DNA of 64,000 bases, taken from Pedobacter rhodius (lineage in GTDB: Bacteria > Bacteroidota > Bacteroidia > Sphingobacteriales > Sphingobacteriaceae). Both the position numbers and the translations under genes were made by a program. This document shows, piece by piece, positions 1 to 64,000 of this stretch. The stretch lies in the NCBI RefSeq assembly GCF_027213645.1, contig NZ_JAPWGL010000005.1, forward strand, positions 186,001 to 250,000. Direction: 5' to 3'. Numbering within the stretch: the first letter of the stretch is position 1; every line of letters begins with the position of its first letter. The notes under the pieces were generated by a model that was not told the origin of the DNA, ran no database searches, and saw only the letters and a list, made by a program, of their open reading frames with translations.

Positions 1-2
1 CT

Positions 3-524
3 GCTCATGAGGTTGTTGCAGAAGTTAAACAAGATGATACTGCAGCTGAAAATGCAAAAATAAAATCTGCTGTTACAACAGATTTTATTCTTTCTGTTGA
101 GATTGTAATTATTGCATTGGGAACAACTTTAGAACAATCCCTAACGGTACAAATCATAACGGTTTCGGTTGTTGCAATAATTGCAACTATTGGTGTTTAT
201 GGTTTAGTGGCGCTTATTGTCAGGATGGATGATTTAGGTTATAAATTAATCAAGCGTTCCGGAGATAAGGGCTTATACTCGGCTATCGGACAGTTTTTGG
301 TTAAAATGCTCCCGATAATTATAAAGGTGCTGGCAGTTGTTGGAACGATTGCTTTGCTTTTAGTTGCCGGTGGTATCTTTGTTCATAATATCGAATTTCT
401 GCATCACCTTTTTCCTAATCTTTTGTCGATTGTTAAAGAACTCATAATCGGTTTGATTGCAGGGTTAGTTGCGATACCGGTTATGATGGGCGGTAAAAAG
501 GTGGTTTCATTATTTAAACGATAA
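3..524 (+). CDS. DUF808 (YedI-like) membrane protein, 5'-truncated
   Basis: The reading frame is open from the window edge and carries the C-terminal part of a DUF808/YedI-type inner-membrane protein, so the start lies upstream of base 1. The motif K-I-K-S-A-V-T-T-D-F-I-L-S-V-E-I followed by I-I-A-L-G-T is the part I recognise from this family. Three or four hydrophobic segments follow, and the protein ends in a Lys/Arg tail (KKVVSLFKR). The biochemical role of the family is unknown to me. An internal TTG at 117 is not a real start, because the family motif lies before it. Confidence 0.75.
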   Translation, partial: AHEVVAEVKQDDTAAENAKIKSAVTTDFILSVEIVIIALGTTLEQSLTVQIITVSVVAIIATIGVYGLVALIVRMDDLGYKLIKRSGDKGLYSAIGQFLVKMLPIIIKVLAVVGTIALLLVAGGIFVHNIEFLHHLFPNLLSIVKELIIGLIAGLVAIPVMMGGKKVVSLFKR

Positions 525-814
525 GTATTTTAAATGTTATTTCTGAGGGGTTCAATTATTTAACCGCGATTTTTGATTTTTATCAATCGGGAAATTAGAC
601 TATATACTTTATTAACAAAATATTTAGTACATAGTATAAAATAATTTCTTCACCATTAAAAATTTAAGAGATTTATGGGAAAGATTGAAAATATGCAATT
701 CGAAGCAGCTTAACTTTCTTAATGCCTTTGTTTAGTAAAAAACAGTAAACATATCCGGTAACAGCATTTAATGCTAACACTAAAAAATCTATGCTTTTGG
801 TTTAAATACAAAGG

Positions 815-1915
815 TTAAAAATCGAATTCCAGCTGATTATTTTCCGGTTTATCGGCCACCACATCATCATAAAAGCGGGAAAGGGTGATGCCAAGTAATC
901 TTACCTTTTTTAAACCTATATCAGCTTCATTTAAAAGGCGAGTAGCTTCAGTATAGATTTCCCCTGCTTTATTAATGGGATTTAAAAAAGAACGACTCCT
1001 GGTAATCTGTTTAAAATCTTCAAATTTTATTTTAAGTGTTATCGTTTTTCCTTTCAACTGATGTTTTTCTAAACGGTTGGCTACAGTGGTACTGATTTGT
1101 TGTAATAAGCTATGCATTACCGAATCTTCATTAGTGTCTTCTGATAAAGTATCTTCGGCACCAACAGATTTTGTTTCCCGGTTTTGCCGAACCGGGCGTT
1201 CATCAATACCCCTTACAACCTTGTAATAAAATTTACCTGTCTTTCCGAATTGGGCTATGAGCTGCTGTTCTGTTAGTTTTTTTAAATCTGCACCGGTTAT
1301 AATTTGCATGGCCTTCATTCTGGCTGCGGTTACTTTTCCAACGCCAAAGAACTTTTCTACAGGCAGTTTTTCCATAAAACTTTTGATTTTCGAAGGGCCA
1401 ATAAAAGTTAAACCATCAGGTTTATTCATGTCTGATGCAATTTTTGCAACAAACTTATTAATCGAAACACCTGCCGAAGCCGTTAAATTTAATTCATTCC
1501 TGATGGCATCTTTTATCGATTGGGCAATATCAATTGCAGACCCCATGCCTAACTTATCTTCGGTTACATCGAGATAAGCCTCGTCCAGAGAAAGCGGTTC
1601 GATAACATCCGTATACCGGCTAAAAATCTCTCTTATTGATTTAGAAACTGAAGAATAAGCATCAAAACGGGGATAAACAAAAATAGCAGTAGGGCACAAT
1701 TGATAGGCCTTGCTGCAAGACATGGCCGAACGAATACCATATTGTCTTGCCTCATAGCTGGCAGTAGCCACAACGCCGCGGCTATCTGGTTTGCCACCAA
1801 CAACCAGCGGTTTGCCCCGGTATTCCGGAAAATCACGTTGTTCTACAGATGCATAGAAAGCGTCCATATCAATATGGATAATTTTCCTTAATACCGTTAG
1901 ATTTTCTTCAGACAT
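815..1915 (-). CDS. dinB: DNA polymerase IV (Y-family translesion polymerase)
   Basis: This 366-residue protein is a full-length Y-family translesion DNA polymerase, cytoplasmic, copying past damaged bases during repair. The palm begins with HIDMDAFYASVEQRD (metal-binding Asp), and the second catalytic motif SLDEAYLDVT lies near residue 105. A thumb region with GVGKVTAARM and the little-finger domain follow. The tail NNQLEFDF looks like a beta-clamp binding peptide. ATG at 1913-1915 gives MSEENLTVLRKIIHIDMD, a short usual N-terminus. It stands alone, with no lexA-like neighbour or recognisable SOS box in the 400 bases upstream. Confidence 0.95.
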   Translation of the reverse strand: MSEENLTVLRKIIHIDMDAFYASVEQRDFPEYRGKPLVVGGKPDSRGVVATASYEARQYGIRSAMSCSKAYQLCPTAIFVYPRFDAYSSVSKSIREIFSRYTDVIEPLSLDEAYLDVTEDKLGMGSAIDIAQSIKDAIRNELNLTASAGVSINKFVAKIASDMNKPDGLTFIGPSKIKSFMEKLPVEKFFGVGKVTAARMKAMQIITGADLKKLTEQQLIAQFGKTGKFYYKVVRGIDERPVRQNRETKSVGAEDTLSEDTNEDSVMHSLLQQISTTVANRLEKHQLKGKTITLKIKFEDFKQITRSRSFLNPINKAGEIYTEATRLLNEADIGLKKVRLLGITLSRFYDDVVADKPENNQLEFDF

Positions 1916-2312
1916 GCAACCTTTAAAATTCGGTATTTTATCTTAAATAATGAATTAGATTTTTTCTTTACAGAACATGAAAAAAACAATCTGGTTTAGT
2001 GAAAATGTGAAAAGACCATATCGGCAGCTATTTCTGAAAAATGTAAAGGTATTGCCGATGCAAATGGTAGATGGTGCAGATAAGTTATTTGTGTAAAATT
2101 CAGGTTTAGTCAATAAATATAGCGCTTAATGGCTGGTAACTATATTGAAAATGCAACATTGTAAAACTGGTATTGCCGGAAATTAAGTTGCGACGGAATA
2201 TATTTATTAACCTAAAGGCACCCGTCTTAATCACAAACTTTGGTTTGAGATTTAACAGTATTGGTTTTTAGCAGCAGCCTGCTGAATATATGAAGGATAT
2301 AAATGCGTAAAT
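1916..2312. other. Intergenic stretch between dinB and the response regulator
   Basis: No convincing gene is seen. A 39-codon frame at 1977-2096 on the plus strand (starts MKKTIWFSENVKRPY) exists, but it has no ribosome-binding site and no family I recognise. The rest is AT-rich with no clear hairpin terminator. Confidence 0.4.
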
Positions 2313-2672
2313 TTAATTTATCAGATGCTTTACCTTATTTAATAAAGAATCCATCTCAAAAGGTTTCTCCATAAAATCATTTGCGCCTGCATCTAATGCA
2401 GACTGCCTGATGTCCCGGCTTGCTGAAATCATTAGTATCGGAATTTCCTTAAAATCAGGGTCACTTTTTAGCTGCTTACAGATATCTCTTCCGTCATGTC
2501 CGCTCATCCAGATGTCGAGTAAAATTAAATCGGGCTGTTTCTTTACAGCATCTATAACACCACCGCCATCATAGGTAAAGTCGACTTCATAACCCATCAT
2601 TTGTAGTATCATCATAACGGCATCAACTATACCTTCATCATCATCCGCAATCAATATTCTTTTATTTTCCAT
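2313..2672 (-). CDS. Single-domain response regulator (CheY-like receiver)
   Basis: The 119 residues form one receiver domain and nothing else. Acidic residues D10-D12 are near the N-terminus, the phospho-acceptor is D53 in LLDIWMSG, S83 lies in MISAS, and K103 lies in MEKPF, so all residues needed for phosphotransfer are present. Without an output domain it should act by protein-protein contact or as a phosphorelay intermediate. No histidine kinase is adjacent, so the partner is not visible. A link with the LacI regulator gene on the other strand, 640 bases away, is possible but unsupported. Confidence 0.9.
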   Translation of the reverse strand: MENKRILIADDDEGIVDAVMMILQMMGYEVDFTYDGGGVIDAVKKQPDLILLDIWMSGHDGRDICKQLKSDPDFKEIPILMISASRDIRQSALDAGANDFMEKPFEMDSLLNKVKHLIN

Positions 2673-3312
2673 TCATTTATTCGACATCATTTTATTTAAA
2701 ACCTGCAGACTTTACAGGCGGTTTAATTTTCTAAAGTATTAATACTTAAAATGTAGGTTTTGTTTTATAAATATAGATTATTTTGAATTTGAACGTTTCA
2801 GACAAATAAGTATGAATTTTAAGACATTTTGCAAAGGTCAATAAATCTTATTTTAATAATTTGTTTTGTAAAACATGGTCGTATTTTAGCATTACAGAAC
2901 TTTGTGTTCATCGCATATTTTACAATAATCAGGCTTTACGGCCTAAATAGATGATGTTAATAAAAATAAGTTAACTGGAGTTTAAATTTATATGCGGCTA
3001 TAATTCTCCAAACCTCAGCCATAACGACGCTGGCAAAGCCTATAGTAAAATGCCTGTTTTAGTAAAAGTTAATGAGATGAAGCAATTGCCCCAACCATTT
3101 TTTTCTAAAGTATTAATACTTAAAATGTATGTTTGCCTAATAAAGTAGACTATCTTCAACTTCAGCGAGGCACACAATAAGAATAAGTTTAGCACGCTAT
3201 TTTAAACAGTTGATTCTTATTAATAATTTGAATTGTAAAATAGCGCTGTATTTGAAGTTATAAAATTTTATATTTAGCGTATATTTATCATAAATCAAGG
3301 TTTATAGCCCAA
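2673..3312. repeat. 640-bp intergenic region holding a degenerate duplication of the lacI promoter and 5' end
   Basis: A 29-base exact match (2727-2755 and 3101-3129) starts two diverged copies about 370 bases apart. Their far ends align again without gaps: 2945-2980 matches 3311-3346 at 27 of 36 positions. The second alignment includes the first codons of the lacI-type gene; in the left copy the ATG is ATA (2947-2949) and the frame is closed. Both copies carry the perfect 14-bp palindrome AAGTATTAATACTT (2734-2747 and 3108-3121). No separate gene is seen here. Confidence 0.75.
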
Positions 3313-4338
3313 ATGGATAGTATTAATATAAAAAAATTAGCTGAAGCCTTAAATTTATCAACCTCTACAATTTCCAGGGCCTTTAGGGATAACAGCGATA
3401 TTAATGCCGATACTAAAACGCTTATCTTAGCGAAAGCTAAAGAATTAAATTACCAGCCAAACCATTACGCTAGTAATTTACGAGAACAAAAGAGTAAAAC
3501 CATAGCGGTTATTGTTCCGGAGCTGGCTAATAATTATTTCTCACAGGCCATCCATGGCATTGAGCGTGTTGCCCGTGAAAACGGCTACCACATTTTAATT
3601 TATGTAACTGATGATGATTACAATAAAGAAGTAAACTTTATTCGTCATTTACACAATGGCAGGGCCGATGGTATTATCATGTCGGTTTCGGGCGAGGCAA
3701 ACGACCATAATTACCTCAATAAATTCGGAGCAAAACGATTGCCTTTGGTTTTTTTCGACAGGGTTTACGAAGACATAGAAACCCCGAGAGTAATTACCAA
3801 TGATTATAACAGTAGTTTTCTGGCAACAGAGCACTTAATAGAACAAGGCTGCAGGCGCATCGGGTATTTGGTTGTAAATAAAAGTTTATCTATCGGTAAA
3901 ACGCGTATGCAGGGCTACATCGATGCACTGGCAAAACACCATATCCATTTTGATGAACAACTTATTGTGGATTGCAGCAACAGTTATGATGAAAACAGTA
4001 TAATTATTAAAAATGCTTTAACACAGTTAAAACCGGATGGTGTTTTTACTTCGGTTGAGCGTTTGGCTTTTGCCACTTATTATGCCTGCTACAATTTGCA
4101 TATCTCTATTCCCCGTGATTTAAAAGTAATTAGCTTTTCAAGTTTGGAAATAGCACCTTTATTGAATCCTTCGCTTACCACAATAACGCAGCCGGCAACT
4201 GAAATAGGTACTGAAGCAGCGAATATGTTGTTCAAAATATTAAATTCAAACGGCATTGAAAAACTGCCATCCGAATTGGTTCTGCAGTCGAAAATTATCA
4301 TCCGGAATTCGACCTTAAAACTACCTGAAAACCAATAA
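3313..4338 (+). CDS. LacI/PurR-family transcriptional regulator of the maltodextrin locus
   Basis: This 341-residue repressor-type protein has an N-terminal helix-turn-helix (residues 4-25, INIKKLAEALNLSTSTISRAF) and a hinge helix ending NHYASNLR. A periplasmic-binding-protein-like effector domain follows from about residue 60 (KTIAVIVPELANNYFSQAI) to the end. The hinge Leu is the residue that in LacI/PurR proteins inserts at a central CpG step, and the two palindromes just downstream of this gene have exactly such a CpG centre. It precedes the susC-like gene in the same direction, so it most likely controls that operon in response to a maltose or maltodextrin-derived ligand. Whether it activates or represses cannot be read from the sequence. 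The ATG at 3313 fits the family N-terminus. Confidence 0.93.
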   Translation: MDSINIKKLAEALNLSTSTISRAFRDNSDINADTKTLILAKAKELNYQPNHYASNLREQKSKTIAVIVPELANNYFSQAIHGIERVARENGYHILIYVTDDDYNKEVNFIRHLHNGRADGIIMSVSGEANDHNYLNKFGAKRLPLVFFDRVYEDIETPRVITNDYNSSFLATEHLIEQGCRRIGYLVVNKSLSIGKTRMQGYIDALAKHHIHFDEQLIVDCSNSYDENSIIIKNALTQLKPDGVFTSVERLAFATYYACYNLHISIPRDLKVISFSSLEIAPLLNPSLTTITQPATEIGTEAANMLFKILNSNGIEKLPSELVLQSKIIIRNSTLKLPENQ

Positions 4339-4414
4339 AAAAAAGCATTCTTTTCTGAAGCATTTTTGATCAAAAAAGATCAGCACTTAGTGTATTTTAC
4401 GCAGAATTTTGATA

Positions 4415-4440
4415 AATTTTCGGGAACGTTCCCGAAAATT
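4415..4440. promoter_or_regulatory. Operator 1: perfect 26-bp palindrome upstream of susC
   Basis: The core TCGGGAACGTTCCCGA is extended by AATTT/AAATT to a perfect 26-bp inverted repeat with a CpG centre at 4427/4428. This is the form of LacI/PurR-family operators. It lies 322 bases before the susC-like start and 76 bases after the regulator gene. Binding is inferred. Confidence 0.8.
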
Positions 4441-4463
4441 ATTCCTTAATCTGTTAAAAATCA

Positions 4464-4479
4464 TCGGGAACGTTCCCGA
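4464..4479. promoter_or_regulatory. Operator 2: second copy of the 16-bp palindrome
   Basis: The same 16-bp core as operator 1 is perfectly repeated. The centres are 44 bp apart, about four helical turns, so both sites would present the same face of the helix. No third copy of this core was found in the window. Confidence 0.8.
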
Positions 4480-4761
4480 AAAAGTAGTTAAAAATGGCTT
4501 AGTGTAAATATTACACTTTAAATTTAAATTTAACATTTATAATAAACTGAAAATCAAATATTTATAAATTAAATAGTTGGTTTATGCGAAAAATAAAAAT
4601 TGAAAAAATAACAATTTTTTAACTTAATATGATTACCGTTTTTGGCCTGAAAATATATTTTTTAAATAAATTTTGAATTACCATTAAGTGCTGTAAATTA
4701 GGCCTATGTGTAAATCACTATAATATTTAACCAAATTTTTATACTTAAACGAGCTTCGAAT
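4480..4761. other. AT-rich leader between the operators and susC
   Basis: About 280 bases without a reading frame. It is strongly AT-rich with A- and T-runs and probably holds the susC promoter and a long 5' leader. I could not place a clear TAnnTTTG element, hairpin or riboswitch in it. Confidence 0.4.
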
Positions 4762-7716
4762 ATGAAAGTATTTTACCTGTTAAAACAGGGGCTTTTGGTG
4801 CTGTTAGTTTTTTCAGCATTAATCGTAAAGGCACAAACCGGGTCTGTATCCGGTAAGGTGCTCGATGAAACCGGCCAACCGTTACCTGGCGCTTCCATTT
4901 ATGTAAAAGGAACAACCAGAAGTACATCAACTGATGGAAACGGTAACTTTAAACTGGCGGGATTAACAAATGGTTCCCTGACATTATCTGCAAGTTTTAT
5001 CGGTTATCAAACCTTAGATAAAACTGTAAATGTTACCGCAAACGCAACCGAAAATTTTCAACTGGTTCCTGATGCACAAAAATTAAATGAAGTTGTCGTT
5101 ATCGGCTATGGTACCGCGGAGAAGAAAAACCTAACGGGTTCGATTACAACAGTTGGCTCGAAAGACTTCCAGAAAGGTACGATTACAACGCCGGAGCAGT
5201 TAATACAAGGTAAAGTTGCCGGTGTTAACATCATTAATGGTAGTGGCGCTCCGGGTGGTGGCAGTCAAATCCGTATTCGTGGCGGTGCTTCCTTAAACGC
5301 AAGTAACGACCCGCTAATCGTTGTTGATGGTGTGCCTTTTAGTGGTAACAGCATTGGTAATGCGCCAAGTCCGTTATCATTAATTAACCCTAACGACATT
5401 GAAACCTTCACGGTTTTAAAAGATGCGAATGCTACCGCCATTTATGGTTCGAGAGCATCAAATGGTGTAATTTTAATTACTACAAAAAAAGGTGGTTCAG
5501 GTGCACCTGTTATTAATTTTAACACAAACAATTCCGTTGGAACGGTAGCCAGAAAAGTTGATGTACTTTCTGCCGATGAGGTTCGTGCGTATGTAAATGC
5601 CAATGGCAGTGCAGCACAGAAAGCTTTATTAGGTACTGCAAATACAGATTGGCAGGATGAAATTTATCGCACTGCTTTTACTACAGATAATAATTTAAGC
5701 ATCGCCGGGTCATTTAAAGGTGTTCCTTATCGTGTTTCTGCCGGTTATATCGATCAGCAAGGTGTGGTAATTAAGAGCGACTTGAAAAGAGCAACCGGAG
5801 CACTTACACTTTCTCCAAGGTTATTTACTGATCACCTTAAAATTGATTTGACGGTAAAAGGTTCTTTAACAGAGTCGCAATATCCAAATGATGCTGCTAT
5901 TAGTAATGCAATTCAGTTCGATCCGACAAAACCAGTTTATGCCCCAAATCAATTTGGTGGTTATTTCGAGTGGATTAATGGCGCGGTTCCGAATCCAAAT
6001 GCACCACGTAACCCTCTTGGTTTAATCGAATTACAGGATAACCATGGTAATGCGGCGAGAAGTTTTGGTAATGCAAGGTTCGATTATTCGTTCCATTTTT
6101 TGCCGGAGTTACATGCTAATTTAAATTTGGGTTACGATGTATCTAAAGGTTATGGTTCTACATCTGTTCCGGTTTTTGCTGCACAAAGTGCTTCTACAAG
6201 TGGTTCTTACTCGAACAGAAAAAATCTGGAGCACGATAAATTTTCAGAGTTTTATTTAAACTATGCTAAAACTGTAGAAAGCATTAAAAGTAGATTTGAT
6301 GTTACTGCCGGTTATGGATACTACGATATCGCGCAAACAAACTTTAATTTTAATTCTTACAAAGGTACAGGTGAGTTGTTAACGACTCCGGTTTTTCCGT
6401 TTTCTATTGAGCAAAATAAGTTACTTTCTTACTATGGTAGATTTACTTATACGTTTAATGATAAGTACATCCTGAATGGTACAATGCGTGCTGATGCGTC
6501 ATCTAAATTTTCTCAGGATAATCGTTGGGGCTATTTTCCTTCTGTTGGTTTTACCTGGAGAATTATTAGTGAAAATTTCTTAAAAGACAGCAAAGTTGTT
6601 TCTGATATGAAATTGAGGTTGAGTTATGGTGAAACAGGTAATAAAGATGGTATAGGTAATTATGAATATTTATCAAGATACTATGCAAATAGCAACAATG
6701 GTCAGTATCAGGTAGGAAATACTTTTTACAATTATTACAGTGCTGCAGGCTATGATCCTGATCTGAAATGGGAATCGACTACAACATACAATGCCGGTTT
6801 GGATTACGGTTTCTTAAAAGGCAGGTTATATGGAAGCTTAGATGTTTATTATAAAAAAACGAAGGATTTATTAAGTATTGTTAATATTCCTGTAGGAATA
6901 AACTTTACAAACTTATTGACTACCAACGTTGGTAATATGGATGTAAGGGGCGCTGAAGCGAGCTTAAATTTTGTAGCCATTCAGAAAGATAATGTAACCT
7001 GGGATTTTGGTTTCAATGCAGCTTACAACAAAAGAAAAATTACCAACTTAACTTTAAATCCGGATCCGGGTTCGAAAGTAAGCGCAGGTGATATCACCGG
7101 AGGAACAGGTGTAACACTTAAATACCATGCCGTAAATCAGGCACCTGGTGCATTCTTTGTATATAAACAAGTTTATAATGCAAGCGGAGCACCACTTGAA
7201 GGTGTATATGCCGATTTAAATGGTGACGGTATTATCAATACCAGCGACCAGTATTTCTTCAAATCACCTGATCCGAATTTTACTTTTGGATTTAATACCT
7301 CTTTCACTTACAAAAAATGGACTGCAAGCACGGTGTTGAGAGCAAATATCGGAAACTATATTTACGATAATATTTCTTCTAACTTTGGTATTAAGAATAA
7401 CGTATTAAGTACACAAGGCATTCTTAATAACTCCAGCGTTGATATTTACAATACTGGTTTCCAGGGAAATCAGTTCCTGAGCGATTATTACATTAAAAAC
7501 GCATCTTTTTTAAAAATGGATAATGTTGGTTTGACGTATAATATTGGTAAACTTTCTCCAAATGGAAATACGACCATGCGAATCTCTGCAAACTGTCAGA
7601 ATGTGTTTGTCGTATCTAAGTACAAAGGTATTGATCCGGAGTCGATTTCAGGTATTGATTATAATCTATATCCTAGACCAAGAACATTCACTTTAGGCTT
7701 TAATGTTGGTTTTTAA
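4762..7716 (+). CDS. SusC/RagA-type TonB-linked outer-membrane transporter
   Basis: The 984-residue protein is the TonB-dependent import channel of the maltodextrin locus. A signal peptide ends at A24 (VKA-Q). Residues 27-105 form the carboxypeptidase-regulatory-like beta-sandwich typical of SusC proteins. A TonB box NEVVVIGYGT lies at 109-118, then the plug (QIRIRGGASLNASNDPLIVVDG) and the 22-strand barrel, which ends in an aromatic residue (LGFNVGF). It lies 12 bases ahead of its SusD partner, so the two are co-transcribed. Two LacI-type operators stand in its leader. The substrate class, starch-derived oligosaccharide, is inferred from the GH13 and GH65 enzymes that follow. Confidence 0.96.
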   Translation: MKVFYLLKQGLLVLLVFSALIVKAQTGSVSGKVLDETGQPLPGASIYVKGTTRSTSTDGNGNFKLAGLTNGSLTLSASFIGYQTLDKTVNVTANATENFQLVPDAQKLNEVVVIGYGTAEKKNLTGSITTVGSKDFQKGTITTPEQLIQGKVAGVNIINGSGAPGGGSQIRIRGGASLNASNDPLIVVDGVPFSGNSIGNAPSPLSLINPNDIETFTVLKDANATAIYGSRASNGVILITTKKGGSGAPVINFNTNNSVGTVARKVDVLSADEVRAYVNANGSAAQKALLGTANTDWQDEIYRTAFTTDNNLSIAGSFKGVPYRVSAGYIDQQGVVIKSDLKRATGALTLSPRLFTDHLKIDLTVKGSLTESQYPNDAAISNAIQFDPTKPVYAPNQFGGYFEWINGAVPNPNAPRNPLGLIELQDNHGNAARSFGNARFDYSFHFLPELHANLNLGYDVSKGYGSTSVPVFAAQSASTSGSYSNRKNLEHDKFSEFYLNYAKTVESIKSRFDVTAGYGYYDIAQTNFNFNSYKGTGELLTTPVFPFSIEQNKLLSYYGRFTYTFNDKYILNGTMRADASSKFSQDNRWGYFPSVGFTWRIISENFLKDSKVVSDMKLRLSYGETGNKDGIGNYEYLSRYYANSNNGQYQVGNTFYNYYSAAGYDPDLKWESTTTYNAGLDYGFLKGRLYGSLDVYYKKTKDLLSIVNIPVGINFTNLLTTNVGNMDVRGAEASLNFVAIQKDNVTWDFGFNAAYNKRKITNLTLNPDPGSKVSAGDITGGTGVTLKYHAVNQAPGAFFVYKQVYNASGAPLEGVYADLNGDGIINTSDQYFFKSPDPNFTFGFNTSFTYKKWTASTVLRANIGNYIYDNISSNFGIKNNVLSTQGILNNSSVDIYNTGFQGNQFLSDYYIKNASFLKMDNVGLTYNIGKLSPNGNTTMRISANCQNVFVVSKYKGIDPESISGIDYNLYPRPRTFTLGFNVGF

Positions 7717-7728
7717 TTAAGAAATAAA

Positions 7729-9312
7729 ATGAAAAATTCATTTAAAATAGTATTAGCATCGGGGTTTTTAATGCTTTCTTTAAATTCTTGTAAACAAAGC
7801 GATTTAAATTTAAAACCAACAAATGATGCAACTGCAGACGTAGTTTATGCAACACCTGCAGGTTACAAAAACAGTTTGGTAAAACTGTATGCAACATATG
7901 CATTAACAAGTCCATCAGGATCTGATAATAGTGACGTTGGTGGTTTAAACGCAGGTTTTGCAGATTTTTTAAGGTTGTTCTGGACGTCACAAGAGCTTTC
8001 AACTGATGAAGCAATTTGTGCCTGGGGCGATACCGGAATTCCGGAACTGGATTATTCAATACCAAGTGTTGATAATCAATTTTTGAGAGGATTATACTCG
8101 AGAGCCATTTTACAAATCACTTTCGTTAATGAATTCCTTCGTGAAAGTACACCTGAGAAATTGGCTAGTCGTGGTATTACCGGTGCCGATGCAACCAATA
8201 TTCAGCGGTACCGTGCTGAAGCTCGTTTTTTACGTGCTTATCAGTATTGGGTATTAATGGATGCTTTCGGTAATCCTCCTTTTGTAACCGAAGCCAATGA
8301 AATCGGCAAAGTTGCCCCTCAGCAGATTACAAGAGCTGCATTATTTAACTATGTGGAATCGGAATTAAAGGCTATCGAGCCGGATTTAGCAGAGCCGCGT
8401 ACAAATGAATATGGCCGTGCAGATAAAGGTGCCGACTGGGCATTACTAGCCAGGATTTATTTAAATGCAAATGTGTATTCAGGTACGGCGAAATACACCG
8501 AAGCGATTACGTATTCAACTAAGGTAATTAATGCGGGTTATGCTTTGAAAGCAAACTATATGGATTTGTTCAGGGCTGATAATAACCTGAATAATCCTGA
8601 AACGATATTAAGTATCAATTATGACGGTGTAAACGGCACGAACTATGGCGGAACGACTTTTATCGTTAATGCCGCAATTAACGGCGATATGAACCCAACC
8701 TCTTTTGGTGTGCCTAATGGTGGTTGGGGTGGTAACAGAACCCGTCAGAATTTACCGGCATTATTTCCTGATCCGAATGGAACTTTAGATAAGCGTGGTG
8801 TTTTCTTCGGCGCTAAAACCGGTATTGATGATATCGGTGTGTTTACAGATGGATTACGGGTAACTAAATTCAAAAATGTAAGTTCTACAGGCGTAACACC
8901 ACCATCATTAAATGGTACGTTCAGCTCTTTAGATTTTCCAATCTTCCGTTTAGCTGAGCAATATTTAATTTATGGAGAAGCGGTATTACGTGGTGGTACA
9001 GGTGGTACAGTAGCACAGGCATTAACTTATGTAAATGCTTTACGTACGCGTGCTTATGGTAATGCTTCGGGTAATGTTTCCGCGTTAACTACCGATTTCT
9101 TCTTAGATGAACGCGGCAGAGAGTTGTACTGGGAAGCACACCGCCGTACAGATTTGATACGTTACGGAAAATACACAGATGCAAGTTATTTATGGCCATT
9201 TAAAGGTGGTGTTAAAGCGGGTACTGGTTTGCCAACTTTCCGCAATCTTTATCCATTACCAACGGCAGATTTAATTGCAAATCCGAATCTGAAACAGAAC
9301 ACAGGTTATTAA
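7729..9312 (+). CDS. SusD/RagB-family surface glycan-binding lipoprotein
   Basis: This 527-residue protein is the lid and glycan-binding partner of the SusC channel. It has a lipoprotein signal peptide with the modified Cys at 21 (SLNSCKQSDLNLKP). SusD-type landmarks are RYRAEARFLRAYQYWVLMDAFGNPPFVTE (given here only as the segment near residues 160-190), the TPR-like helices after it, and the C-terminal signature LDERGRELYWEAHRRTDLIR at about 462-481. Length and order are normal for the family. It follows susC by 12 bases and precedes the SusE-like gene by 19 bases, which fits one operon. Confidence 0.95.
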   Translation: MKNSFKIVLASGFLMLSLNSCKQSDLNLKPTNDATADVVYATPAGYKNSLVKLYATYALTSPSGSDNSDVGGLNAGFADFLRLFWTSQELSTDEAICAWGDTGIPELDYSIPSVDNQFLRGLYSRAILQITFVNEFLRESTPEKLASRGITGADATNIQRYRAEARFLRAYQYWVLMDAFGNPPFVTEANEIGKVAPQQITRAALFNYVESELKAIEPDLAEPRTNEYGRADKGADWALLARIYLNANVYSGTAKYTEAITYSTKVINAGYALKANYMDLFRADNNLNNPETILSINYDGVNGTNYGGTTFIVNAAINGDMNPTSFGVPNGGWGGNRTRQNLPALFPDPNGTLDKRGVFFGAKTGIDDIGVFTDGLRVTKFKNVSSTGVTPPSLNGTFSSLDFPIFRLAEQYLIYGEAVLRGGTGGTVAQALTYVNALRTRAYGNASGNVSALTTDFFLDERGRELYWEAHRRTDLIRYGKYTDASYLWPFKGGVKAGTGLPTFRNLYPLPTADLIANPNLKQNTGY

Positions 9313-9331
9313 TCTTAATATTTTATAAGAT

Positions 9332-10333
9332 ATGAAATCAATATTTTTAAAATCCATGGCTTTAAGCTTAATCGCGCTATCGTTATGGTCATGTAAAAAG
9401 GATGAAACAAAAGCAGTTGCCACATCGGGAACCGGTGGTGCTTTGCAAACATCTGCAACAAGTGTTGTTTTGGATAAGTCCAAACTTACATCTACGGTAG
9501 TTACTTTTACATTATCTGATGCCAATTTCGGCTATCAGGCGGCTGTTTCAAATACTTTACAGCTTGCCGTAAAAGGAACCAACTTTGCCGCACCTAAAGA
9601 AGCCATTTTAGATGCAAAAGCGACAACCAAGGCTTACAATGGATTGGATTTTAACAATTTATTGTTGGCTCTGGGTATACCAACTACAGCAAATACTGAT
9701 GTTGAGGTGAGAATTAAATCTTCTATTTCAACTGCTACAGCCCCGGTTTACAGTAATGTGGTAACCATCAGCGCAAAACCTTTTCCTTTAACCGCCTGGA
9801 TTTATGTTCCGGGTAATTATCAGGGCTGGAATCCGGCAACGGCAGATAGCTTAATTTCTGCAACCGGAAATGGTGTTTATACAGGGGTAATTGCTTTTGA
9901 CGGCGATAAATTTAAAATCACACCGGCCAAGAAATGGGACATCGCTTATGGCGACGCAGGTGGCGGTAAAATTAGCACGACAGGTGGCGATATCAGTTCG
10001 GTTTCTAAAGGTGCAAAACAATTAACTGTAGATTTAAATGCAAATACTTATACGCTTACGCCATTGGTTTGGTCGATTATCGGTAATGCTGTTCCCGGTA
10101 GTAACTGGTCGGTAGATACGGATATGAAATTTATCAATGATGGCAAAAACAGCTGGACAATTACAACCCCGCTAACTGCAGGCGAACTAAAGTTCAGGTT
10201 AAACCACGATTGGGGAACAAGTATTGGAGATGGCGGTGGTAATGTGGTTATTGCAACTGCAGGTACTTATAAGCTTACGCTAACACTTAATGCCGACGGA
10301 AAAACAGGTAGTTTTACCGCTGTAAAACAATAA
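9332..10333 (+). CDS. SusE/SusF-like starch-binding outer-membrane lipoprotein
   Basis: The 333-residue protein has a lipoprotein signal with Cys21 followed by KKDE (WSCKKDETK), a strong surface-export signal in Bacteroidota. Residues 35-150 resemble the SusE N-terminal immunoglobulin-like domain. Two tandem starch-binding modules follow: the first from ~155 (IYVPGNYQGWNPATADSL), the second from ~243 (IIGNAVPGSNWSVDTDMKF), each with the aromatic residues expected for glucan stacking. Like SusE and SusF it should hold starch at the surface and have no enzyme activity. A hairpin terminator follows directly, so the susCDE transcript probably ends or is attenuated here. Confidence 0.88.
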   Translation: MKSIFLKSMALSLIALSLWSCKKDETKAVATSGTGGALQTSATSVVLDKSKLTSTVVTFTLSDANFGYQAAVSNTLQLAVKGTNFAAPKEAILDAKATTKAYNGLDFNNLLLALGIPTTANTDVEVRIKSSISTATAPVYSNVVTISAKPFPLTAWIYVPGNYQGWNPATADSLISATGNGVYTGVIAFDGDKFKITPAKKWDIAYGDAGGGKISTTGGDISSVSKGAKQLTVDLNANTYTLTPLVWSIIGNAVPGSNWSVDTDMKFINDGKNSWTITTPLTAGELKFRLNHDWGTSIGDGGGNVVIATAGTYKLTLTLNADGKTGSFTAVKQ

Positions 10334-10338
10334 TATTT

Positions 10339-10375
10339 AATGCCCTGAGGGATATAAGTTCTTCAGGGCATTTTA
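10339..10375 (+). terminator. Hairpin terminator after the SusE-like gene
   Basis: Perfect 10-bp stem AATGCCCTGA (10339-10348) with its complement (10363-10372), 14-base loop, then a T-run. It separates susCDE from the enzyme genes. Confidence 0.8.
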
Positions 10376-10553
10376 AATAGTCTTAAAGTTTAGCTTGTTT
10401 TATATTTTTATTCCGTATTTTTTTGTTTCTTTTTTCTGATATTTCTCAAATTTATTCTACAATTCATGCCTCAGGATATCGAAATCTCGTATCAGTATTG
10501 GCTCCATCTTATTCAGTAGTACTGTATTTCACTACCTAAACCTGATTAAAAAC

Positions 10554-12398
10554 ATGAAAAAATTAGCCTTAATCCTATTTATACTCCTTAACTGTGCCAA
10601 CATTTTTGCTCAGAAATTGGAGCGAATAGAACCTATGTTCTGGTTCACAGGGATGCATAACCCTAAATTACAACTGCTTGTTCATGGCGATAATATTGCA
10701 GCAAGCACCATCTCTCTGTCTTATCCAGGTGTGAAACTGGTTAAGGTAAACAAAGTTGAAAATCCCAATTACCTGTTCATCGACCTTGAACTTTCTGCAT
10801 CGGTAAAAGCAGGTAAATTTCCTATAAACTTTTCTGCCGGCGGCAAAAAGATATTTACATACACTTATGAATTAAGGACCCGCGACAAAAGTGCAGGCAG
10901 AATTCAGGGCGTAACTCAAAAAGATTTTATTTACTTATTAATGCCGGACAGGTTTTCGAATGGCGACAAAAGTAATGATGTGGTTCAGGGTTTAGCCGAA
11001 ACAACGCTAAATCGCGATAGCATGTATTACCGTCATGGCGGAGATATTCAGGGCGTAATCAACCATTTAGATTACCTGAAAGATTTGGGAATTACAACCG
11101 TTTGGATGACACCCGAAGTTGAAAATGACATGGCTCAGGCATCTTATCATGGTTATGCAGTGACTGATCACTATAAAATCGATCCTCGTTACGGAACAAA
11201 TGAACTATATAAAAAATATGTAGAAACCGCACATGCTAAAGGCATGAAGGTCATAAAAGATATTGTTCACAACCATGTTGGTACAAACCATTGGTTTTAT
11301 AAAGATTTACCCATGAAATCCTGGTTAAATCAATGGCCAAAATTTACGCAAACCAGCTACCGTGATCAAACCGTGATGGATATTCACGCATCAGCAGCCG
11401 ATCGGAAAAAAATGCTGGATGGCTGGTTCGTTTCATCAATGCCTGATTTAAATCAAAGAAATCCTTACGTTCAGAATTATTTAACACAAAACCACATCTG
11501 GTGGATTGAATATGCCGGTATTGATGGTTTACGTTTAGATACATACGGCTATAATGACCCGGTTTACATGGCCGATTGGGCTTTGAAAGTTCAGGCAGAG
11601 TTTCCTCATCTTTCTGTTTTTGGCGAAACATTGGTAACGGCCGTTCCGAACCAGGCATTTTTTACAGGCGGCAATACCGTTAATCGTGGTTTTGATACAC
11701 ATTTACAAGGCATAACGGATGCAACATTAAAAGATGCGATTTATGAAGGTATTAACGGTAAAAATGGTTGGGTTGATGGAATTAACCGTTTGTATGCCAC
11801 ACTGGCTCACGATTTCTTATATAAAAACCCGAATACAAATTGCATATTTTTAGATAACCATGATATGAGCCGGTTCTACTCGATGGTTGGGGAAGATTTT
11901 GATAAATATAAAATGGGCATGTCTATCCTGCTCACCATGCGTGGTATTCCGGAAATGTATTATGGAACAGAAATTCTGATGAAGAATTTTTCCAATCCCG
12001 ACGGATTAATCCGTTCTGATTTTCCAGGCGGATGGGAAGGTGACAGAAAAGATAAGTTCATTACCGATGGCAGAACCAATAAAGAAAATGATGCTTTCAA
12101 TTTTGTGAAGACTTTGGCCAATTACCGTAAAAATAGCCCTGCCTTACAAACCGGTCAATTAATGCAATTTGTACCGCAGGATGATATTTATGTTTATTTT
12201 CGCTACAATGCCGAACCAAAAGGAACGGTAATGGTTATTGTAAATAATACAGAAAAAGATAAAACATTAAATACCGATAGGTTTGCAGAAAGAACCAAAG
12301 GCATTACGATGGCAAAGAATGTAATTACAGGAGAAAACCAGCCGTTTAAAGAAATTAAAGTGCCTGCAAAAACAACTTTAGTTTTGGAGTTGAATTAA
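10554..12398 (+). CDS. GH13 neopullulanase/cyclomaltodextrinase-type amylase (SusA-like), periplasmic
   Basis: This 614-residue enzyme hydrolyses alpha-glucan oligosaccharides in the periplasm. A signal peptide (MKKLALILFILLNCANIFA-Q) is followed by a beta-sandwich N-domain characteristic of cyclomaltodextrinases (LERIEPMFWFTGMHNPKLQL), the GH13 barrel and a C-terminal beta-domain. The catalytic triad reads D329 (DGLRLDTY), E358 (FGETL) and D437 (LDNHDMS). A conserved DIVHNHVG block supplies region I. It is separated from the susE-like gene by a terminator and 220 bases, so it may have its own promoter. The exact split between neopullulanase and cyclomaltodextrinase cannot be made from sequence alone. 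Confidence 0.92.
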   Translation: MKKLALILFILLNCANIFAQKLERIEPMFWFTGMHNPKLQLLVHGDNIAASTISLSYPGVKLVKVNKVENPNYLFIDLELSASVKAGKFPINFSAGGKKIFTYTYELRTRDKSAGRIQGVTQKDFIYLLMPDRFSNGDKSNDVVQGLAETTLNRDSMYYRHGGDIQGVINHLDYLKDLGITTVWMTPEVENDMAQASYHGYAVTDHYKIDPRYGTNELYKKYVETAHAKGMKVIKDIVHNHVGTNHWFYKDLPMKSWLNQWPKFTQTSYRDQTVMDIHASAADRKKMLDGWFVSSMPDLNQRNPYVQNYLTQNHIWWIEYAGIDGLRLDTYGYNDPVYMADWALKVQAEFPHLSVFGETLVTAVPNQAFFTGGNTVNRGFDTHLQGITDATLKDAIYEGINGKNGWVDGINRLYATLAHDFLYKNPNTNCIFLDNHDMSRFYSMVGEDFDKYKMGMSILLTMRGIPEMYYGTEILMKNFSNPDGLIRSDFPGGWEGDRKDKFITDGRTNKENDAFNFVKTLANYRKNSPALQTGQLMQFVPQDDIYVYFRYNAEPKGTVMVIVNNTEKDKTLNTDRFAERTKGITMAKNVITGENQPFKEIKVPAKTTLVLELN

Positions 12399-12544
12399 GG
12401 TAAAGCGGAAAGACTAAAGCAGAAAGACCAAAGCAAAAAGATTAGCGGAAAAAAAGTTAAAGCGCCATATCTTGATACTCACTACTTGATACTCACTACT
12501 TGATACTGACTACTTGATACTCGCTACTAAAATACTATAGAACA
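12399..12544. repeat. Spacer with purine-rich words and four 14-bp tandem repeats
   Basis: Bases 12399-12465 are a run of purine-rich words such as AAAGCGGAAAGACTAAAGC. Bases 12471-12526 are exactly four head-to-tail copies of CTTGATACTCACTA with small changes at positions 10-11. The same word returns on the other side of pgmB at 13267-13304. Confidence 0.85.
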
Positions 12545-13222
12545 ATGCAAGAAAATAAATACCCGGAACCTTCAACCTTAATTAAAGCCTGTCTCTTTGA
12601 TTTGGACGGTGTACTTGTAGATACCGCAGTTTACCATTATCAAGCATGGAAACGTTTAGCCAACACCATGGGTTTTGATTTTACCGAAGCACAAAATGAG
12701 CAATTGAAAGGCGTGAGCCGGGTAGAAAGCTTAAATAAAATTCTGGCCTGGGGTGGCGTAGAAAAAACAGATGCTGAAAAGGAAGCATTAGCCACCTTGA
12801 AAAACAGCTGGTATGTAGATATGATTACCAAAATGACACCTGCAGAGGTTTTGCCCGGAACGGTTGATTTTTTAACAGCCATCCATAAAGCGGGTTACAA
12901 ACTGGCCCTGGGTTCGGCAAGTAAAAACTCAGGCATTATTTTAGAACGTACCAATCTTGCCCATTTCTTTGATGAGCTCGTAGATGGCAATATGGTTACC
13001 AAATCAAAACCAGATCCGGAAGTTTTTTTGAAAGGGGCTGAACTTTTAGGTTTCAAACCCGATGAATGTGTGGTTTTTGAAGATGCGGTTGCAGGCGTTG
13101 AAGCTGCAAAGCGGGGTGGAATGAAAGCCATCGGTATCGGCGAAAAAAGTGTGCTTACAGAAGCCGATGTGGTTGTAAGCGGTTTAGATAAATTAACAGT
13201 TAAGGATTTAGAAGAGTTATGA
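12545..13222 (+). CDS. pgmB: Beta-phosphoglucomutase
   Basis: This 225-residue HAD-family enzyme interconverts beta-glucose-1-phosphate and glucose-6-phosphate in the cytoplasm, taking the product of the maltose phosphorylase encoded next. D19 (nucleophile) and D21 (acid/base) lie in LFDLDGVLVDT. The cap residues TAVYHYQAWKRLA match the substrate-recognition stretch of Lactococcus beta-PGM. The phosphate-binding SASKNS and the acidic VVFEDAVAGVEAAK motif follow. Pairing with a GH65 phosphorylase is the classical arrangement and makes the beta-specific assignment strong. Confidence 0.95.
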   Translation: MQENKYPEPSTLIKACLFDLDGVLVDTAVYHYQAWKRLANTMGFDFTEAQNEQLKGVSRVESLNKILAWGGVEKTDAEKEALATLKNSWYVDMITKMTPAEVLPGTVDFLTAIHKAGYKLALGSASKNSGIILERTNLAHFFDELVDGNMVTKSKPDPEVFLKGAELLGFKPDECVVFEDAVAGVEAAKRGGMKAIGIGEKSVLTEADVVVSGLDKLTVKDLEEL

Positions 13223-13308
13223 AGGAGTATCAAGTATTAAGTAGCGAGCATCAAGTGAACATTAATCTTGATACTTGCTACTTGATACTAACTACTCGAT
13301 ACTAGATT
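13223..13308. repeat. Second block of the 14-bp CTTGATACT word, partly inverted
   Basis: Bases 13267-13304 carry two and a half direct copies of the 14-mer seen before pgmB. Bases 13228-13256 carry the same word in the opposite orientation (TATCAAGTATTAAGTAGCGAG), so the spacer can fold into a hairpin. Confidence 0.75.
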
Positions 13309-15627
13309 ATGAAGAATTACATTAAAGCAGATGAGTGGAACATTATCGAAGAAGGCTTTGATCCACATTTAAATAAAATTTCGGAAAGTATTTTCAGCTT
13401 GGGTAATGGCCGTATGGGGCAACGTGCCAATTTTGAAGAAACTTATTCGGGCGAAACCTTATTGGGTAACTATGTTGCCGGTGTTTATTATCCCGATAAA
13501 ACCCGTGTGGGCTGGTGGAAAAACGGTTATCCGGAATATTTCGCAAAGGTTTTAAATGCAGCAAACTGGGTAGGTATCGAAGTAAAACTGGATGATGAAG
13601 TTTTAGATTTGGCTACTGCAGAAGTAAGTGATTTCAAACGTGTTCTGGATATGCATGCGGGTATTCTAGAACGTACTTTCACCGCGAAACTGAAAAGTGG
13701 TAAAACCGTAAAGGTTAAAGCAACGCGTTTCTGCAGCATTGCCGATGATGAAGTTGGGGCAATCCGTTACAGCATTATACCTTTAAACTTCCATGGTAAA
13801 ATCACTTTAATGCCCTTCATCGATGGCGATATCAAAAATCAGGATAGCAACTACGACGAGAAATTCTGGGATATGGTATCTGATGAAATTATCGGGACCG
13901 AAGCTTACATCAAACTAAGAACGAAGAAAACCGAATTCGAAGTTTGCACCGGAAGCAACATTGAATTGTACAAAAATTCAAAAAAAATAGCCATCAATCC
14001 AGAAGCTGTTCGTAAGGAAAAATTCGTGGGACAAACTTTTTCGGTTGATGTTAAAGCGAATGAAGAAATCACTTTGGTCAAAATCGCAGCGAATTTATCT
14101 TCAGAAAATTATCCTAAAGAAGCTCTTTTAAAAGAGGCGAAATCAGTTATTGCAAAAGCAACGGCGAAAGGTTTCGATACTTTATATCAGGAACAAACTG
14201 AAGCCTGGGCAAATAAATGGAAAGAAAGCGATATCATTATTGAAGGTGATGTTTCTGCTCAGCAGGCTATTCGCTTCAATATTTTTCAATTATTCCAGAC
14301 TTATACCGGTAAAGATGACAGGCTGAATATCGGTCCGAAAGGCTTTACCGGCGAAAAATACGGCGGTTCTACCTATTGGGATACCGAAGCATATTGTGTG
14401 CCTTTCTATTTGGCAACTGCTCCGCAGGAAGTAAGCAAAAACTTATTGGTTTATCGCCACAAGCAATTGGGTAAAGCGATAGAAAATGCGGCGAAGTTAG
14501 GTTTCAAAGATGGCGCTGCATTGTATCCGATGGTTACCATGAATGGCGAGGAATGCCACAATGAGTGGGAAATTACCTTCGAGGAGATCCACCGTAACGG
14601 CGCTATTGCTTTCGCGATTTACAACTACATCCGTTACACCGGCGACGAAAGTTATTTGTCAGATTTCGGTTTGGAAGTTTTAATCGGCATTGCCCGTTTC
14701 TGGAAACAGCGTGTAAACTGGAGCAGCGAGAAACAGCAATATGTAATGCTTGGCGTAACCGGTCCGAATGAATACGAAAATAACGTAAACAACAACTGGT
14801 ACACCAATTTACTGGCAACCTGGTGTATGAGATATGCTACCGAAGCTGCGGAAATTGTTAAAAATCAACAACCGGAAAAATATAGCAGCTTATTAAAAAG
14901 TTTAAATTTTGATGCTAAAGAATTTGCGGACTGGGCAGCTATCATTGAAAAGATGTACTATCCTGAAGATAAGGAAAAAGGAATTTTCTTACAACAGGAT
15001 GGTTATTTAGATAAAGAGCAAACCCTGGTAAAGGATTTACCGGCAAGTGAAAGACCAATTAACCAGAAATGGAGTTGGGATAGAATTTTGCGTTCGCCGT
15101 TTATTAAACAAGCTGATGTTTTACAGGGATTATATTTTTTCGAAGAGGATTACGATTTGGAAACCATCAGAAGAAATTTCGATTTTTATGAGCCGCGCAC
15201 CGTTCACGAAAGTTCTTTATCGCCTTGTGTACACAGTATTTTAGCCGCTAAATTAAATGATGAGCCTCGTGCTTACGAATTTTATTTGCGTACAGCCCGT
15301 TTAGATTTGGATGATTACAACAATGATACGGAAGATGGTTTGCACATCACTTCAATGGCCGGAACCTGGATGAGTGTCGTAGAGGGCTTCGCAGGCATGC
15401 GTGTTCGCGATGGTAAATTACAATTCAATCCTTTCTTGCCAACACAATGGAAGTCATTTTCATTTACAATTGGTTTCAGAGGTGCTACGCTTAAAGTGAA
15501 CATCACTGAAAATGGCATCAACATCAAAAACAACAATGCTGTTGATCTGGAAATCGGAATCAGAAATCAGATTTATAAACTGGCAGGAAACGCCGAAATC
15601 GAAGTAGATAACGCAGCATTGGTATGA
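13309..15627 (+). CDS. GH65 maltose phosphorylase
   Basis: The 772-residue cytoplasmic enzyme splits maltose with phosphate into glucose and beta-glucose-1-phosphate. There is no signal peptide. The N-terminal beta-sandwich starts at MKNYIKADEWNIIEEGFDP, the (alpha/alpha)6 barrel holds the general acid E488 in GVTGPNEYENNVNNNWYTN, and the equivalent Glu in Lactobacillus brevis maltose phosphorylase is E487. The phosphate-site region RTVHESSLSPCVHS is intact. Trehalose or kojibiose phosphorylases share the fold, but the NEYENNVNNNWYTN stretch and the maltodextrin context favour maltose. The stop codon overlaps the next start candidate (ATGA at 15624). Confidence 0.93.
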   Translation: MKNYIKADEWNIIEEGFDPHLNKISESIFSLGNGRMGQRANFEETYSGETLLGNYVAGVYYPDKTRVGWWKNGYPEYFAKVLNAANWVGIEVKLDDEVLDLATAEVSDFKRVLDMHAGILERTFTAKLKSGKTVKVKATRFCSIADDEVGAIRYSIIPLNFHGKITLMPFIDGDIKNQDSNYDEKFWDMVSDEIIGTEAYIKLRTKKTEFEVCTGSNIELYKNSKKIAINPEAVRKEKFVGQTFSVDVKANEEITLVKIAANLSSENYPKEALLKEAKSVIAKATAKGFDTLYQEQTEAWANKWKESDIIIEGDVSAQQAIRFNIFQLFQTYTGKDDRLNIGPKGFTGEKYGGSTYWDTEAYCVPFYLATAPQEVSKNLLVYRHKQLGKAIENAAKLGFKDGAALYPMVTMNGEECHNEWEITFEEIHRNGAIAFAIYNYIRYTGDESYLSDFGLEVLIGIARFWKQRVNWSSEKQQYVMLGVTGPNEYENNVNNNWYTNLLATWCMRYATEAAEIVKNQQPEKYSSLLKSLNFDAKEFADWAAIIEKMYYPEDKEKGIFLQQDGYLDKEQTLVKDLPASERPINQKWSWDRILRSPFIKQADVLQGLYFFEEDYDLETIRRNFDFYEPRTVHESSLSPCVHSILAAKLNDEPRAYEFYLRTARLDLDDYNNDTEDGLHITSMAGTWMSVVEGFAGMRVRDGKLQFNPFLPTQWKSFSFTIGFRGATLKVNITENGINIKNNNAVDLEIGIRNQIYKLAGNAEIEVDNAALV

Positions 15628-17486
15628 TTGTAGATGGAAAATGTAAGATGGGAAGTGGAAAAGGACTTGCCTTTCCAATTCGTCATCTGATAGCTATCGG
15701 ATGTGCGGTGGAACGACGAAGCAATCTGATTCCAATAGTTTCAATTGTAGCGATTTTCCTTTTGCTAATTTCAACATCATCTTTTGCACAAAAAAACAGT
15801 AAAAATATGAACGATAAGCAAATCGTTATATATCAGTTGTTGCCCCGTTTATTCGGAAATAAAAACACAGCAAACATCCCGTACGGAACCATCGAACAAA
15901 ATGGTTCAGGGAAGTTTAATGATATTACAGATAAAGCTTTAGATGGCATTAAAGAACTTCATGCAAACTATGTTTGGTATACCGGAGCCATTGCACACGC
16001 CAGTTTAACGGATTATTCTGCTTACGGAATTAAGGTTGACGATGCGGACGTAGTAAAAGGCCGGGCAGGTTCGCCTTATGCCATCCGCGATTATTATGAT
16101 GTAAATCCGGATTTGGCGGTTGACTTTAAAAACCGGATGCAGGAGTTTGAGGCTTTGGTAAAAAGAACCCATGCGAAGAACCTGAAAGTTATCATCGATT
16201 TCGTGCCGAATCATGTGGCCAGAAGTTATCATTCTTATGCTAAACCAAAAAATGTAATCGATTTTGGTGCACAGGATGATGTAACGAAAGCTTTCAGTGC
16301 ACAAAACGATTTTTATTATATTCCTGGTCAGCCTTTTGTGGTACCAACCAACGGACAGAAAACCCCGCTTTCTGTTTTACAGGATGGAAAATTTGATGAA
16401 AACCCGGCGAAAGCTACTGGAAATGATGCATTCACAGCGTCGCCAAAATACGATGACTGGTACGAAACCATTAAATTGAATTATGGTGTTGATTATCAAA
16501 ACGGCAGGCAAAATCACTTCGAGCCAATCCCTCCGGTTTGGAATAAAATGCGTGACATTTTAATTTTCTGGACTAAAAAAGGCGTTGATGGTTTCCGTTG
16601 CGATATGGCTGAAATGGTGCCCATTGCATTCTGGAGCTGGGTTATTCCACAAGTTAAACAAGCTAATCCCGATTTAATTTTTCTCGGAGAGGCTTACAAT
16701 CCGAAGGTGTATAAGCAATATCTGGAGCAGGGGAAATTCGATTACCTGTACGATAAAGTTGGATTGTACGACGGCTTGAAAAGATTAATCAGAAACGAAC
16801 CATCTGCAGATGTAGCCGCTATTCGTTATGTATGGCAGAAGGAGAGCGCCGGTTTTGGCAAACATATGTTACGCTTTTTAGAAAATCATGATGAGGAACG
16901 CATTGCTTCTGCAGGCTTTGCAGGAAAAGCTGAACTGGCTTTACCTGCAATGGTAGTTTCGGCAACGTTAGGTTCTGGTCCTGTAATGCTTTACTTCGGT
17001 CAGGAAGTTGGCGAGCCGGGTAAAGGGCAGGAGGGTTTCGGCGGCGATGACAACCGCACCACGATTTTCGATTATTGGGGGGTTCCAAATCATCAGAAAT
17101 GGATGAACGGCGGTGCTTTCGATGGCGCGCCATTAGATGAAACTCAGAAGAGTTTACGAGCATATTACCAGCAATTATTAAAAGTTACTTCAACAAGTGA
17201 TGCGGTCGTAAATGGTGAAATTTATGATGTGCCACAAACTGGAAATATGAACAATCGCATGTATGCTTTCATCCGCTATTCGGGTAAGCAACGTTTGTTG
17301 GTTGTTGCTAATTTCGATAGAAACCAAACTTTGGAAGCAAACATCGAAATTCCTGACAGCATTTTAAAAGTGAAACATTCAGCTCCGGTTACGGATTTGT
17401 TGACAGATAGAAAATTAAATATACCCGCAGGAACGAGCATTCCGGTAAAACTTGGACCGGTTTCGGCACAGGTGATAGAATTTTAA
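15624..17486 (+). CDS. GH13 alpha-amylase, probably periplasmic; start uncertain
   Basis: The enzyme domain starts near NDKQIVIYQLLPRLFG and is a complete GH13 protein with D327 (DGFRCDMAE), E356 (LGEAY) and D423 (LENHDEER) in the 620-residue numbering. The closing GGDDNRTTIFDY region and C-terminal beta-domain are present. Ahead of it lies a good signal-peptide core (LIPIVSIVAIFLLLISTSSFA-Q). However, the first 25 codons from the ATG at 15624 are a translation of an intergenic-type repeat (GATGGAAAATGTAAGATGGG), so the natural start is doubtful. A GTG at about 15699 would give a clean signal peptide, VERRSN then the core. The role is probably shortening of imported maltodextrins. Confidence 0.88.
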   Translation: MIVDGKCKMGSGKGLAFPIRHLIAIGCAVERRSNLIPIVSIVAIFLLLISTSSFAQKNSKNMNDKQIVIYQLLPRLFGNKNTANIPYGTIEQNGSGKFNDITDKALDGIKELHANYVWYTGAIAHASLTDYSAYGIKVDDADVVKGRAGSPYAIRDYYDVNPDLAVDFKNRMQEFEALVKRTHAKNLKVIIDFVPNHVARSYHSYAKPKNVIDFGAQDDVTKAFSAQNDFYYIPGQPFVVPTNGQKTPLSVLQDGKFDENPAKATGNDAFTASPKYDDWYETIKLNYGVDYQNGRQNHFEPIPPVWNKMRDILIFWTKKGVDGFRCDMAEMVPIAFWSWVIPQVKQANPDLIFLGEAYNPKVYKQYLEQGKFDYLYDKVGLYDGLKRLIRNEPSADVAAIRYVWQKESAGFGKHMLRFLENHDEERIASAGFAGKAELALPAMVVSATLGSGPVMLYFGQEVGEPGKGQEGFGGDDNRTTIFDYWGVPNHQKWMNGGAFDGAPLDETQKSLRAYYQQLLKVTSTSDAVVNGEIYDVPQTGNMNNRMYAFIRYSGKQRLLVVANFDRNQTLEANIEIPDSILKVKHSAPVTDLLTDRKLNIPAGTSIPVKLGPVSAQVIEF

Positions 17487-17498
17487 ACCGATTAAAAT

Positions 17499-17592
17499 TA
17501 ACCGCAAAGAACGCAAAGATTTCCGCAAAGAACACTAAGTATAAACACACAGCTTTGTGCCCCTTGCGCTTTTAACTTGGTGCCCTTTGCGG
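17499..17592. repeat. Interspersed inverted repeat ending in CTTTGCGGTTAA (copy 1)
   Basis: It begins AACCGCAAAGAACGCAAAG and ends with the inverse, GCCCTTTGCGGTTAA, so it can form a long imperfect hairpin. A related element lies at 60539-60653. It forms the whole spacer before the MFS gene, and any frame read from inside it should not be used as the MFS start. Confidence 0.75.
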
Positions 17593-17612
17593 TTAAACTT
17601 AAACCAAATATA

Positions 17613-18989
17613 ATGAGCTTAAAAACAATATTAGAGAACCCGAAATTAACACTTGCGCAAATTATTAACATGAGTGTTGGCTTCTTCGGAATCCAATTTG
17701 GTTGGGATTTACAGCGTGCCAACATGGGGCGTATTTACGAAAACCTTGGTGCAAACCCCGACCAGGTTCCATTGTTGTTTTTGGCGGCACCATTAACGGG
17801 GCTTTTAGTCCAGCCGGTTATCGGTTATCTGAGCGACAGGACCTGGCACCCGAAATGGGGTAGAAGAAGGCCATATTTTATGATTGGTGCTATTGTAAGT
17901 AGTATCGCTCTAATCTTTATGCCACACAGCAGTGCTTTGTGGATGGCTGCCGGTTTACTTTGGGTTTTGGATGTTTTTGGCAATATTGCAATGGAACCTT
18001 TCCGTGCTTTTGTTACCGATAAATTACCGGATAGCCAGGTTAACCGGGGGTTTATTATGCAAAGTATGATGATTGGTTTGGGCGGAAGTGTTGCCTCAGC
18101 TTTGCCCTGGTTAATGAATAATGTATTCAGCTTACAGAATACGGCAGCGCAAGGCGAGATTCCGGAGAATGTAAAATTCTCTTTTTACATCGGTGCATTT
18201 TTCTTTTTCGCAGCCGTGTTGTGGACGGTTATGACCACTAAAGAATACCCACCTCAGGATGTAGATTTTAAAGAAAAAGTTCGCGAAAGTAATAAAGGTT
18301 TTGGTGGCGGAGTTTCTGAAATATTCTCAGCTTTAAGAAACATGCCCAAACGCATGCAAATCGTTTCGCTGGTGCAGTTTTTTACCTGGCCGGGATTATT
18401 CTTAATGTGGTTTTATTATACGACAGCGGTAGCCGTAAATGTTTTTGGCGGTAAAGATGCGGCTGATCCCGTTTATGCGCACGGAGCTGATTTTGGAAGT
18501 TTAACCCTGGCATACTACAGCGTAATCACTTTTCTCTTTGCACTAGTTTTACCAAAAATCGCCGACGCTTTAGGTCGCAAAACCACACACGCGTTATGCT
18601 TAATCTGTGGTGCGGTCGGGTTAATCAGCGTGGCTTGGGTTCATGATAAAAATATGTTGTACCTGTGTATGACAGGTGTTGGTGTCGCCTGGGCAAGTAT
18701 TTTGTCTATGCCTTATGCTATGCTTAGCGGTTCGTTACCTAAAGATAAAATCGGTATTTACATGGGGATTTTTAATTTCTTCATTGTATTACCCGAAATT
18801 ATTGCCTCGCTTGGATTTGGCTGGTTAATGCGCAATGTATTAAACAATGACAGACTTTTAGCCGTTCAGCTTGGTGGTGGATTAATGGTTCTTGCTGCAT
18901 TGATTTGCTACATCTTTATCAAAGAACCTAAAAAAACAGATGAGGTTTTGGCTGCAGAACTTGGAATCGAGGAAAACAGATCGGTTTAA
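17613..18989 (+). CDS. MFS sugar transporter (maltose/sucrose-type, SLC45-like)
   Basis: A 458-residue inner-membrane carrier with about twelve hydrophobic segments. GYLSDRTWHPKWGRRRPY is the MFS loop 2-3 motif in the form seen in the bacterial SuxC/MalY and SLC45-type disaccharide carriers. The long gap between helices 6 and 7 (KEYPPQDVDFKEKVRES) is also usual. In this locus it should move maltose or short maltodextrins from periplasm to cytoplasm, to the GH65 phosphorylase. An upstream frame extends 12 codons into the repeat element. I chose ATG 17613 (MSLKTILENPKLTL), which leaves the repeat outside the gene and gives the usual N-terminus. Confidence 0.9.
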   Translation: MSLKTILENPKLTLAQIINMSVGFFGIQFGWDLQRANMGRIYENLGANPDQVPLLFLAAPLTGLLVQPVIGYLSDRTWHPKWGRRRPYFMIGAIVSSIALIFMPHSSALWMAAGLLWVLDVFGNIAMEPFRAFVTDKLPDSQVNRGFIMQSMMIGLGGSVASALPWLMNNVFSLQNTAAQGEIPENVKFSFYIGAFFFFAAVLWTVMTTKEYPPQDVDFKEKVRESNKGFGGGVSEIFSALRNMPKRMQIVSLVQFFTWPGLFLMWFYYTTAVAVNVFGGKDAADPVYAHGADFGSLTLAYYSVITFLFALVLPKIADALGRKTTHALCLICGAVGLISVAWVHDKNMLYLCMTGVGVAWASILSMPYAMLSGSLPKDKIGIYMGIFNFFIVLPEIIASLGFGWLMRNVLNNDRLLAVQLGGGLMVLAALICYIFIKEPKKTDEVLAAELGIEENRSV

Positions 18990-19046
18990 ATAAAAAAACT
19001 CGTCATTGCAATTTAAAAATCTGCGCTCTCAAACTTTAAGTTTGCT

Positions 19047-19176
19047 GTCATTTTGAGAGAAACGAAGAATCTGCAAACGATTAGCACCTGCTCAAACCTA
19101 ACCCACGATTTTGTTTAGGTAGTGTATTTACGGAAGTTTTCCTTGGCATGGGATTCTTCACTGCATTCAGAATGAC
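19047..19176. repeat. Palindromic interspersed element with ~25-bp inverted ends
   Basis: The left end GTCATTTTGAGAGAAACGAA (19047 on) and the reverse complement of the right end (19152-19176, GTCATTCTGAATGCAGTGAA) agree at most positions. The 80 bases between hold no gene. Shorter relatives begin GTCATTTCGAC at 50014 and 56983. Confidence 0.7.
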
Positions 19177-19208
19177 AAACCATAGAGTCAATAAATAAAT
19201 CTAACCAA

Positions 19209-21092
19209 ATGAAAAAAATCATTTATCTATTATTGCTTGTAACAGCAATAAATACTTCCTGCAAAAAAGCTTCACCTGATGGTGGAACAGAAACTCCAAC
19301 CTCACCCTCGGTCGATTTGCCTGCGGGTGCCAAAGATGGCGTTGCATTTATCAATAGTGGTAAATCAGCAATTGTAACTTTATATGCGCCCGGTAAAACC
19401 TCCGTTTCGCTGATCGGTGAATTTAATAACTGGTCTGCTTCGGCTTCCGTTATGAAAAAAACATCAGATGGAAATACCTGGTGGATTCAAATCGATAACT
19501 TAGATCCAAACACGGAATATGCCTATCAATTCCTGGTTGACGGAACTTTAAAAGTAGCAGATCCTTATTGTGAGAAAATTCTGGATCCGGCAAACGACAG
19601 TTATATTTCTGCTGCAACTTATCCAAACCTTAAAGCTTATCCAACCGGAAAATCCACAGGTATTGTAAGTATTATGCAGGCTAACCAACCAACTTATACC
19701 TGGAAAAATACAGGTTTTAGTCGCCCCGATAAAAATAATCTTGTTATTTACGAATTGCTGGTCCGCGATTTTACGACGGAACACAATTATGCCTCCACTT
19801 TGGCAAAATTAGATTACCTGGTCAATATGGGTGTTAATGCGATTGAGCTTATGCCGGTAAATGAATTTGAAGGGAATTTAAGCTGGGGCTACAACCCGTC
19901 ATTTTATTTTGCCCCTGATAAGTATTACGGCACAAAAACGGCACTTCAAAATTTCATAGACGAATGCCATGGTAAAGGAATCGCCGTAATTATGGATATG
20001 GTTTTGAATCATTCATTCGGTCAGTCGCCAATGGTTCAGTTGTATTTTGATGGCTCAAAACCTGCTTCAAACAGTCCGTGGTTTAATGTTGATGCGAAAC
20101 ACCCGTTCAACGTGGGTTATGATTTTAACCATGAAAGTGCAGCAACCAAATACTTTGCAAAAAATGTAATGAAATTCTGGATGCAGCAATATAAAATTGA
20201 CGGCTTCAGGTTTGATTTATCAAAAGGCTTTACACAAAAAGCATCAACTGATGATGCAGGTTTCAGGCTTTATGATGCAGGTCGTGTAGCCATCTGGAAA
20301 GAATATAACAGCTTTATTAAAAGTATAGATGCAAATAATTTCTATGTGATTTTAGAACATTTTGCAGAAGAATCGGAAGAAAAAGTTTTGGCCGATGAAG
20401 GTATGATGCTGTGGAATAATCTAAATTATAATATGAATGAAGCCACCATGGGTTGGTTAGGCAGTTCAGATTTTTCCTGGGGATTTTATTCAAAACATGG
20501 TTTCAGCAAATCAGATGGTTTAATTACTTATGGCGAGAGTCATGATGAAGAGCGTTTAAATTATAAAAACATTTCCTTTGGAAACATGTCTGGAAGCTAT
20601 TTAATCAAAGGAAATTTACCAACCTCGTTAAAACGCGAAGAAATGGCTGCGGCTTTTCTGTTCAGTATTCCCGGACCAAAAATGGTATGGCAATTTGGTG
20701 AGTTGGGTTACGACATCAGCATTGATTACAATGGCAGAACCGGTGAAAAACCCATCAAATGGGATTACTTTTCCGATGTAAATAGAAAAGTCTTATACGA
20801 TGCTTATTCGAAATTCATCAAATTGAAAAAGAATAACAGCATTTTTAATTCTACTAATTCAACATACAATTTAGCAGGTGGTGTTAAATACATCAAACTT
20901 GTTGAAGGCACAAATACGGTCATTGTGGTTGGAAATTTTGATGTGGTTAATCAAACCGCAAATATTGATTTTGGTGCTTCGGGTATGTGGTTTGATGCTG
21001 TTGGAAATAGCATTAATCTTTCTTCAAATATCTATGGTTCAACTTTAGCTCCCGGAGAATATCATATTTTTAGTAAAACAGTTTTAAAATAA
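19209..21092 (+). CDS. CBM48-GH13 alpha-amylase lipoprotein (SusG-like role)
   Basis: This 627-residue enzyme carries a lipoprotein signal (AINTSCKKASPDGG, Cys18), a CBM48-type N-domain at about 50-140 (VSLIGEFNNWSA, TEYAYQFLVDG) and a GH13 barrel. Catalytic residues are D336 (DGFRFDLSKG), E383 (ILEHFAEE) and D446 (ESHDEERLNY). CBM48 with this barrel is shared with pullulanases and branching enzymes, but the short C-terminal domain and the exported lipoprotein signal favour a surface or periplasmic starch hydrolase. It closes the maltodextrin locus, is set apart from the MFS gene by a palindromic element, and is followed by a strong terminator. Confidence 0.88.
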   Translation: MKKIIYLLLLVTAINTSCKKASPDGGTETPTSPSVDLPAGAKDGVAFINSGKSAIVTLYAPGKTSVSLIGEFNNWSASASVMKKTSDGNTWWIQIDNLDPNTEYAYQFLVDGTLKVADPYCEKILDPANDSYISAATYPNLKAYPTGKSTGIVSIMQANQPTYTWKNTGFSRPDKNNLVIYELLVRDFTTEHNYASTLAKLDYLVNMGVNAIELMPVNEFEGNLSWGYNPSFYFAPDKYYGTKTALQNFIDECHGKGIAVIMDMVLNHSFGQSPMVQLYFDGSKPASNSPWFNVDAKHPFNVGYDFNHESAATKYFAKNVMKFWMQQYKIDGFRFDLSKGFTQKASTDDAGFRLYDAGRVAIWKEYNSFIKSIDANNFYVILEHFAEESEEKVLADEGMMLWNNLNYNMNEATMGWLGSSDFSWGFYSKHGFSKSDGLITYGESHDEERLNYKNISFGNMSGSYLIKGNLPTSLKREEMAAAFLFSIPGPKMVWQFGELGYDISIDYNGRTGEKPIKWDYFSDVNRKVLYDAYSKFIKLKKNNSIFNSTNSTYNLAGGVKYIKLVEGTNTVIVVGNFDVVNQTANIDFGASGMWFDAVGNSINLSSNIYGSTLAPGEYHIFSKTVLK

Positions 21093-21146
21093 AGTTAATA
21101 TTTCCAGATCCTTTGAACAATAAATGTTAATTAACGATATGGTTTA

Positions 21147-21180
21147 AAATGGCATTGCAAAACCGCAATGCCATTTTTTT
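21147..21180 (+). terminator. Terminator after the CBM48-GH13 gene
   Basis: Perfect 12-bp stem AAATGGCATTGC (21147-21158) with its complement (21165-21176), 6-base loop, followed by T-rich sequence. It ends the maltodextrin locus. Confidence 0.85.
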
Positions 21181-21252
21181 ATGGTAACATTTTCAATGTT
21201 TTTTTGATTGGCGTTTGATTAGTCGGATATTTATGCACCAAACAAAAACTAA

Positions 21253-22812
21253 ATGAAATTTAAATTTATATTATCTGCTTTCCTGCTTGGAAGCATTTTT
21301 GCCAACGCACAACAAGTACCGAAAAGAACACCTGTAAAAGAGACAACAACAACATCGCAGGTAACGATTAAAGAAGAACCAAAACCCGCAGGGAACGAAC
21401 GTGCAATAAAGGTAGAAAGTTCTGTGATTACCAATCACACGGTTAATATCAATGGCAAATCGGTAGCGTACAAAGCAACTACAGGCACCTTACCTGTTTG
21501 GGATGAGGAGGGTAAACCAATTGCAGGTCTGTTCTATACATATTATGAAAGAACTGATGTACAAAATAAAGATAAGCGGCCGCTGGTTATCTCTTTTAAT
21601 GGTGGCCCGGGTTCTGCTTCCGTTTGGATGCACATCGCCTATACCGGTCCGGTTGTTTTAAATATCGATGATGAAGGCTATCCGGTTCAGCCTTATGGCT
21701 ATAAAGAAAATCCATATTCAATTCTGGATGTTGCCGATATTGTTTACATCGATCCGGTTAATACAGGTTATTCAAGAGCAGTTAGTAAAGATATTCCGAC
21801 AAATAAATTTTTTGGTGTAAGGGCAGATATCAAATACCTGGCCGAATGGATCAATACCTTTGTGACCAGAAATGATCGCTGGGCATCACCGAAATTTTTA
21901 ATTGGTGAAAGTTATGGCACAACACGCGTTTCGGGCCTGGCTTTAGAGTTACAAAACAGCCAGTGGATGTATTTAAATGGTGTTGTTTTAGTTTCTCCAA
22001 CAGAACTCGGTATAGAGAGAAGTGGTCCGGTTGATGCCGCATTACGCTTACCTTATTTCGCTGCTACCGCCTGGTACCATAAAGCTTTACCCGCTGATTT
22101 ACAATCGAAGGATTTAACCGCAATGTTGCCTGAAGTGGAAAGCTTTACGATAAATGAAGTGATTCCCGCTATTTCGCAGGGTGGCATGTTAAGTGCGGAA
22201 AAGAAAAAGGCAATCGCAGCAAAAATGGCTCGTTATTCCGGAATTTCCGAAAAAGTATTCTCAGATTATAACCTTAATGTTCCAACCGATTTCTTCTGGA
22301 AGGAATTATTAAGGGAAAAAGGTTTTACCGTTGGTCGTTTAGATTCGCGTTATAAAGGTGTTGATAAAATGAGTGCCGGAGAATCTCCGGATTATAATGC
22401 TGAATTAACTTCGTGGTTGCATTCTTTTACACCTGCGATCAATATGTACATCAGAAATGAACTTAATTACAAAACGGATTTAAAGTATAACATGTTTGGC
22501 TCAGTTTATCCCTGGGATAACTCGGGCGATAAAACAGGGGATAATTTAAGACAAGCAATGGCACAAAATCCATACCTGCATTTGTTGGTTCAATCGGGAT
22601 ATTACGATGGTGCCTGCGATTATTTTAATGCAAAATATAGCATGTGGCAGTTAGATGCTGCTGGTAAACTTCAGGATAGAATGACCTGGGAGGGTTACCG
22701 AAGCGGCCACATGATGTACCTGCGTAAAGATGATTTGAAAACTGCAAATAGCCACATCAGGGAATTTATTAAAAAGGCATTGCCTAAAGCTGGAGAACCG
22801 GCTAAGTTTTAA
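21253..22812 (+). CDS. S10-family serine carboxypeptidase, exported
   Basis: This 519-residue peptidase begins with a signal peptide (MKFKFILSAFLLGSIFANA-Q). It has the S10 oxyanion segment FNGGPGSASVWMH, the nucleophile S220 in LIGESYGTTR, the Asp in YYDGACDYF and the His in YRSGHMMYL near the C-terminus, so the triad is complete. It should remove C-terminal residues from peptides in the periplasm. The promoter must lie in the 70 bases after the preceding terminator. No functional tie to the sugar locus is apparent. Confidence 0.92.
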   Translation: MKFKFILSAFLLGSIFANAQQVPKRTPVKETTTTSQVTIKEEPKPAGNERAIKVESSVITNHTVNINGKSVAYKATTGTLPVWDEEGKPIAGLFYTYYERTDVQNKDKRPLVISFNGGPGSASVWMHIAYTGPVVLNIDDEGYPVQPYGYKENPYSILDVADIVYIDPVNTGYSRAVSKDIPTNKFFGVRADIKYLAEWINTFVTRNDRWASPKFLIGESYGTTRVSGLALELQNSQWMYLNGVVLVSPTELGIERSGPVDAALRLPYFAATAWYHKALPADLQSKDLTAMLPEVESFTINEVIPAISQGGMLSAEKKKAIAAKMARYSGISEKVFSDYNLNVPTDFFWKELLREKGFTVGRLDSRYKGVDKMSAGESPDYNAELTSWLHSFTPAINMYIRNELNYKTDLKYNMFGSVYPWDNSGDKTGDNLRQAMAQNPYLHLLVQSGYYDGACDYFNAKYSMWQLDAAGKLQDRMTWEGYRSGHMMYLRKDDLKTANSHIREFIKKALPKAGEPAKF

Positions 22813-22864
22813 CCAGCATTTAAGGATTAAAAGATTATAGGATTCTTGAGGTTAAACTTCACTG

Positions 22865-22893
22865 AAGCTGGCTTATTTTTGCCGGCTTTTTTG
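22865..22893 (+). terminator. Terminator after the S10 peptidase
   Basis: Stem AAGCTGGC/GCCGGCTT (22865-22872 and 22881-22888, one G-T pair) followed by a T-run. Confidence 0.75.
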
Positions 22894-22952
22894 TTTTTCT
22901 ATTTGATGTTTGCTGTCAAATATTTATAATTACAACATAAAGCAGATACAAA

Positions 22953-23126
22953 ATGAATGCAGCGCTCAATCTAATTTTCATAATCGCGTCTATTATTATA
23001 ATTACTTATGGTGTAAATAACCTGAGTGAACCATCCAATTTGCAGGTTGCAATTGGTGTTGCTGAAATCATTCTTGGTTTACTTGTATTATATTTTCCAA
23101 CAAAAAAACTATTTAAAAAACTTTAA
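22953..23126 (+). CDS. Small membrane protein, 57 residues
   Basis: A short frame beginning MNAALNLIFIIASIIII encodes two hydrophobic helices (about 5-19 and 33-48) joined by a polar turn (NNLSEPSN), with a basic tail KKLFKKL. It ends five bases before the SPFH gene, so the two are probably translated together. No family is recognised. Its placement, membrane character and tight spacing argue that it is real. Confidence 0.6.
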   Translation: MNAALNLIFIIASIIIITYGVNNLSEPSNLQVAIGVAEIILGLLVLYFPTKKLFKKL

Positions 23127-23131
23127 CGCTC

Positions 23132-23995
23132 ATGGAATACGAAGAAGGCGACAGAAGAAATCTGACAAAAAAACTTATCAAATATGGGGCAATGTTAATT
23201 GCGCTTATCGTAATTTATGCAATACAACCTTTTACCTACGAAAATATAGATGCCGGAAATGTTGGTATAAAGATAAATCTTTACGGCTCGGACAGGGGTG
23301 TAGATAATATTACCATCGTAACCGGTAGGGTTTGGTATAACACCTGGACGACCAAGATAGTTGAATTTCCTACTTATACTCAATCTGTAGATTATGAACC
23401 CTTTGTGGTTACCACGAGAGATGCCGCAGAGTTTAAAGTTGATCCGAAATTAAACTATCATGTTAATGCCACCATGGTACCTCAAATTTACAGGCAGTAC
23501 CGTAAACCGCTGGTAGAAATTGAACAGCAGTTTATGCGTAACACTATTTACGATGCTTATCGAATTGTAGCCAATTCATTCAGCTCAGATTCTGTAATGA
23601 GTAACAGAGAACGTTTTGAAGACCGGATACAAATGATTTTAACAAAAAACCTAAGTAAAGATGGTTTTGTTTATGACCAATTAACTTCAGCGATTACGCC
23701 GCCTGAAAGTTTGAGGCAAATGATTGATGAGAAAAACGCATCGATACAGGCGAGATTAAAAGCTGAAAACCAGGCAAAGCAGGCAGATGCTGAAGCAAAA
23801 GTTAAAGTAGCAACGGCTACAGGTGAAGCACAGGCTTTATTGGTTAGGGCTAAAGCTGAATCGGAAGCTAACCGGTTAAGACAGCAGTCATTAACACCAT
23901 TATTGGTACAACAACAGTGGATTCAAAAGTGGGATGGTAAGTTGCCAACTACACAGGCAGGTGGGAATTCAAGCTTTATGCTGCCTTTAAAATAA
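23132..23995 (+). CDS. SPFH/prohibitin-family membrane protein
   Basis: A 287-residue protein with one N-terminal transmembrane segment (residues ~17-31, [15 protein letters not shown]) and a band-7/SPFH domain starting [10 protein letters not shown]. The charged Ala/Glu-rich coiled coil at about 205-260 ([19 protein letters not shown]) is typical of prohibitins and HflC-like scaffold proteins. It should form large membrane-anchored rings that shield or regulate proteases and membrane proteins. The preceding small membrane protein is a candidate partner. Confidence 0.88.
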
Positions 23996-24057
23996 ATAAG
24001 CTGGCGGGAAAAATTTGCTATCTAAAAACTGTTAACTGCAAACTAAAAATAAATACT

Positions 24058-24065
24058 TATTTTTG
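24058..24065 (+). promoter_or_regulatory. Possible -7 element TATTTTTG for accA
   Basis: The 8-mer fits the Bacteroidota -7 consensus TAnnTTTG and lies 11 bases before the accA start. No clear -33 TTTG is seen, so support is partial. Confidence 0.4.
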
Positions 24066-24075
24066 TAACCCAATT

Positions 24076-25038
24076 ATGCAGCAAATAAAAACATCATTCG
24101 ATTTTGAAAAGCCTATTGCCGATTTAGTTCAGCAGATAGAAAAGGTTAAACAAGTTGCCGAAAAGACTAAGGTAGATATGTCTGCCACTCTGGATGAACT
24201 TGATGTCAAATTAAATGACACCACAAATAACTTATATAAGAACTTAACGGGTTGGAATAAGGTTCAAATGAGCCGCCATCCGGACAGGCCGCAAACACTT
24301 GATTACATCAATATGATTTGCGATGATTTTATTGAGTTACATGGCGACAGAACCGTTAAAGATGATAAAGCAATTATCGGTGGTTTCGCGACGATTAATG
24401 GTCAAACGGTAATGGTTATTGGTCACCAGAAAGGAAAAAATACCAAAGAGCGTCAGTATCGCAACTTCGGTATGGCAAATCCTGAAGGTTACCGTAAGGC
24501 CCTACGTTTAATGCGTTTGGCAGAAAAGTTTAATAAGCCCGTAATTTCTTTTATTGATACGATGGGCGCTTACCCTGGTTTAGAAGCCGAGGAACGCGGA
24601 CAAGGAGAAGCCATTGCCAGAAACTTACTTGAAATGTCTGTATTACGTGTGCCGATTATCTGTATTGTTGTAGGTGAAGGTGCATCGGGTGGTGCCCTGG
24701 GTATCGGTATCGGTGACAAAGTTTATATGCTGGAGCATACCTGGTATTCTGTTATCTCCCCTGAATCTTGTTCTTCTATCTTATGGAGAAGCTGGGATTT
24801 TAAAGAGAAGGCCGCCGAATGCTTAAAACTGACTTCCGATGATATGTTTGGCAACAAGCTGATCGATGGAATTATCCCTGAGCCTTTAGGTGGTGCACAT
24901 CAGGATCCTGAATTAATGGGACAAACCATGAAAGATTATATTTTAAAGGATTTAGCTTCTTTAGGAAAGTTAAAAACAGATAAACTTATCGAACAAAGAA
25001 TTGATAAATTCTGTGCGATGGGTGTTGTAAACGAATAA
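24076..25038 (+). CDS. accA: Acetyl-CoA carboxylase carboxyltransferase subunit alpha
   Basis: The 320-residue subunit joins AccD to move CO2 from biotin to acetyl-CoA, the first step of fatty-acid synthesis. It starts with the N-terminal helix ([16 protein letters not shown]). The crotonase-like carboxyltransferase core contains [43 protein letters not shown] and [12 protein letters not shown]. Length is normal. accD is not in the window, which is common since the two are often unlinked. A terminator follows. Confidence 0.97.
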
Positions 25039-25059
25039 TATTGTTTCTTTGATATTTCG

Positions 25060-25096
25060 AAATCCTGTTTGAGTTAACAAGCAGGATTTTTTTTGC
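25060..25096 (+). terminator. Terminator after accA
   Basis: Stem AATCCTG/CAGGATT (25061-25067 and 25082-25088) extended by TTTG/CAAG-type pairs, then eight T. Confidence 0.75.
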
Positions 25097-25123
25097 TATT
25101 TTCCCCGTCACGCTGAACACTGC

Positions 25124-25425
25124 GCTCCCGCTCGTTTGTAACGAGCGGGTAAATAGCAAATCGTATTTTACGATATAATTTGTTTAAATACCAGCGACTA
25201 AGTCGCAAAGTTATAGTGCGCTCGTTAGAAACGAGCGCAGGCAATTGTGCTCCCGCTCATTTCTAATGAGTGGGTAAATAGTAAATCGTATTTTACGATA
25301 TAATTTGCTTAAACACCAGCGACTAAGTCGCAAAACTATAATGCACTCGTTAGAAACGAGCGCAAGCAATTGTGCTCCTGCTCATTTCTAATGAGTGGGT
25401 AAATAGTAAATCGTATTTTACGATC
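25124..25425. repeat. Tandem 125-bp hairpin units, left arm of the RAYT array
   Basis: Units begin GCTCCCGCTC at 25124 and 25249, and as GCTCCTGCTC at 25374, exactly 125 bases apart. The third is cut off by the transposase gene. Each full unit holds four hairpins: CCCGCTCGTT-TGT-AACGAGCGGG, ATCGTATTTTACGAT, GCGACTAAGTCGC and GCGCTCGTT-AGA-AACGAGCGC. Base changes between copies often keep the stems (CTCATT with AATGAG). Confidence 0.9.
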
Positions 25426-25980
25426 TCAATAGACATTTAATAATTCAACTTTCAAAATCCCTGGTAAACTTGTGTAATTTGAAGCTGAACTATATAAATA
25501 ATGCTCAGGTTCGGAAACTATACCTGCCCTGACCGGATTTTGATGAATATAGTTCAATTTTTGAAATGTGAAATCAGGTGTTATTAATTCCACGGCATGA
25601 TAGCCATCCTGCCAGACTTTATAATTTTCTATTCTTTCCAGATATCTTCCTGCAAATTCAAATTTGTTTAACAACCATTTTTTTCTGCTCTCATTGCTTT
25701 CGCTGATTTCTTTAATTAATAATTTATTGGTAAACTTTTTAAAATCTCTAACTATCTCAAATAATTTTAAGCTTCCTTCAGAAGATGCGATTAAATGAAT
25801 ATGATTTGTCATTAAGCAAAATGCATAAAGTTTTAAACCTTTATGTTGTTGACAGTATTTTATTGAATCTATGATGATTTCTTTGTATGAATTACGGGTA
25901 AATAAGTCTATCCAATCAACAATAGTGAAAGTAAGGAAGTATATCCCCTCAGGAGCGGTTGCTTTATATTGATCTGACAT
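25426..25980 (-). CDS. REP-associated tyrosine transposase (RAYT, Y1 HUH family)
   Basis: This 184-residue protein is a single-strand DNA transposase-like enzyme of the TnpA-REP group. The HUH metal motif is HIHLI in CLMTNHIHLIAS at about 58-69, and the catalytic Tyr is in KLNYIHQNPVRAGIV at about 143. YHAVELI and the terminal YSSASNY are also typical. It lies inside an array of the hairpins that such enzymes recognise, and its stop codon falls at the edge of a unit. A small hairpin CTACTA-AATA-TAGTAG (25981-25996) is immediately before the start codon. These proteins are usually domesticated single-copy genes, not transposons that move themselves. Confidence 0.92.
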   Translation of the reverse strand: MSDQYKATAPEGIYFLTFTIVDWIDLFTRNSYKEIIIDSIKYCQQHKGLKLYAFCLMTNHIHLIASSEGSLKLFEIVRDFKKFTNKLLIKEISESNESRKKWLLNKFEFAGRYLERIENYKVWQDGYHAVELITPDFTFQKLNYIHQNPVRAGIVSEPEHYLYSSASNYTSLPGILKVELLNVY

Positions 25981-26014
25981 CTACTAAATATAGTAGATTA
26001 TTATGAAATTTTTT

Positions 26015-26267
26015 GCGACTAAGTCGCAAAGCTATAATGCACTCGTTAAAAACGAGCGCAAGCAATAAGAACTAAATATGATGCTAAATGCTCCCGCTCG
26101 TTTGTAACGAGCGGGTGTATAATTAATCGTATTTTACGATATAATTTGTTTAAGCACCAGCGACTCAGTCGCAAAACTATAATGCACTCGTTAGAAACGA
26201 GCGCAGGCGATAGTGCTCCCGCTCGTTTGTAACGAGTGGGTAAATAGTAAATCGTATTTTACGATAT
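26015..26267. repeat. Tandem 125-bp hairpin units, right arm of the RAYT array
   Basis: The array resumes with GCGACTAAGTCGC at 26015, in the middle of a unit. Further units start GCTCCCGCTCG at 26090 and 26215, again 125 bases apart. The gap between the two arms is the transposase gene, and about 20 bases of a unit (ATAATTTGTTTAAA and neighbours) are missing at the junction. Confidence 0.9.
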
Positions 26268-26335
26268 AAATAAAACTTCCTAAGTCTTTTCCGTCGCTTT
26301 TATTTTAAGACTTCGCAGGTTTGGCTACCAACAAA

Positions 26336-26365
26336 AAAGCAGCTACAAATTAATGTGGCTGCTTT
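26336..26365 (-). terminator. Terminator of the downstream DUF2723 gene
   Basis: An 11-bp stem (26336-26346 with 26355-26365, one G-T pair), followed on the minus strand by a T-run. Confidence 0.75.
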
Positions 26366-26385
26366 ATAGTCTTTATAATTATAAA

Positions 26386-29300
26386 TTATTGCCCTGGTTG
26401 CTGACCAAAGTAACCTGAAAATCTTGCTTCAAGTCCTGCAAATTGTTTTTCCAGTTGGGCGCTCACTTTCGCTTGTCCCATTGCTTTGGATACTTTCACC
26501 ATCCTATCCAGGTAATACAATCCGGTTTGAACATTTTGCGTACCGGTAATGCTTCCTTTCGATGCGGAAATATCAGCCAGATAAGTCAATTCTTTTTGGA
26601 TGTAATCACCGGATTTTAACAGGATATCGTTGGCTCTTGCGGTTTCACCAAGTTTATATAAGTTTTCGGCCATATAGTATTTAACAACAACAGTTCTGAT
26701 ACCGAAAAACTTATCAGGCATAACATTAAAATATTTATCCACTACTTTCTTTGCTTCATTAACCTTACCTTCTTTGATTAAGCTTCCGGTTAAGCTGCTG
26801 AAGAGGTTGGTGAAAATAAATGTATCATCTGAAGACTGCGGATCCAGATACTTCGCCGTTTTGATGTTACCCCATTTAAATTTCTCCATTACATTTTTGT
26901 AAAGAACAGGTGTGTTCAATAACTCTTCTCTGTCTTCATATGCGGTTGTATCTGTTTTCAGCGGCAATAAGCGTAATGCTAAACCTTCGCTGTATAAATA
27001 TTTATCTAAACCGTTATATTGCTCGGAAGGAACTGTCGAAGCGAAATAAATAGGACGTTTCCAGTTATTATGAGCAAGAATATCAAGCATTGCCAATGTC
27101 CCTTTAGTTACATAGCCTTTGTTAAACTTCCACTGCATTTCAGGAGCTATTTTAGCCGCATCAGCCGCAGGTACAGTTCCTGTACTGATCACTTCCTGAG
27201 GGTTAATGGTCAGTTTAAAGTTTTTAGTTGGCAAGAAATTCGATTTTGTACCATCCTGCATGGCTACCTTATCGTCAGGGCTGTCAGATAACAACAAATC
27301 AACAACATTTTTAAGTTCTACATTACCGGCAATTTTATAGTCATCGTAAGGCATTACATCACGCACGCCCTGCACAAATTGCGATTCTTTCATCGAAATC
27401 GGTAAAGGTTCAGAATCATTTTGTTTCTGCTTCATGCCATTCAGGTACCAATCTGTATCGAACAAACTTAAGTTTACAATACGCACATCCGGACGAACTC
27501 TTTCCACTTCCTGGATATACCAAAGCGGGTAAGTATCATTATCACCGTAAGTAAATAAGATTGCATTTGGCGCACAAGATTGCAGGTAATCTAAAGCAAT
27601 GTCGTGGGCAACCAATTTGGTAGAACGATCATGATCATCCCATCCCTGTTGCGCCATAATAACCGGCGCGGCAAATAAACCAATTACAGAAGCTGCAATT
27701 GCACCGGTTGTAGGCGTAAGTTTCTTAAACAGCCATTCTTTTATGGCTAATACCCCGAGACCAATCCATATGGCAAAAGCATAGAACGAGCCCACGTAAG
27801 CATAATCACGTTCGCGGGGTTCTAAAGGTTTCTGATTCAGGTATAATACAATTGCGATACCCGTGAAGAAAAATAATAAGCCGACAACACCAGCATCTTT
27901 TTGATTACGGCCAAAGTGCCAGATAGCACCCATTAAACCAATAATTAATGGTAAGAAGAAAAACCTGTTATAAGCTTTATTGTCGACAGTTGATGGCGGC
28001 AAATGACTTTGGTCGCCATGCCATACCGCATCAATTGGTTTAATGCCACTTAAAGATGTACCTTCAAAACCACTTCCTTGTCCTTGTTCATCGTTTTGGC
28101 GACCAACGAAGTTCCAGCCAAAATAACGCATGTACATATAACCAATTTGATAACTGAATAAAAACCCAACATTATCAACCAGATTTGGCTTTTTGCTGTC
28201 ATCCAGATGCATCCACTCTTTGTAAAACTCGGCGTGCTTTTGGTCATCGCTATACATACGAGGTAAAAATGTATTATCAGCATATTCGTAATCGTTCTTT
28301 TTACCTGCAACTTCATACTTTTCAGCACCTTTTCTCCAGATTGTTTTTCCTTCCGTTACGCCGGTTCTTTCTGAGTTATAGTTGGGGCCGAATAGCAATG
28401 GACGATCGCCATATTGCTCGCGGTTTAAATAACTTAAGAAAGAGAAAGCATCTTTCGGAGCGCTGTTATTTAAGTTTGGGTCTGCTTTTGCTCTGATGAT
28501 AATCATTGCAAATGAAGCATAACCAAAAATGATTAAAACGGTAGAAATCAGGCCTAAGTTTAATAATTTCTTTTGATGTTTGATTGAATAACGAATACCC
28601 CAAACAAATGCAGCGATAATTAAAATAGCGAAGAATAATACACCCGTTCCGAAACCTAATCCTAATGTGTTAACGAAGAATAAATCAAAGTAAGCACCAA
28701 ATGAAACTAGGTATTGAATAATTCCGTATTGGATTACACCTAAAATTAATATACCAACTATCAGGGTTTTGAAAATGCCCGAAGTGGTTGCTTTACCTGT
28801 TTTTTTGAAATAATAAATAAAAGCAATTGCCGGGATGGTTAGCAAGTTTAAAAGGTGAATACCAATTGATAAACCCATTATATATGCAATAAAAAGCAAC
28901 CATCTGTCAGCTCTGGGCTCATCAGCATGTGCTTCCCATTTTAAAATGCCCCAGAATACGATAGCTGTAAATAATGATGATTGCGCATAAACTTCAGATT
29001 CTACCGCTGAAAACCAAAAACTATCAGAAAAAGCATAAGCTAAAGCGCCAACTACACCTGCACCCATTATGCTGATAAGTTGACCGGTTGTTAATGCTTC
29101 GCCGGCTTTTACTAAAGTCTTTTTTGCCAGTGCAGTAATGGTCCAGAATAAGAATAATATGGTCGCTGCACTAGACAAAGCAGAACCAATGTTCATCCAG
29201 TAGGCAACTTTGGTTACATCTCCAAATGCAAACACAGAGAAAAATCTTTGTAGCATTAAAAATAGTGGTGCCCCAGGCTGGTGAACAACCTGCATCCTTA

Positions 29301-29427
29301 ATGCAGATGCTATAAACTCGCCGCAATCCCAGAAACTAACTGAAGGTTCTAAGGTTAAAACGTAAGTTATTGTCGCTATTAAAAAGCAAACCCAGCCCGT
29401 TATATTGTTAACTTTTGAATAATTCAT
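26386..29427 (-). CDS. DUF2723 membrane glycosyltransferase-like protein, copy A
   Basis: This 1013-residue inner-membrane protein has about a dozen hydrophobic segments in its first 580 residues and a soluble, TPR-like C-terminal part. The family core is at the N-terminus: GWVCFLIATITYVLTLEPSVSFWDCGEF is at residues 11-38, with the acidic SFWDCGE loop expected at the catalytic site. The human relative TMEM260 (DUF2723) is a protein O-mannosyltransferase, so a role in protein O-glycosylation is plausible by homology. It follows a close paralogue with 230 bases between. Substrate and donor cannot be read from sequence. Confidence 0.85.
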   Translation of the reverse strand: MNYSKVNNITGWVCFLIATITYVLTLEPSVSFWDCGEFIASALRMQVVHQPGAPLFLMLQRFFSVFAFGDVTKVAYWMNIGSALSSAATILFLFWTITALAKKTLVKAGEALTTGQLISIMGAGVVGALAYAFSDSFWFSAVESEVYAQSSLFTAIVFWGILKWEAHADEPRADRWLLFIAYIMGLSIGIHLLNLLTIPAIAFIYYFKKTGKATTSGIFKTLIVGILILGVIQYGIIQYLVSFGAYFDLFFVNTLGLGFGTGVLFFAILIIAAFVWGIRYSIKHQKKLLNLGLISTVLIIFGYASFAMIIIRAKADPNLNNSAPKDAFSFLSYLNREQYGDRPLLFGPNYNSERTGVTEGKTIWRKGAEKYEVAGKKNDYEYADNTFLPRMYSDDQKHAEFYKEWMHLDDSKKPNLVDNVGFLFSYQIGYMYMRYFGWNFVGRQNDEQGQGSGFEGTSLSGIKPIDAVWHGDQSHLPPSTVDNKAYNRFFFLPLIIGLMGAIWHFGRNQKDAGVVGLLFFFTGIAIVLYLNQKPLEPRERDYAYVGSFYAFAIWIGLGVLAIKEWLFKKLTPTTGAIAASVIGLFAAPVIMAQQGWDDHDRSTKLVAHDIALDYLQSCAPNAILFTYGDNDTYPLWYIQEVERVRPDVRIVNLSLFDTDWYLNGMKQKQNDSEPLPISMKESQFVQGVRDVMPYDDYKIAGNVELKNVVDLLLSDSPDDKVAMQDGTKSNFLPTKNFKLTINPQEVISTGTVPAADAAKIAPEMQWKFNKGYVTKGTLAMLDILAHNNWKRPIYFASTVPSEQYNGLDKYLYSEGLALRLLPLKTDTTAYEDREELLNTPVLYKNVMEKFKWGNIKTAKYLDPQSSDDTFIFTNLFSSLTGSLIKEGKVNEAKKVVDKYFNVMPDKFFGIRTVVVKYYMAENLYKLGETARANDILLKSGDYIQKELTYLADISASKGSITGTQNVQTGLYYLDRMVKVSKAMGQAKVSAQLEKQFAGLEARFSGYFGQQPGQ

Positions 29428-29594
29428 TGGTTTTTGATAATGATAATTAAATGTTACTGCACATAAAAATGCTGCCGAAATTAATTAATATAGTCGATAA
29501 ATAAGGAATAACTCCTATTGTTTTTACAATTTTAACGGATTTTATTTTTCTAATTCGCATGAGGAAGTTAATAGACCTTTATTGTAAAATATTA

Positions 29595-29644
29595 AAACCC
29601 GTAAAGCGATGAGGTACACCAGGCTTCACGGGTTCTGTTTAATA
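29595..29644 (-). terminator. Terminator between the two DUF2723 genes
   Basis: A 12-bp stem AACCCGTAAAGC (from 29596) with GCTTCACGGGTT (29633-29644), one mismatch, long loop. A T-rich stretch follows on the minus strand. It suggests separate transcripts. Confidence 0.6.
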
Positions 29645-29657
29645 ACCGGTATTGAAA

Positions 29658-32600
29658 CTAACTGCCAAGAAAAGGCGAAAATCTGGTCATGAATTGATTG
29701 TATTGCTTTTCAAGTTTATTGCTCATTTTGGTTTGTTTGTAAACCTGGGTGAGTTTCACCATTTGCCCCAGGTAAGTCATATAAACATGAACATCTCTTT
29801 CTGATGATAATCTTTTTTTGCTTTCAGCAACATCAGCAAGATGCGTTAATTCTTTTTTCATATAATCTGCTGATTGATTGATAAAGGCATTTGCCCGGTT
29901 TAAATCATTTAGCCGGTAAAGATTTTCAGTAAAATAAAATGAACTCATTAGGTGGCGCATGCTGTAAAATTTAAGCGGCATCACTTCATAGTATTTGTTC
30001 ACTACTGCTTTACTTTCTGCAATTTTGCCTTCATTAATTAATCCGCCAATCAAACTGTTAAACATATTAGAAAACATGGTTACATCATCTGCCGATTGCC
30101 TGTCTAAGTGATTCGCATATTTAATATTTCCGTAATTATAATTGGTAAGCATGTTTTTTAAAAAGGGTTTCACATTCACCTGTTCAAATATGCCCTGCTT
30201 CGAAGTGTCGGGTTTCAGCGGCAGCAGACGGTAATTTAATCCTTCCGAATACAAATATTTATTCAACCCAACATATTGTTCATCGGGCATGGCGGCACTA
30301 AAATAAATTGGTCTTTTCCAATTGTTATGTGTCAATATATCAAGCAATGCCAAAGTACCTTTTGTTAAGTAATCGGAATTATAAGTCCACTCCATGCTAT
30401 TTGCAATTTTGCCGGCATCTTCAACAGGAACTGTGCCTGTATCAAGTACTTCCCGCTGGTTAACGCTAAGTTTAAAGTTTTTCGTTGGTAAAACATTGGC
30501 CTTCGAACCATCCTGAAGTGTTATTTTATCTTCATCATTATCCGATAATAAAACTTCCATCAATTGTTTTAACTCAACATTTTGTGCAATTTTAAAATCC
30601 TGATAATAGATTACATCGCGGGTGCCTTCGGCATACTGACTTGGTTTCATCGAAATGGGAAGTGGTGTTGAATCGTTCTGTTTACGTTTCATGCCATCGA
30701 TATACCAGTCTGCGGTAAACAAACTCAGGTTTACAATTCTAACATCAGGACGAACGTGCTCAACTTCTTGTGCATACCAAACCGGAAAAGTATCATTGTC
30801 GCCGTACGTAAACAGTATAGCGTTCGGTGCACATGATTTCAGGTAATCAATAGAAATATCTCTTGCCAAATGGCTTTCTGAACGGTTATGGTCGTCCCAA
30901 CCTTGGTTTGCCATTAGGAGTGGGGCCGCAATAAGCGCAATTAAGGACGCAAAAATTGCGGATTTCACAGGCGTCATTTTTTTTAATAGCCATTCTTTCA
31001 ACCCAATTACACTTAAACCAATCCAGATTGAAAAGGCGTAGAATGAACCGACATAGGCATAATCCCGCTCGCGGGGTTCAATTGGAACAGAGTTTAGGTA
31101 TAGAACTATGGCAACACCGGTAAAGAAAAATAACAATCCAATAATACCGGCTTGTTTTTGATTTCTCTTGAAATGCCAAACCGCACCAATTAACCCTAAA
31201 ATAAATGGCAGAAAGAAGAACCGGTTATAAGCTTTATTATCTACAATTGATGGCGGTAAGTTTTTCTGATCGCCTAGTCGAATCGCATCAACAGGCTTCA
31301 CGCCGCTTAACCAGCCACCACCGTTTTCACCCACTTGTCCATCCTGATTGTTTTGGCGGCCAACAAAGTTCCACATAAAGTAACGCATGTACATCTGGCC
31401 AGCCTGAAAAGAAAACATATAATTCAGGTTATCTATAAAACCAGGTTTGTGCGAATCATCAAAACCCATCCAGCTTTTATAAAACTGTACATGTTCAGGT
31501 TTATCGCTGTACATTCTTGGTAATAAAGTGTTTTCTGCAAATACATAATCAGATTTGGTTCCTGCGGGTTCGTATTTTTTATCACCTTTTCGGTAAAGCT
31601 TCCCGGTTTCTTTAATATCGATTTTTTCAGAATTATAGTTTTCTCCATATAATAATGGCCGGTCACCATACTGGGCACGATTTACATAATTTAGAAACGT
31701 GAAGGCATTTTCGGGATTTGTATTATTTAAGTTTGGTTTTGCATGTGCCCTGATTATCAACATTGAAAAAGAACTGTAGCCAAATATGAGCAGTACTGTT
31801 GATACCAGAGCTAAATTCAAAACCTGTTTTTTCTTTTGAATGGAATACCTTATTGCAAAAACCAGTGCTGAAATAAGTAAGATGGCAAAAAATAAAATGC
31901 CTGTTCCAAAACCTAAGCCTAAAGTATTCACAAAAAACAAATCGATATAAGCTGCGGTTGAAACTGAATATTGAATAATACCGAATTGAACAAATGCAAG
32001 AATCAAAACAGAAACCAAAAACGTTTTGATAATTCCTTTATTGGTAGGGTTTGGGGTTTTTCGGAAGTAATAAACAAAAACAACGGCAGGGATAACCAGG
32101 AGGTTTAATAAGTGTACACCAATTGAAAGGCCAATCACGTAAGCGACAAAAGCCAGCCATCGGTCAGCACGAGGTTGCTCCGCCTGTGATTCCCATTTTA
32201 AAATGCCCCAGAAGGCCACAGCTGTACAAAGCGAAGATAAAGCATAAACTTCTGCCTCTACTGCCGAAAACCAAAAACTATCTGAATAGGTGTAGGCTAA
32301 TGCACCGACCAGTCCTGCTCCAATAATGCTTATCGTTTTAGCGCTTGTAATTTCCTCATTCGCCTTAACTAAAACTCGTTTTGCCAGTGCCGTAATTGTC
32401 CAGAATAAAAACAATATGGTAGCTGCACTTGCCAAGGCAGAAGCAACATTCATGAAATAGGCTACTCTGGTTACATCGCCTAAAGCAAAAGCAGAAAATA
32501 TCCTTTGAATCATAGATACCAGCGGTGCTCCGGGTTGATGAACAACTTCTAATCGGAAAGCTGAAGCAATAAATTCGCCGCAGTCCCAAAAACTTGCAGA

Positions 32601-32684
32601 TTGATCTAAAGTTAAAATGTAAGTTACAGCGGCAATAAAAAAACACAGCCAACCGGTTAAGTTGTTGATTTTCGGATAAGTCAT
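29658..32684 (-). CDS. DUF2723 membrane glycosyltransferase-like protein, copy B
   Basis: This 1008-residue paralogue of the next gene shares the same layout and most motifs: SASFWDCGEFIASAFRLEVVH, GDNDTFPVWYAQEVEHVRPDVRIVNLSLF and NWKRPIYFSA. The C-terminal soluble parts differ more than the membrane core. It is the promoter-proximal of the pair. Tandem duplication followed by divergence is the simplest reading, possibly with different acceptor proteins. It stands about 200 bases from the divergent tRNA-Gln gene. Confidence 0.85.
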   Translation of the reverse strand: MTYPKINNLTGWLCFFIAAVTYILTLDQSASFWDCGEFIASAFRLEVVHQPGAPLVSMIQRIFSAFALGDVTRVAYFMNVASALASAATILFLFWTITALAKRVLVKANEEITSAKTISIIGAGLVGALAYTYSDSFWFSAVEAEVYALSSLCTAVAFWGILKWESQAEQPRADRWLAFVAYVIGLSIGVHLLNLLVIPAVVFVYYFRKTPNPTNKGIIKTFLVSVLILAFVQFGIIQYSVSTAAYIDLFFVNTLGLGFGTGILFFAILLISALVFAIRYSIQKKKQVLNLALVSTVLLIFGYSSFSMLIIRAHAKPNLNNTNPENAFTFLNYVNRAQYGDRPLLYGENYNSEKIDIKETGKLYRKGDKKYEPAGTKSDYVFAENTLLPRMYSDKPEHVQFYKSWMGFDDSHKPGFIDNLNYMFSFQAGQMYMRYFMWNFVGRQNNQDGQVGENGGGWLSGVKPVDAIRLGDQKNLPPSIVDNKAYNRFFFLPFILGLIGAVWHFKRNQKQAGIIGLLFFFTGVAIVLYLNSVPIEPRERDYAYVGSFYAFSIWIGLSVIGLKEWLLKKMTPVKSAIFASLIALIAAPLLMANQGWDDHNRSESHLARDISIDYLKSCAPNAILFTYGDNDTFPVWYAQEVEHVRPDVRIVNLSLFTADWYIDGMKRKQNDSTPLPISMKPSQYAEGTRDVIYYQDFKIAQNVELKQLMEVLLSDNDEDKITLQDGSKANVLPTKNFKLSVNQREVLDTGTVPVEDAGKIANSMEWTYNSDYLTKGTLALLDILTHNNWKRPIYFSAAMPDEQYVGLNKYLYSEGLNYRLLPLKPDTSKQGIFEQVNVKPFLKNMLTNYNYGNIKYANHLDRQSADDVTMFSNMFNSLIGGLINEGKIAESKAVVNKYYEVMPLKFYSMRHLMSSFYFTENLYRLNDLNRANAFINQSADYMKKELTHLADVAESKKRLSSERDVHVYMTYLGQMVKLTQVYKQTKMSNKLEKQYNQFMTRFSPFLGS

Positions 32685-32826
32685 GGTCAGTTTAGTAATT
32701 GATAGTAAAACGATTATAGGTTTTAACCTATAAAGTCGGATTTAAAATAAAAACGTTGCACAATGGGCGAATAATTTTTCAATCCTTTTGAACGCAGCAT
32801 AATTTTTATTTTTTTTTAAATCGCTC

Positions 32827-32857
32827 TTGCATATTTAAAATATGCTGCCTACATTTG
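32827..32857 (+). promoter_or_regulatory. Promoter of tRNA-Gln
   Basis: A -33 TTG (32827-32829) and a -7 TACATTTG (32850-32857), 20 bases apart, match the Bacteroidota consensus TTTG-N19/20-TAnnTTTG. The tRNA starts 36 bases downstream. Confidence 0.7.
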
Positions 32858-32892
32858 CATTCCCTTTCGGGGATATATCCTCGAAAAGCTTT

Positions 32893-32963
32893 TGTCCGAT
32901 AGTATAAGGGTAGTACGACAGTTTTTGGTACTGTTTGTCTTGGTTCGAATCCAGGTCGGACAA
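32893..32963 (+). tRNA. tRNA-Gln (anticodon TTG)
   Basis: All arms fold: acceptor TGTCCGA/TCGGACA perfect, D-stem GTAT/GTAC, anticodon stem ACAGT/ACTGT with loop TTTTGGT (anticodon TTG, reads CAA and CAG), and T-arm CTTGG-TTCGAAT-CCAGG. The CCA end is not encoded. A terminator follows at once. Confidence 0.95.
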
Positions 32964-32974
32964 CAAAATTTAGC

Positions 32975-33017
32975 ATCGGATCGTGTATTTCAAAAATGCA
33001 TGATCCGATTTTTTTTA
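32975..33017 (+). terminator. Terminator after tRNA-Gln
   Basis: ATCGGATCGTG pairs with CATGATCCGAT (one G-T pair), followed by eight T. Confidence 0.85.
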
Positions 33018-33039
33018 AACCGTAAACTACTCACGGATC

Positions 33040-33981
33040 ATGCCATTGCAGTTTAACCCGGTTAAATTATTTTCCGGAACAGGTTCAAGAGGATTATCAC
33101 TAAAAATTGCTGAAAGTTACGGCAAACCACTTGGTGAAGTTACCATTCACAAATTTAGCGATGGCGAGTTTCAGCCTTCATTTGATGAATCAATCCGGGG
33201 CTGCGATGTTTTTTTAATCCAATCTACTTATCAGCCCAGCGATAATTTAATGGAACTTTTGTTAATGGTTGATGCCGCAAAAAGAGCTTCAGCACATTAC
33301 ATAACAGCAGTTGTTCCTTATTATGGTTTGGCCCGTCAGGATAGAAAAGATAAACCGCGTGTGGCAATCGGAGCTAAATTGGTTGCTAATTTGTTAAAAT
33401 CAGCAGGTATTCACCGTATTATGACGATGGATTTGCATGCTGCACAGATACAGGGATTTTTTGATATTCCGGTCGATCACTTAGATGGTTCGGTGATATT
33501 TGTTCCTTATATCAAAAGCTTAAACCTGCCAAATTTAACCATCGCATCGCCAGATATGGGCGGTTCGTACAGGGCTCGTACCTTTGCGAAATTTTTTAAT
33601 GCCGAGGTTATTATTTGTGATAAACGCCGTAAACGTGCTAACGAAATCGAATCAATGTCGATTATCGGTGATGTTACGGGACAGGATGTTGTGCTGATTG
33701 ATGATATTTGCGATACCGCTGGCACCTTATCGAAAGCTGCGGCTTTAATTATGGAAAATGGCGCTGCAAGTGTAAGAGCAGTTTGTACGCACGCAGTATT
33801 ATCAGGCAAAGCAATAGAAACAGTTGAAAATTCTGTATTATCAGAATTAATTGTTACTGATACGATCCCTTTAAAACAGGAGAGTTCGAAAATCAGGGTG
33901 CTGAGTACAGCGAGTTTATTTGCAAGAGCAATTGCTAATGTAAACGAACATGGCTCAATCAGCGATTTGTTTAGAGTATAA
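33040..33981 (+). CDS. prs: Ribose-phosphate pyrophosphokinase (PRPP synthase)
   Basis: The 313-residue enzyme makes PRPP from ribose-5-phosphate and ATP for nucleotide, His and Trp synthesis. SDGEFQPSFDESIRGCDVFLIQST, the ATP-binding YYGLARQDRKDKPR, the metal site DLHAAQIQGFFDIPVDHL and the PRPP loop VLIDDICDTAGT are all intact. It precedes rplY and pth, a conserved arrangement in many bacteria. The spacer of 90 bases to rplY may carry a separate promoter. Confidence 0.97.
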   Translation: MPLQFNPVKLFSGTGSRGLSLKIAESYGKPLGEVTIHKFSDGEFQPSFDESIRGCDVFLIQSTYQPSDNLMELLLMVDAAKRASAHYITAVVPYYGLARQDRKDKPRVAIGAKLVANLLKSAGIHRIMTMDLHAAQIQGFFDIPVDHLDGSVIFVPYIKSLNLPNLTIASPDMGGSYRARTFAKFFNAEVIICDKRRKRANEIESMSIIGDVTGQDVVLIDDICDTAGTLSKAAALIMENGAASVRAVCTHAVLSGKAIETVENSVLSELIVTDTIPLKQESSKIRVLSTASLFARAIANVNEHGSISDLFRV

Positions 33982-34070
33982 AAACGTTGGTCGTTTTTCG
34001 TTATTCGTTTTTACGATTCAGCGATAGACGACAGACGCAAAACGAATTTTAATAAATAAATATAAATAAA

Positions 34071-34655
34071 ATGAAAACAATCGCAATTAGCGGTTCTCCA
34101 AGAGAGAACGTAGGGAAACGCGATGCCAAGGAACTTCGTTACGAAGGTAAAGTTCCGGCGGTATTGTATGGTGGAAAAGAGCAACAACACTTAGCTGTGG
34201 TTATTGCTGACTTAAGAGATGTTATTTATACCCCGGAAGTGAACTTTGTAGAGATTGATGTTAACGGTACAAAAACTAAAGCTATCGTAAAAGACACTCA
34301 ATTCCACCCACTTACTGATGTATTAATGCACATCGATTTTCTTCAGTTATTTGATGAAAAAGAAATCGTAATGGAAATCCCTGTAAAATTAACAGGAACT
34401 TCTCCAGGTGTTAAAATGGGTGGTAAGTTAATCCAGAAATTACGTAAACTTCGTGTTAAAGCTTTACCTGCTGATATGCCTCAAAACGTTGAAGTAAGTT
34501 TAGAAAAATTAGAAGTTGGTAGCTTATTCCGTGTTCGCGATTTAAAAGGCGATAAATATGCTATCACTAACACACCTGAAGATACTATCGTTTCAGTTGC
34601 AATGTCTAGAGCATTAAAACAAGCAGAAACCGAAGCTGCTAAAGGTAAAAAATAG
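34071..34655 (+). CDS. rplY: 50S ribosomal protein L25 (Ctc/TL5 form)
   Basis: The 194-residue protein binds 5S rRNA. The N-terminal L25 domain begins MKTIAISGSPRENVGKRDAKELR with the VPAVLYGG motif, and the C-terminal TL5 beta-domain (EIPVKLTGTSPGVKMGGKL) makes this the long Ctc-type form. The Lys-rich end EAAKGKK is usual. It is followed by a strong terminator, so pth has its own promoter. Confidence 0.96.
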   Translation: MKTIAISGSPRENVGKRDAKELRYEGKVPAVLYGGKEQQHLAVVIADLRDVIYTPEVNFVEIDVNGTKTKAIVKDTQFHPLTDVLMHIDFLQLFDEKEIVMEIPVKLTGTSPGVKMGGKLIQKLRKLRVKALPADMPQNVEVSLEKLEVGSLFRVRDLKGDKYAITNTPEDTIVSVAMSRALKQAETEAAKGKK

Positions 34656-34680
34656 TCAGGATTTTCTGATTAAAGGATTA

Positions 34681-34713
34681 AGCGGTGCAAATTTATTTGC
34701 ACCGCTTTTTTTT
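34681..34713 (+). terminator. Terminator after rplY
   Basis: A perfect 11-bp stem AGCGGTGCAAA (34681-34691) pairs with 34696-34706, with a 4-base loop and eight T. Confidence 0.9.
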
Positions 34714-34737
34714 AGCCAGGATTTAAGGATTACTGGA

Positions 34738-34893
34738 TTTTCAGGATTTCTTTCCATCATCCATTTGACATCTACCATTTTCCATACTCCATCCAACATC
34801 TATCATTTCCCATCAAAACCGTCTTTTCTTATTAATCTTCTCTTTTTTCCTTCACCTTTGCTCTTTTCGCTTTAAGCTTTTACCTTTACGCTT
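34738..34893. repeat. Low-complexity word repeats before pth
   Basis: The spacer is made of words such as CCATTTGACATCTACCATTTTCCA and CCATCCAACATCTATCA. Their reverse complement resembles the start of the second GH13 gene (15630-15660). Then come pyrimidine words (CTCTTTTCGCTTTAAGC) whose complement resembles 12399-12465. The last part (TTTACCTTTACGCTT) must also serve as the pth promoter. Confidence 0.5.
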
Positions 34894-35454
34894 ATGAAAT
34901 ATCTCATCGTTGGTTTAGGAAATATCGGTCCGGATTATGCCCATACGCGACATAATATTGGTTTTGATATCGCTGATGAACTTGTAAAGGGTTTAGGCGG
35001 AAGTTTTGAAAACATCCGGCTGGCTTATTATTCAGAAGTAAGTTTTAAAGGCAAGAAACTACACGTAATTAAACCAACCACTTTCATGAACCTGAGCGGT
35101 AAAGCCGTAAACTATTGGATGAAAGAACTCAAGATAGCGCCTGAAAATGTTTTGGTTATTGTTGATGATTTAGCTTTACCCCTGGGTAAACTTCGTTTAA
35201 AGCTACAGGGTAGCAGCGCAGGCCATAATGGTTTAAAGAGTATCGAAGAAGTTTGTGGCGGACAGAACTACGCCCGCTTACGTTTCGGCATTGGTAACGA
35301 TTACCCTAAAGGAAGACAGGTTGATTTTGTATTAGGCTTATTTGATAAAAACGAACAGCTGGAATTACCTGCGCTGATAGATAAAAGCGTTGATCTTATC
35401 AAGAGCTTTGTAACCGTCGGTCCGGCCCATACCATGACTGCTTTTAATAAATAG
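34894..35454 (+). CDS. pth: Peptidyl-tRNA hydrolase
   Basis: The 186-residue enzyme frees tRNA from dropped-off peptidyl-tRNA. MKYLIVGLGNIGPDYAHTRHNIGFDIAD holds the catalytic His (TRHNIGF) and N10. The KPTTFMNLSGKAV, VDDLALPLGKLRLK and SSAGHNGLKSIEEVCG motifs are intact. It starts within a few bases of a pyrimidine-rich repeat spacer, so transcripts should have a short leader. Confidence 0.96.
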   Translation: MKYLIVGLGNIGPDYAHTRHNIGFDIADELVKGLGGSFENIRLAYYSEVSFKGKKLHVIKPTTFMNLSGKAVNYWMKELKIAPENVLVIVDDLALPLGKLRLKLQGSSAGHNGLKSIEEVCGGQNYARLRFGIGNDYPKGRQVDFVLGLFDKNEQLELPALIDKSVDLIKSFVTVGPAHTMTAFNK

Positions 35455-35512
35455 TCCGTTATTTCTAAAGTCGTCATTGCTTCTTACCTCGCAATGACGC
35501 TGTGAGTCTAAA

Positions 35513-35539
35513 CAAAAAAAGACCATCTTTCGATGGTCT
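35513..35539 (-). terminator. Terminator of the TPR protein gene
   Basis: Perfect 8-bp stem AGACCATC (35520-35527) and GATGGTCT (35532-35539), with seven T following on the minus strand. Confidence 0.85.
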
Positions 35540-35566
35540 CTGAGTGCTATTATAGTTAGTTAATGA

Positions 35567-36232
35567 TTATTTAACTTGTTCCTGAGCTCTTGCAATGTAA
35601 GCATCAACTAATTGTGCTTCCTGGCTTTCAGGGTATTGGGTTTTAATTTTTGTATAAGCTTCAACAGCGCCTTTAAAATCTTTAAGGCTTTCATTTACCA
35701 GACCTATTTTCTTTAAAAACATAGGGGAAGTAAATTTGCTCGATTTATCAGCAGCTTTTTTATAATAAGTTAATGCTTGTTTATAGTCTTTCAATTCGCT
35801 GTAAGCATCCCCCAATAAGCCTAAAGCTAATGGATCTGCAACCGGGCTTCCGGTAGCGCTATATTTACTTAACGCATCAACAGCTTGCTTGTACTCGCCT
35901 TTGCGTAAATAGATGCCGCCTAAATAAAGGTTCGCCAAATTTGCTGATTTTGTGTTATCGTAATCTTTAGCAATTTGCTCTAATCCAGGGTAACCACCCT
36001 CACCTTTAATCGCTTTATTTGATAATGAATCAACACCGATCAATTGTTCTGCTTTAAACATTTTGCTTGCAGCCTCTTTCGCACGGTCTTTTAAATATAC
36101 ATTCTGGTACCAAAAATAAACACCAATTAAAACGATTATAGCACCTGCTATAAACAACAGGCTTTTATTGTTTTCCTGTAAAAAAGAACCTTTTTTAATA
36201 GGTTGAGTTGTCTGGTTATCTGTTGTAGACAT
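35567..36232 (-). CDS. Membrane-anchored tetratricopeptide-repeat protein (YfgM-like)
   Basis: A 221-residue protein with a short cytoplasmic N-terminus, one transmembrane helix (residues ~26-44, SLLFIAGAIIVLIGVYFWY) and then TPR repeats. LANLYLGGIYLRKGEYKQAVDAL and LGLLGDAYSELKDYKQALTYYKKA are the clearest TPR units. The layout resembles YfgM, a periplasmic chaperone attached to the Sec translocon, but the resemblance is architectural and the function is not proven. Confidence 0.8.
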   Translation of the reverse strand: MSTTDNQTTQPIKKGSFLQENNKSLLFIAGAIIVLIGVYFWYQNVYLKDRAKEAASKMFKAEQLIGVDSLSNKAIKGEGGYPGLEQIAKDYDNTKSANLANLYLGGIYLRKGEYKQAVDALSKYSATGSPVADPLALGLLGDAYSELKDYKQALTYYKKAADKSSKFTSPMFLKKIGLVNESLKDFKGAVEAYTKIKTQYPESQEAQLVDAYIARAQEQVK

Positions 36233-36354
36233 GTTGGTTTAAAAAATTAAGATTGCAAAAATACGTTTTTCAATCAAAGTATCAATCTTTATTTTCAAGT
36301 ATTTGTTTAAACTATAGTTATTTAGCCATTACGAATTTGGAATAAGCAATTCTT

Positions 36355-36762
36355 TTACCTTAATAAACTAATCAGGGTATGAAACCATGTTTTATTATCA
36401 CTAAAAATACCGGTATGGTTTATTATAAGGTAAATTGTTTGATGCTCCGAATGGTTCCTAAAAGATTTGATTCTTATCGGCTGCCAGAACAGGCCAAAAT
36501 TTTTCACTGCAGAAGCCGGGAATAATTCATCAAAGCCCATGTATACTTCTTCAATTTGTGATAAAGGAAGTTCTAAATGTTCATCTCCGGTTATAAAAAG
36601 ACCATTTGATGCCAGTAAGATATTACCTTCGTGATTATGTAGTGGCTTTAAAAACGAAAACATTCCTGCAATCTTTTTTACCCAGCTGAATTTTTTTTCA
36701 TCGTTAAGTTCATGGTCGTATGACCAAAGAACATTTCCTTCTAACATTTTTTGCGCAACCAT
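36355..36762 (-). CDS. Conserved hypothetical protein, possibly PH-like fold
   Basis: I place the start at ATG 36762 (MVAQKMLEGNVLWSYDHEL), preceded by AAGGAAA at a fair distance. A longer frame to 36864 would overlap the divergent recF start. The 135 residues have no signal or transmembrane segment. The pattern of short strands (NILLASNGLFITGDEHLELPLSQIEEVYMGF) suggests a PH/GRAM-like beta-barrel. I do not recognise a named family. Its head-to-head position with recF is the only context. Confidence 0.65.
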   Translation of the reverse strand: MVAQKMLEGNVLWSYDHELNDEKKFSWVKKIAGMFSFLKPLHNHEGNILLASNGLFITGDEHLELPLSQIEEVYMGFDELFPASAVKNFGLFWQPIRIKSFRNHSEHQTIYLIINHTGIFSDNKTWFHTLISLLR

Positions 36763-36847
36763 ATATTTTTCCTTGCGATGAATGTAAGCTTTATTTTTAA
36801 CATTGGCCCTTTCAAGGGTAAAAAATCGGTAAATTGCATCATAATTT

Positions 36848-37951
36848 ATGTGGTTAAAAAACATTACCCTTCTTAATTTTAAAAATTATAGCGATGCCGG
36901 GATCAGCTTTTCTGAAACCGTAAACGTTTTTACAGGCAATAACGGCTCAGGCAAAACCAATATGCTCGATGCAATCCATTACCTCTGCTTATGTAAAAGT
37001 TATTTTAATCCGATTGACGGTCAGCAGATTAAAAGTGGTGAAGATGTTTTTATGATTCAGGGTGATTTCGATCGGAATGAAAAAAACGAAAAAATAAGCT
37101 GTGGGGTTAAAAGAAACCAAAAAAAGCAGTTTAAAAGAAATAAGAAAGCGTACGATAAACTTGCCGATCATATTGGTTTATTTCCGGTTGTGATGGTTTC
37201 GCCTTACGACGTAAACCTGATTATGGAAGGAAGTGAAGAACGCCGGAAATTTATTGATAATGTAATTTCACAAACAGATTCATTTTACCTGGATCAGTTG
37301 ATTGCTTATAATCGAATCTTAACCAACCGGAATGCTTTATTGAAACAAATTGCGATAACCAAACGATACGATGCAGCCCTGCTCGAAATCTTAGATGAGC
37401 AATTAGTTGCTTCCGGTAATCAGATTTTTGCAACCCGAAAAGCTTTTATGGATGCTTTTATTCCATTGTTTAATCAATACTACAGTTACCTTACTGATAA
37501 TAGGGAAGCCGTAGAATTGAATTATCAATCGCAATTGAGCGAAAATTCATTTGAAGCATTGTTGCAGAAATCAGTTGAAAAAGACAGGGTTCTGGAACGA
37601 ACAACGGCCGGCATCCATAAGGATGAACTTGTTTTTATTATAAGTGGAATGCCTTTGAAAAAGTTTGGTTCGCAAGGGCAGCAAAAATCTTTTTTAATTG
37701 CATTGAAACTGGCACAATATGCTTACCTGGCAAAAAACAAGGGTTTTAAGCCATTACTTCTTTTAGATGATATTTTTGATAAACTTGATGACAACCGCGT
37801 ACATAAGCTTATGCAAATGGTTTCTCATCACGATTTCGGACAAATATTTATTACCGATACAGGGATAGAAAGAGTCAAATCAATTTTTAATAACATAGAA
37901 GTTGATGTAACTTTGTTTGAAGTGGAAAACGGACAAATACAAAATGCGTAA
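36848..37951 (+). CDS. recF: DNA replication and repair protein RecF
   Basis: This 367-residue SMC-like ATPase loads RecA at gaps. It starts MWLKNITLLNFKNYSDAGISF, the Walker A is GNNGSGKTN near residue 30, the signature region is KKFGSQGQQKSFLIALKLA, and Walker B is LLLLDDIFDKLDDNR. Length is standard. It overlaps the next gene by eight bases, so RecF and the DciA-like protein are translationally coupled. Confidence 0.97.
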   Translation: MWLKNITLLNFKNYSDAGISFSETVNVFTGNNGSGKTNMLDAIHYLCLCKSYFNPIDGQQIKSGEDVFMIQGDFDRNEKNEKISCGVKRNQKKQFKRNKKAYDKLADHIGLFPVVMVSPYDVNLIMEGSEERRKFIDNVISQTDSFYLDQLIAYNRILTNRNALLKQIAITKRYDAALLEILDEQLVASGNQIFATRKAFMDAFIPLFNQYYSYLTDNREAVELNYQSQLSENSFEALLQKSVEKDRVLERTTAGIHKDELVFIISGMPLKKFGSQGQQKSFLIALKLAQYAYLAKNKGFKPLLLLDDIFDKLDDNRVHKLMQMVSHHDFGQIFITDTGIERVKSIFNNIEVDVTLFEVENGQIQNA

Positions 37952-38234
37952 ACCGAATGATTTTACCCTTAAAGATGCCATCAGCAAAATGCTGGATGTG
38001 TATCGTTTGCGCCGTAAATTCGACGAAACTTCCATATTAGCCATCTGGCCGGAAATTATGGGTACAGCAATCGCAAACAGAACCAAACAAATTTATATAC
38101 ACGATAAAAAACTGTTCATTCGTATAGAATCGTCAGTAATAAAAAACGAACTGGTTATGGTTCGTCAAGGTATTATTCAAAAGCTTAATGCCCATGCAGG
38201 GAGCGAGGTTATTAATGAAATGGTTTTTCTGTAA
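37944..38234 (+). CDS. DUF721 (DciA-like) protein
   Basis: The start is the ATG at 37944 (MRKPNDFTLKDAISKML), which overlaps the recF stop. An extension to 37917 would lie wholly inside recF. The 96 residues match the DUF721 family (W-PEIMGTAIANRTKQIYI, LFIRIESSVIKNELVM). DUF721 includes DciA, the ancestral bacterial replicative-helicase loader. In Bacteroidota a DUF721 gene next to recF is common. The role in helicase loading is inferred from the family. Confidence 0.85.
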   Translation: MRKPNDFTLKDAISKMLDVYRLRRKFDETSILAIWPEIMGTAIANRTKQIYIHDKKLFIRIESSVIKNELVMVRQGIIQKLNAHAGSEVINEMVFL

Positions 38235-38276
38235 CATAAAAAAGGTTAAAGATTTTAGTCTTTAACCTTTTTTATG
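38235..38276. terminator. Bidirectional terminator between recF-DUF721 and the small lipoprotein gene
   Basis: A perfect 18-bp stem (38235-38252 with 38259-38276), A-run on one arm and T-run on the other, serving both converging transcripts. Confidence 0.9.
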
Positions 38277-38295
38277 ATTGATAGAGTATATATTG

Positions 38296-38475
38296 CTACC
38301 CTTTGTTTCCGCCACCGAATACTTTAGCAAGTATCCATATTAACAGTGCCACTACAATAACAATAACAATTACGCCTGTCCAAACGCCGGCTTTAAAAAT
38401 ACCACCTATAAGTTCGCAACTGCTAAGTGTTGTGCATAAAAATGCAATCAGTACTAAAGGGAATGTTCTTTTCAT
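38296..38475 (-). CDS. Small lipoprotein with one transmembrane helix, 59 residues
   Basis: The frame reads MKRTFPLVLIAFLCTTLSSCELIGGIFKAG and then a long hydrophobic helix (VWTGVIVIVIVVALLIW) and a Gly/Lys tail (FGGGNKG). The lipobox Cys is at 20. I recognise this CE-IGGIFKAGVWTG pattern as a widespread, uncharacterised small-protein family of Bacteroidota. Lipid at the N-terminus plus a downstream helix would fix it to membrane at both ends. It lies between two convergent units and is transcribed opposite to recF. Confidence 0.85.
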   Translation of the reverse strand: MKRTFPLVLIAFLCTTLSSCELIGGIFKAGVWTGVIVIVIVVALLIWILAKVFGGGNKG

Positions 38476-38531
38476 GATGTTAATTTTGATATAGCTAACA
38501 CCTGAAAGAGAAAAAATGTTTTATAGTATTA

Positions 38532-39260
38532 TTACTTACCGTTAACTTTTAACAATTCAATTTCGAAAATTAAGGTGCTGTAAGGTGGTATGTCAGGACC
38601 ATAACCACGTTCGCCGTAAGCTAAATTGTAGGGTACAAATAATTTGTATTTTGAACCTGTATTCATCAACTGAACACCTTCTGTCCAGCCTGGTATTACA
38701 CGGTTTAACGGGAAACTAATTGGCTCACCTCTGTCATAAGAACTATCAAATTGCTTTCCATTTAATAAAGTGCCTTTGTAATTTACTAAAACTGAATCTG
38801 TTGCAGCAGTTGGTTTAGCACCGGTTCCGGCAGTTAAAACTTCATATTGTAGTCCGCTTGCAGTTGTTTTTACACCTGCACGTTTCTTATTCTGCTCTAA
38901 AAATGTTTTGCCTTCGGTAATGTTTCCTGTAAATTTGTCTTTGTTAGCGTTCGTTAGCGCCTCATTAATACATTGTTGTGCTTGTTGCTGATTTAAAATA
39001 ACTTTACCGCCAGTAAATGCATCTTTTAGTCCTTTTAGCAACACATCATAATTCATGGTAGACAATCCGGTCGTTTTTAAACTCGCACCAATAGATGAGC
39101 CGAATGCATAACTAACAGAATCTAAGCCGGATTTTAAAACTACAGGCGCCGAAATTGTTTTAGCTGTAGCAGCAGGTTTTTTTGCAACAGGTTTTTTCGT
39201 CTGCGCAAATGATGTAATGGAGATACCTGAAACAAATATCGTTAAGAAAATTTTTTTCAT
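38532..39260 (-). CDS. FKBP-type peptidyl-prolyl isomerase, periplasmic
   Basis: A 242-residue foldase with a signal peptide (MKKIFLTIFVSGISITSFA-Q), a Lys/Pro/Ala linker (TKKPVAKKPAATAKT), a helical dimerisation domain (SYAFGSSIGASLKTTGL) and a C-terminal FKBP domain. The FKBP active-site region includes VNYKGTLLNGKQFDSSYDRG, VIPGWTEGVQLM and YNLAYGERGYGPDIPPYSTLIFEIELL. It resembles FkpA/Mip. It should catalyse proline isomerisation of exported proteins. Confidence 0.93.
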   Translation of the reverse strand: MKKIFLTIFVSGISITSFAQTKKPVAKKPAATAKTISAPVVLKSGLDSVSYAFGSSIGASLKTTGLSTMNYDVLLKGLKDAFTGGKVILNQQQAQQCINEALTNANKDKFTGNITEGKTFLEQNKKRAGVKTTASGLQYEVLTAGTGAKPTAATDSVLVNYKGTLLNGKQFDSSYDRGEPISFPLNRVIPGWTEGVQLMNTGSKYKLFVPYNLAYGERGYGPDIPPYSTLIFEIELLKVNGK

Positions 39261-39346
39261 TTGAATGATTTTGATTGTTGTTAACAGATAACAACTCTTA
39301 ATTATTATTATTTATGGGCCGAAAGATACAAAACTTATAAAACAAT

Positions 39347-39370
39347 AAAACCCCGAATAATCGAGGTTTT
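39347..39370 (-). terminator. Terminator of ndk
   Basis: AAAACCCCGA (39347-39356) pairs with TCGAGGTTTT (39361-39370, one mismatch), 4-base loop, T-rich on the minus strand. Confidence 0.7.
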
Positions 39371-39393
39371 AAATTTATATTTTGAATGAATGC

Positions 39394-39813
39394 TTAGAAA
39401 CGCTCGTCAGCTTTGAAGAAAAAGTTTCCTTCAATCTCGGCATTTTCATCAGAATCTGATCCATGAACTGCATTTGCATCGATAGATTTAGCATATTTCT
39501 GGCGGATAGTGCCTTCTGCGGCTTCAGCAGGATTGGTCGCACCGATTAATTTTCTGAAATCTTCAATGGCATTGTCTTTCTCCAGGATAGCTGCAACAAT
39601 TGGTCCTGATGACATGAAGCCAACTAAATCTTTGTAAAAAGGGCGTTCTGCGTGTACTGCATAAAACTGGCCGGCAGTCTCGTCAGTTAGCTTAGTATAC
39701 TTTAATGCAATGATTTTGAAACCCGCATTAGTAATATCATTTAAGATTGCTCCGATGTGGCCATTAGCAACTGCATCCGGCTTAATCATAGTAAAAGTTC
39801 TGTTAGTGCTCAT
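39394..39813 (-). CDS. ndk: Nucleoside diphosphate kinase
   Basis: The start is placed at ATG 39813 ([15 protein letters not shown]), the usual N-terminus. A five-codon extension upstream is not expected. The 139 residues contain KPDA, the catalytic His in [15 protein letters not shown], and [22 protein letters not shown]. It balances NTP pools with ATP as donor. It is monocistronic with its own terminator. Confidence 0.97.
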
Positions 39814-40014
39814 TGTACTTAATATCAAATTTTTTGCAAAAATACGTTTTAATTGATGAAATAGAAATGTTTATTATTCTTTAAACTTTTCCGGCCTTTG
39901 ATAAACGTCAGTTTGCTCCTTTAATGTATTATTAATTTTAGCTCCATCAAATTAAAGCGGGATTAATATGAAATTATGATGATTTAAGTTTTATTTAAAA
40001 TAAGTCTAAATAAA

Positions 40015-40045
40015 TTTGGAATTTAAATGACCAATATTACCTTTG
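40015..40045 (+). promoter_or_regulatory. Promoter of the siderophore receptor gene
   Basis: TTTG (40015-40018), 19 bases, then TACCTTTG (40038-40045), a full match to the Bacteroidota promoter consensus. The start codon is 29 bases downstream. Confidence 0.75.
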
Positions 40046-40073
40046 CGGCTGTTTAGAATCAATCCAGATAATC

Positions 40074-42572
40074 ATGACTAAAAAATTTACACACCTTCTT
40101 GGCATTGTGGTCGTACTGCTGTTTGCATCATTAGATCTGATGGCCCAAACAAAAACGGGAAGTATTAACGGCTACATAAAAACCAGCGACGGCAAGCCCG
40201 CCGCTTATGTAAGTGTTGGTTTGAAAAATATGAATAAAACGACTCAAACTGACGAAAGTGGGAGTTTCACAATCAAAAATTTACCCGCAGGTACATATGT
40301 AGTAAAAATCTCTGCTGTTGGTGTTAAAGCCCAGGAAGGGCAAATTTCAATTGCTGAAGGAGCATCAGCTACTTTAGATTTCTCCATTTCAGAATCAGCT
40401 TCACAATTAGATGAAGTATCTGTTAACGGTTATAAAACGCCAAATAAAAAGCCTGTTAATTTGGGTAAAATAGCGATTGCACCAATTGATTTACCACAGG
40501 CAGTTCAGGTTATCGGCAACCAGGTGATTACCGATCAGCAGGCGAACCGTTTAAGCGATGTATTAAAAAATGTTAATGGTGTTGCGTTTGGAGAAAATCG
40601 TGGTTCGGTAAGCGGCGAAACTTTCTTCGCCCGTGGCTACAGCCTTGGTACAAATAATGTTTTTAAAAATGGCGCTCGTGCCACCAGTGGTGGTATGCCT
40701 GAGGTTAGTACTTTAGAATCTATCGAGGTACTAAAGGGAAGTGCTGCACTATTATATGGCGGTGTAACCGGCGGGGCAGTAGTGAATTTGGTAACTAAAA
40801 GACCAAAATTTGAATATGGGGGTGAAGTTTCAATGCGTGGTGGCAGTTATGATATGTATAAGCCAACAGGCGATGTATATGGGCCCATTACAAAGAATTT
40901 AGCTTTTCGTTTAATTGGTAACTATGAAGATGCTGCGAGTTTTAGAAACACAGTTAATTCTAACAGAATATATGTAAATCCATCTTTACTGTATAAAATT
41001 AATGAGAAAACCGACATTTTGCTACAAGGTGATTATTTAAAAAGCGACATGACGCCGGATTTTGGTATCGGTACCGTAAACAATCAGATTATTGATATTG
41101 GTCGCAGCGCATTTGTAAATGCGCCCTGGGCATACAACAATACAAATACAGTTACTTCCCAGTTAAATGTAAATCATAAATTTAACGATAACTGGAAACT
41201 GAATGTTCTGGCAAATCTTCAATCTTATAACCGTAATTACTTTAGTGCAGAGCGACCGTTTGCTGACCAGCTTGCGGCTACTGCACTTCCGTATGGGATT
41301 GCGCAACGTAATGTTACCCGCTCAAAAACAAAAGAATTTACCTACAACCAGCAGATTAATTTAAACGGTTCCTTCAAAACAGGAAATGTAACCCATACCT
41401 TGTTAGTCGGTGCGGATGCAGACCAGTCCAGAACAACCAGTGGTGGCTTCGTTTTTAATAATAATTTAACTGCTTTTAATTATGGTAACGTTAACCTGCT
41501 CGACCCCACAACTTATTATGGATCAGGGATAGAGCCGATTGCTACTATGACTACTCAAACCTTTGCGCCACTTTATCGCATGGGTACTTTTGTTCAGGAT
41601 TTGGTTTCTATTACCGAAAAATTCAAAATACTTGCAGGTATTCGTTATACTTTTCAAAAAACACCCAGAACAGTTTCTACAAATTTAGTGACCGGTGTGC
41701 AAACGTTAAGCGTAAACAGTTTAGATAAATCGAAAACAGAAAATGCATTTTCTCCAAAATTTGGATTGATTTACCAGCCTTTAAAAACAACTTCATTATA
41801 TGTTAGTTACGCAAACAATTTTATTCAAAATACCGGTACGGATATTAACCTGGCGCCACTTGATCCATCGACTGTAGATCAATATGAAGCCGGCATTAAA
41901 AACGACTTATTTAAAGGCAGGTTATCTGCTAATTTAACGGTGTACAGAATTGCAAATAACAAATTCGCACAACAGGCACTGTTAAATGCACAGGGCGCGC
42001 CAAATGGGGATGCAAATATTAAAGAACTTAATGGGAAAACGCTGAGCGACGGGCTTGAACTTGACATTACAGGGACTATCGTAAAAGGATTAAATTTCAT
42101 TGCTGGTTATAGTTATAACTTTATCCGTTACACGGAAACCCGCGATAAAACAGTTTACACCGTTCCAAATCCTACAACCGCCAACCCAAATGCAACCAGA
42201 ACCGTAACGCTTGGCGGGGTAGTTGAAGGCCAGAGACTGGTGGGATCTACTAAAAATACGGCAAACGGTACATTATTTTATACTTTTCAGGAAGGCGGCA
42301 TAAAAGGCTTAAAGCTGGGCGCATCAGCATATTACACAGGCGCCCGTAATGGCGGCTACAATGACACCAAAATTCAAAATTATAGCCGATTAATTCCTTT
42401 AAGTGCTTTTACAACGTTTGATTTTTCAGCAGGATATAACTGGAAAAAGATTTCACTATTGGCAAAAGTTGCAAACATTACCAATGAACTTAATTATTTT
42501 GTTCATGAAAACTATAGTGTTAACCCAATTCCGCCCCGCCAGTTTGTTACCACGTTATCTTATAGATTTTAG
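40074..42572 (+). CDS. TonB-dependent siderophore receptor
   Basis: The 832-residue outer-membrane receptor has a signal peptide (MTKKFTHLLGIVVVLLFASLDLMA-Q), a carboxypeptidase-regulatory-like domain (residues ~28-110, GSINGYIKTSDGKPAAYVS), a TonB-box-like LDEVSVNGY, and a plug starting DLPQAVQVIGNQVI that is characteristic of siderophore receptors. The barrel ends in FVTTLSYRF. It has no SusD partner. No Fur-box-like palindrome was recognised near its promoter, and the iron chelate cannot be named. Confidence 0.92.
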   Translation: MTKKFTHLLGIVVVLLFASLDLMAQTKTGSINGYIKTSDGKPAAYVSVGLKNMNKTTQTDESGSFTIKNLPAGTYVVKISAVGVKAQEGQISIAEGASATLDFSISESASQLDEVSVNGYKTPNKKPVNLGKIAIAPIDLPQAVQVIGNQVITDQQANRLSDVLKNVNGVAFGENRGSVSGETFFARGYSLGTNNVFKNGARATSGGMPEVSTLESIEVLKGSAALLYGGVTGGAVVNLVTKRPKFEYGGEVSMRGGSYDMYKPTGDVYGPITKNLAFRLIGNYEDAASFRNTVNSNRIYVNPSLLYKINEKTDILLQGDYLKSDMTPDFGIGTVNNQIIDIGRSAFVNAPWAYNNTNTVTSQLNVNHKFNDNWKLNVLANLQSYNRNYFSAERPFADQLAATALPYGIAQRNVTRSKTKEFTYNQQINLNGSFKTGNVTHTLLVGADADQSRTTSGGFVFNNNLTAFNYGNVNLLDPTTYYGSGIEPIATMTTQTFAPLYRMGTFVQDLVSITEKFKILAGIRYTFQKTPRTVSTNLVTGVQTLSVNSLDKSKTENAFSPKFGLIYQPLKTTSLYVSYANNFIQNTGTDINLAPLDPSTVDQYEAGIKNDLFKGRLSANLTVYRIANNKFAQQALLNAQGAPNGDANIKELNGKTLSDGLELDITGTIVKGLNFIAGYSYNFIRYTETRDKTVYTVPNPTTANPNATRTVTLGGVVEGQRLVGSTKNTANGTLFYTFQEGGIKGLKLGASAYYTGARNGGYNDTKIQNYSRLIPLSAFTTFDFSAGYNWKKISLLAKVANITNELNYFVHENYSVNPIPPRQFVTTLSYRF

Positions 42573-42592
42573 TAAATGCTTTTAGCTAATAT

Positions 42593-42637
42593 AAAACGGG
42601 TTAATCCTTCTATCGGATTAACCCGTTTTGTTTTTTG
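42593..42637 (+). terminator. Terminator after the siderophore receptor
   Basis: A 15-bp stem AAAACGGGTTAATCC (42593-42607) pairs with its complement ending at 42629, followed by T-run. Confidence 0.85.
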
Positions 42638-42731
42638 GATGAAACAAACAAACTTTTACCTGCTTATTATTAAAGCATTAAATAAGCACACAACTAATGC
42701 TAAATTTACTTAGCTTTGCAGCGCAAAAATT

Positions 42732-43742
42732 ATGCTTACATTAACAGAATTAAAATCCTTACTGGCTACGCCACAGAAAATTGTCATCACCACGCATCAT
42801 AAACCTGATGGCGATGCAATGGGCTCATCTTTAGGTTTATATGGCTATTTAATTCAAAAAGGACATCATGTAAAAGTGATAACCCCAACCGATTATCCTG
42901 TTTTTTTACATTGGATGCCCAACAATTCCGATGTGATAATTTTCACAGAGCAGCAGGAAAAATCTGCTAAATTAGTTGATGAGGCCGCAATAATTTTCTG
43001 TTTGGATTTTAATACCTTAAGCAGGATTAACGAACTGGGCGAACTGGTCAGAACGGCTTCTGCAAAGAAGGTTATGATTGACCACCATCTCGAGCCGGAA
43101 GATTTTGATGATTATCGCAACTGGGATATTAATGCATGCGCTGCCGCCCAATTGGTTTACGATTTCATTGTTAACCAAATGGAAGACGAGAAAGGTATAA
43201 ATAAAGATGTGGCAACCTGTCTTTATACTGGTATTATGACCGATTCTGCGTCATTTCGTTTTCCTTTAGCAACCTCAAATGTGTATCGAATTGCTGCAAA
43301 TCTTATTGATTTAGGCGCTGAACACTGGAAAATACATCAATTGGTTTATGATAATGCAAGTGAAGATCGTTTGCGTTTTCTTGGTTATTGCTTATCAAAC
43401 AAGTTGGAAGTTTTTCACGAATTTAATACGGCAATTATTACCGTTACAAAGGAAGAACTTGCTAAATACCACAGTGCAACCGGCGATACGGAAGGCGTTG
43501 TAAATTATGCTTTATCTATAAATGGAATTCGTCTGGCAGCCTTAATAGTTGAAAGAACTGATAAAGTTAAATTATCTTTACGTTCTACGGGTGATTTCCC
43601 TGCAAATGAAATCTGTAAAAAATATTTCAATGGCGGCGGACATAGAAATGCCGCGGGCGGTGCCTCAGAGAAAACATTAACTGAGGTTATTGAAGAATTC
43701 AAATCAATATTACCGGAATATAAAAGTCAGTTAATCGTATAA
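42732..43742 (+). CDS. nrnA: DHH/DHHA1 phosphoesterase, NrnA-like
   Basis: A 336-residue enzyme of the oligoribonuclease/PAP phosphatase type. The metal motifs are HHKPDGDAMGSSLGL (HxDxDxxGS-like), FCLDFNTLSRI, MIDHHLEPEDF (DHH) and TDSASFRF. The DHHA1 domain ends in GGGHRNAAGG. It should degrade short RNA oligonucleotides and 3'-phosphoadenosine 5'-phosphate. TAGCTTTG at 42711-42718 fits a -7 element 13 bases before the start. An FKBP lipoprotein gene follows 98 bases later. Confidence 0.9.
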   Translation: MLTLTELKSLLATPQKIVITTHHKPDGDAMGSSLGLYGYLIQKGHHVKVITPTDYPVFLHWMPNNSDVIIFTEQQEKSAKLVDEAAIIFCLDFNTLSRINELGELVRTASAKKVMIDHHLEPEDFDDYRNWDINACAAAQLVYDFIVNQMEDEKGINKDVATCLYTGIMTDSASFRFPLATSNVYRIAANLIDLGAEHWKIHQLVYDNASEDRLRFLGYCLSNKLEVFHEFNTAIITVTKEELAKYHSATGDTEGVVNYALSINGIRLAALIVERTDKVKLSLRSTGDFPANEICKKYFNGGGHRNAAGGASEKTLTEVIEEFKSILPEYKSQLIV

Positions 43743-43840
43743 AATTAAATAAACGGGTTAAACCTGATAACAAAAAAATCAATCAAATAAATAATGAAAC
43801 CTGCGAAGCAGGCTTCATAACAAAGAAAAATCAATAAATA

Positions 43841-44836
43841 ATGAAAAAAGGAATAATTATTCTGTTTGCAGCAACATTAGGTTTAGCTGCTTGTAACAAT
43901 TACAAAAAAGGTGAAGGAGATTTGCAATACAAAATCTTAAAGGATGAAGGTAAAGAAAAAATCAAAGAAGGTGATTTTGTAAAATTAAATGGTATTCAAA
44001 CGGTAGAAGGTACTACAAATGCGGATTCGACTTTAGTTAATACGTATGACAACGAACGTCCTGCTTTTTTTCCGATCAGCAAATCGATGTTTAAAGGCGA
44101 TTTAGTTGCAGCTTTGAAAATGTTAGGTGAAGGCGATAGTGCATCTTTTAAATTGAACTTAGATTCAATGGCTAAATATTCTGGTCAGCCGAAACCAGCG
44201 GGTTTAAAAAGTAACTATGCTACTTTCACTGTAAAAATCGAAAAAGTATTACACAAAGCAGCTAATGAGGCAGATTCTACTTTCGAAACAAAGAAAAGAA
44301 CTTTCTTCGAAACAGAATATAAAGCGTTAATTGCAAAAAACAAAGCAAATGAAGCTGCAAAAATCAAAAAATACATTGATGATAATAAATTAGAAGTTAA
44401 ATCTACGGCTTCTGGTTTACAATATGTTATCGAAAAACCAGGTAATGCTGAAAGAGCTGCTTTAACGGATACGGTAATGGTTGACTATACCGGTCAGTTC
44501 ACCAATAAAAAAGGTAATGGCAAAATCAATGTTTTTGATACATCAAACGAGAAGATCGCTAAAGAAGCGGGTATTCACTCGCCAATGGCTCAGTACACTG
44601 CCCGCCCGTTAGTTTTAAATCAGCTGGCTCCGGGTTTCATAGAAGGTGTTCAGTTAATTGGTGTTGGTGGTAAAATTAAAATCATCATTCCGTCCAAATT
44701 AGGTTATGGCGAAAATGGTGGTGGTCCAATCAACCCTTTTACGCCTTTGGTTTTTGATATCGAAATTAAATCAATTAAAAAAGGAAGTGCAGCACCAGTT
44801 GCTGCTCAGCCAATGCCGACAACTCCGGCTCAATAA
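43841..44836 (+). CDS. FKBP-type peptidyl-prolyl isomerase lipoprotein with two FKBP-like domains
   Basis: This 331-residue protein has a lipoprotein signal (GLAACNNYKKGEG, Cys at about 18). An N-terminal FKBP-like domain spans residues 25-140 (GDFVKLNGIQTVEG, MLGEGDSASFKLNLDSM) and the C-terminal one spans 190-315 (MVDYTGQFTNKKGNG, APGFIEGVQLIGVGGKIKIIIPSKLGYGENGGGP). The C-terminal domain keeps the aromatic residues for catalysis; the N-terminal one looks divergent. A Pro/Ala tail ends it. It probably folds outer-membrane or periplasmic proteins. Confidence 0.9.
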   Translation: MKKGIIILFAATLGLAACNNYKKGEGDLQYKILKDEGKEKIKEGDFVKLNGIQTVEGTTNADSTLVNTYDNERPAFFPISKSMFKGDLVAALKMLGEGDSASFKLNLDSMAKYSGQPKPAGLKSNYATFTVKIEKVLHKAANEADSTFETKKRTFFETEYKALIAKNKANEAAKIKKYIDDNKLEVKSTASGLQYVIEKPGNAERAALTDTVMVDYTGQFTNKKGNGKINVFDTSNEKIAKEAGIHSPMAQYTARPLVLNQLAPGFIEGVQLIGVGGKIKIIIPSKLGYGENGGGPINPFTPLVFDIEIKSIKKGSAAPVAAQPMPTTPAQ

Positions 44837-44854
44837 CAAAAAAATAAAAATTAT

Positions 44855-44890
44855 AAAGCCCCGGAACTTAAAATCCGGGGCTTTGTTATT
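44855..44890 (+). terminator. Terminator after the FKBP lipoprotein
   Basis: A perfect 11-bp stem AAAGCCCCGGA (44855-44865) pairs with 44874-44884, followed by TTTG-T-rich sequence. Confidence 0.85.
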
Positions 44891-44933
44891 TAAATCTAAT
44901 TTATATTTAGGTGTTCCTCTTTGTTTCTTGCTC

Positions 44934-44963
44934 TTTGTTCCTTACTCTTTATCCTTAACTTTG
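44934..44963 (+). promoter_or_regulatory. Promoter of tatD
   Basis: TTTG (44934-44937), 18 bases, then TAACTTTG (44956-44963), close to consensus. The ATG follows only five bases later, so the transcript has almost no leader. Confidence 0.65.
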
Positions 44964-44967
44964 CCTT

Positions 44968-45735
44968 ATGATTTTTACCGATACGCATACCCATTTATAT
45001 TACGAGCAGGATGCAGAAAAACAAGCCTTGCTGATGGAGCGTTGCCTTGAAAATGGTGTTAACCGTTTGTTCTTGCCAAATGTTGATGTGGCTTCAATTG
45101 CTAGGATTGATGACCTGGTAAATAAATATCCGCAAAATTGTTTCGCGATGGCAGGCTTGCATCCTTGTGATGTGAAAGAGGGTTACCAGGAACAACTTGA
45201 TATTATTTACGAAACAATTTCCGGCAGAAAAATATATGCAATCGGCGAAATCGGTATCGATTTATATTGGGATAAAACAACTCTAAGTATTCAGCAAGAT
45301 GCCTTTCACAAACAAATCAGCTGGGCAAAGGATTTAGGTTTGCCTATCGTTATTCATTGCCGTGAAGCTTTTGATGAGGTTTTTGAAGTTTTAGAAAGTG
45401 AGCGTGATGAAAAATTACGGGGGATTTTTCATTGTTTTACAGGCAATGTAGAACAGGCGAAACAAGCCATTGATTTAAATTTCTACTTAGGTATTGGCGG
45501 TGTGGTAACTTACAAAAAAGCCGGATTGGACATGGTGCTTTCTGAAATTCCGTTAGAAAATCTCGTGTTGGAGACTGATTCACCTTACCTTGCTCCGGTT
45601 CCTTTTCGGGGAAAACCAAATGAAAGCAGTTATCTCATTTATGTTGCTCAAAAACTAGCGGATATTTACAGTGTTTCCGTTGAAGAAATTGCGACCGTTA
45701 CGACAGAAAATTCTAAGAAAGTTTTTGGTATTTAG
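44968..45735 (+). CDS. tatD: TatD-family metal-dependent deoxyribonuclease
   Basis: The 255-residue TIM-barrel hydrolase has the TatD metal ligands in FTDTHTHLYY (HxH), AIGEIGIDLYW (Glu), PIVIHCREA (His), GIFHCFTG (His) and LETDSPYL (Asp). TatD enzymes are 3'-5' exonucleases acting in DNA repair and quality control. The gene starts almost at its promoter. Nothing odd is seen in length or motifs. Confidence 0.93.
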   Translation: MIFTDTHTHLYYEQDAEKQALLMERCLENGVNRLFLPNVDVASIARIDDLVNKYPQNCFAMAGLHPCDVKEGYQEQLDIIYETISGRKIYAIGEIGIDLYWDKTTLSIQQDAFHKQISWAKDLGLPIVIHCREAFDEVFEVLESERDEKLRGIFHCFTGNVEQAKQAIDLNFYLGIGGVVTYKKAGLDMVLSEIPLENLVLETDSPYLAPVPFRGKPNESSYLIYVAQKLADIYSVSVEEIATVTTENSKKVFGI

Positions 45736-46136
45736 TGTAATTAGTTTTATATCCCGCTGCCTGCACAGATTTATTCTGCCACAATTATTTTCCTCTGCGG
45801 GAGTTCTTTATCAATTTGACAAGTATTTTTATTTAGCAGAAATCTGATTTAAGTTATTCGCAACAGGATGACTTATTCATATAATATGTTCGTATTTTTT
45901 CTCAATCAACTAACCCAGGGTATATTATTGTCAACATCTATTCTTCAAGACCAAATAATTAATTTAATAACCGTATTTTTAACGTGTATTGTTATTTTGC
46001 AGTAAAACGGGATTATTGATTGTTATTTTAATAAAATAAGCATCGTATATTGCTGAATGATTGCGAATATGAAAATCTTGTTAAAGCATTTATATTTTTT
46101 TCCTTTCTTTGCGCTGAGCAACCTTTACCAAACCAG
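45736..46136. other. 400-bp intergenic region before ansA
   Basis: No supported gene. A 45-codon hydrophobic frame (45868-46005, MTYSYNMFVFFLNQL) is open but has no family resemblance and no clear start signal. The last 40 bases (TTTCTTTGCGC) may hold a weak -7 element for ansA. Confidence 0.4.
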
Positions 46137-47153
46137 ATGAATAAAATCCTTGTAATTTATACCGGCGGTACAATCGGTATGATAAATGACCCGGATAACG
46201 GGATGTTAGTTCCCTTTAATTTCGAACAGATAAAAGAAAACGTTCCCGAGTTAAGTCGCTTAAATTATCACCTGGATGTTCATTCCTTCAATCCGGTTTT
46301 GGATTCATCAAATATGGATCCTGAAATCTGGAAAACCCTGGCACAGCTTATTTACACGAATTACGATTTGTATGATGGCTTTGTGATTTTACATGGTTCA
46401 GATACAATGGCTTTTACGGCTTCGGCGTTAAGCTTTATGTTAGAGAACTTAGGTAAGCCGGTTGTTTTAACAGGTTCCCAGTTGCCTATCGGAGAAATCA
46501 GGACGGATGCAAAGGAAAACTTAATTACGGCACTTGAAATTGCTGCAACCAAAGAAAACGGTAAAGCATTGGTTCCTGAAGTTTGCATCTATTTCGATGC
46601 CCAGCTATTCAGAGGCAATCGTTCTATAAAATATAACATTGAAAAATTTGAAGCTTTTCGCTCGCCAAATTATTCAATTCTGGCAGAAGCAGGCGTGCAT
46701 TTGCAATTTCATGAAAACTATATATTAAAAGCCCCTGAAGCGCCTTTAATTTTGCGTACCAATTTCAATTCAAATATCGGAGTGTTAAAATTATATCCCG
46801 GTATTACGCCACAGGCAGTTCAGGCCATTACCGATTCTAAAGTCGACGCAATTATTTTGGAAACCTTTGGCTCCGGTAACACCACAACGGCTCAGTGGTT
46901 TTTAGATGCGCTGCAAAATGCTTTAGGCAATGGTAAAATCATCATTGATATCTCGCAGTGCAAAAAAGGCTCTGTACAATTAGGCAGGTATGAAACCAGC
47001 CGCGAATTACAACAAATGGGTATTTTAAGTGGCTTCGATTTAACCTTTGAAGCAACGGTAACTAAACTAATGTTCGTTATGGGCTTAGGTTTGCCGGTTG
47101 AGGAAAGCAAAAAGCTTATGGAACAATCTTTACGCGGCGAACTAACGAATTAA
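46137..47153 (+). CDS. ansA: Type I asparaginase, cytoplasmic
   Basis: The 338-residue enzyme hydrolyses asparagine to aspartate. I place the start at MNKILVIYTGGTIGM (46137); an upstream extension to 46050 is hydrophobic but not a recognisable part of the family. The first catalytic Thr is in YTGGTIG, and the second motif is VILHGSDTMAFTASAL. GSQLPIGEIRTDAKEN follows. No signal peptide is present, consistent with the low-affinity cytoplasmic type. Confidence 0.94.
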   Translation: MNKILVIYTGGTIGMINDPDNGMLVPFNFEQIKENVPELSRLNYHLDVHSFNPVLDSSNMDPEIWKTLAQLIYTNYDLYDGFVILHGSDTMAFTASALSFMLENLGKPVVLTGSQLPIGEIRTDAKENLITALEIAATKENGKALVPEVCIYFDAQLFRGNRSIKYNIEKFEAFRSPNYSILAEAGVHLQFHENYILKAPEAPLILRTNFNSNIGVLKLYPGITPQAVQAITDSKVDAIILETFGSGNTTTAQWFLDALQNALGNGKIIIDISQCKKGSVQLGRYETSRELQQMGILSGFDLTFEATVTKLMFVMGLGLPVEESKKLMEQSLRGELTN

Positions 47154-47290
47154 AGTAAAAGTTGTGCAATTATGACGTAAGTCATTCCTCATACGAGTAT
47201 TTAGCCCTATTTTTGTTTATAAGGTTAAAGTAATAGTTAAAGGCAGTAGTTTGTCTTTATACTGGATAATCAATTCTTGATACTTACAAC

Positions 47291-48703
47291 ATGAAAATAG
47301 AACAAATATACACCGGTTGTTTGGCTGAAGCTGCATATTACATTGAAAGTAATGGCGAAGCGGCAATTATTGATCCGCTCAGGGAAATTTCAACTTATTT
47401 AAAGAAAGCGGAAAAGGCCGGAGCAACCATTAAGTATATTTTTGAAACGCATTTTCACGCTGATTTCGTTTCCGGTCATGTAGATCTGGCGGAAAAATCC
47501 GGTGCAGAAATTATCTATGGACCAACAGCCAGAACAGAATTTAAATCGCATATTGCTAAAGACGGCGAGCAATTTAAAATTGGTGATGTAACGATTACGG
47601 CGCTTCATACACCCGGACATACATTAGAATCAACAACTTATTTATTAACGGATGAAACCGGGAAGGATCACTGTATTTTCAGTGGTGATACACTTTTTAT
47701 AGGAGATGTGGGTCGCCCTGATTTAGCGCAAAAGGGGCATTTAACGAAAGAGGATTTAGCAGGAATGCTTTACGATTCATTAAATGATAAAATTAAACCT
47801 CTGGCTGATGATGTGATTGTTTATCCTGCTCATGGTGCGGGTTCCGCTTGCGGAAAAAGCATGAGTAAAGAGACTTTTGATACCTTAGGCCATCAAAAAG
47901 AAGTTAACTACGCTTTAAAAGCACAAACTAAAGAACAATTTATAGCTGAAGTTACAGATGGTATTATGCCGCCACCACAATATTTTGCGAAGAACGCAGC
48001 AATTAATAAGGGCGATATTAACAGTATCGATGAGGTTTATAAAAAAGGATTAATTGCATTGACACCTCATGAATTTGAGCAGATGGCGAATCAAACCGGT
48101 GCAATAATGCTTGATACCAGAGACCCTCAGCTTTTTGCGAAAGGTTTTATCCCCAACGCCGTTAATATTGGTTTAAACGGTCAGTTTGCGCCCTGGGTGG
48201 GTGCCCTGATAACAGATTTGGAACAGCCAATTCTGTTGATAACTGATAAAGGAAAAGAACAGGAAACCATTACCAGATTAACACGGGTTGGTTACGATAA
48301 TACAATTGGTTACCTGGATGGCGGTTTCGAAAGGTGGACAGATGCAGGAAAAGAAATCGATACAATTGAATCTATCTCTGCGGAAGCTTTTGAGCAGGCA
48401 TCGAATGAACATGAGGTAATTGCTTTAGATGTGCGAAAACCAGGTGAATATGAATCGGAACATTTAGACTTCACCTTAAGCCGCCCATTGGATTTTATTA
48501 ATGACTGGACTGGTGAAATTAATCCAAAAGCTACATATTATATTCACTGCGCAGGTGGTTATCGCTCCATGATTGCAGCTTCAATTTTAAAATCCAGAGG
48601 TGTAGAAAATGTTATCGATGTTGCCGGCGGATATGGTGCAATAAAAAACACCGGTTTAAAAAGAACCGATTTCGCTTGCCCAAGTAAGGCAATGAAAGTT
48701 TAA
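47291..48703 (+). CDS. Persulfide dioxygenase-rhodanese fusion (CstB-like)
   Basis: The 470-residue protein has an ETHE1-like metallo-beta-lactamase domain (residues 1-230) with the iron ligands FETHFHADFVSGH, HTPGHTLEST and FSGDTLFIGDVGRPDL. Two rhodanese modules follow: the first (~265-355, IMLDTRDPQLF) has no catalytic Cys, and the second (~375-465) has it in HCAGGYRSM. This dioxygenase, inactive rhodanese, active rhodanese order is that of Staphylococcus CstB, which oxidises thiol persulfides to sulfite and makes thiosulfate. It should detoxify sulfide-derived persulfides in the cytoplasm. A YpdA-type gene follows. Its last ten codons are repeated downstream. Confidence 0.9.
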   Translation: MKIEQIYTGCLAEAAYYIESNGEAAIIDPLREISTYLKKAEKAGATIKYIFETHFHADFVSGHVDLAEKSGAEIIYGPTARTEFKSHIAKDGEQFKIGDVTITALHTPGHTLESTTYLLTDETGKDHCIFSGDTLFIGDVGRPDLAQKGHLTKEDLAGMLYDSLNDKIKPLADDVIVYPAHGAGSACGKSMSKETFDTLGHQKEVNYALKAQTKEQFIAEVTDGIMPPPQYFAKNAAINKGDINSIDEVYKKGLIALTPHEFEQMANQTGAIMLDTRDPQLFAKGFIPNAVNIGLNGQFAPWVGALITDLEQPILLITDKGKEQETITRLTRVGYDNTIGYLDGGFERWTDAGKEIDTIESISAEAFEQASNEHEVIALDVRKPGEYESEHLDFTLSRPLDFINDWTGEINPKATYYIHCAGGYRSMIAASILKSRGVENVIDVAGGYGAIKNTGLKRTDFACPSKAMKV

Positions 48704-48990
48704 TTTAGTTATTTTAACCACCTAAGAAACCTTCGAACAACCGAGGTTAAAGCGTCTGATTTACGCATCAAACTAAGGTGATTTTAAACGTCTAAGGTGG
48801 TAGTTTTATAATATTAAATTCAAAATCATTTTCGCTTGCCCAGGTAAGGAAATGAAAGTTTAATTTAGTTATTTAAGCACCTTAGAACCGAGTTTAAAGC
48901 GTCTGATTTACGCATCAAACTAAGGTGATTTTAAACGTCTAAGATGGTAATTTTATAATATTAAATTCAAAATCATTTTCACTTACACAG
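48671..48990. repeat. Tandem duplication of the 3' end of the CstB-like gene with its downstream spacer
   Basis: Copy 1 is 48671-48830 and copy 2 is 48831-48977. Each starts TTCGCTTGCCCA and runs through the stop codon and about 120 bases of spacer with GCGTCTGATTTACGCATCAA and CTAAGGTGATTTTAAACG. Copy 2 would read FACPGKEMKV where the gene ends FACPSKAMKV. A degraded third start lies at 48978. The word TCTAAGGTGG closes each copy. Confidence 0.85.
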
Positions 48991-49025
48991 AAAACTTATA
49001 TATCTAAGGTGGTAAACATTTTATA

Positions 49026-49994
49026 ATGTCAAAAACTCAAAATCATTACGACGTATTAATTATCGGTGCTGGTCCTATCGGTATGGCTTGTGCCATCGAA
49101 GCGCAGAAAGCAAACTTAAGCTATGTGATTGTAGAAAAAGGCGCTTTAGTAAACAGCCTCTTCAATTACCCGGTATTCATGACATTTTTTTCTACTTCTC
49201 AGAAATTAGAAATCGGTCGTGTTCCGTTTGTAACGATTAGTCCGAAGCCCAACCGGAACGAGGCAGTAGAATATTATCGTCGTGTTGCAGAAAAATTCGA
49301 GTTAAACATTCATCTTTTTGAAACCGTAAACCAGGTTGTAAAGAATGAGCAAGGTGTTTTTGAAATCACGACTTCTAAAACCATTTATACTTCAGGAAAT
49401 GTAATTGTAGCAACAGGTTTTTACGATGTTCCTTTGTTAATGAATGTTCCTGGCGAGGATTTACCGAAAGTTACACACTATTACAAAGACCCGCATTTAT
49501 ACGCCTTCCAAAATGTTGTTGTTGTTGGTGCTAATAATTCGGGCGTAGATGCCGCTCTCGAAACTTACCGAAAAGGCGCTAATGTTACCATGGTGGTTAG
49601 AAGCGGCGAACTTGGTCCGCATGTAAAATACTGGGTTCGACCCGACATTCAAAACCGCATAAAGGAAGGTGAAATTAAGGCACTTTTCAATTCTGAATTG
49701 CTTGAAATCAGGGAAGGGGAAGTTGATGTTAAAACGCCTGACGGTTTAATGACCATCCCAAATGATTTTGTTATCGCCATGACAGGCTATCAGCCTGATT
49801 TTTCGATGCTGAGAAAATTCGGTATAGATTTACCGGAAAGCCTTTGCCCCTTTTACAACGAAGAAACCATGGAAACCAATGTTAAAGGTTTGTATCTGGC
49901 AGGTGTAGTTTGCGGCGGTTTGGATACCCACAAACTTTTTATAGAAAACTCGAGGGTTCATGCAGAAATGATCGTGAAAAATATAGTGAGCTGA
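49026..49994 (+). CDS. ypdA: YpdA-family bacillithiol-disulfide reductase
   Basis: This 322-residue flavoprotein has an FAD-binding N-terminus (DVLIIGAGPIGMACAIEAQ) and a NADPH-binding second Rossmann (VVVVGANNSGVDAALE). It lacks the CxxC of thioredoxin reductases. VNSLFNYPVFMTFFSTSQKLEIG is characteristic of YpdA/Bdr, which reduces bacillithiol disulfide. It lies 320 bases after the CstB-like gene, so both may serve low-molecular-weight thiol and persulfide balance. Co-transcription across the repeat is possible but unproven. No bacillithiol synthesis gene is in the window. Confidence 0.88.
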   Translation: MSKTQNHYDVLIIGAGPIGMACAIEAQKANLSYVIVEKGALVNSLFNYPVFMTFFSTSQKLEIGRVPFVTISPKPNRNEAVEYYRRVAEKFELNIHLFETVNQVVKNEQGVFEITTSKTIYTSGNVIVATGFYDVPLLMNVPGEDLPKVTHYYKDPHLYAFQNVVVVGANNSGVDAALETYRKGANVTMVVRSGELGPHVKYWVRPDIQNRIKEGEIKALFNSELLEIREGEVDVKTPDGLMTIPNDFVIAMTGYQPDFSMLRKFGIDLPESLCPFYNEETMETNVKGLYLAGVVCGGLDTHKLFIENSRVHAEMIVKNIVS

Positions 49995-50013
49995 AAGTCT
50001 GGAGTTGAAAATC

Positions 50014-50060
50014 GTCATTTCGACTGAAGCACAGCGAATCTAGGCTGCGCTGGAAATGAC
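50014..50060. repeat. Short palindromic interspersed element
   Basis: GTCATTTCGACTGAAGC at the left and its partial inverse CTGCGCTGGAAATGAC at the right, a shorter relative of the 19047-19176 element, between convergent genes. Confidence 0.6.
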
Positions 50061-50095
50061 AGCCTTATTTATTTAATCCCGATCCAATATATTTT

Positions 50096-50914
50096 TTATT
50101 TCTTCTTCGGATATAAAACGCCAAAACCTTTATAAAGTGCCTGGTGCAAAATCGTTAGGTGGTTTTCTTCAGGAAGTGGTGAAAAATTAACTTCAATATT
50201 TTTATGCCTTTGTAAAATCTCAGCCAATTTTTTGGCATCGTTTTCCATTTGCTTGCCTTCTGTACCAACTGAAATATACACCTGCATTTCTTCGGCTGAT
50301 GGTTTTGTTAAATACTTAGGCGCTTCATTCAGAAGCGATTCATTATTCCACCATAAACTCGGACTAATAATCATATAATTTGTAAAAAGCAGCGGTTTTT
50401 TCAACAGGATTTCTGTTGCTAATAGGCCGCCAAGCGATTGACCGATAATTGTTTTGGAGGCATTGGCTTTATACGCCTTTTGAATAAAAGGTTGAAGTTC
50501 TTTCTCTATAAATAAAATAAAATTTTCTGATTTTCCGGTCGTTGGAAAGTCTTTTAAATCCTTTTGTATCGAAGTAGGGAAGGTGAAATCTCTTTTTCTG
50601 TCTACATTAGCTACACCAACTAAAATAGATTTTGGCATAGCTTCAATCATAGTCAAAAATTGAACTAACCCTGCAACATGCACAAAGTCTTCATTTGCAG
50701 AACCGTCTAAAAGATAAATTACCGGGTAAGATTTAGCAGAATCAGGAGAATAGCCTTCCGGCAGGTAAACGTTAAGTGTTCTGTTTTCTTTTAAAATTGA
50801 AGAATTGACGGTTTGAGTTTCGCCGAGTACAAAAGGCTTTGCTTGTTGGATATTTTGAGCAAAAGAATTAATTATTAAAAATAAATAAGTTGTTAGTAAG
50901 ACTATTTTTTTCAT
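50096..50914 (-). CDS. Exported alpha/beta-hydrolase esterase (enterochelin-esterase/EstA-like)
   Basis: The 272-residue protein starts with a signal peptide (MKKIVLLTTYLFLIINSFA-Q). The esterase-D/Fes-type fold is indicated by RTLNVYLPEGY, PVIYLLDG and the nucleophile Ser in IGQSLGGLLATEIL. The C-terminal His is in PEENHLTILHQALY. It may cleave acyl or siderophore esters in the periplasm; the substrate is not fixed. It follows the ZipA-domain lipoprotein by four bases on the same strand, so the two are probably one operon. Confidence 0.85.
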   Translation of the reverse strand: MKKIVLLTTYLFLIINSFAQNIQQAKPFVLGETQTVNSSILKENRTLNVYLPEGYSPDSAKSYPVIYLLDGSANEDFVHVAGLVQFLTMIEAMPKSILVGVANVDRKRDFTFPTSIQKDLKDFPTTGKSENFILFIEKELQPFIQKAYKANASKTIIGQSLGGLLATEILLKKPLLFTNYMIISPSLWWNNESLLNEAPKYLTKPSAEEMQVYISVGTEGKQMENDAKKLAEILQRHKNIEVNFSPLPEENHLTILHQALYKGFGVLYPKKK

Positions 50915-50918
50915 ATCG

Positions 50919-51989
50919 TCAAAAAGTATAAATGCGCATTGCAGATTCTGTACCAGGCTTTATTCCCTCTATATTCATTTCCTCAATTAAATTGACTATT
51001 TTTCTATAATTTTCTGTTTCATTTAAAGGTTTCCCTTCTGCGTTTAAAATTTCACCCCCAAGCCTACTTTTACAATACTTTGCTGCTTTTAGCATAGCCT
51101 TGTAAATATTCATTGGATCTCTGCTCGTTAATATGGAATACCCGAAATTTAAGTCTGAAGGATTCATTTCTCCACTTTTTATTTGTTCTGGCAAGAAATA
51201 TCCTGGAGTTGTAGATGTCCAAACTGAGAAATAAGGTTCATCATTATTCTTCCTCCAATGAAATAAATCACCATCGCCCCATTTTAAGCCTACACATAAC
51301 AAAGCATCCCACGCCTTCTTTCCGTCAAACTGAGATTTACTTTTTAATGAAATAATAAGCTCTTTATTGAAACGACGATTTAACGCGACTAGTTTTTTAC
51401 TTTTTTCAATTGCCTGATCAAATGTTTCAATATATTTGATGTTTACTTTATCATTAAGTGTCGTTAATTTTCTATTAAGTTCGTTTACATAATTTTGTAA
51501 TTTCTTTGCATCGAAGCTAGGATTCTCGTCATTGAAAACCTCTAAAAGATTTATAGCAATTTCAACCTGTTTGTATTCTTCTGATTTATCTCCTGATAAA
51601 GCGTAGGTCCACTGCTTATCATTTGCAGAATATCCATAGATTTCCGCTGCGGTAAAAGTGATTCTCCAGTTTTTATCAAAGAGCTCTTCTAAGTCTTTCT
51701 TTCGGAATGTATGGCCATTCTCAAACTTCAGCTCAATTATAAAATCTTTATTTGGATCGCCTTTTATTGTTGGTTTTAACTCCGATGTTTCAGAAACACT
51801 AAAATTTAGTTTCGGAAAATTTAATATGGTTGAAGAATCTTCAGATGGTTCAAAAAGGCCTAAATCCCTAATCCTTTCCTCACTTTCAGTTGCGGTAGTG
51901 TAATAAATACCATTTTCGTCAACATTTTTTTTTGGATTAGAACAACTGAGAAAGCCTAGTAAGGTAATTAAAAGGAAATTTTTTTTCAT
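50919..51989 (-). CDS. Exported lipoprotein with a ZipA C-terminal-like domain
   Basis: The 356-residue protein has a lipoprotein signal (LLGFLSCSNPKKN, Cys16). Residues 220-345 read like the ZipA FtsZ-binding domain: FDGKKAWDALLCVGLKWGD, DLFHWRK, FSVWTSTTPGYF, a DPMNIYKAMLKAAKYC helix, LGGEILNAEGKPLNE and YRKIVNLIEEM, in the family order. ZipA itself is an inner-membrane protein of gammaproteobacteria with this domain in the cytoplasm, whereas the signal here puts it outside. The N-terminal 200 residues are not recognised and include a predicted coiled region (NELNRKLTTLNDKVN). FtsZ binding is therefore unlikely. Confidence 0.7.
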   Translation of the reverse strand: MKKNFLLITLLGFLSCSNPKKNVDENGIYYTTATESEERIRDLGLFEPSEDSSTILNFPKLNFSVSETSELKPTIKGDPNKDFIIELKFENGHTFRKKDLEELFDKNWRITFTAAEIYGYSANDKQWTYALSGDKSEEYKQVEIAINLLEVFNDENPSFDAKKLQNYVNELNRKLTTLNDKVNIKYIETFDQAIEKSKKLVALNRRFNKELIISLKSKSQFDGKKAWDALLCVGLKWGDGDLFHWRKNNDEPYFSVWTSTTPGYFLPEQIKSGEMNPSDLNFGYSILTSRDPMNIYKAMLKAAKYCKSRLGGEILNAEGKPLNETENYRKIVNLIEEMNIEGIKPGTESAMRIYTF

Positions 51990-52005
51990 AGATATTAATT
52001 GAATA

Positions 52006-52998
52006 CTATTTCACCGGTATTTTCAAAACATTCCACACAAAATTATCAATTGCAGTTTCTACGCTTGGTAGATCCTTAGAGGTTATATAGGAACCTAAAA
52101 CATGGTTTTCGCCATTAGGAATGGCAATTTTTCTTTTTATATCCGCTGAGGTTCCCAGTTCATCGAACATTTTTAGCATAGCATCTACACGAACAACCGG
52201 ATCTTGTTCTGTTTCATTTTTGTAATAGTAAAGCATTAGCACAGGCTGTTTTACTTTTTTAAAAACACTTTTAATCATCGTACTTTCAACAAATTCCTGC
52301 AGCTCAACTAAAGATTCTATACGATAATTTGTATACCAGTACTTCTTATATTCGGCTGTTCGGCCATCTACTTTACGTTCTTCGCTGCCAAGCACTCTTC
52401 TTGCAATTTGTAAACCCCATGGATCATTCAATAACCAGGCATTTTTATCGTTTATGGCCACGTTTGGTGAAATTAAAATCAGGCTGTTAATTTCAGGATA
52501 AACTGTTGCAAGTTTTAGGGCAACGGTGCCGCCGGTTGATGTACCGATGATAATAACTTTTTTACCAAGCTTTTTGCCAATTGCATAGGCTTGCTTACTG
52601 GTTTCCCAAAGCTTATCGGCAGTAAAATATAGCATAGGTGCGATGGTGTCAATCCCATGGTCGGCAAGGCGGGGAAGGAACAGATTTGCCTTCAGCTTTT
52701 TTGCCAGATTGATGTGAACAGGGTTTCCTTCCATTTTTGATGCAGAAAAACCATGCAGATAAACAATTGCATATTCCGTTTGGTGATGCGATGAATCGGC
52801 CCATACAATTTCGGCCTCATTACCCGGTTTAATGTTATGTTCGCTTTCTATGGCGTTAATATAATTTTCGAGCGCTGCAAGATCCGGTACTTTAGTCAGC
52901 GACTCATTATAAACAGGCTTTTTAGGTTTCGGTCCGGCAAAGTAGGTGCCGATTAATAAAACAGAAAGACCTAATAGAATTTTATATCGTTTTTTCAA
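52006..52998 (-). CDS. Alpha/beta hydrolase, membrane-anchored or exported
   Basis: The 330-residue protein has one N-terminal hydrophobic segment (YKILLGLSVLLIGTYFAG), which may be an uncleaved anchor. The alpha/beta hydrolase core shows the oxyanion region YLHGFSASKMEGNP, the nucleophile in IIGTSTGGTVAL, and the His in PNGENHVLGSY. The acid is likely the Asp in DPVVRVDAM. It resembles carboxylesterase/lysophospholipase-type enzymes. It is the first gene of a three-gene minus-strand cluster with the ZipA-domain lipoprotein and the esterase. Confidence 0.82.
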   Translation of the reverse strand: MKKRYKILLGLSVLLIGTYFAGPKPKKPVYNESLTKVPDLAALENYINAIESEHNIKPGNEAEIVWADSSHHQTEYAIVYLHGFSASKMEGNPVHINLAKKLKANLFLPRLADHGIDTIAPMLYFTADKLWETSKQAYAIGKKLGKKVIIIGTSTGGTVALKLATVYPEINSLILISPNVAINDKNAWLLNDPWGLQIARRVLGSEERKVDGRTAEYKKYWYTNYRIESLVELQEFVESTMIKSVFKKVKQPVLMLYYYKNETEQDPVVRVDAMLKMFDELGTSADIKRKIAIPNGENHVLGSYITSKDLPSVETAIDNFVWNVLKIPVK

Positions 52999-53069
52999 TG
53001 CAATATTTTATTAAATGTAAACTTTTATAGGAAATTAACCTAAGTTTGCAATCAAAATTTTTCGACTTA

Positions 53070-54041
53070 ATGCCGGGAATCGAACAGATAAAAAAACCTA
53101 TAGCAGCTGACATTAAAGCGTTTGAAAAAACCTTTAAGGATTCTATGCACAGCGATGCGCCGCTGCTCGACAGGATTACCCATTACATCGTTAAGCAAAA
53201 AGGAAAACAAATGCGGCCGATGTTTGTGTTTTTCGCTGCACAGCTATGCGGTGGAATCACCGCATCCACACATCGCGGCGCAGCTTTGGTTGAACTTTTA
53301 CATACAGCGACACTGGTGCACGACGATGTAGTGGATAACGCTTATGAACGTCGTGGTTTTTTTTCCATCAATGCTTTATGGAAAAATAAAATTGCTGTTC
53401 TCGTAGGCGACTACTTATTGGCGAAAGGCTTATTGCTCTCTGTAAACAATAACGAGCATCGATTGTTACAAATTGTATCAGAAGCGGTAAAGCAAATGAG
53501 TGAAGGCGAATTGCTGCAGATCGAAAAAGTGCGGCGGATGGATATTTCCGAAGAATTATACTTCGATGTTATCCGCCAGAAAACAGCCTCCTTAATTGCA
53601 TCATGTTGTGCTGCAGGTGCTGCATCAGCAGGTGCTGATGATGAAACAATTGAGAAAATGCGTTTGTTTGGCGAAAAAGTTGGTATTGCTTTTCAAATAA
53701 AAGACGATACTTTCGACTTCGGGACTGATAATGTTGGTAAGCCTTTGGGTATTGATATAAAAGAGAAAAAAGTAACCCTGCCATTAATTTATGCCTTAAA
53801 TAGAGCAGAGAAACCTGAACGGAAAAGGATTATAAACCTGGTAAAAAACCATCAGGATGATTCGGCTAAAATTCAGGAAATTATAGATTTTGTAAATGCT
53901 AAAGAAGGCGTTTTGTATGCAAATCAAAAAATGCAGCAATACCAGGAAGATGCGTTTAATATATTACACCAATTTGAAGCAGGCGAAGCGAGAACAGGAT
54001 TAGAGCAACTCGTACTGTACACTACCGAACGTAAAAAATAA
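53070..54041 (+). CDS. Polyprenyl diphosphate synthase
   Basis: The 323-residue trans-isoprenyl diphosphate synthase starts at ATG 53070 (MPGIEQIKKPIAADI). An upstream TTG frame is not needed. The first Asp-rich motif is DDVVD in LVHDDVVDNAYERRG, and the second is DDTFD in QIKDDTFDFGTD, with GKQMRPMFVF before. It should make the polyprenyl chain of menaquinone or a similar carrier. Chain length cannot be set from sequence. Its stop overlaps the next ATG by one base. Confidence 0.93.
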   Translation: MPGIEQIKKPIAADIKAFEKTFKDSMHSDAPLLDRITHYIVKQKGKQMRPMFVFFAAQLCGGITASTHRGAALVELLHTATLVHDDVVDNAYERRGFFSINALWKNKIAVLVGDYLLAKGLLLSVNNNEHRLLQIVSEAVKQMSEGELLQIEKVRRMDISEELYFDVIRQKTASLIASCCAAGAASAGADDETIEKMRLFGEKVGIAFQIKDDTFDFGTDNVGKPLGIDIKEKKVTLPLIYALNRAEKPERKRIINLVKNHQDDSAKIQEIIDFVNAKEGVLYANQKMQQYQEDAFNILHQFEAGEARTGLEQLVLYTTERKK

Positions 54042-55087
54042 TGAGCAATGAGTTACTTTTCAGCATAGGTTTTCTTTTATTTATTACACTCATTCTTGCA
54101 CTTGATTTAGGTCTTTTCAGCAAGAAGGAACATGTGATAAGTCTGAAACAAGCCGGTATCATGAGTTTAATCATGGTTGCTTTTGCCATTGGTTTTTACT
54201 TTATATTGATTACCGAAGGACAAGAATTACATGGCATTAAAGATTTCGCTCATTTAAAAGAAATCGTAGCCAAACACCAGCATCATATTACCTTAATTCC
54301 GGATAATTTCGAGCAAAGTTTGGCTGTCTACAAGCAGAACCTCGGTTTAGAGTTTTTAACAGGATACGTTATCGAATACGCCCTTTCGGTTGATAATATA
54401 TTTGTTATCGTCTTAATATTCTCTGCCTTTGCGGTTGAAGAAAAATACTACCATCGTGTTTTATTTTGGGGTATTTTAGGTGCAATTCTGATGCGTTTCA
54501 TCTTCATTTTTGTGGGCGCTGCGTTGATAACCAAATTCGGATGGATACTTTATGTTTTCGGCGCTTTCCTGGTTTTTACAGGTGTCAAGATGTTCTTTAG
54601 CAAAGAAGACGATGATAAAATTGATCCGGAAAATCATCCCGTCGTTAAATGGGCATCAAAAATCTTTGCCATTCATCCTAAATACGAAGGCAAAAACTTC
54701 TTCGTGAAAATTAATGCAAAGCGTATGGTAACGCCTTTGTTCCTGGTTTTATTAATCGTAGAATTCACCGACTTGCTCTTTGCAGTAGATTCCATTCCGG
54801 CAATTTTTGCGGTCACTAAAGACCCGTATATCGTATTTTTTTCCAATATCTTTGCGATAATGGGCTTGCGTTCGATGTTCTTTTTACTGGTAAACATTAT
54901 CCATAAATTCCATTATTTAAAAACCGGTCTGGCATTTTTATTAACCTTTATCGGGGTTAAAATGCTCACACACGTTTATCTTGAAAAGTGGGGTTTCACC
55001 ACAGAACATTCATTAATCGTTATTTTGAGTATATTGGTTATCAGTATTGTAGCCTCGCTTATTTTTCCTAAGAAGACAGTTAAATAG
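54041..55087 (+). CDS. TerC/Alx-family integral membrane protein
   Basis: A 348-residue protein with about nine transmembrane segments. The two family repeats carry acidic motifs in membrane helices: EYALSVDNIFVIVLIF and VEFTDLLFAVDSIPAIF. TerC/Alx proteins are linked to metal handling, in particular manganese export, and tellurite resistance. The start overlaps the stop of the prenyl synthase (TAATG), implying coupled translation, but no shared pathway is obvious. Confidence 0.92.
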   Translation: MSNELLFSIGFLLFITLILALDLGLFSKKEHVISLKQAGIMSLIMVAFAIGFYFILITEGQELHGIKDFAHLKEIVAKHQHHITLIPDNFEQSLAVYKQNLGLEFLTGYVIEYALSVDNIFVIVLIFSAFAVEEKYYHRVLFWGILGAILMRFIFIFVGAALITKFGWILYVFGAFLVFTGVKMFFSKEDDDKIDPENHPVVKWASKIFAIHPKYEGKNFFVKINAKRMVTPLFLVLLIVEFTDLLFAVDSIPAIFAVTKDPYIVFFSNIFAIMGLRSMFFLLVNIIHKFHYLKTGLAFLLTFIGVKMLTHVYLEKWGFTTEHSLIVILSILVISIVASLIFPKKTVK

Positions 55088-55104
55088 AAAAATAAAATTC
55101 AATC

Positions 55105-55435
55105 GTACACAAACGCCGATTTCCGCAGATATTGTCCGGAATCATGTAATTTGCAATGGTTTTTTTTAGTACTCCAACTTTCTTAGGTGTCTAAGGTGGT
55201 GAAAAATTTTTAGCCCGCAGATAACGCCGATTTCCGCAGATATTTTCCGGAATCATGTAATTTGCAGCGGTTTTTTCTTAGTGCCTCCAGCTTTCTTAGG
55301 TGTCTAAGGTGGTGAAAAATTATATTGGCCCGCAGATAATGCTGATTTCCGCGGATATTTTTAGGAATCATGTAATTTGTAACGGTTTTTGTTAATACCT
55401 ACAATTTCCTAAGGTGTTCGAGTGATGAAAAATAT
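55105..55435. repeat. Three tandem ~113-bp repeats
   Basis: GCCGATTTCCGCAGATATT occurs at 55115 and 55226, and as GCTGATTTCCGCGGATATT at 55341 (spacing 111 and 115). Each copy goes on through GGAATCATGTAATTTG and ends with CTTTCTTAGGTGTCTAAGGTGG, the last copy being more diverged. The closing word TCTAAGGTGG is shared with 48671-48990. The M28 gene's promoter must lie in or after the third copy. Confidence 0.85.
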
Positions 55436-55519
55436 TTGAAAGGCAAAATATACGTTACAGCGCTTTCTCTTACTGAAAATTTTGTACTTTCATCGCATAA
55501 ATCAGTAAACCAGCACTTC

Positions 55520-56968
55520 ATGAAATATCTTTTTGCATCTGCACTACTCTGCACCTCTTTTTTTGTCAAAGCACAGGATAACTTCGGTGCTGTTTTTAAT
55601 CAAATAAACACCGACGTACAGCAAAATTCTAAAGCTTACCAAACGCTTAAATACGAAACAGAAACGATTGGTCATCGTTTAACCGGATCGCCCAATGGTG
55701 CAAAGGCGGAACAATATGCTTACGATTTATTAAAATCGTACGGTTGCGAGGTTAAATTTCAACCTTTTGAAGTAGAGAGTTGGGCCAGAAAGACCATCAA
55801 TGTAGAAATTGGTGCAGATAAAAGTAATTTGACTAAAATGAAGGCCGTTACTTTAGCCCATTCTCCTGTAAGTGCCGATATAACAGGTGACATTGTCGAT
55901 GCCGGTAACGGATTAGAAGTAGATTATCAGGCTAATCCTGCTAAGTTTAAAGGAAAAATTGCATTGATTTACCTTGGTGTTTTACCTGGTTCTCCCGCCG
56001 GAACAAAATCATTGCACCGCTCGGAGAAAACCGCAATTGCAACAAAATATGGTGCCACAGGTGTAATTATCATTAATACCGTAAAAAATGGTGTTTTATT
56101 AACGGGTACTGCTTCAGTTACAGGCAAACTGATTCCAGTTCCGGCGGTTTGTATTGGTTTGGAAGATGGAATGGCGCTAAAGGAAAAATTAAAAACCCAG
56201 CCACAGGTAGCGCATATCGCAATGACGAATTTTTCAGGTTTAATTAAAGCCAGGAACGTTATTGCTACTTTTAAAGGAACAGAAATGCCAAAAGATAAAG
56301 TTGTTGTTGGCGGACATTTAGATAGCTGGGATTTGGCGACAGGCGCTATTGATAATGGCATCGGTTCCTTTGCAGTTATGGATATGGCCAGAACCTTTAA
56401 AAAGTTAAACTTAAAAACAAAACGTACGGTTGAATTTGTCTTGTTTATGGGCGAGGAGCAAGGTTTGCTGGGCTCGAAAGCTTATGTAGAGCAAGCAAAG
56501 AATGCAGGAAATATCGGTCAGGTTAAATTTATGTTGAATTATGATATGACCAACGACCCGAAAGGATTTTCAACTTCGCGAGCTGAAATGAAAGAATTAT
56601 TTACCGCATGGGGTGCCGATATTGCAAAAATTGATACAGGTTTTAAGAACTTATTTAATGCTGGCGCAGGTTTACATAGCGACCATCAACCATTTATGCT
56701 AGAAGGTATTCCAACAGGCGGTGGTGCAGGCGGACAACTACCAAATAATTCTGGTCCTTACTATCATTCAGATGGCGATAGCTTTAAATTGGTTGATGAA
56801 CAAGGCCTGAAAAATACGGTTCGTTACAGCGCCATGTTAACTTATGCCTTAGCTAATACTCCAAAAATTCCTGTTGGAGTACAAAGTGAAGCGGAATTAA
56901 GCGCATTTCTGGAAGCTCAAAACCTTAAAGAACCACTAACAATTGCAGGTGAGTGGCGTTGGAAGTAA
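55520..56968 (+). CDS. M28-family zinc aminopeptidase with PA domain, exported
   Basis: The 482-residue enzyme starts at ATG 55520 (MKYLFASALLCTSFFVKA-Q, signal peptide); a longer frame from 55436 only adds repeat-derived codons. A PA insert (residues ~115-240) precedes the peptidase core. Zinc ligands are in GGHLDSWDLATGAIDNG (His, Asp), FMGEEQGLLGS (Glu-Glu), NYDMTNDP (Asp) and YYHSDGDSF (His), all present. It should remove N-terminal residues in the periplasm. Confidence 0.92.
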   Translation: MKYLFASALLCTSFFVKAQDNFGAVFNQINTDVQQNSKAYQTLKYETETIGHRLTGSPNGAKAEQYAYDLLKSYGCEVKFQPFEVESWARKTINVEIGADKSNLTKMKAVTLAHSPVSADITGDIVDAGNGLEVDYQANPAKFKGKIALIYLGVLPGSPAGTKSLHRSEKTAIATKYGATGVIIINTVKNGVLLTGTASVTGKLIPVPAVCIGLEDGMALKEKLKTQPQVAHIAMTNFSGLIKARNVIATFKGTEMPKDKVVVGGHLDSWDLATGAIDNGIGSFAVMDMARTFKKLNLKTKRTVEFVLFMGEEQGLLGSKAYVEQAKNAGNIGQVKFMLNYDMTNDPKGFSTSRAEMKELFTAWGADIAKIDTGFKNLFNAGAGLHSDHQPFMLEGIPTGGGAGGQLPNNSGPYYHSDGDSFKLVDEQGLKNTVRYSAMLTYALANTPKIPVGVQSEAELSAFLEAQNLKEPLTIAGEWRWK

Positions 56969-57040
56969 ATAATTATTCCGTCATTTCGACCGTAGTGGAG
57001 AAATCTTTGTAATGTAATTCGCCTGTACCGGTACACAATT
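56969..57040. other. Spacer with a half element GTCATTTCGACCGTAG
   Basis: The end of the M28 gene is followed by a GTCATTTCGACCGTAGTGGAG half of the palindromic family seen at 19047 and 50014. Nothing else is recognised before the hairpin array. Confidence 0.5.
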
Positions 57041-57290
57041 AGATTAACGATTTAATCGTAATTAATAGCGCAATCGCTAAAAGCGATTAATTATAAGCAT
57101 GTTCGTTACAAACGAGCTTGCGAAAATTGTACAAATCTGTTGTAATATTCGAAACGCTACGGCTTAAGAACCGCTTGCGCTCGTTTTTAACGAGTGCAGA
57201 ATAGATTAACGATTTCATCGTAATTAATAGCGCAATCGCTAAAAGCGATTAATTATTAACCGCTAGTTACAAACGAGCGTGCGCAAATTG
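57041..57290. repeat. Second hairpin array, related to the RAYT-associated units
   Basis: Two copies of an ~88-bp block (57041 and 57203, 162 apart) hold ACGATTTAATCGT, AATCGCTAAAAGCGATT and GTTCGTTACAAACGAGC, with GCTCGTTTTTAACGAG between them. The reverse complement of the third hairpin (GCTCGTTTGTAACGA) is identical to a core of the 25-kb units. No transposase gene is near. Confidence 0.8.
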
Positions 57291-57367
57291 ATAACAAAGA
57301 TTTAAAGGTTACATAGATTTTATAACATTGGAAACTCAATGATATCAGGATCTGTTTTCCCTAAACC

Positions 57368-57796
57368 CTAACCATTAATATAGCTTTCCAAATGAGAAAT
57401 AGTTTGTTTTTGGTCTGCGATGATAAATTTCACCACATCACCGATTGAAACCATTCCTTTAACTTCATCGTTATCTACAACAGGCAAATGACGAATGTGT
57501 TTTTCTGTCATTAACTCCATGCACTTATCTATGCTATCGTTTAAACGGATAGAAATTGGATGGGGTGTCATAGCCTCGCTAATTAAAGTGTCTTTAGATG
57601 ATTTGCCTTGAAGGATGATTTTTCTGGCGTAATCCCGTTCGGTGAAAATACCGGAAAGCTCGGCACCTTTCATAACAAGTACTGCGCTGATGTTTTTATC
57701 AGTCATCACTTTCAGCGCATCTAAAACAGAAGTATTTTCGCTTACAGAAATAATGCGGGCCTGCTTTGTATCCAGCAGCTGTTTTACAGTTTTCAT
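57368..57796 (-). CDS. CBS-domain pair protein
   Basis: About 142 residues forming two CBS motifs (residues 6-60, NTSVLDALKVMTDKNISAVLVM, and 75-130, DSIDKCMELMTEKHIRHLPVV) and little else. CBS pairs bind adenosine nucleotides and act as energy sensors. The segment GIFTERDYARKIIL is the usual linker. The start is MKTVKQLL at 57796; a start two codons upstream (57802) is equally possible. No partner enzyme is fused or adjacent. Confidence 0.85.
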   Translation of the reverse strand: MKTVKQLLDTKQARIISVSENTSVLDALKVMTDKNISAVLVMKGAELSGIFTERDYARKIILQGKSSKDTLISEAMTPHPISIRLNDSIDKCMELMTEKHIRHLPVVDNDEVKGMVSIGDVVKFIIADQKQTISHLESYING

Positions 57797-58268
57797 AATC
57801 ATTTATTTGGTTACCTCAATTTATGAATAATTACTTGTAAATCAATTTTTTAAATTGATAAATAACTGATTGAAATTTTTTACAAAAACCGGCTTAGGGC
57901 CAATAAAAATTCTTTATGATTATATAATTTATAAGGGTGTTAAAGAATGTTGCGTCCAATTGGCATAGGAATTATAAAGATTTCTGCTATGAGGATTGTC
58001 TTATCTACATCCCATAAACCAGGGTTTGTCAGTAGTGTAAATGTTCTTAATCCGGTCTGGTAATGATTTTGTAAATTTAAAGCACTTTCTCAGAATTTAG
58101 CTGTATAGCGTTTATAACAAGTATAGCCGAAAAAAAAGCAATTCCAAAAGGTTGTGTATAATGTACACTAAGGTGTCTCAGGTCACATTATTCCTTTTAG
58201 TTGTAAATCTGCATTGATTTATCAGGAACATTATTGTTTTTTAGCCGTTTAAGTTAAAAATACCAATA
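57797..58268. other. 470-bp intergenic region
   Basis: AT-rich, with no supported gene. A 38-codon frame (57947 on, MLRPIGIGIIKIS) shows no family resemblance. No hairpin with a T-run or known riboswitch was seen. Confidence 0.4.
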
Positions 58269-58511
58269 ATGAATATGTTTCTTAACGCCGACACAAGGAT
58301 TCTTGATATAGGCGGTACCATAATTATAATAACACTTTTTAAAGCTGAAATCGATAGATACAGGGTTTTTGTCGATGGAGTTATGAAAGGATATTTAATA
58401 GAGGAAGATGGCTTTCTGGTAGCAGCCGACAGGATGAATATTAGTCCGCTATTTTTATTAAGGATTAATGAGTTTGCGAAAGGATACAGTTACCTTCCTG
58501 CAGCTGTTTAA
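58269..58511 (+). CDS. Hypothetical protein, 80 residues
   Basis: A short frame MNMFLNADTRILDIGGTIIIITLFKAEIDRYRVFVDGV (only quoted in part: begins MNMFLNADTRILDIG) with no signal peptide. It mixes strands and charged residues (YLIEEDGFLVAADRM), so it could be a small beta-rich domain. I do not recognise it. It lies between two intergenic stretches and is followed by ahcY on the same strand 165 bases on. Codon use looks like its neighbours, but with no homologue to compare it remains uncertain. Confidence 0.45.
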   Translation: MNMFLNADTRILDIGGTIIIITLFKAEIDRYRVFVDGVMKGYLIEEDGFLVAADRMNISPLFLLRINEFAKGYSYLPAAV

Positions 58512-58675
58512 ATAGAGCTGTTACTTATCAAATGGATTAGTATCCTGGCTTTTGTTATTGAGTAAACTATTGCGTAATTTTGTACTTCTAAATCAAAGAT
58601 AGATTTGGGAACAATTGGAAATAACTTTTTTCAATTGTCATAATTCAGATTTAAAACAATTTAAACAATTTATAT

Positions 58676-59992
58676 ATGTCATCAGTAGAGACAACTTACA
58701 TCCCTTACAAAGTAAAGGATATTTCACTGGCAGAATGGGGCCGTAAAGAAATCGAATTAGCCGAAGCAGAAATGCCTGGTTTAATGAGTTTACGTAAAGA
58801 ATTCGGTCCAACGCAACCGTTAAAAGGTGCTCGTATTGCAGGCTGCCTGCACATGACCATCCAAACGGCTGTTTTAATCGAAACCTTAACTGCACTGGGT
58901 GCCGAGGTTACCTGGTCATCATGCAACATTTTCTCCACTCAGGATCATGCTGCTGCAGCAATTGCTGCTGCCGGTATTCAGGTTTATGCCTGGAAAGGTC
59001 TGAATGAAGAAGAATTCGACTGGTGTATTGAGCAAACTTTACACTTCGGTCCGGAGCAACAACCATTAAACATGATTCTGGATGATGGTGGCGATTTAAC
59101 CAATATGGTTTTTGATAAATATCCTGAGTTAATCGCGGGTATTAAAGGTTTATCAGAAGAAACCACTACCGGTGTTCACCGTTTGTACGAAAGAATGAAA
59201 AACGGAACCTTGCATACACCTGCAATTAACGTTAACGATTCGGTAACTAAATCTAAATTCGATAACAAATACGGCTGTAGAGAATCATTGGTAGACGCAA
59301 TTCGTCGTGCTACTGATGTAATGATGGCCGGTAAAGTAGCTGTTGTTTGCGGTTATGGCGATGTGGGTAAAGGTTCAGCAGAATCATTAAGCTCGCAAGG
59401 TGTACGTGTAATTGTTACTGAAATCGATCCGATTTGTGCTTTACAAGCGGCAATGGAAGGTTATGAAGTTAAACGTTTGGATACGGCTATTAAAGAAGCA
59501 GATATCGTGGTAACCACAACCGGTAACTGTGACATCGTTCGCGAAAAACACTTCCGTGCATTAAAAGATAAGGCTATCGTTTGTAACATCGGTCACTTCG
59601 ACAACGAAATCGACATGGCCTGGTTAAACGGTACTTATGGCGATACTAAGGTTGAAATTAAACCACAGGTTGATAAATACACCATTGATGGTAAAGACGT
59701 AATTGTTTTGGCTGAAGGTCGTTTAGTTAACTTAGGTTGCGCAACAGGTCATCCAAGTTTCGTAATGAGTAATTCATTTACCAACCAGACTTTGGCGCAA
59801 TTGGAACTTTGGACTAACACTGCTGCTTACGAAAATAAAGTTTATACTTTACCTAAGCATTTAGATGAAAAAGTTGCCCGTTTGCACTTAGAGAAAATCG
59901 GTGTAGAATTAGAAGTTTTAGACCAGCATCAGGCTGATTATATCGGCGTTCCGGTTGAAGGTCCGTTTAAATCAGACGAATACCGTTACTAA
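58676..59992 (+). CDS. ahcY: Adenosylhomocysteinase
   Basis: The 438-residue enzyme hydrolyses S-adenosylhomocysteine to adenosine and homocysteine with bound [35 protein letters not shown], the substrate-site Cys region [15 protein letters not shown], the NAD fold [14 protein letters not shown] and the tail FKSDEYRY are present. A long A/T-rich leader separates it from the preceding small gene, and a terminator follows. Confidence 0.98.
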
Positions 59993-60024
59993 CCCCAAAC
60001 CCCTAAAGGGTCTTATAGTTTTTA

Positions 60025-60056
60025 AAAGGGATGTGCAAATTGCATATCCCTTTTTT
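60025..60056 (+). terminator. Terminator after ahcY
   Basis: AAAGGGATGTGCAA pairs with TTGCATATCCCTTT (one G-T pair), then a T-run. Confidence 0.8.
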
Positions 60057-60199
60057 GTTGAATCATAATTAAACGTCATAGATTTCAAAAAAAACTATGG
60101 GGTTTGAACAACAGCATAATAAGTTATTTCCGCCGCTTTATTTGATAAATACTGCAATTATTTGCTGCCTAAAACTTAAATTTGGAAAAAATCAAGACA

Positions 60200-60538
60200 A
60201 TGAAAAACTTAATATTTGCTTTGTTATTAAGTGTATTTGCAATCAATGCAAATGCTCAATCTGCTCCGAAAACAGCGGAAACTTCAAAAGTAATTACCAA
60301 ACAATTGGTTGATATTGCCTGCGGCGAATGCCAATTCAAAATGAAAGGTAAAGACTGCGAACTTGCCGTAAAAATTGAGGGTAAACCTTATTTCGTTGAT
60401 GGTAAAAGTATTGATGATTTTGGAGATGCCCATGGCGAACATGGTTTTTGCAATGCTGTAAGCAAAGCCGAAGTAACCGGCGAAATTGTGAATAACCGCT
60501 TCAAGGCAAAAGAAATAAAGTTATTACCGAAGAAATAA
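60200..60538 (+). CDS. DUF6370-family exported Cys-rich protein
   Basis: The 112-residue protein begins at ATG 60200 (MKNLIFALLLSVFAINANA-Q, signal peptide). Four Cys lie in the mature part: IACGECQFKMKGKDCELAV and HGFCNAVSKA, with DAHGEHGF close by, a pattern that could bind metal or form disulfides. I recognise it as DUF6370. Role unknown. TAAATTTG at 60177-60184 fits a -7 element. It is unlinked to its neighbours. Confidence 0.8.
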   Translation: MKNLIFALLLSVFAINANAQSAPKTAETSKVITKQLVDIACGECQFKMKGKDCELAVKIEGKPYFVDGKSIDDFGDAHGEHGFCNAVSKAEVTGEIVNNRFKAKEIKLLPKK

Positions 60539-60653
60539 TAAACGCAAAGTATGCTAAGTTTTCGCAAAGAGCTGCAAAGCTTGATTTAAAATACTTAAGC
60601 TTAAACTTCGTGCTCTTTGCACCCGTCGTTCTTTGCGTCCTTTGCGGTTAACA
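60539..60653. repeat. Interspersed inverted repeat ending in CTTTGCGGTTAA (copy 2)
   Basis: It begins AAACGCAAAGTATGCTAAG and ends with GTCCTTTGCGGTTAACAG, with CTTTGC and GCAAAG words on both arms. It has the same design as 17499-17592, but the inner part differs. Confidence 0.75.
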
Positions 60654-60661
60654 GAAAAAAA

Positions 60662-61642
60662 CTACTCAAATTCTTTTTCCAATCCCTGTCGTAAATCAAA
60701 AAGCAACCACTGTTTATTCTTAACATCGATTTGTTTGGCTTTCAATAAGCGGATAAAATCCTGAACGCCGATTTCTTCATTCCCATTACCATGAATGAGT
60801 ACGATACTGCCAACATTTGGCTGCTGGCCTTTCGCCAACCAGGCATCGCTGCCAATTGGAATCAAACCATATTCTTCAATTTTTTGAACTATCTTTTTAT
60901 CAGAAACCAATCCCGGAAAACGGAAAAATACCGAAGGTGTTAAACCATTTTTTAGCATCAATTTTTCATTCTCCAAAACTTCAACGTCTAAATTTGTACC
61001 GGGTATAAGTAAAAAGTTCTTTGTCAAAGGCAAACCATTCACTTCATGGTTGTACGTATGGTTCACCCATGTTATATCCAGCTCCTTTTTCTCTACCAGA
61101 CTTTTCAGCCAGTTCAGGTCGTCTTCATGCTTTAGCATCCATTTGCCGGAAACAGAAATGGCAAGTGGAGCAGGTTGCTCAATCTTTTTAAATTCATCAA
61201 AAACCGATTGAAAAATAATCCTGTCTAAAGATTTGTGAGACGGGCAAAGAACGATGGTAAGTGTTATCCCTTTTTCATTCGGAATGGAATGATCTATACC
61301 TGCGTTCTGTAACTGAATATCTTTCGCTGCTGCTGCTTCTAACGATTTTACATAAGCTGTGTTTTTAAAAATGGCAAGCATATTCGAATACGCTAAACTG
61401 CTTAAAGTATACTTGCTTGATAAGTCTGTTTTTGTGTATAAAGTTTCCGGATTAACGAGCAGTAAATATTTTTGATTGTTATTTACAAAACTTCTTATTA
61501 CGATTAATTTTTCATTAGCGCTGATCGCTAAACTAAAACTCACCTTGTATCTTTTTATGTCGTCAAAATGCTGTGCTGAAAGTCTTGAGTTAATAAGAAA
61601 TATTGCTAGAAACGAGAGACTTAATATTTTAGATAAATTCAT
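60662..61642 (-). CDS. Polysaccharide deacetylase-like protein with a degenerate motif 1
   Basis: The 326-residue protein has a signal peptide (LSKILSLSFLAIFLINSRLSA-Q) and a C-terminal NodB-like domain. The metal pair appears as WVNHTYNHE (HxxxH), motif 3 as FFRFPG, and a late His as IVLIHGNGN. The usual first motif (TFDDG) is replaced by a segment TLTIVLCPSHKSLDR, so the catalytic Asp pair is not seen. It may bind or modify polysaccharide by another route or be inactive. It ends against the repeat element and has no operon partner. Confidence 0.7.
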   Translation of the reverse strand: MNLSKILSLSFLAIFLINSRLSAQHFDDIKRYKVSFSLAISANEKLIVIRSFVNNNQKYLLLVNPETLYTKTDLSSKYTLSSLAYSNMLAIFKNTAYVKSLEAAAAKDIQLQNAGIDHSIPNEKGITLTIVLCPSHKSLDRIIFQSVFDEFKKIEQPAPLAISVSGKWMLKHEDDLNWLKSLVEKKELDITWVNHTYNHEVNGLPLTKNFLLIPGTNLDVEVLENEKLMLKNGLTPSVFFRFPGLVSDKKIVQKIEEYGLIPIGSDAWLAKGQQPNVGSIVLIHGNGNEEIGVQDFIRLLKAKQIDVKNKQWLLFDLRQGLEKEFE

Positions 61643-61699
61643 GTTCCTTATTTAAAATCTTCTAATTTAGTTCAAATCCGCTATCTTTACAATAACGCA

Positions 61700-61822
61700 A
61701 TGAACAAAGAAAAAGTAAAATTATGGTTTAAGCGGGTTGGCTTAGTCGGGTTTTTATTCTTCCTTATTAAAGGATTAATATGGCTGGTCGTGTTCTATTT
61801 TATCGGGAAAAACGTTACGTAG
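61700..61822 (+). CDS. Small membrane protein, 40 residues
   Basis: A short frame MNKEKVKLWFKRVGLVGFL then a hydrophobic helix (FFLIKGLIWLVVFYF) and IGKNVT. The basic N-terminus and single helix predict a membrane protein with a positive cytoplasmic side. TATCTTTA 11 bases before the start resembles a -7 element, which supports that it is expressed. It resembles small uncharacterised Sphingobacteriaceae proteins I know in outline. It converges with GtrA. Confidence 0.55.
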   Translation: MNKEKVKLWFKRVGLVGFLFFLIKGLIWLVVFYFIGKNVT

Positions 61823-61859
61823 AATTTGTTTCTAACGGTTAAGTTATGCTTTTAAGTCT

Positions 61860-62240
61860 TTAATTAAAAGTAAACAACATATTAGCCAGGAAATTCCAGA
61901 TAAATACCAAAATAATTGCAAAAAATTTAGCGACATAAAAGTTTACGCCATTTTTCCGATGATGAAAAAAGTAAATAATTGCCGTATTTAAGGCCAAACC
62001 AAACAGGCTCACGGCCAGGAACTTTATAAATTCCGCACCCCAATGTTCATTTTTGCTTTGAAAAGTCCAGACACGGTTAATCAAATAATTATTCGTTACA
62101 GCGAGTGAAAAACCAATTGCATTCGAAACATATTTATTAATTTTTATTTTTTCTTTACATAACCATGTCGCACCAAAGTCTATTGCCATTCCCAGCAGAC
62201 CTGTCAAACCAAATTTTATAATACGAAAAAATAAATCCAT
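61860..62240 (-). CDS. GtrA-family membrane protein
   Basis: A 126-residue protein with four hydrophobic helices (FGLTGLLGMAIDFGATWL, AIGFSLAVTNNYLINRVWTF, FLAVSLFGLALNTAIIYF, FFAIILVFIWNFLANMLFTF). The NNYLINRVWTF and IWNFLANMLFTF blocks are GtrA signatures. Members flip or help handle polyprenyl-phosphate-linked sugars. It is one base apart from the GT39 gene, which supports joint work in glycan transfer. Confidence 0.9.
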   Translation of the reverse strand: MDLFFRIIKFGLTGLLGMAIDFGATWLCKEKIKINKYVSNAIGFSLAVTNNYLINRVWTFQSKNEHWGAEFIKFLAVSLFGLALNTAIIYFFHHRKNGVNFYVAKFFAIILVFIWNFLANMLFTFN

Positions 62241-62241
62241 G

Positions 62242-63882
62242 TTAATGTACTTTTACGAGATAAAAATGTTCTAAAACCTGCTTGCGGGTTTTTGCATTTA
62301 AAAATTTACCTGTTAGTTTGGTAATGTGAAAATATTCAAAAGTTTCTAGTATTTCTGCATGGTATTCGCGCTTCAATTTAGGTAATTCTGCTTCAGATAC
62401 GTAAATAACTAAGTTATTCAAATCTTTTACCTTATCCAAATCTGCATAATTATGCAGGTATTTTACCTCACCCGGGGCATAAAAATCAAAAGAAAAGGCA
62501 TCAATATAATTTAAAACGGCCGGCCTGGCTGTTGGGTAATGTTGCTTTAGCCAGTTTCCTGCCTGCATCCCTGATTGATATTTTAAAATGGCAGGGTAAA
62601 AGAATACAAAAAGAAATAGCGCGAGCGTTATGGAAACAGCTGCACTTCGACCAATTAATGTTTTAATTTCTTTTCCTTTAATATACGTAAACGTGAAAAT
62701 TGCGCCGGCAAGGATTAAAAATAAAACGGCATAGGCCCTTTCGAAACCGAAAAAGAACCAGATAACGGTGAGCAAAATTAAAACTAAAGCCAACACTATA
62801 TTTTGTATCGTTAGAAAAGTACGAAGCATTTTCCCTTCCAGTTTCTGAATAAATAAGGCCGTAATAATTGAGAACTGAGGGAAAATAATTAAAATATAAT
62901 GGGGCAACTGAAATTTTGAAAGTGAAAAGATTAAGAATGTGACGGCAGCACTTGCCCAAATAATAATGCTTTCCGGTGCTAAATTTTCTCTGTTCTTCTT
63001 TTTGAAAAGATTTACAACCGCTGCATAGAACAATATCGACCAGGGGAGGAAAGCCCAGAGTGTCGTATGAAGAAAGAACGAAATATCACCCTTACCCTTA
63101 ATAGGGCCATTGTTAAAAAACCGTCCGAATTGGCTGTCCCAAAAGAAGAACTTTAACCCTGAAACACCCGTTCTGTCGAAAACAACTTTTTCAGGATGCA
63201 AATCGAATTGTGTGTAGAGTGCATATAATTCGGGCGTGATGAAAACAAAAATTAACGCAATGGCCACATACCATTTCGGATTTAATAATTGTTTGTATTG
63301 CTTTGTAAATAACCAGTAAATAATGAAACCTGCAAAAACCGGAATTAAGACAAAAATTCCTTTAATAAGAATGGCGCATGCCGCAAAAAAAGCGCCTGCA
63401 ACTATATGCCAGAATGAACTGTTATGAGCCTTATAAAAATGATAAATTGATGCAAAGGTAAAAGTTGTGAGGTAAATTTCAGCTCTTACATCGAATGTTG
63501 ATGTAATGATGTGTAAAGCACTTAAGAAAATTAAAGCACTGATTAAACCTGTTTTTTCATCGTAGATATCCTTTGCCAGTTTGTAAAAGTACCAGACGCC
63601 CAGTAAACCAAAAAGAAAGGACGGTAATTTATAGGCAAAGGATGAAATGCCAAATACTTTGAAAAATGCGGCTGATATCCAAAAGGTAAGGTGGGGTTTA
63701 TCCAACCAGTCTGCTCCACGGCCATAAAGATTAAACCAGTCTTTAAATAAAATTATATTTTTCGACATCGAAGCGTATAGTGCGCCATCGGGTTCCATTA
63801 CGCCGCCAAAAAGTGCAGGAATACTCGCAAATGCGAGTAAAACGATTAGGAATTTATATAGTGTTGTATCCTTTAAATTCAT
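62242..63882 (-). CDS. GT39/ArnT-like membrane glycosyltransferase
   Basis: The start is ATG 63882 (MNLKDTTLYKFLIVLLAF); a 12-codon upstream extension is unlikely. The 546 residues have 11-13 membrane helices and a soluble tail. The first periplasmic loop has the Asp/Glu pair (MEPDGALYASMSKNII) used by ArnT/PMT enzymes, and DWLDKPHLTFWISA follows. It should transfer a sugar from a polyprenyl-phosphate donor to a lipid or protein outside the membrane. Paired with GtrA. Confidence 0.88.
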   Translation of the reverse strand: MNLKDTTLYKFLIVLLAFASIPALFGGVMEPDGALYASMSKNIILFKDWFNLYGRGADWLDKPHLTFWISAAFFKVFGISSFAYKLPSFLFGLLGVWYFYKLAKDIYDEKTGLISALIFLSALHIITSTFDVRAEIYLTTFTFASIYHFYKAHNSSFWHIVAGAFFAACAILIKGIFVLIPVFAGFIIYWLFTKQYKQLLNPKWYVAIALIFVFITPELYALYTQFDLHPEKVVFDRTGVSGLKFFFWDSQFGRFFNNGPIKGKGDISFFLHTTLWAFLPWSILFYAAVVNLFKKKNRENLAPESIIIWASAAVTFLIFSLSKFQLPHYILIIFPQFSIITALFIQKLEGKMLRTFLTIQNIVLALVLILLTVIWFFFGFERAYAVLFLILAGAIFTFTYIKGKEIKTLIGRSAAVSITLALFLFVFFYPAILKYQSGMQAGNWLKQHYPTARPAVLNYIDAFSFDFYAPGEVKYLHNYADLDKVKDLNNLVIYVSEAELPKLKREYHAEILETFEYFHITKLTGKFLNAKTRKQVLEHFYLVKVH

Positions 63883-63967
63883 TTTGCTTTGAACAAATAT
63901 GGGCAAAAAAAAGCTCAAATTTATTAATGGTTTCCGATTAACAAAGGCAAAGCCTTATCTTTACAGC

Positions 63968-64000
63968 ATGACAAAGTTATCGGTTAACATCAACAAAATT
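63968..64000 (+). CDS. pdxJ: Pyridoxine 5'-phosphate synthase, first 11 codons
   Basis: The window ends after MTKLSVNINKI, which is the highly conserved N-terminus of PdxJ, the vitamin B6 enzyme that condenses 1-deoxyxylulose-5-phosphate with amino-acetone phosphate. TATCTTTA at 63955-63962 may be its -7 element. The rest lies outside. Only 11 residues are seen, so the call rests on the match of this start. Confidence 0.7.
   Translation, partial: MTKLSVNINKI

Follow-up and report, generated by a model that had tools for sequence, protein, structure and literature searches.

Related known systems include the REPINs of Pseudomonas (Bertels and Rainey 2011, PMC3116915) and the BIMEs of E. coli, in which an inverted pair of REPs constitutes the mobile unit. 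These systems share dispersed intergenic copies, a single-copy and vertically inherited RAYT, and local tandem runs with the Pedobacter locus presented here, but they lack its two hairpins per REP, and carry the GTAG that is missing here; the spacer of the Pedobacter units also varies in length. The known TnpAREP enzymes act on single-stranded DNA in a strand-specific manner, cut between C and T beside the REP, and use GTAG as a guide (PMC8266576). TnpAREP subclass 2.6, which equals Bertels group 5 and occurs mostly in Bacteroidetes, carries the motifs NH[LIV]H, WQ, and YIH[QN]NP, and the main text of Quentin et al. (2018, PMC6006769) describes its flanks as "atypical" and "weaker" in secondary structure and as lacking GT[AG]G. 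The locus also has features in common with IS200/IS605 elements, namely the HuH-Y1 enzyme family and subterminal hairpins.

The 125-bp Array and Its RAYT Gene

Four-hairpin units spaced at 125 bp and a RAYT gene occupy positions 25124-26270 of the window (the whole 64,000-nt stretch of Pedobacter rhodius DNA that was analysed; Table 1). Two convergent genes flank the array, which follows directly on the terminator-like hairpin of accA; we take these neighbours, recognised by their sequences, to be accA and a gene for a DUF2723-like membrane protein. Direct repeats of 184 nt start at 25123, 25248, and 26089 with a left-side spacing of exactly 125, and to the right of the gene, the unit starts 26090 and 26215 are again 125 apart. 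TRF delimits an array at 25124-25424 with a period of 125 and 92% matches. The exact 125-base repeat on both sides of the gene, claimed in a sequence-only reading of this DNA, is thus confirmed, with the tandem copies being about 90% alike. The rhythm is interrupted at the RAYT gene (26063 to 26090). In the gene's direction, the array reads as a half-unit [B'A'], a complete unit [ABB'A'], the gene-bearing [AB-RAYT-B'A'], and two further complete units. The gene is flanked by hairpins B' and B, and its TGA stop (25426-25428) lies one base from the B' stem, that is, at the unit boundary, as had been proposed. An Rfam search of the region gave no real match, only chance hits below the gathering scores. 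Elsewhere in the window (55112-55417), there is a 115-bp tandem repeat of 2.7 copies.

Table 1. Features of the RAYT locus and of the second site in the window (window coordinates; hairpins of units in the order of the gene).
Feature	Position	Strand	Details
accA (presumed)	24076-25038	+	Left neighbour of the array
Complete REPIN unit	25124..25242	-	A 25217-25239, B 25194-25206, B' 25160-25174, A' 25127-25149; ssDNA fold -33.2 kcal/mol, z -8.5
Complete REPIN unit	25249..25367	-	A 25342-25364, B 25319-25331, B' 25285-25299, A' 25252-25274; minimum-energy ssDNA fold is one long hairpin, z -5.7
RAYT-bearing REPIN	25374..26063	-	A-B-RAYT-B'-A', 690 bp; REP models match both ends
REP downstream of RAYT gene (right end, from its own foot)	25374..25424	+	GCTC foot, A' 25377-25399, B' 25410-25424
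RAYT gene	25426..25980	-	184 aa; HuH motif NHIH, WQ, Tyr motif YIHQNP
REP upstream of RAYT gene (left end)	26015..26063	-	GCTT foot and A hairpin 26038-26060, B hairpin 26015-26027
Complete REPIN unit, upstream of RAYT gene	26090..26208	-	Repeat, folding, REP-model matches
Half unit A'B', right end only	26215..26265	+	REP-model match
DUF2723-like membrane protein gene (presumed)	26386-29427	-	Right neighbour of the array
Dispersed copies, same REPIN family	57041..57284	+	Decayed unit 57041-57122, complete unit 57173-57284

The RAYT open reading frame matches Pfam Y1_Tnp (2.1e-8) and passes the NCBIfam model NF047646 (REP_Tyr_transpos) with 99.8 bits at a cut-off of 80, as do its relatives from other orders. 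A sequence search of solved structures gave only a weak match, to the IS200-like transposase 2f4f (E 0.45), which adds nothing on family membership. The gene is present in a single copy, its paralogs being 50% and 38% identical; it is flanked by inverted REPs that are dispersed genome-wide, and its synteny and dN/dS indicate vertical inheritance. The model score and the dispersed REPs bear out the claim of a RAYT gene accompanied by a repeat family of its own. By its motifs and phylum, the protein fits subclass 2.6. The flanking repeats likewise lack GT[AG]G, the foot being GCTY. The idea of a distinct REPtron type in Bacteroidota holds for the phylum; the type is not wholly new, as subclass 2.6 is already listed in the main text of PMC6006769. 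All three motifs of the subclass, in their loose form, were found in just 50 of 108 relatives, which implies that some relatives fall outside subclass 2.6 or are variants.

Two further RAYT or RAYT-like genes are present in the same genome. The product of one (L023, G000:C1:997645-998172) is 50% identical and has its own family of approximately 125-bp units with 37 matches; a gene-less unit of this family shares 47 nt with the RAYT 3' end, the last codons and stop included, and looks like a deletion derivative of a RAYT-bearing element. The other, a RAYT-like gene (L024, G000:C1:606427-606885) with 38% identity, lies amid a different repeat of about 150 bp (TGGTTGGTGGCCCACCAACCA palindrome) with 9 genome matches.

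Anatomy of the Repeats

When three 119-nt units were folded as single-stranded DNA, they formed the four hairpins described earlier or, in the second unit, one long hairpin in which the two REPs of the unit pair with each other (z-scores from -5.7 to -8.9, with none of 200 shuffles equally stable). Double-change cells in the stems numbered 21 and 19, versus shuffled means of 6.4 and 5.0, and 94% and 91% of stem cells were paired, versus 22-50% with the partner slid. The stems covary, and the compensatory changes noted in the sequence-only reading are real.

Each half-unit comprises a GCTY foot, hairpin A (about 10 bp, with a CTCGTT/AACGAG core), a linker of about 10 nt, and hairpin B, a stem of 5-7 bp whose sequence varies (GCGACTTAGTCGC, ATCGTATTTTACGAT, CACGATTTTATCGTG, GCGATTAACTATCGC, ACGACTGTGTCGT). 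The linker often repeats GCYT ahead of hairpin B and in many copies contains ATAG a few nucleotides before it. Hairpin B was inner to A in 26 of 31 tag-oriented A hairpins and outer in 7, at a chance rate of 13%. With copies oriented by B alone, the information content climbs at precisely the G of GCTY, going from 0.34 to 1.37 bits, and this abrupt onset of conservation shows that the element has sharp, inverted termini. The left- and right-end REP consensus sequences differ, yet are related. A canonical GTAG REP has GT[AG]G 0-2 nt 5' of the hairpin; here, GCTY precedes hairpin A instead.

Since half-units (A and B alone) occur dispersed, the four-hairpin unit, seen earlier as one composite, is best read as two inverted two-hairpin REPs. 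The half-unit is therefore the basic module, and each unit is a REPIN composed of an inverted pair of bipartite REPs. The 39 candidate REPIN units extracted measure 90-139 nt, with a spacer of about 40 nt down to approximately 0. The lower extreme is seen in Pedobacter sp. Leaf41 (L071, 2605-2950 and 3689-3910), in which the units are just 96 bp long, the spacer is gone, and one arm is common to both small hairpins, only one of which can form at a time.

Dispersal in the Genome

The genome of 4.68 Mb contains 21 matches to a 184-nt query, and the core palindrome CTCGTTN{1,5}AACGAG occurs at 31 places, versus 0 for the reversed control. Covariance models of the REP ends detected 42 (R1) and 37 (R2) modules genome-wide, in overlapping sets; the units are not unique to this locus, and about 40 copies is a modest number for a REP family. 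The genome's best R1 match, at 76.4 bits, is the upstream end of the RAYT-bearing REPIN (26009-26063), and R2 matches its other end (25374-25429). Both whole four-hairpin units (L006, L007) and two-hairpin half-units (L005, L010, L012, L013, L018, L020) are dispersed. The strict tandem order of the sequence-only reading applies locally, to the array; elsewhere in the genome, many copies stand singly or in pairs.

The copies at 57.0-57.3 kb of the window are flanked by genes for a peptidase and a CBS-domain protein. Of 9 relatives, 8 lack this pair at the corresponding intergenic site and the ninth retains a worn trace of it, which indicates that copies are gained at new places. A 30-bp repeat at window 56979-57010 (CCGTCATTTCGACCGTAGTGGAGAAATCTTTG) is very abundant across the Pedobacter genomes searched and is unrelated to the RAYT family.

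Inheritance of the Gene and Turnover of the Repeats

All 16 Pedobacter orthologs (73-80% identity) lie in the accA-RAYT-DUF2723 interval, counting those with one neighbour visible at a contig end, and a 61% identical relative in Mucilaginibacter gossypii also adjoins accA. The median dN/dS among the orthologs is 0.06; RAYT is under strong purifying selection. Where Pedobacter genomes lack this RAYT gene, the accA interval is empty in some, holds REPINs but no gene in G021, G025, and G034, and contains half-units and eroded remains of a single A hairpin in G051, G058, and G009. In the nearest relative by accA (G003, 98% identical), RAYT is dead, owing to a stop, a frameshift, and a deletion taking out the tyrosine region, and 3 REP matches are found versus 42 in the genome of the window. 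Among 60 genomes of the genus, 21 have both RAYT (other RAYT lineages included in the count) and REPs, 5 RAYT only, 3 REPs only, and 31 neither (Fisher p = 1.5e-8, a value from which shared ancestry was not removed). Two of the three genomes with REPs and no RAYT at the threshold used (G021, G025) carry them at the accA locus, and repeats without RAYT are also expected following RAYT loss. RAYT kept its genomic place while the repeats came and went.

Arrangement and Generality in Bacteroidota

The order AB-gene-B'A' was found at 12 of 12 Mucilaginibacter and Hufsiella loci read, as well as in the window and at three other loci (L043, L044, L070), and at six (L041, L042, L069, L074, L075, L077), the RAYT gene lies between two complete units. 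The place of RAYT in the heart of a REPIN is conserved and probably ancestral. Because the B/B' position is conserved in Mucilaginibacter and some Pedobacter, RAYT is regarded as the core of a REPtron and not a chance insertion. The description of the gene as inserted in its own array stands in so far as the gene lies inside one unit, between B and B'; the possibility that it simply landed in a pre-existing array is improbable given the conserved order and was rejected.

Across 108 Bacteroidota RAYT loci, the mean number of hairpins within 150 nt was 1.2-2.2 per side, versus 0.16-0.27 in shuffled flanks. An additional inner-side hairpin, no more than 40 nt away, accompanied 25 of 39 A hairpins in Sphingobacteriaceae (outer side 14, where neighbouring units also lie), 10 of 17 in Bacteroidales (outer 2), 4 of 5 in Cytophagales (outer 0), and 1 of 42 in Flavobacteriales. 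The two-hairpin REP appears common in the first three groups, and the single hairpin in Flavobacteriales. Outside Sphingobacteriaceae, the G-T wobble of hairpin A, which is an A-C mismatch when read on the opposite strand, favours the gene strand upstream (27 vs 7) and the other strand downstream (31 vs 6); the wobble is illustrated by GCGCGGATTTGCAATCCGTGC (Flavobacterium) and TGCGCTCGTTTCTAACGAGTGCA (Pedobacter). Such polarised wobble, pointing into the element, marks one strand per REP as functional. The polarity is weaker in the flanks of Pedobacter and other Sphingobacteriaceae, where neighbouring units mix both orientations.

The motifs, the phylum, the flanking repeated structures without GTAG, and the copies elsewhere in the genome agree with subclass 2.6 as presented in the main text of PMC6006769. 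The strong 10-bp hairpin A, the bipartite REPs, and the GCTY foot differ from the structures described there, and the polarised wobble and the REPINs around the gene go beyond that description. A literature search for two-hairpin Bacteroidota REPs gave nothing beyond Quentin et al., whose Table S1 may show some. The double-hairpin anatomy, absent from the main text of that paper, is new here, and this REP shape has hardly been described before.

Interpretation of the Locus

The locus is real and well supported as a REPtron, and its subclass is known but has been little described. With considerable confidence, we read it as a subclass 2.6 REPtron whose stationary, domesticated RAYT most likely moves bipartite-REP REPINs, the array representing local amplification. 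It is very unlikely to be an IS200/IS605-type insertion sequence with the hairpins as its left and right ends and the gene-less units as deletion derivatives. The Y1_Tnp domain, the hairpins at both ends of the gene, and, in the paralogous L023 family, the 47 nt that a gene-less unit shares with the RAYT 3' end, as a deletion derivative would, speak for such an element. However, the protein scores only 24.6 bits against NF033573 (transpos_IS200), below the cut-off of 55, the gene is single-copy and stationary across the genus, and the ends are inverted copies. The ends of IS200/IS605 elements are not inverted copies. IS200/IS605 membership was rejected on the model score, the inverted ends, and the synteny.

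The units could also be functional intergenic elements (terminators, mRNA 3' stabilisers, or DNA-binding sites) with RAYT as a passenger, roles that have been assigned to REPs elsewhere (PMC3733652) and that the position between convergent genes just past the accA hairpin would suit; this is highly improbable, as copies have come and gone at orthologous sites, the repeats track RAYT across genomes, and the wobble polarity points to one functional single strand per REP. For the array only, slippage or unequal crossing-over might have produced the tandem repeats while RAYT spread just single REPINs. The close similarity of the tandem copies at exactly 125 bp, together with a tandem copy at G000:C7:130.8 kb (L005/L009) that is 92 bp long and made up of a gene end and a half-unit, favours such an origin, which we consider somewhat unlikely, since arrays recur around the RAYT genes of other species with different sequences; it would be compatible with the RAYT reading.

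In the REPtron reading, RAYT would be a domesticated HuH-tyrosine single-strand nuclease with a fixed position on the chromosome. Its most likely target is the foot-first REP strand as single-stranded DNA, comprising the GCTY foot, hairpin A, the ATAG-containing linker, and hairpin B. By analogy with the known TnpAREP enzymes, GCTY may serve in place of GTAG as the guide, and the cut, which in the RAYT family proceeds through a 5'-phosphotyrosine, may fall at CT in or near the foot. Such cleavage could lead to duplication and movement of the REPIN (A-B...B'-A', roughly 90-140 bp); the steps after binding are those that we infer. The RAYT gene occupies the B/B' spacer of one REPIN, around which local amplification may have built the 125-bp tandem array. 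Hairpin B may belong to the binding site, confer specificity, or be what is left of a second module of foot and hairpin. More tentatively, Bacteroidota RAYTs might use a recognition code of their own, in which a strong GCTY-foot hairpin with polarised wobble is read together with a fast-varying second hairpin, possibly a specificity or guide element, with the hairpin pairs keeping the different RAYT lineages of one genome separate.

RAYTs rank among the best cases of transposase domestication in bacteria, yet how these enzymes recognise their repeats is understood only for the GTAG-type REPs of Proteobacteria. Together with its relatives in four orders, this locus provides a clean comparative set for a direct test of the recognition rule: the enzyme family is the same throughout, GTAG is absent, and the hairpins number one or two. 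The set also contains one species that is a natural knock-out and has few repeats.
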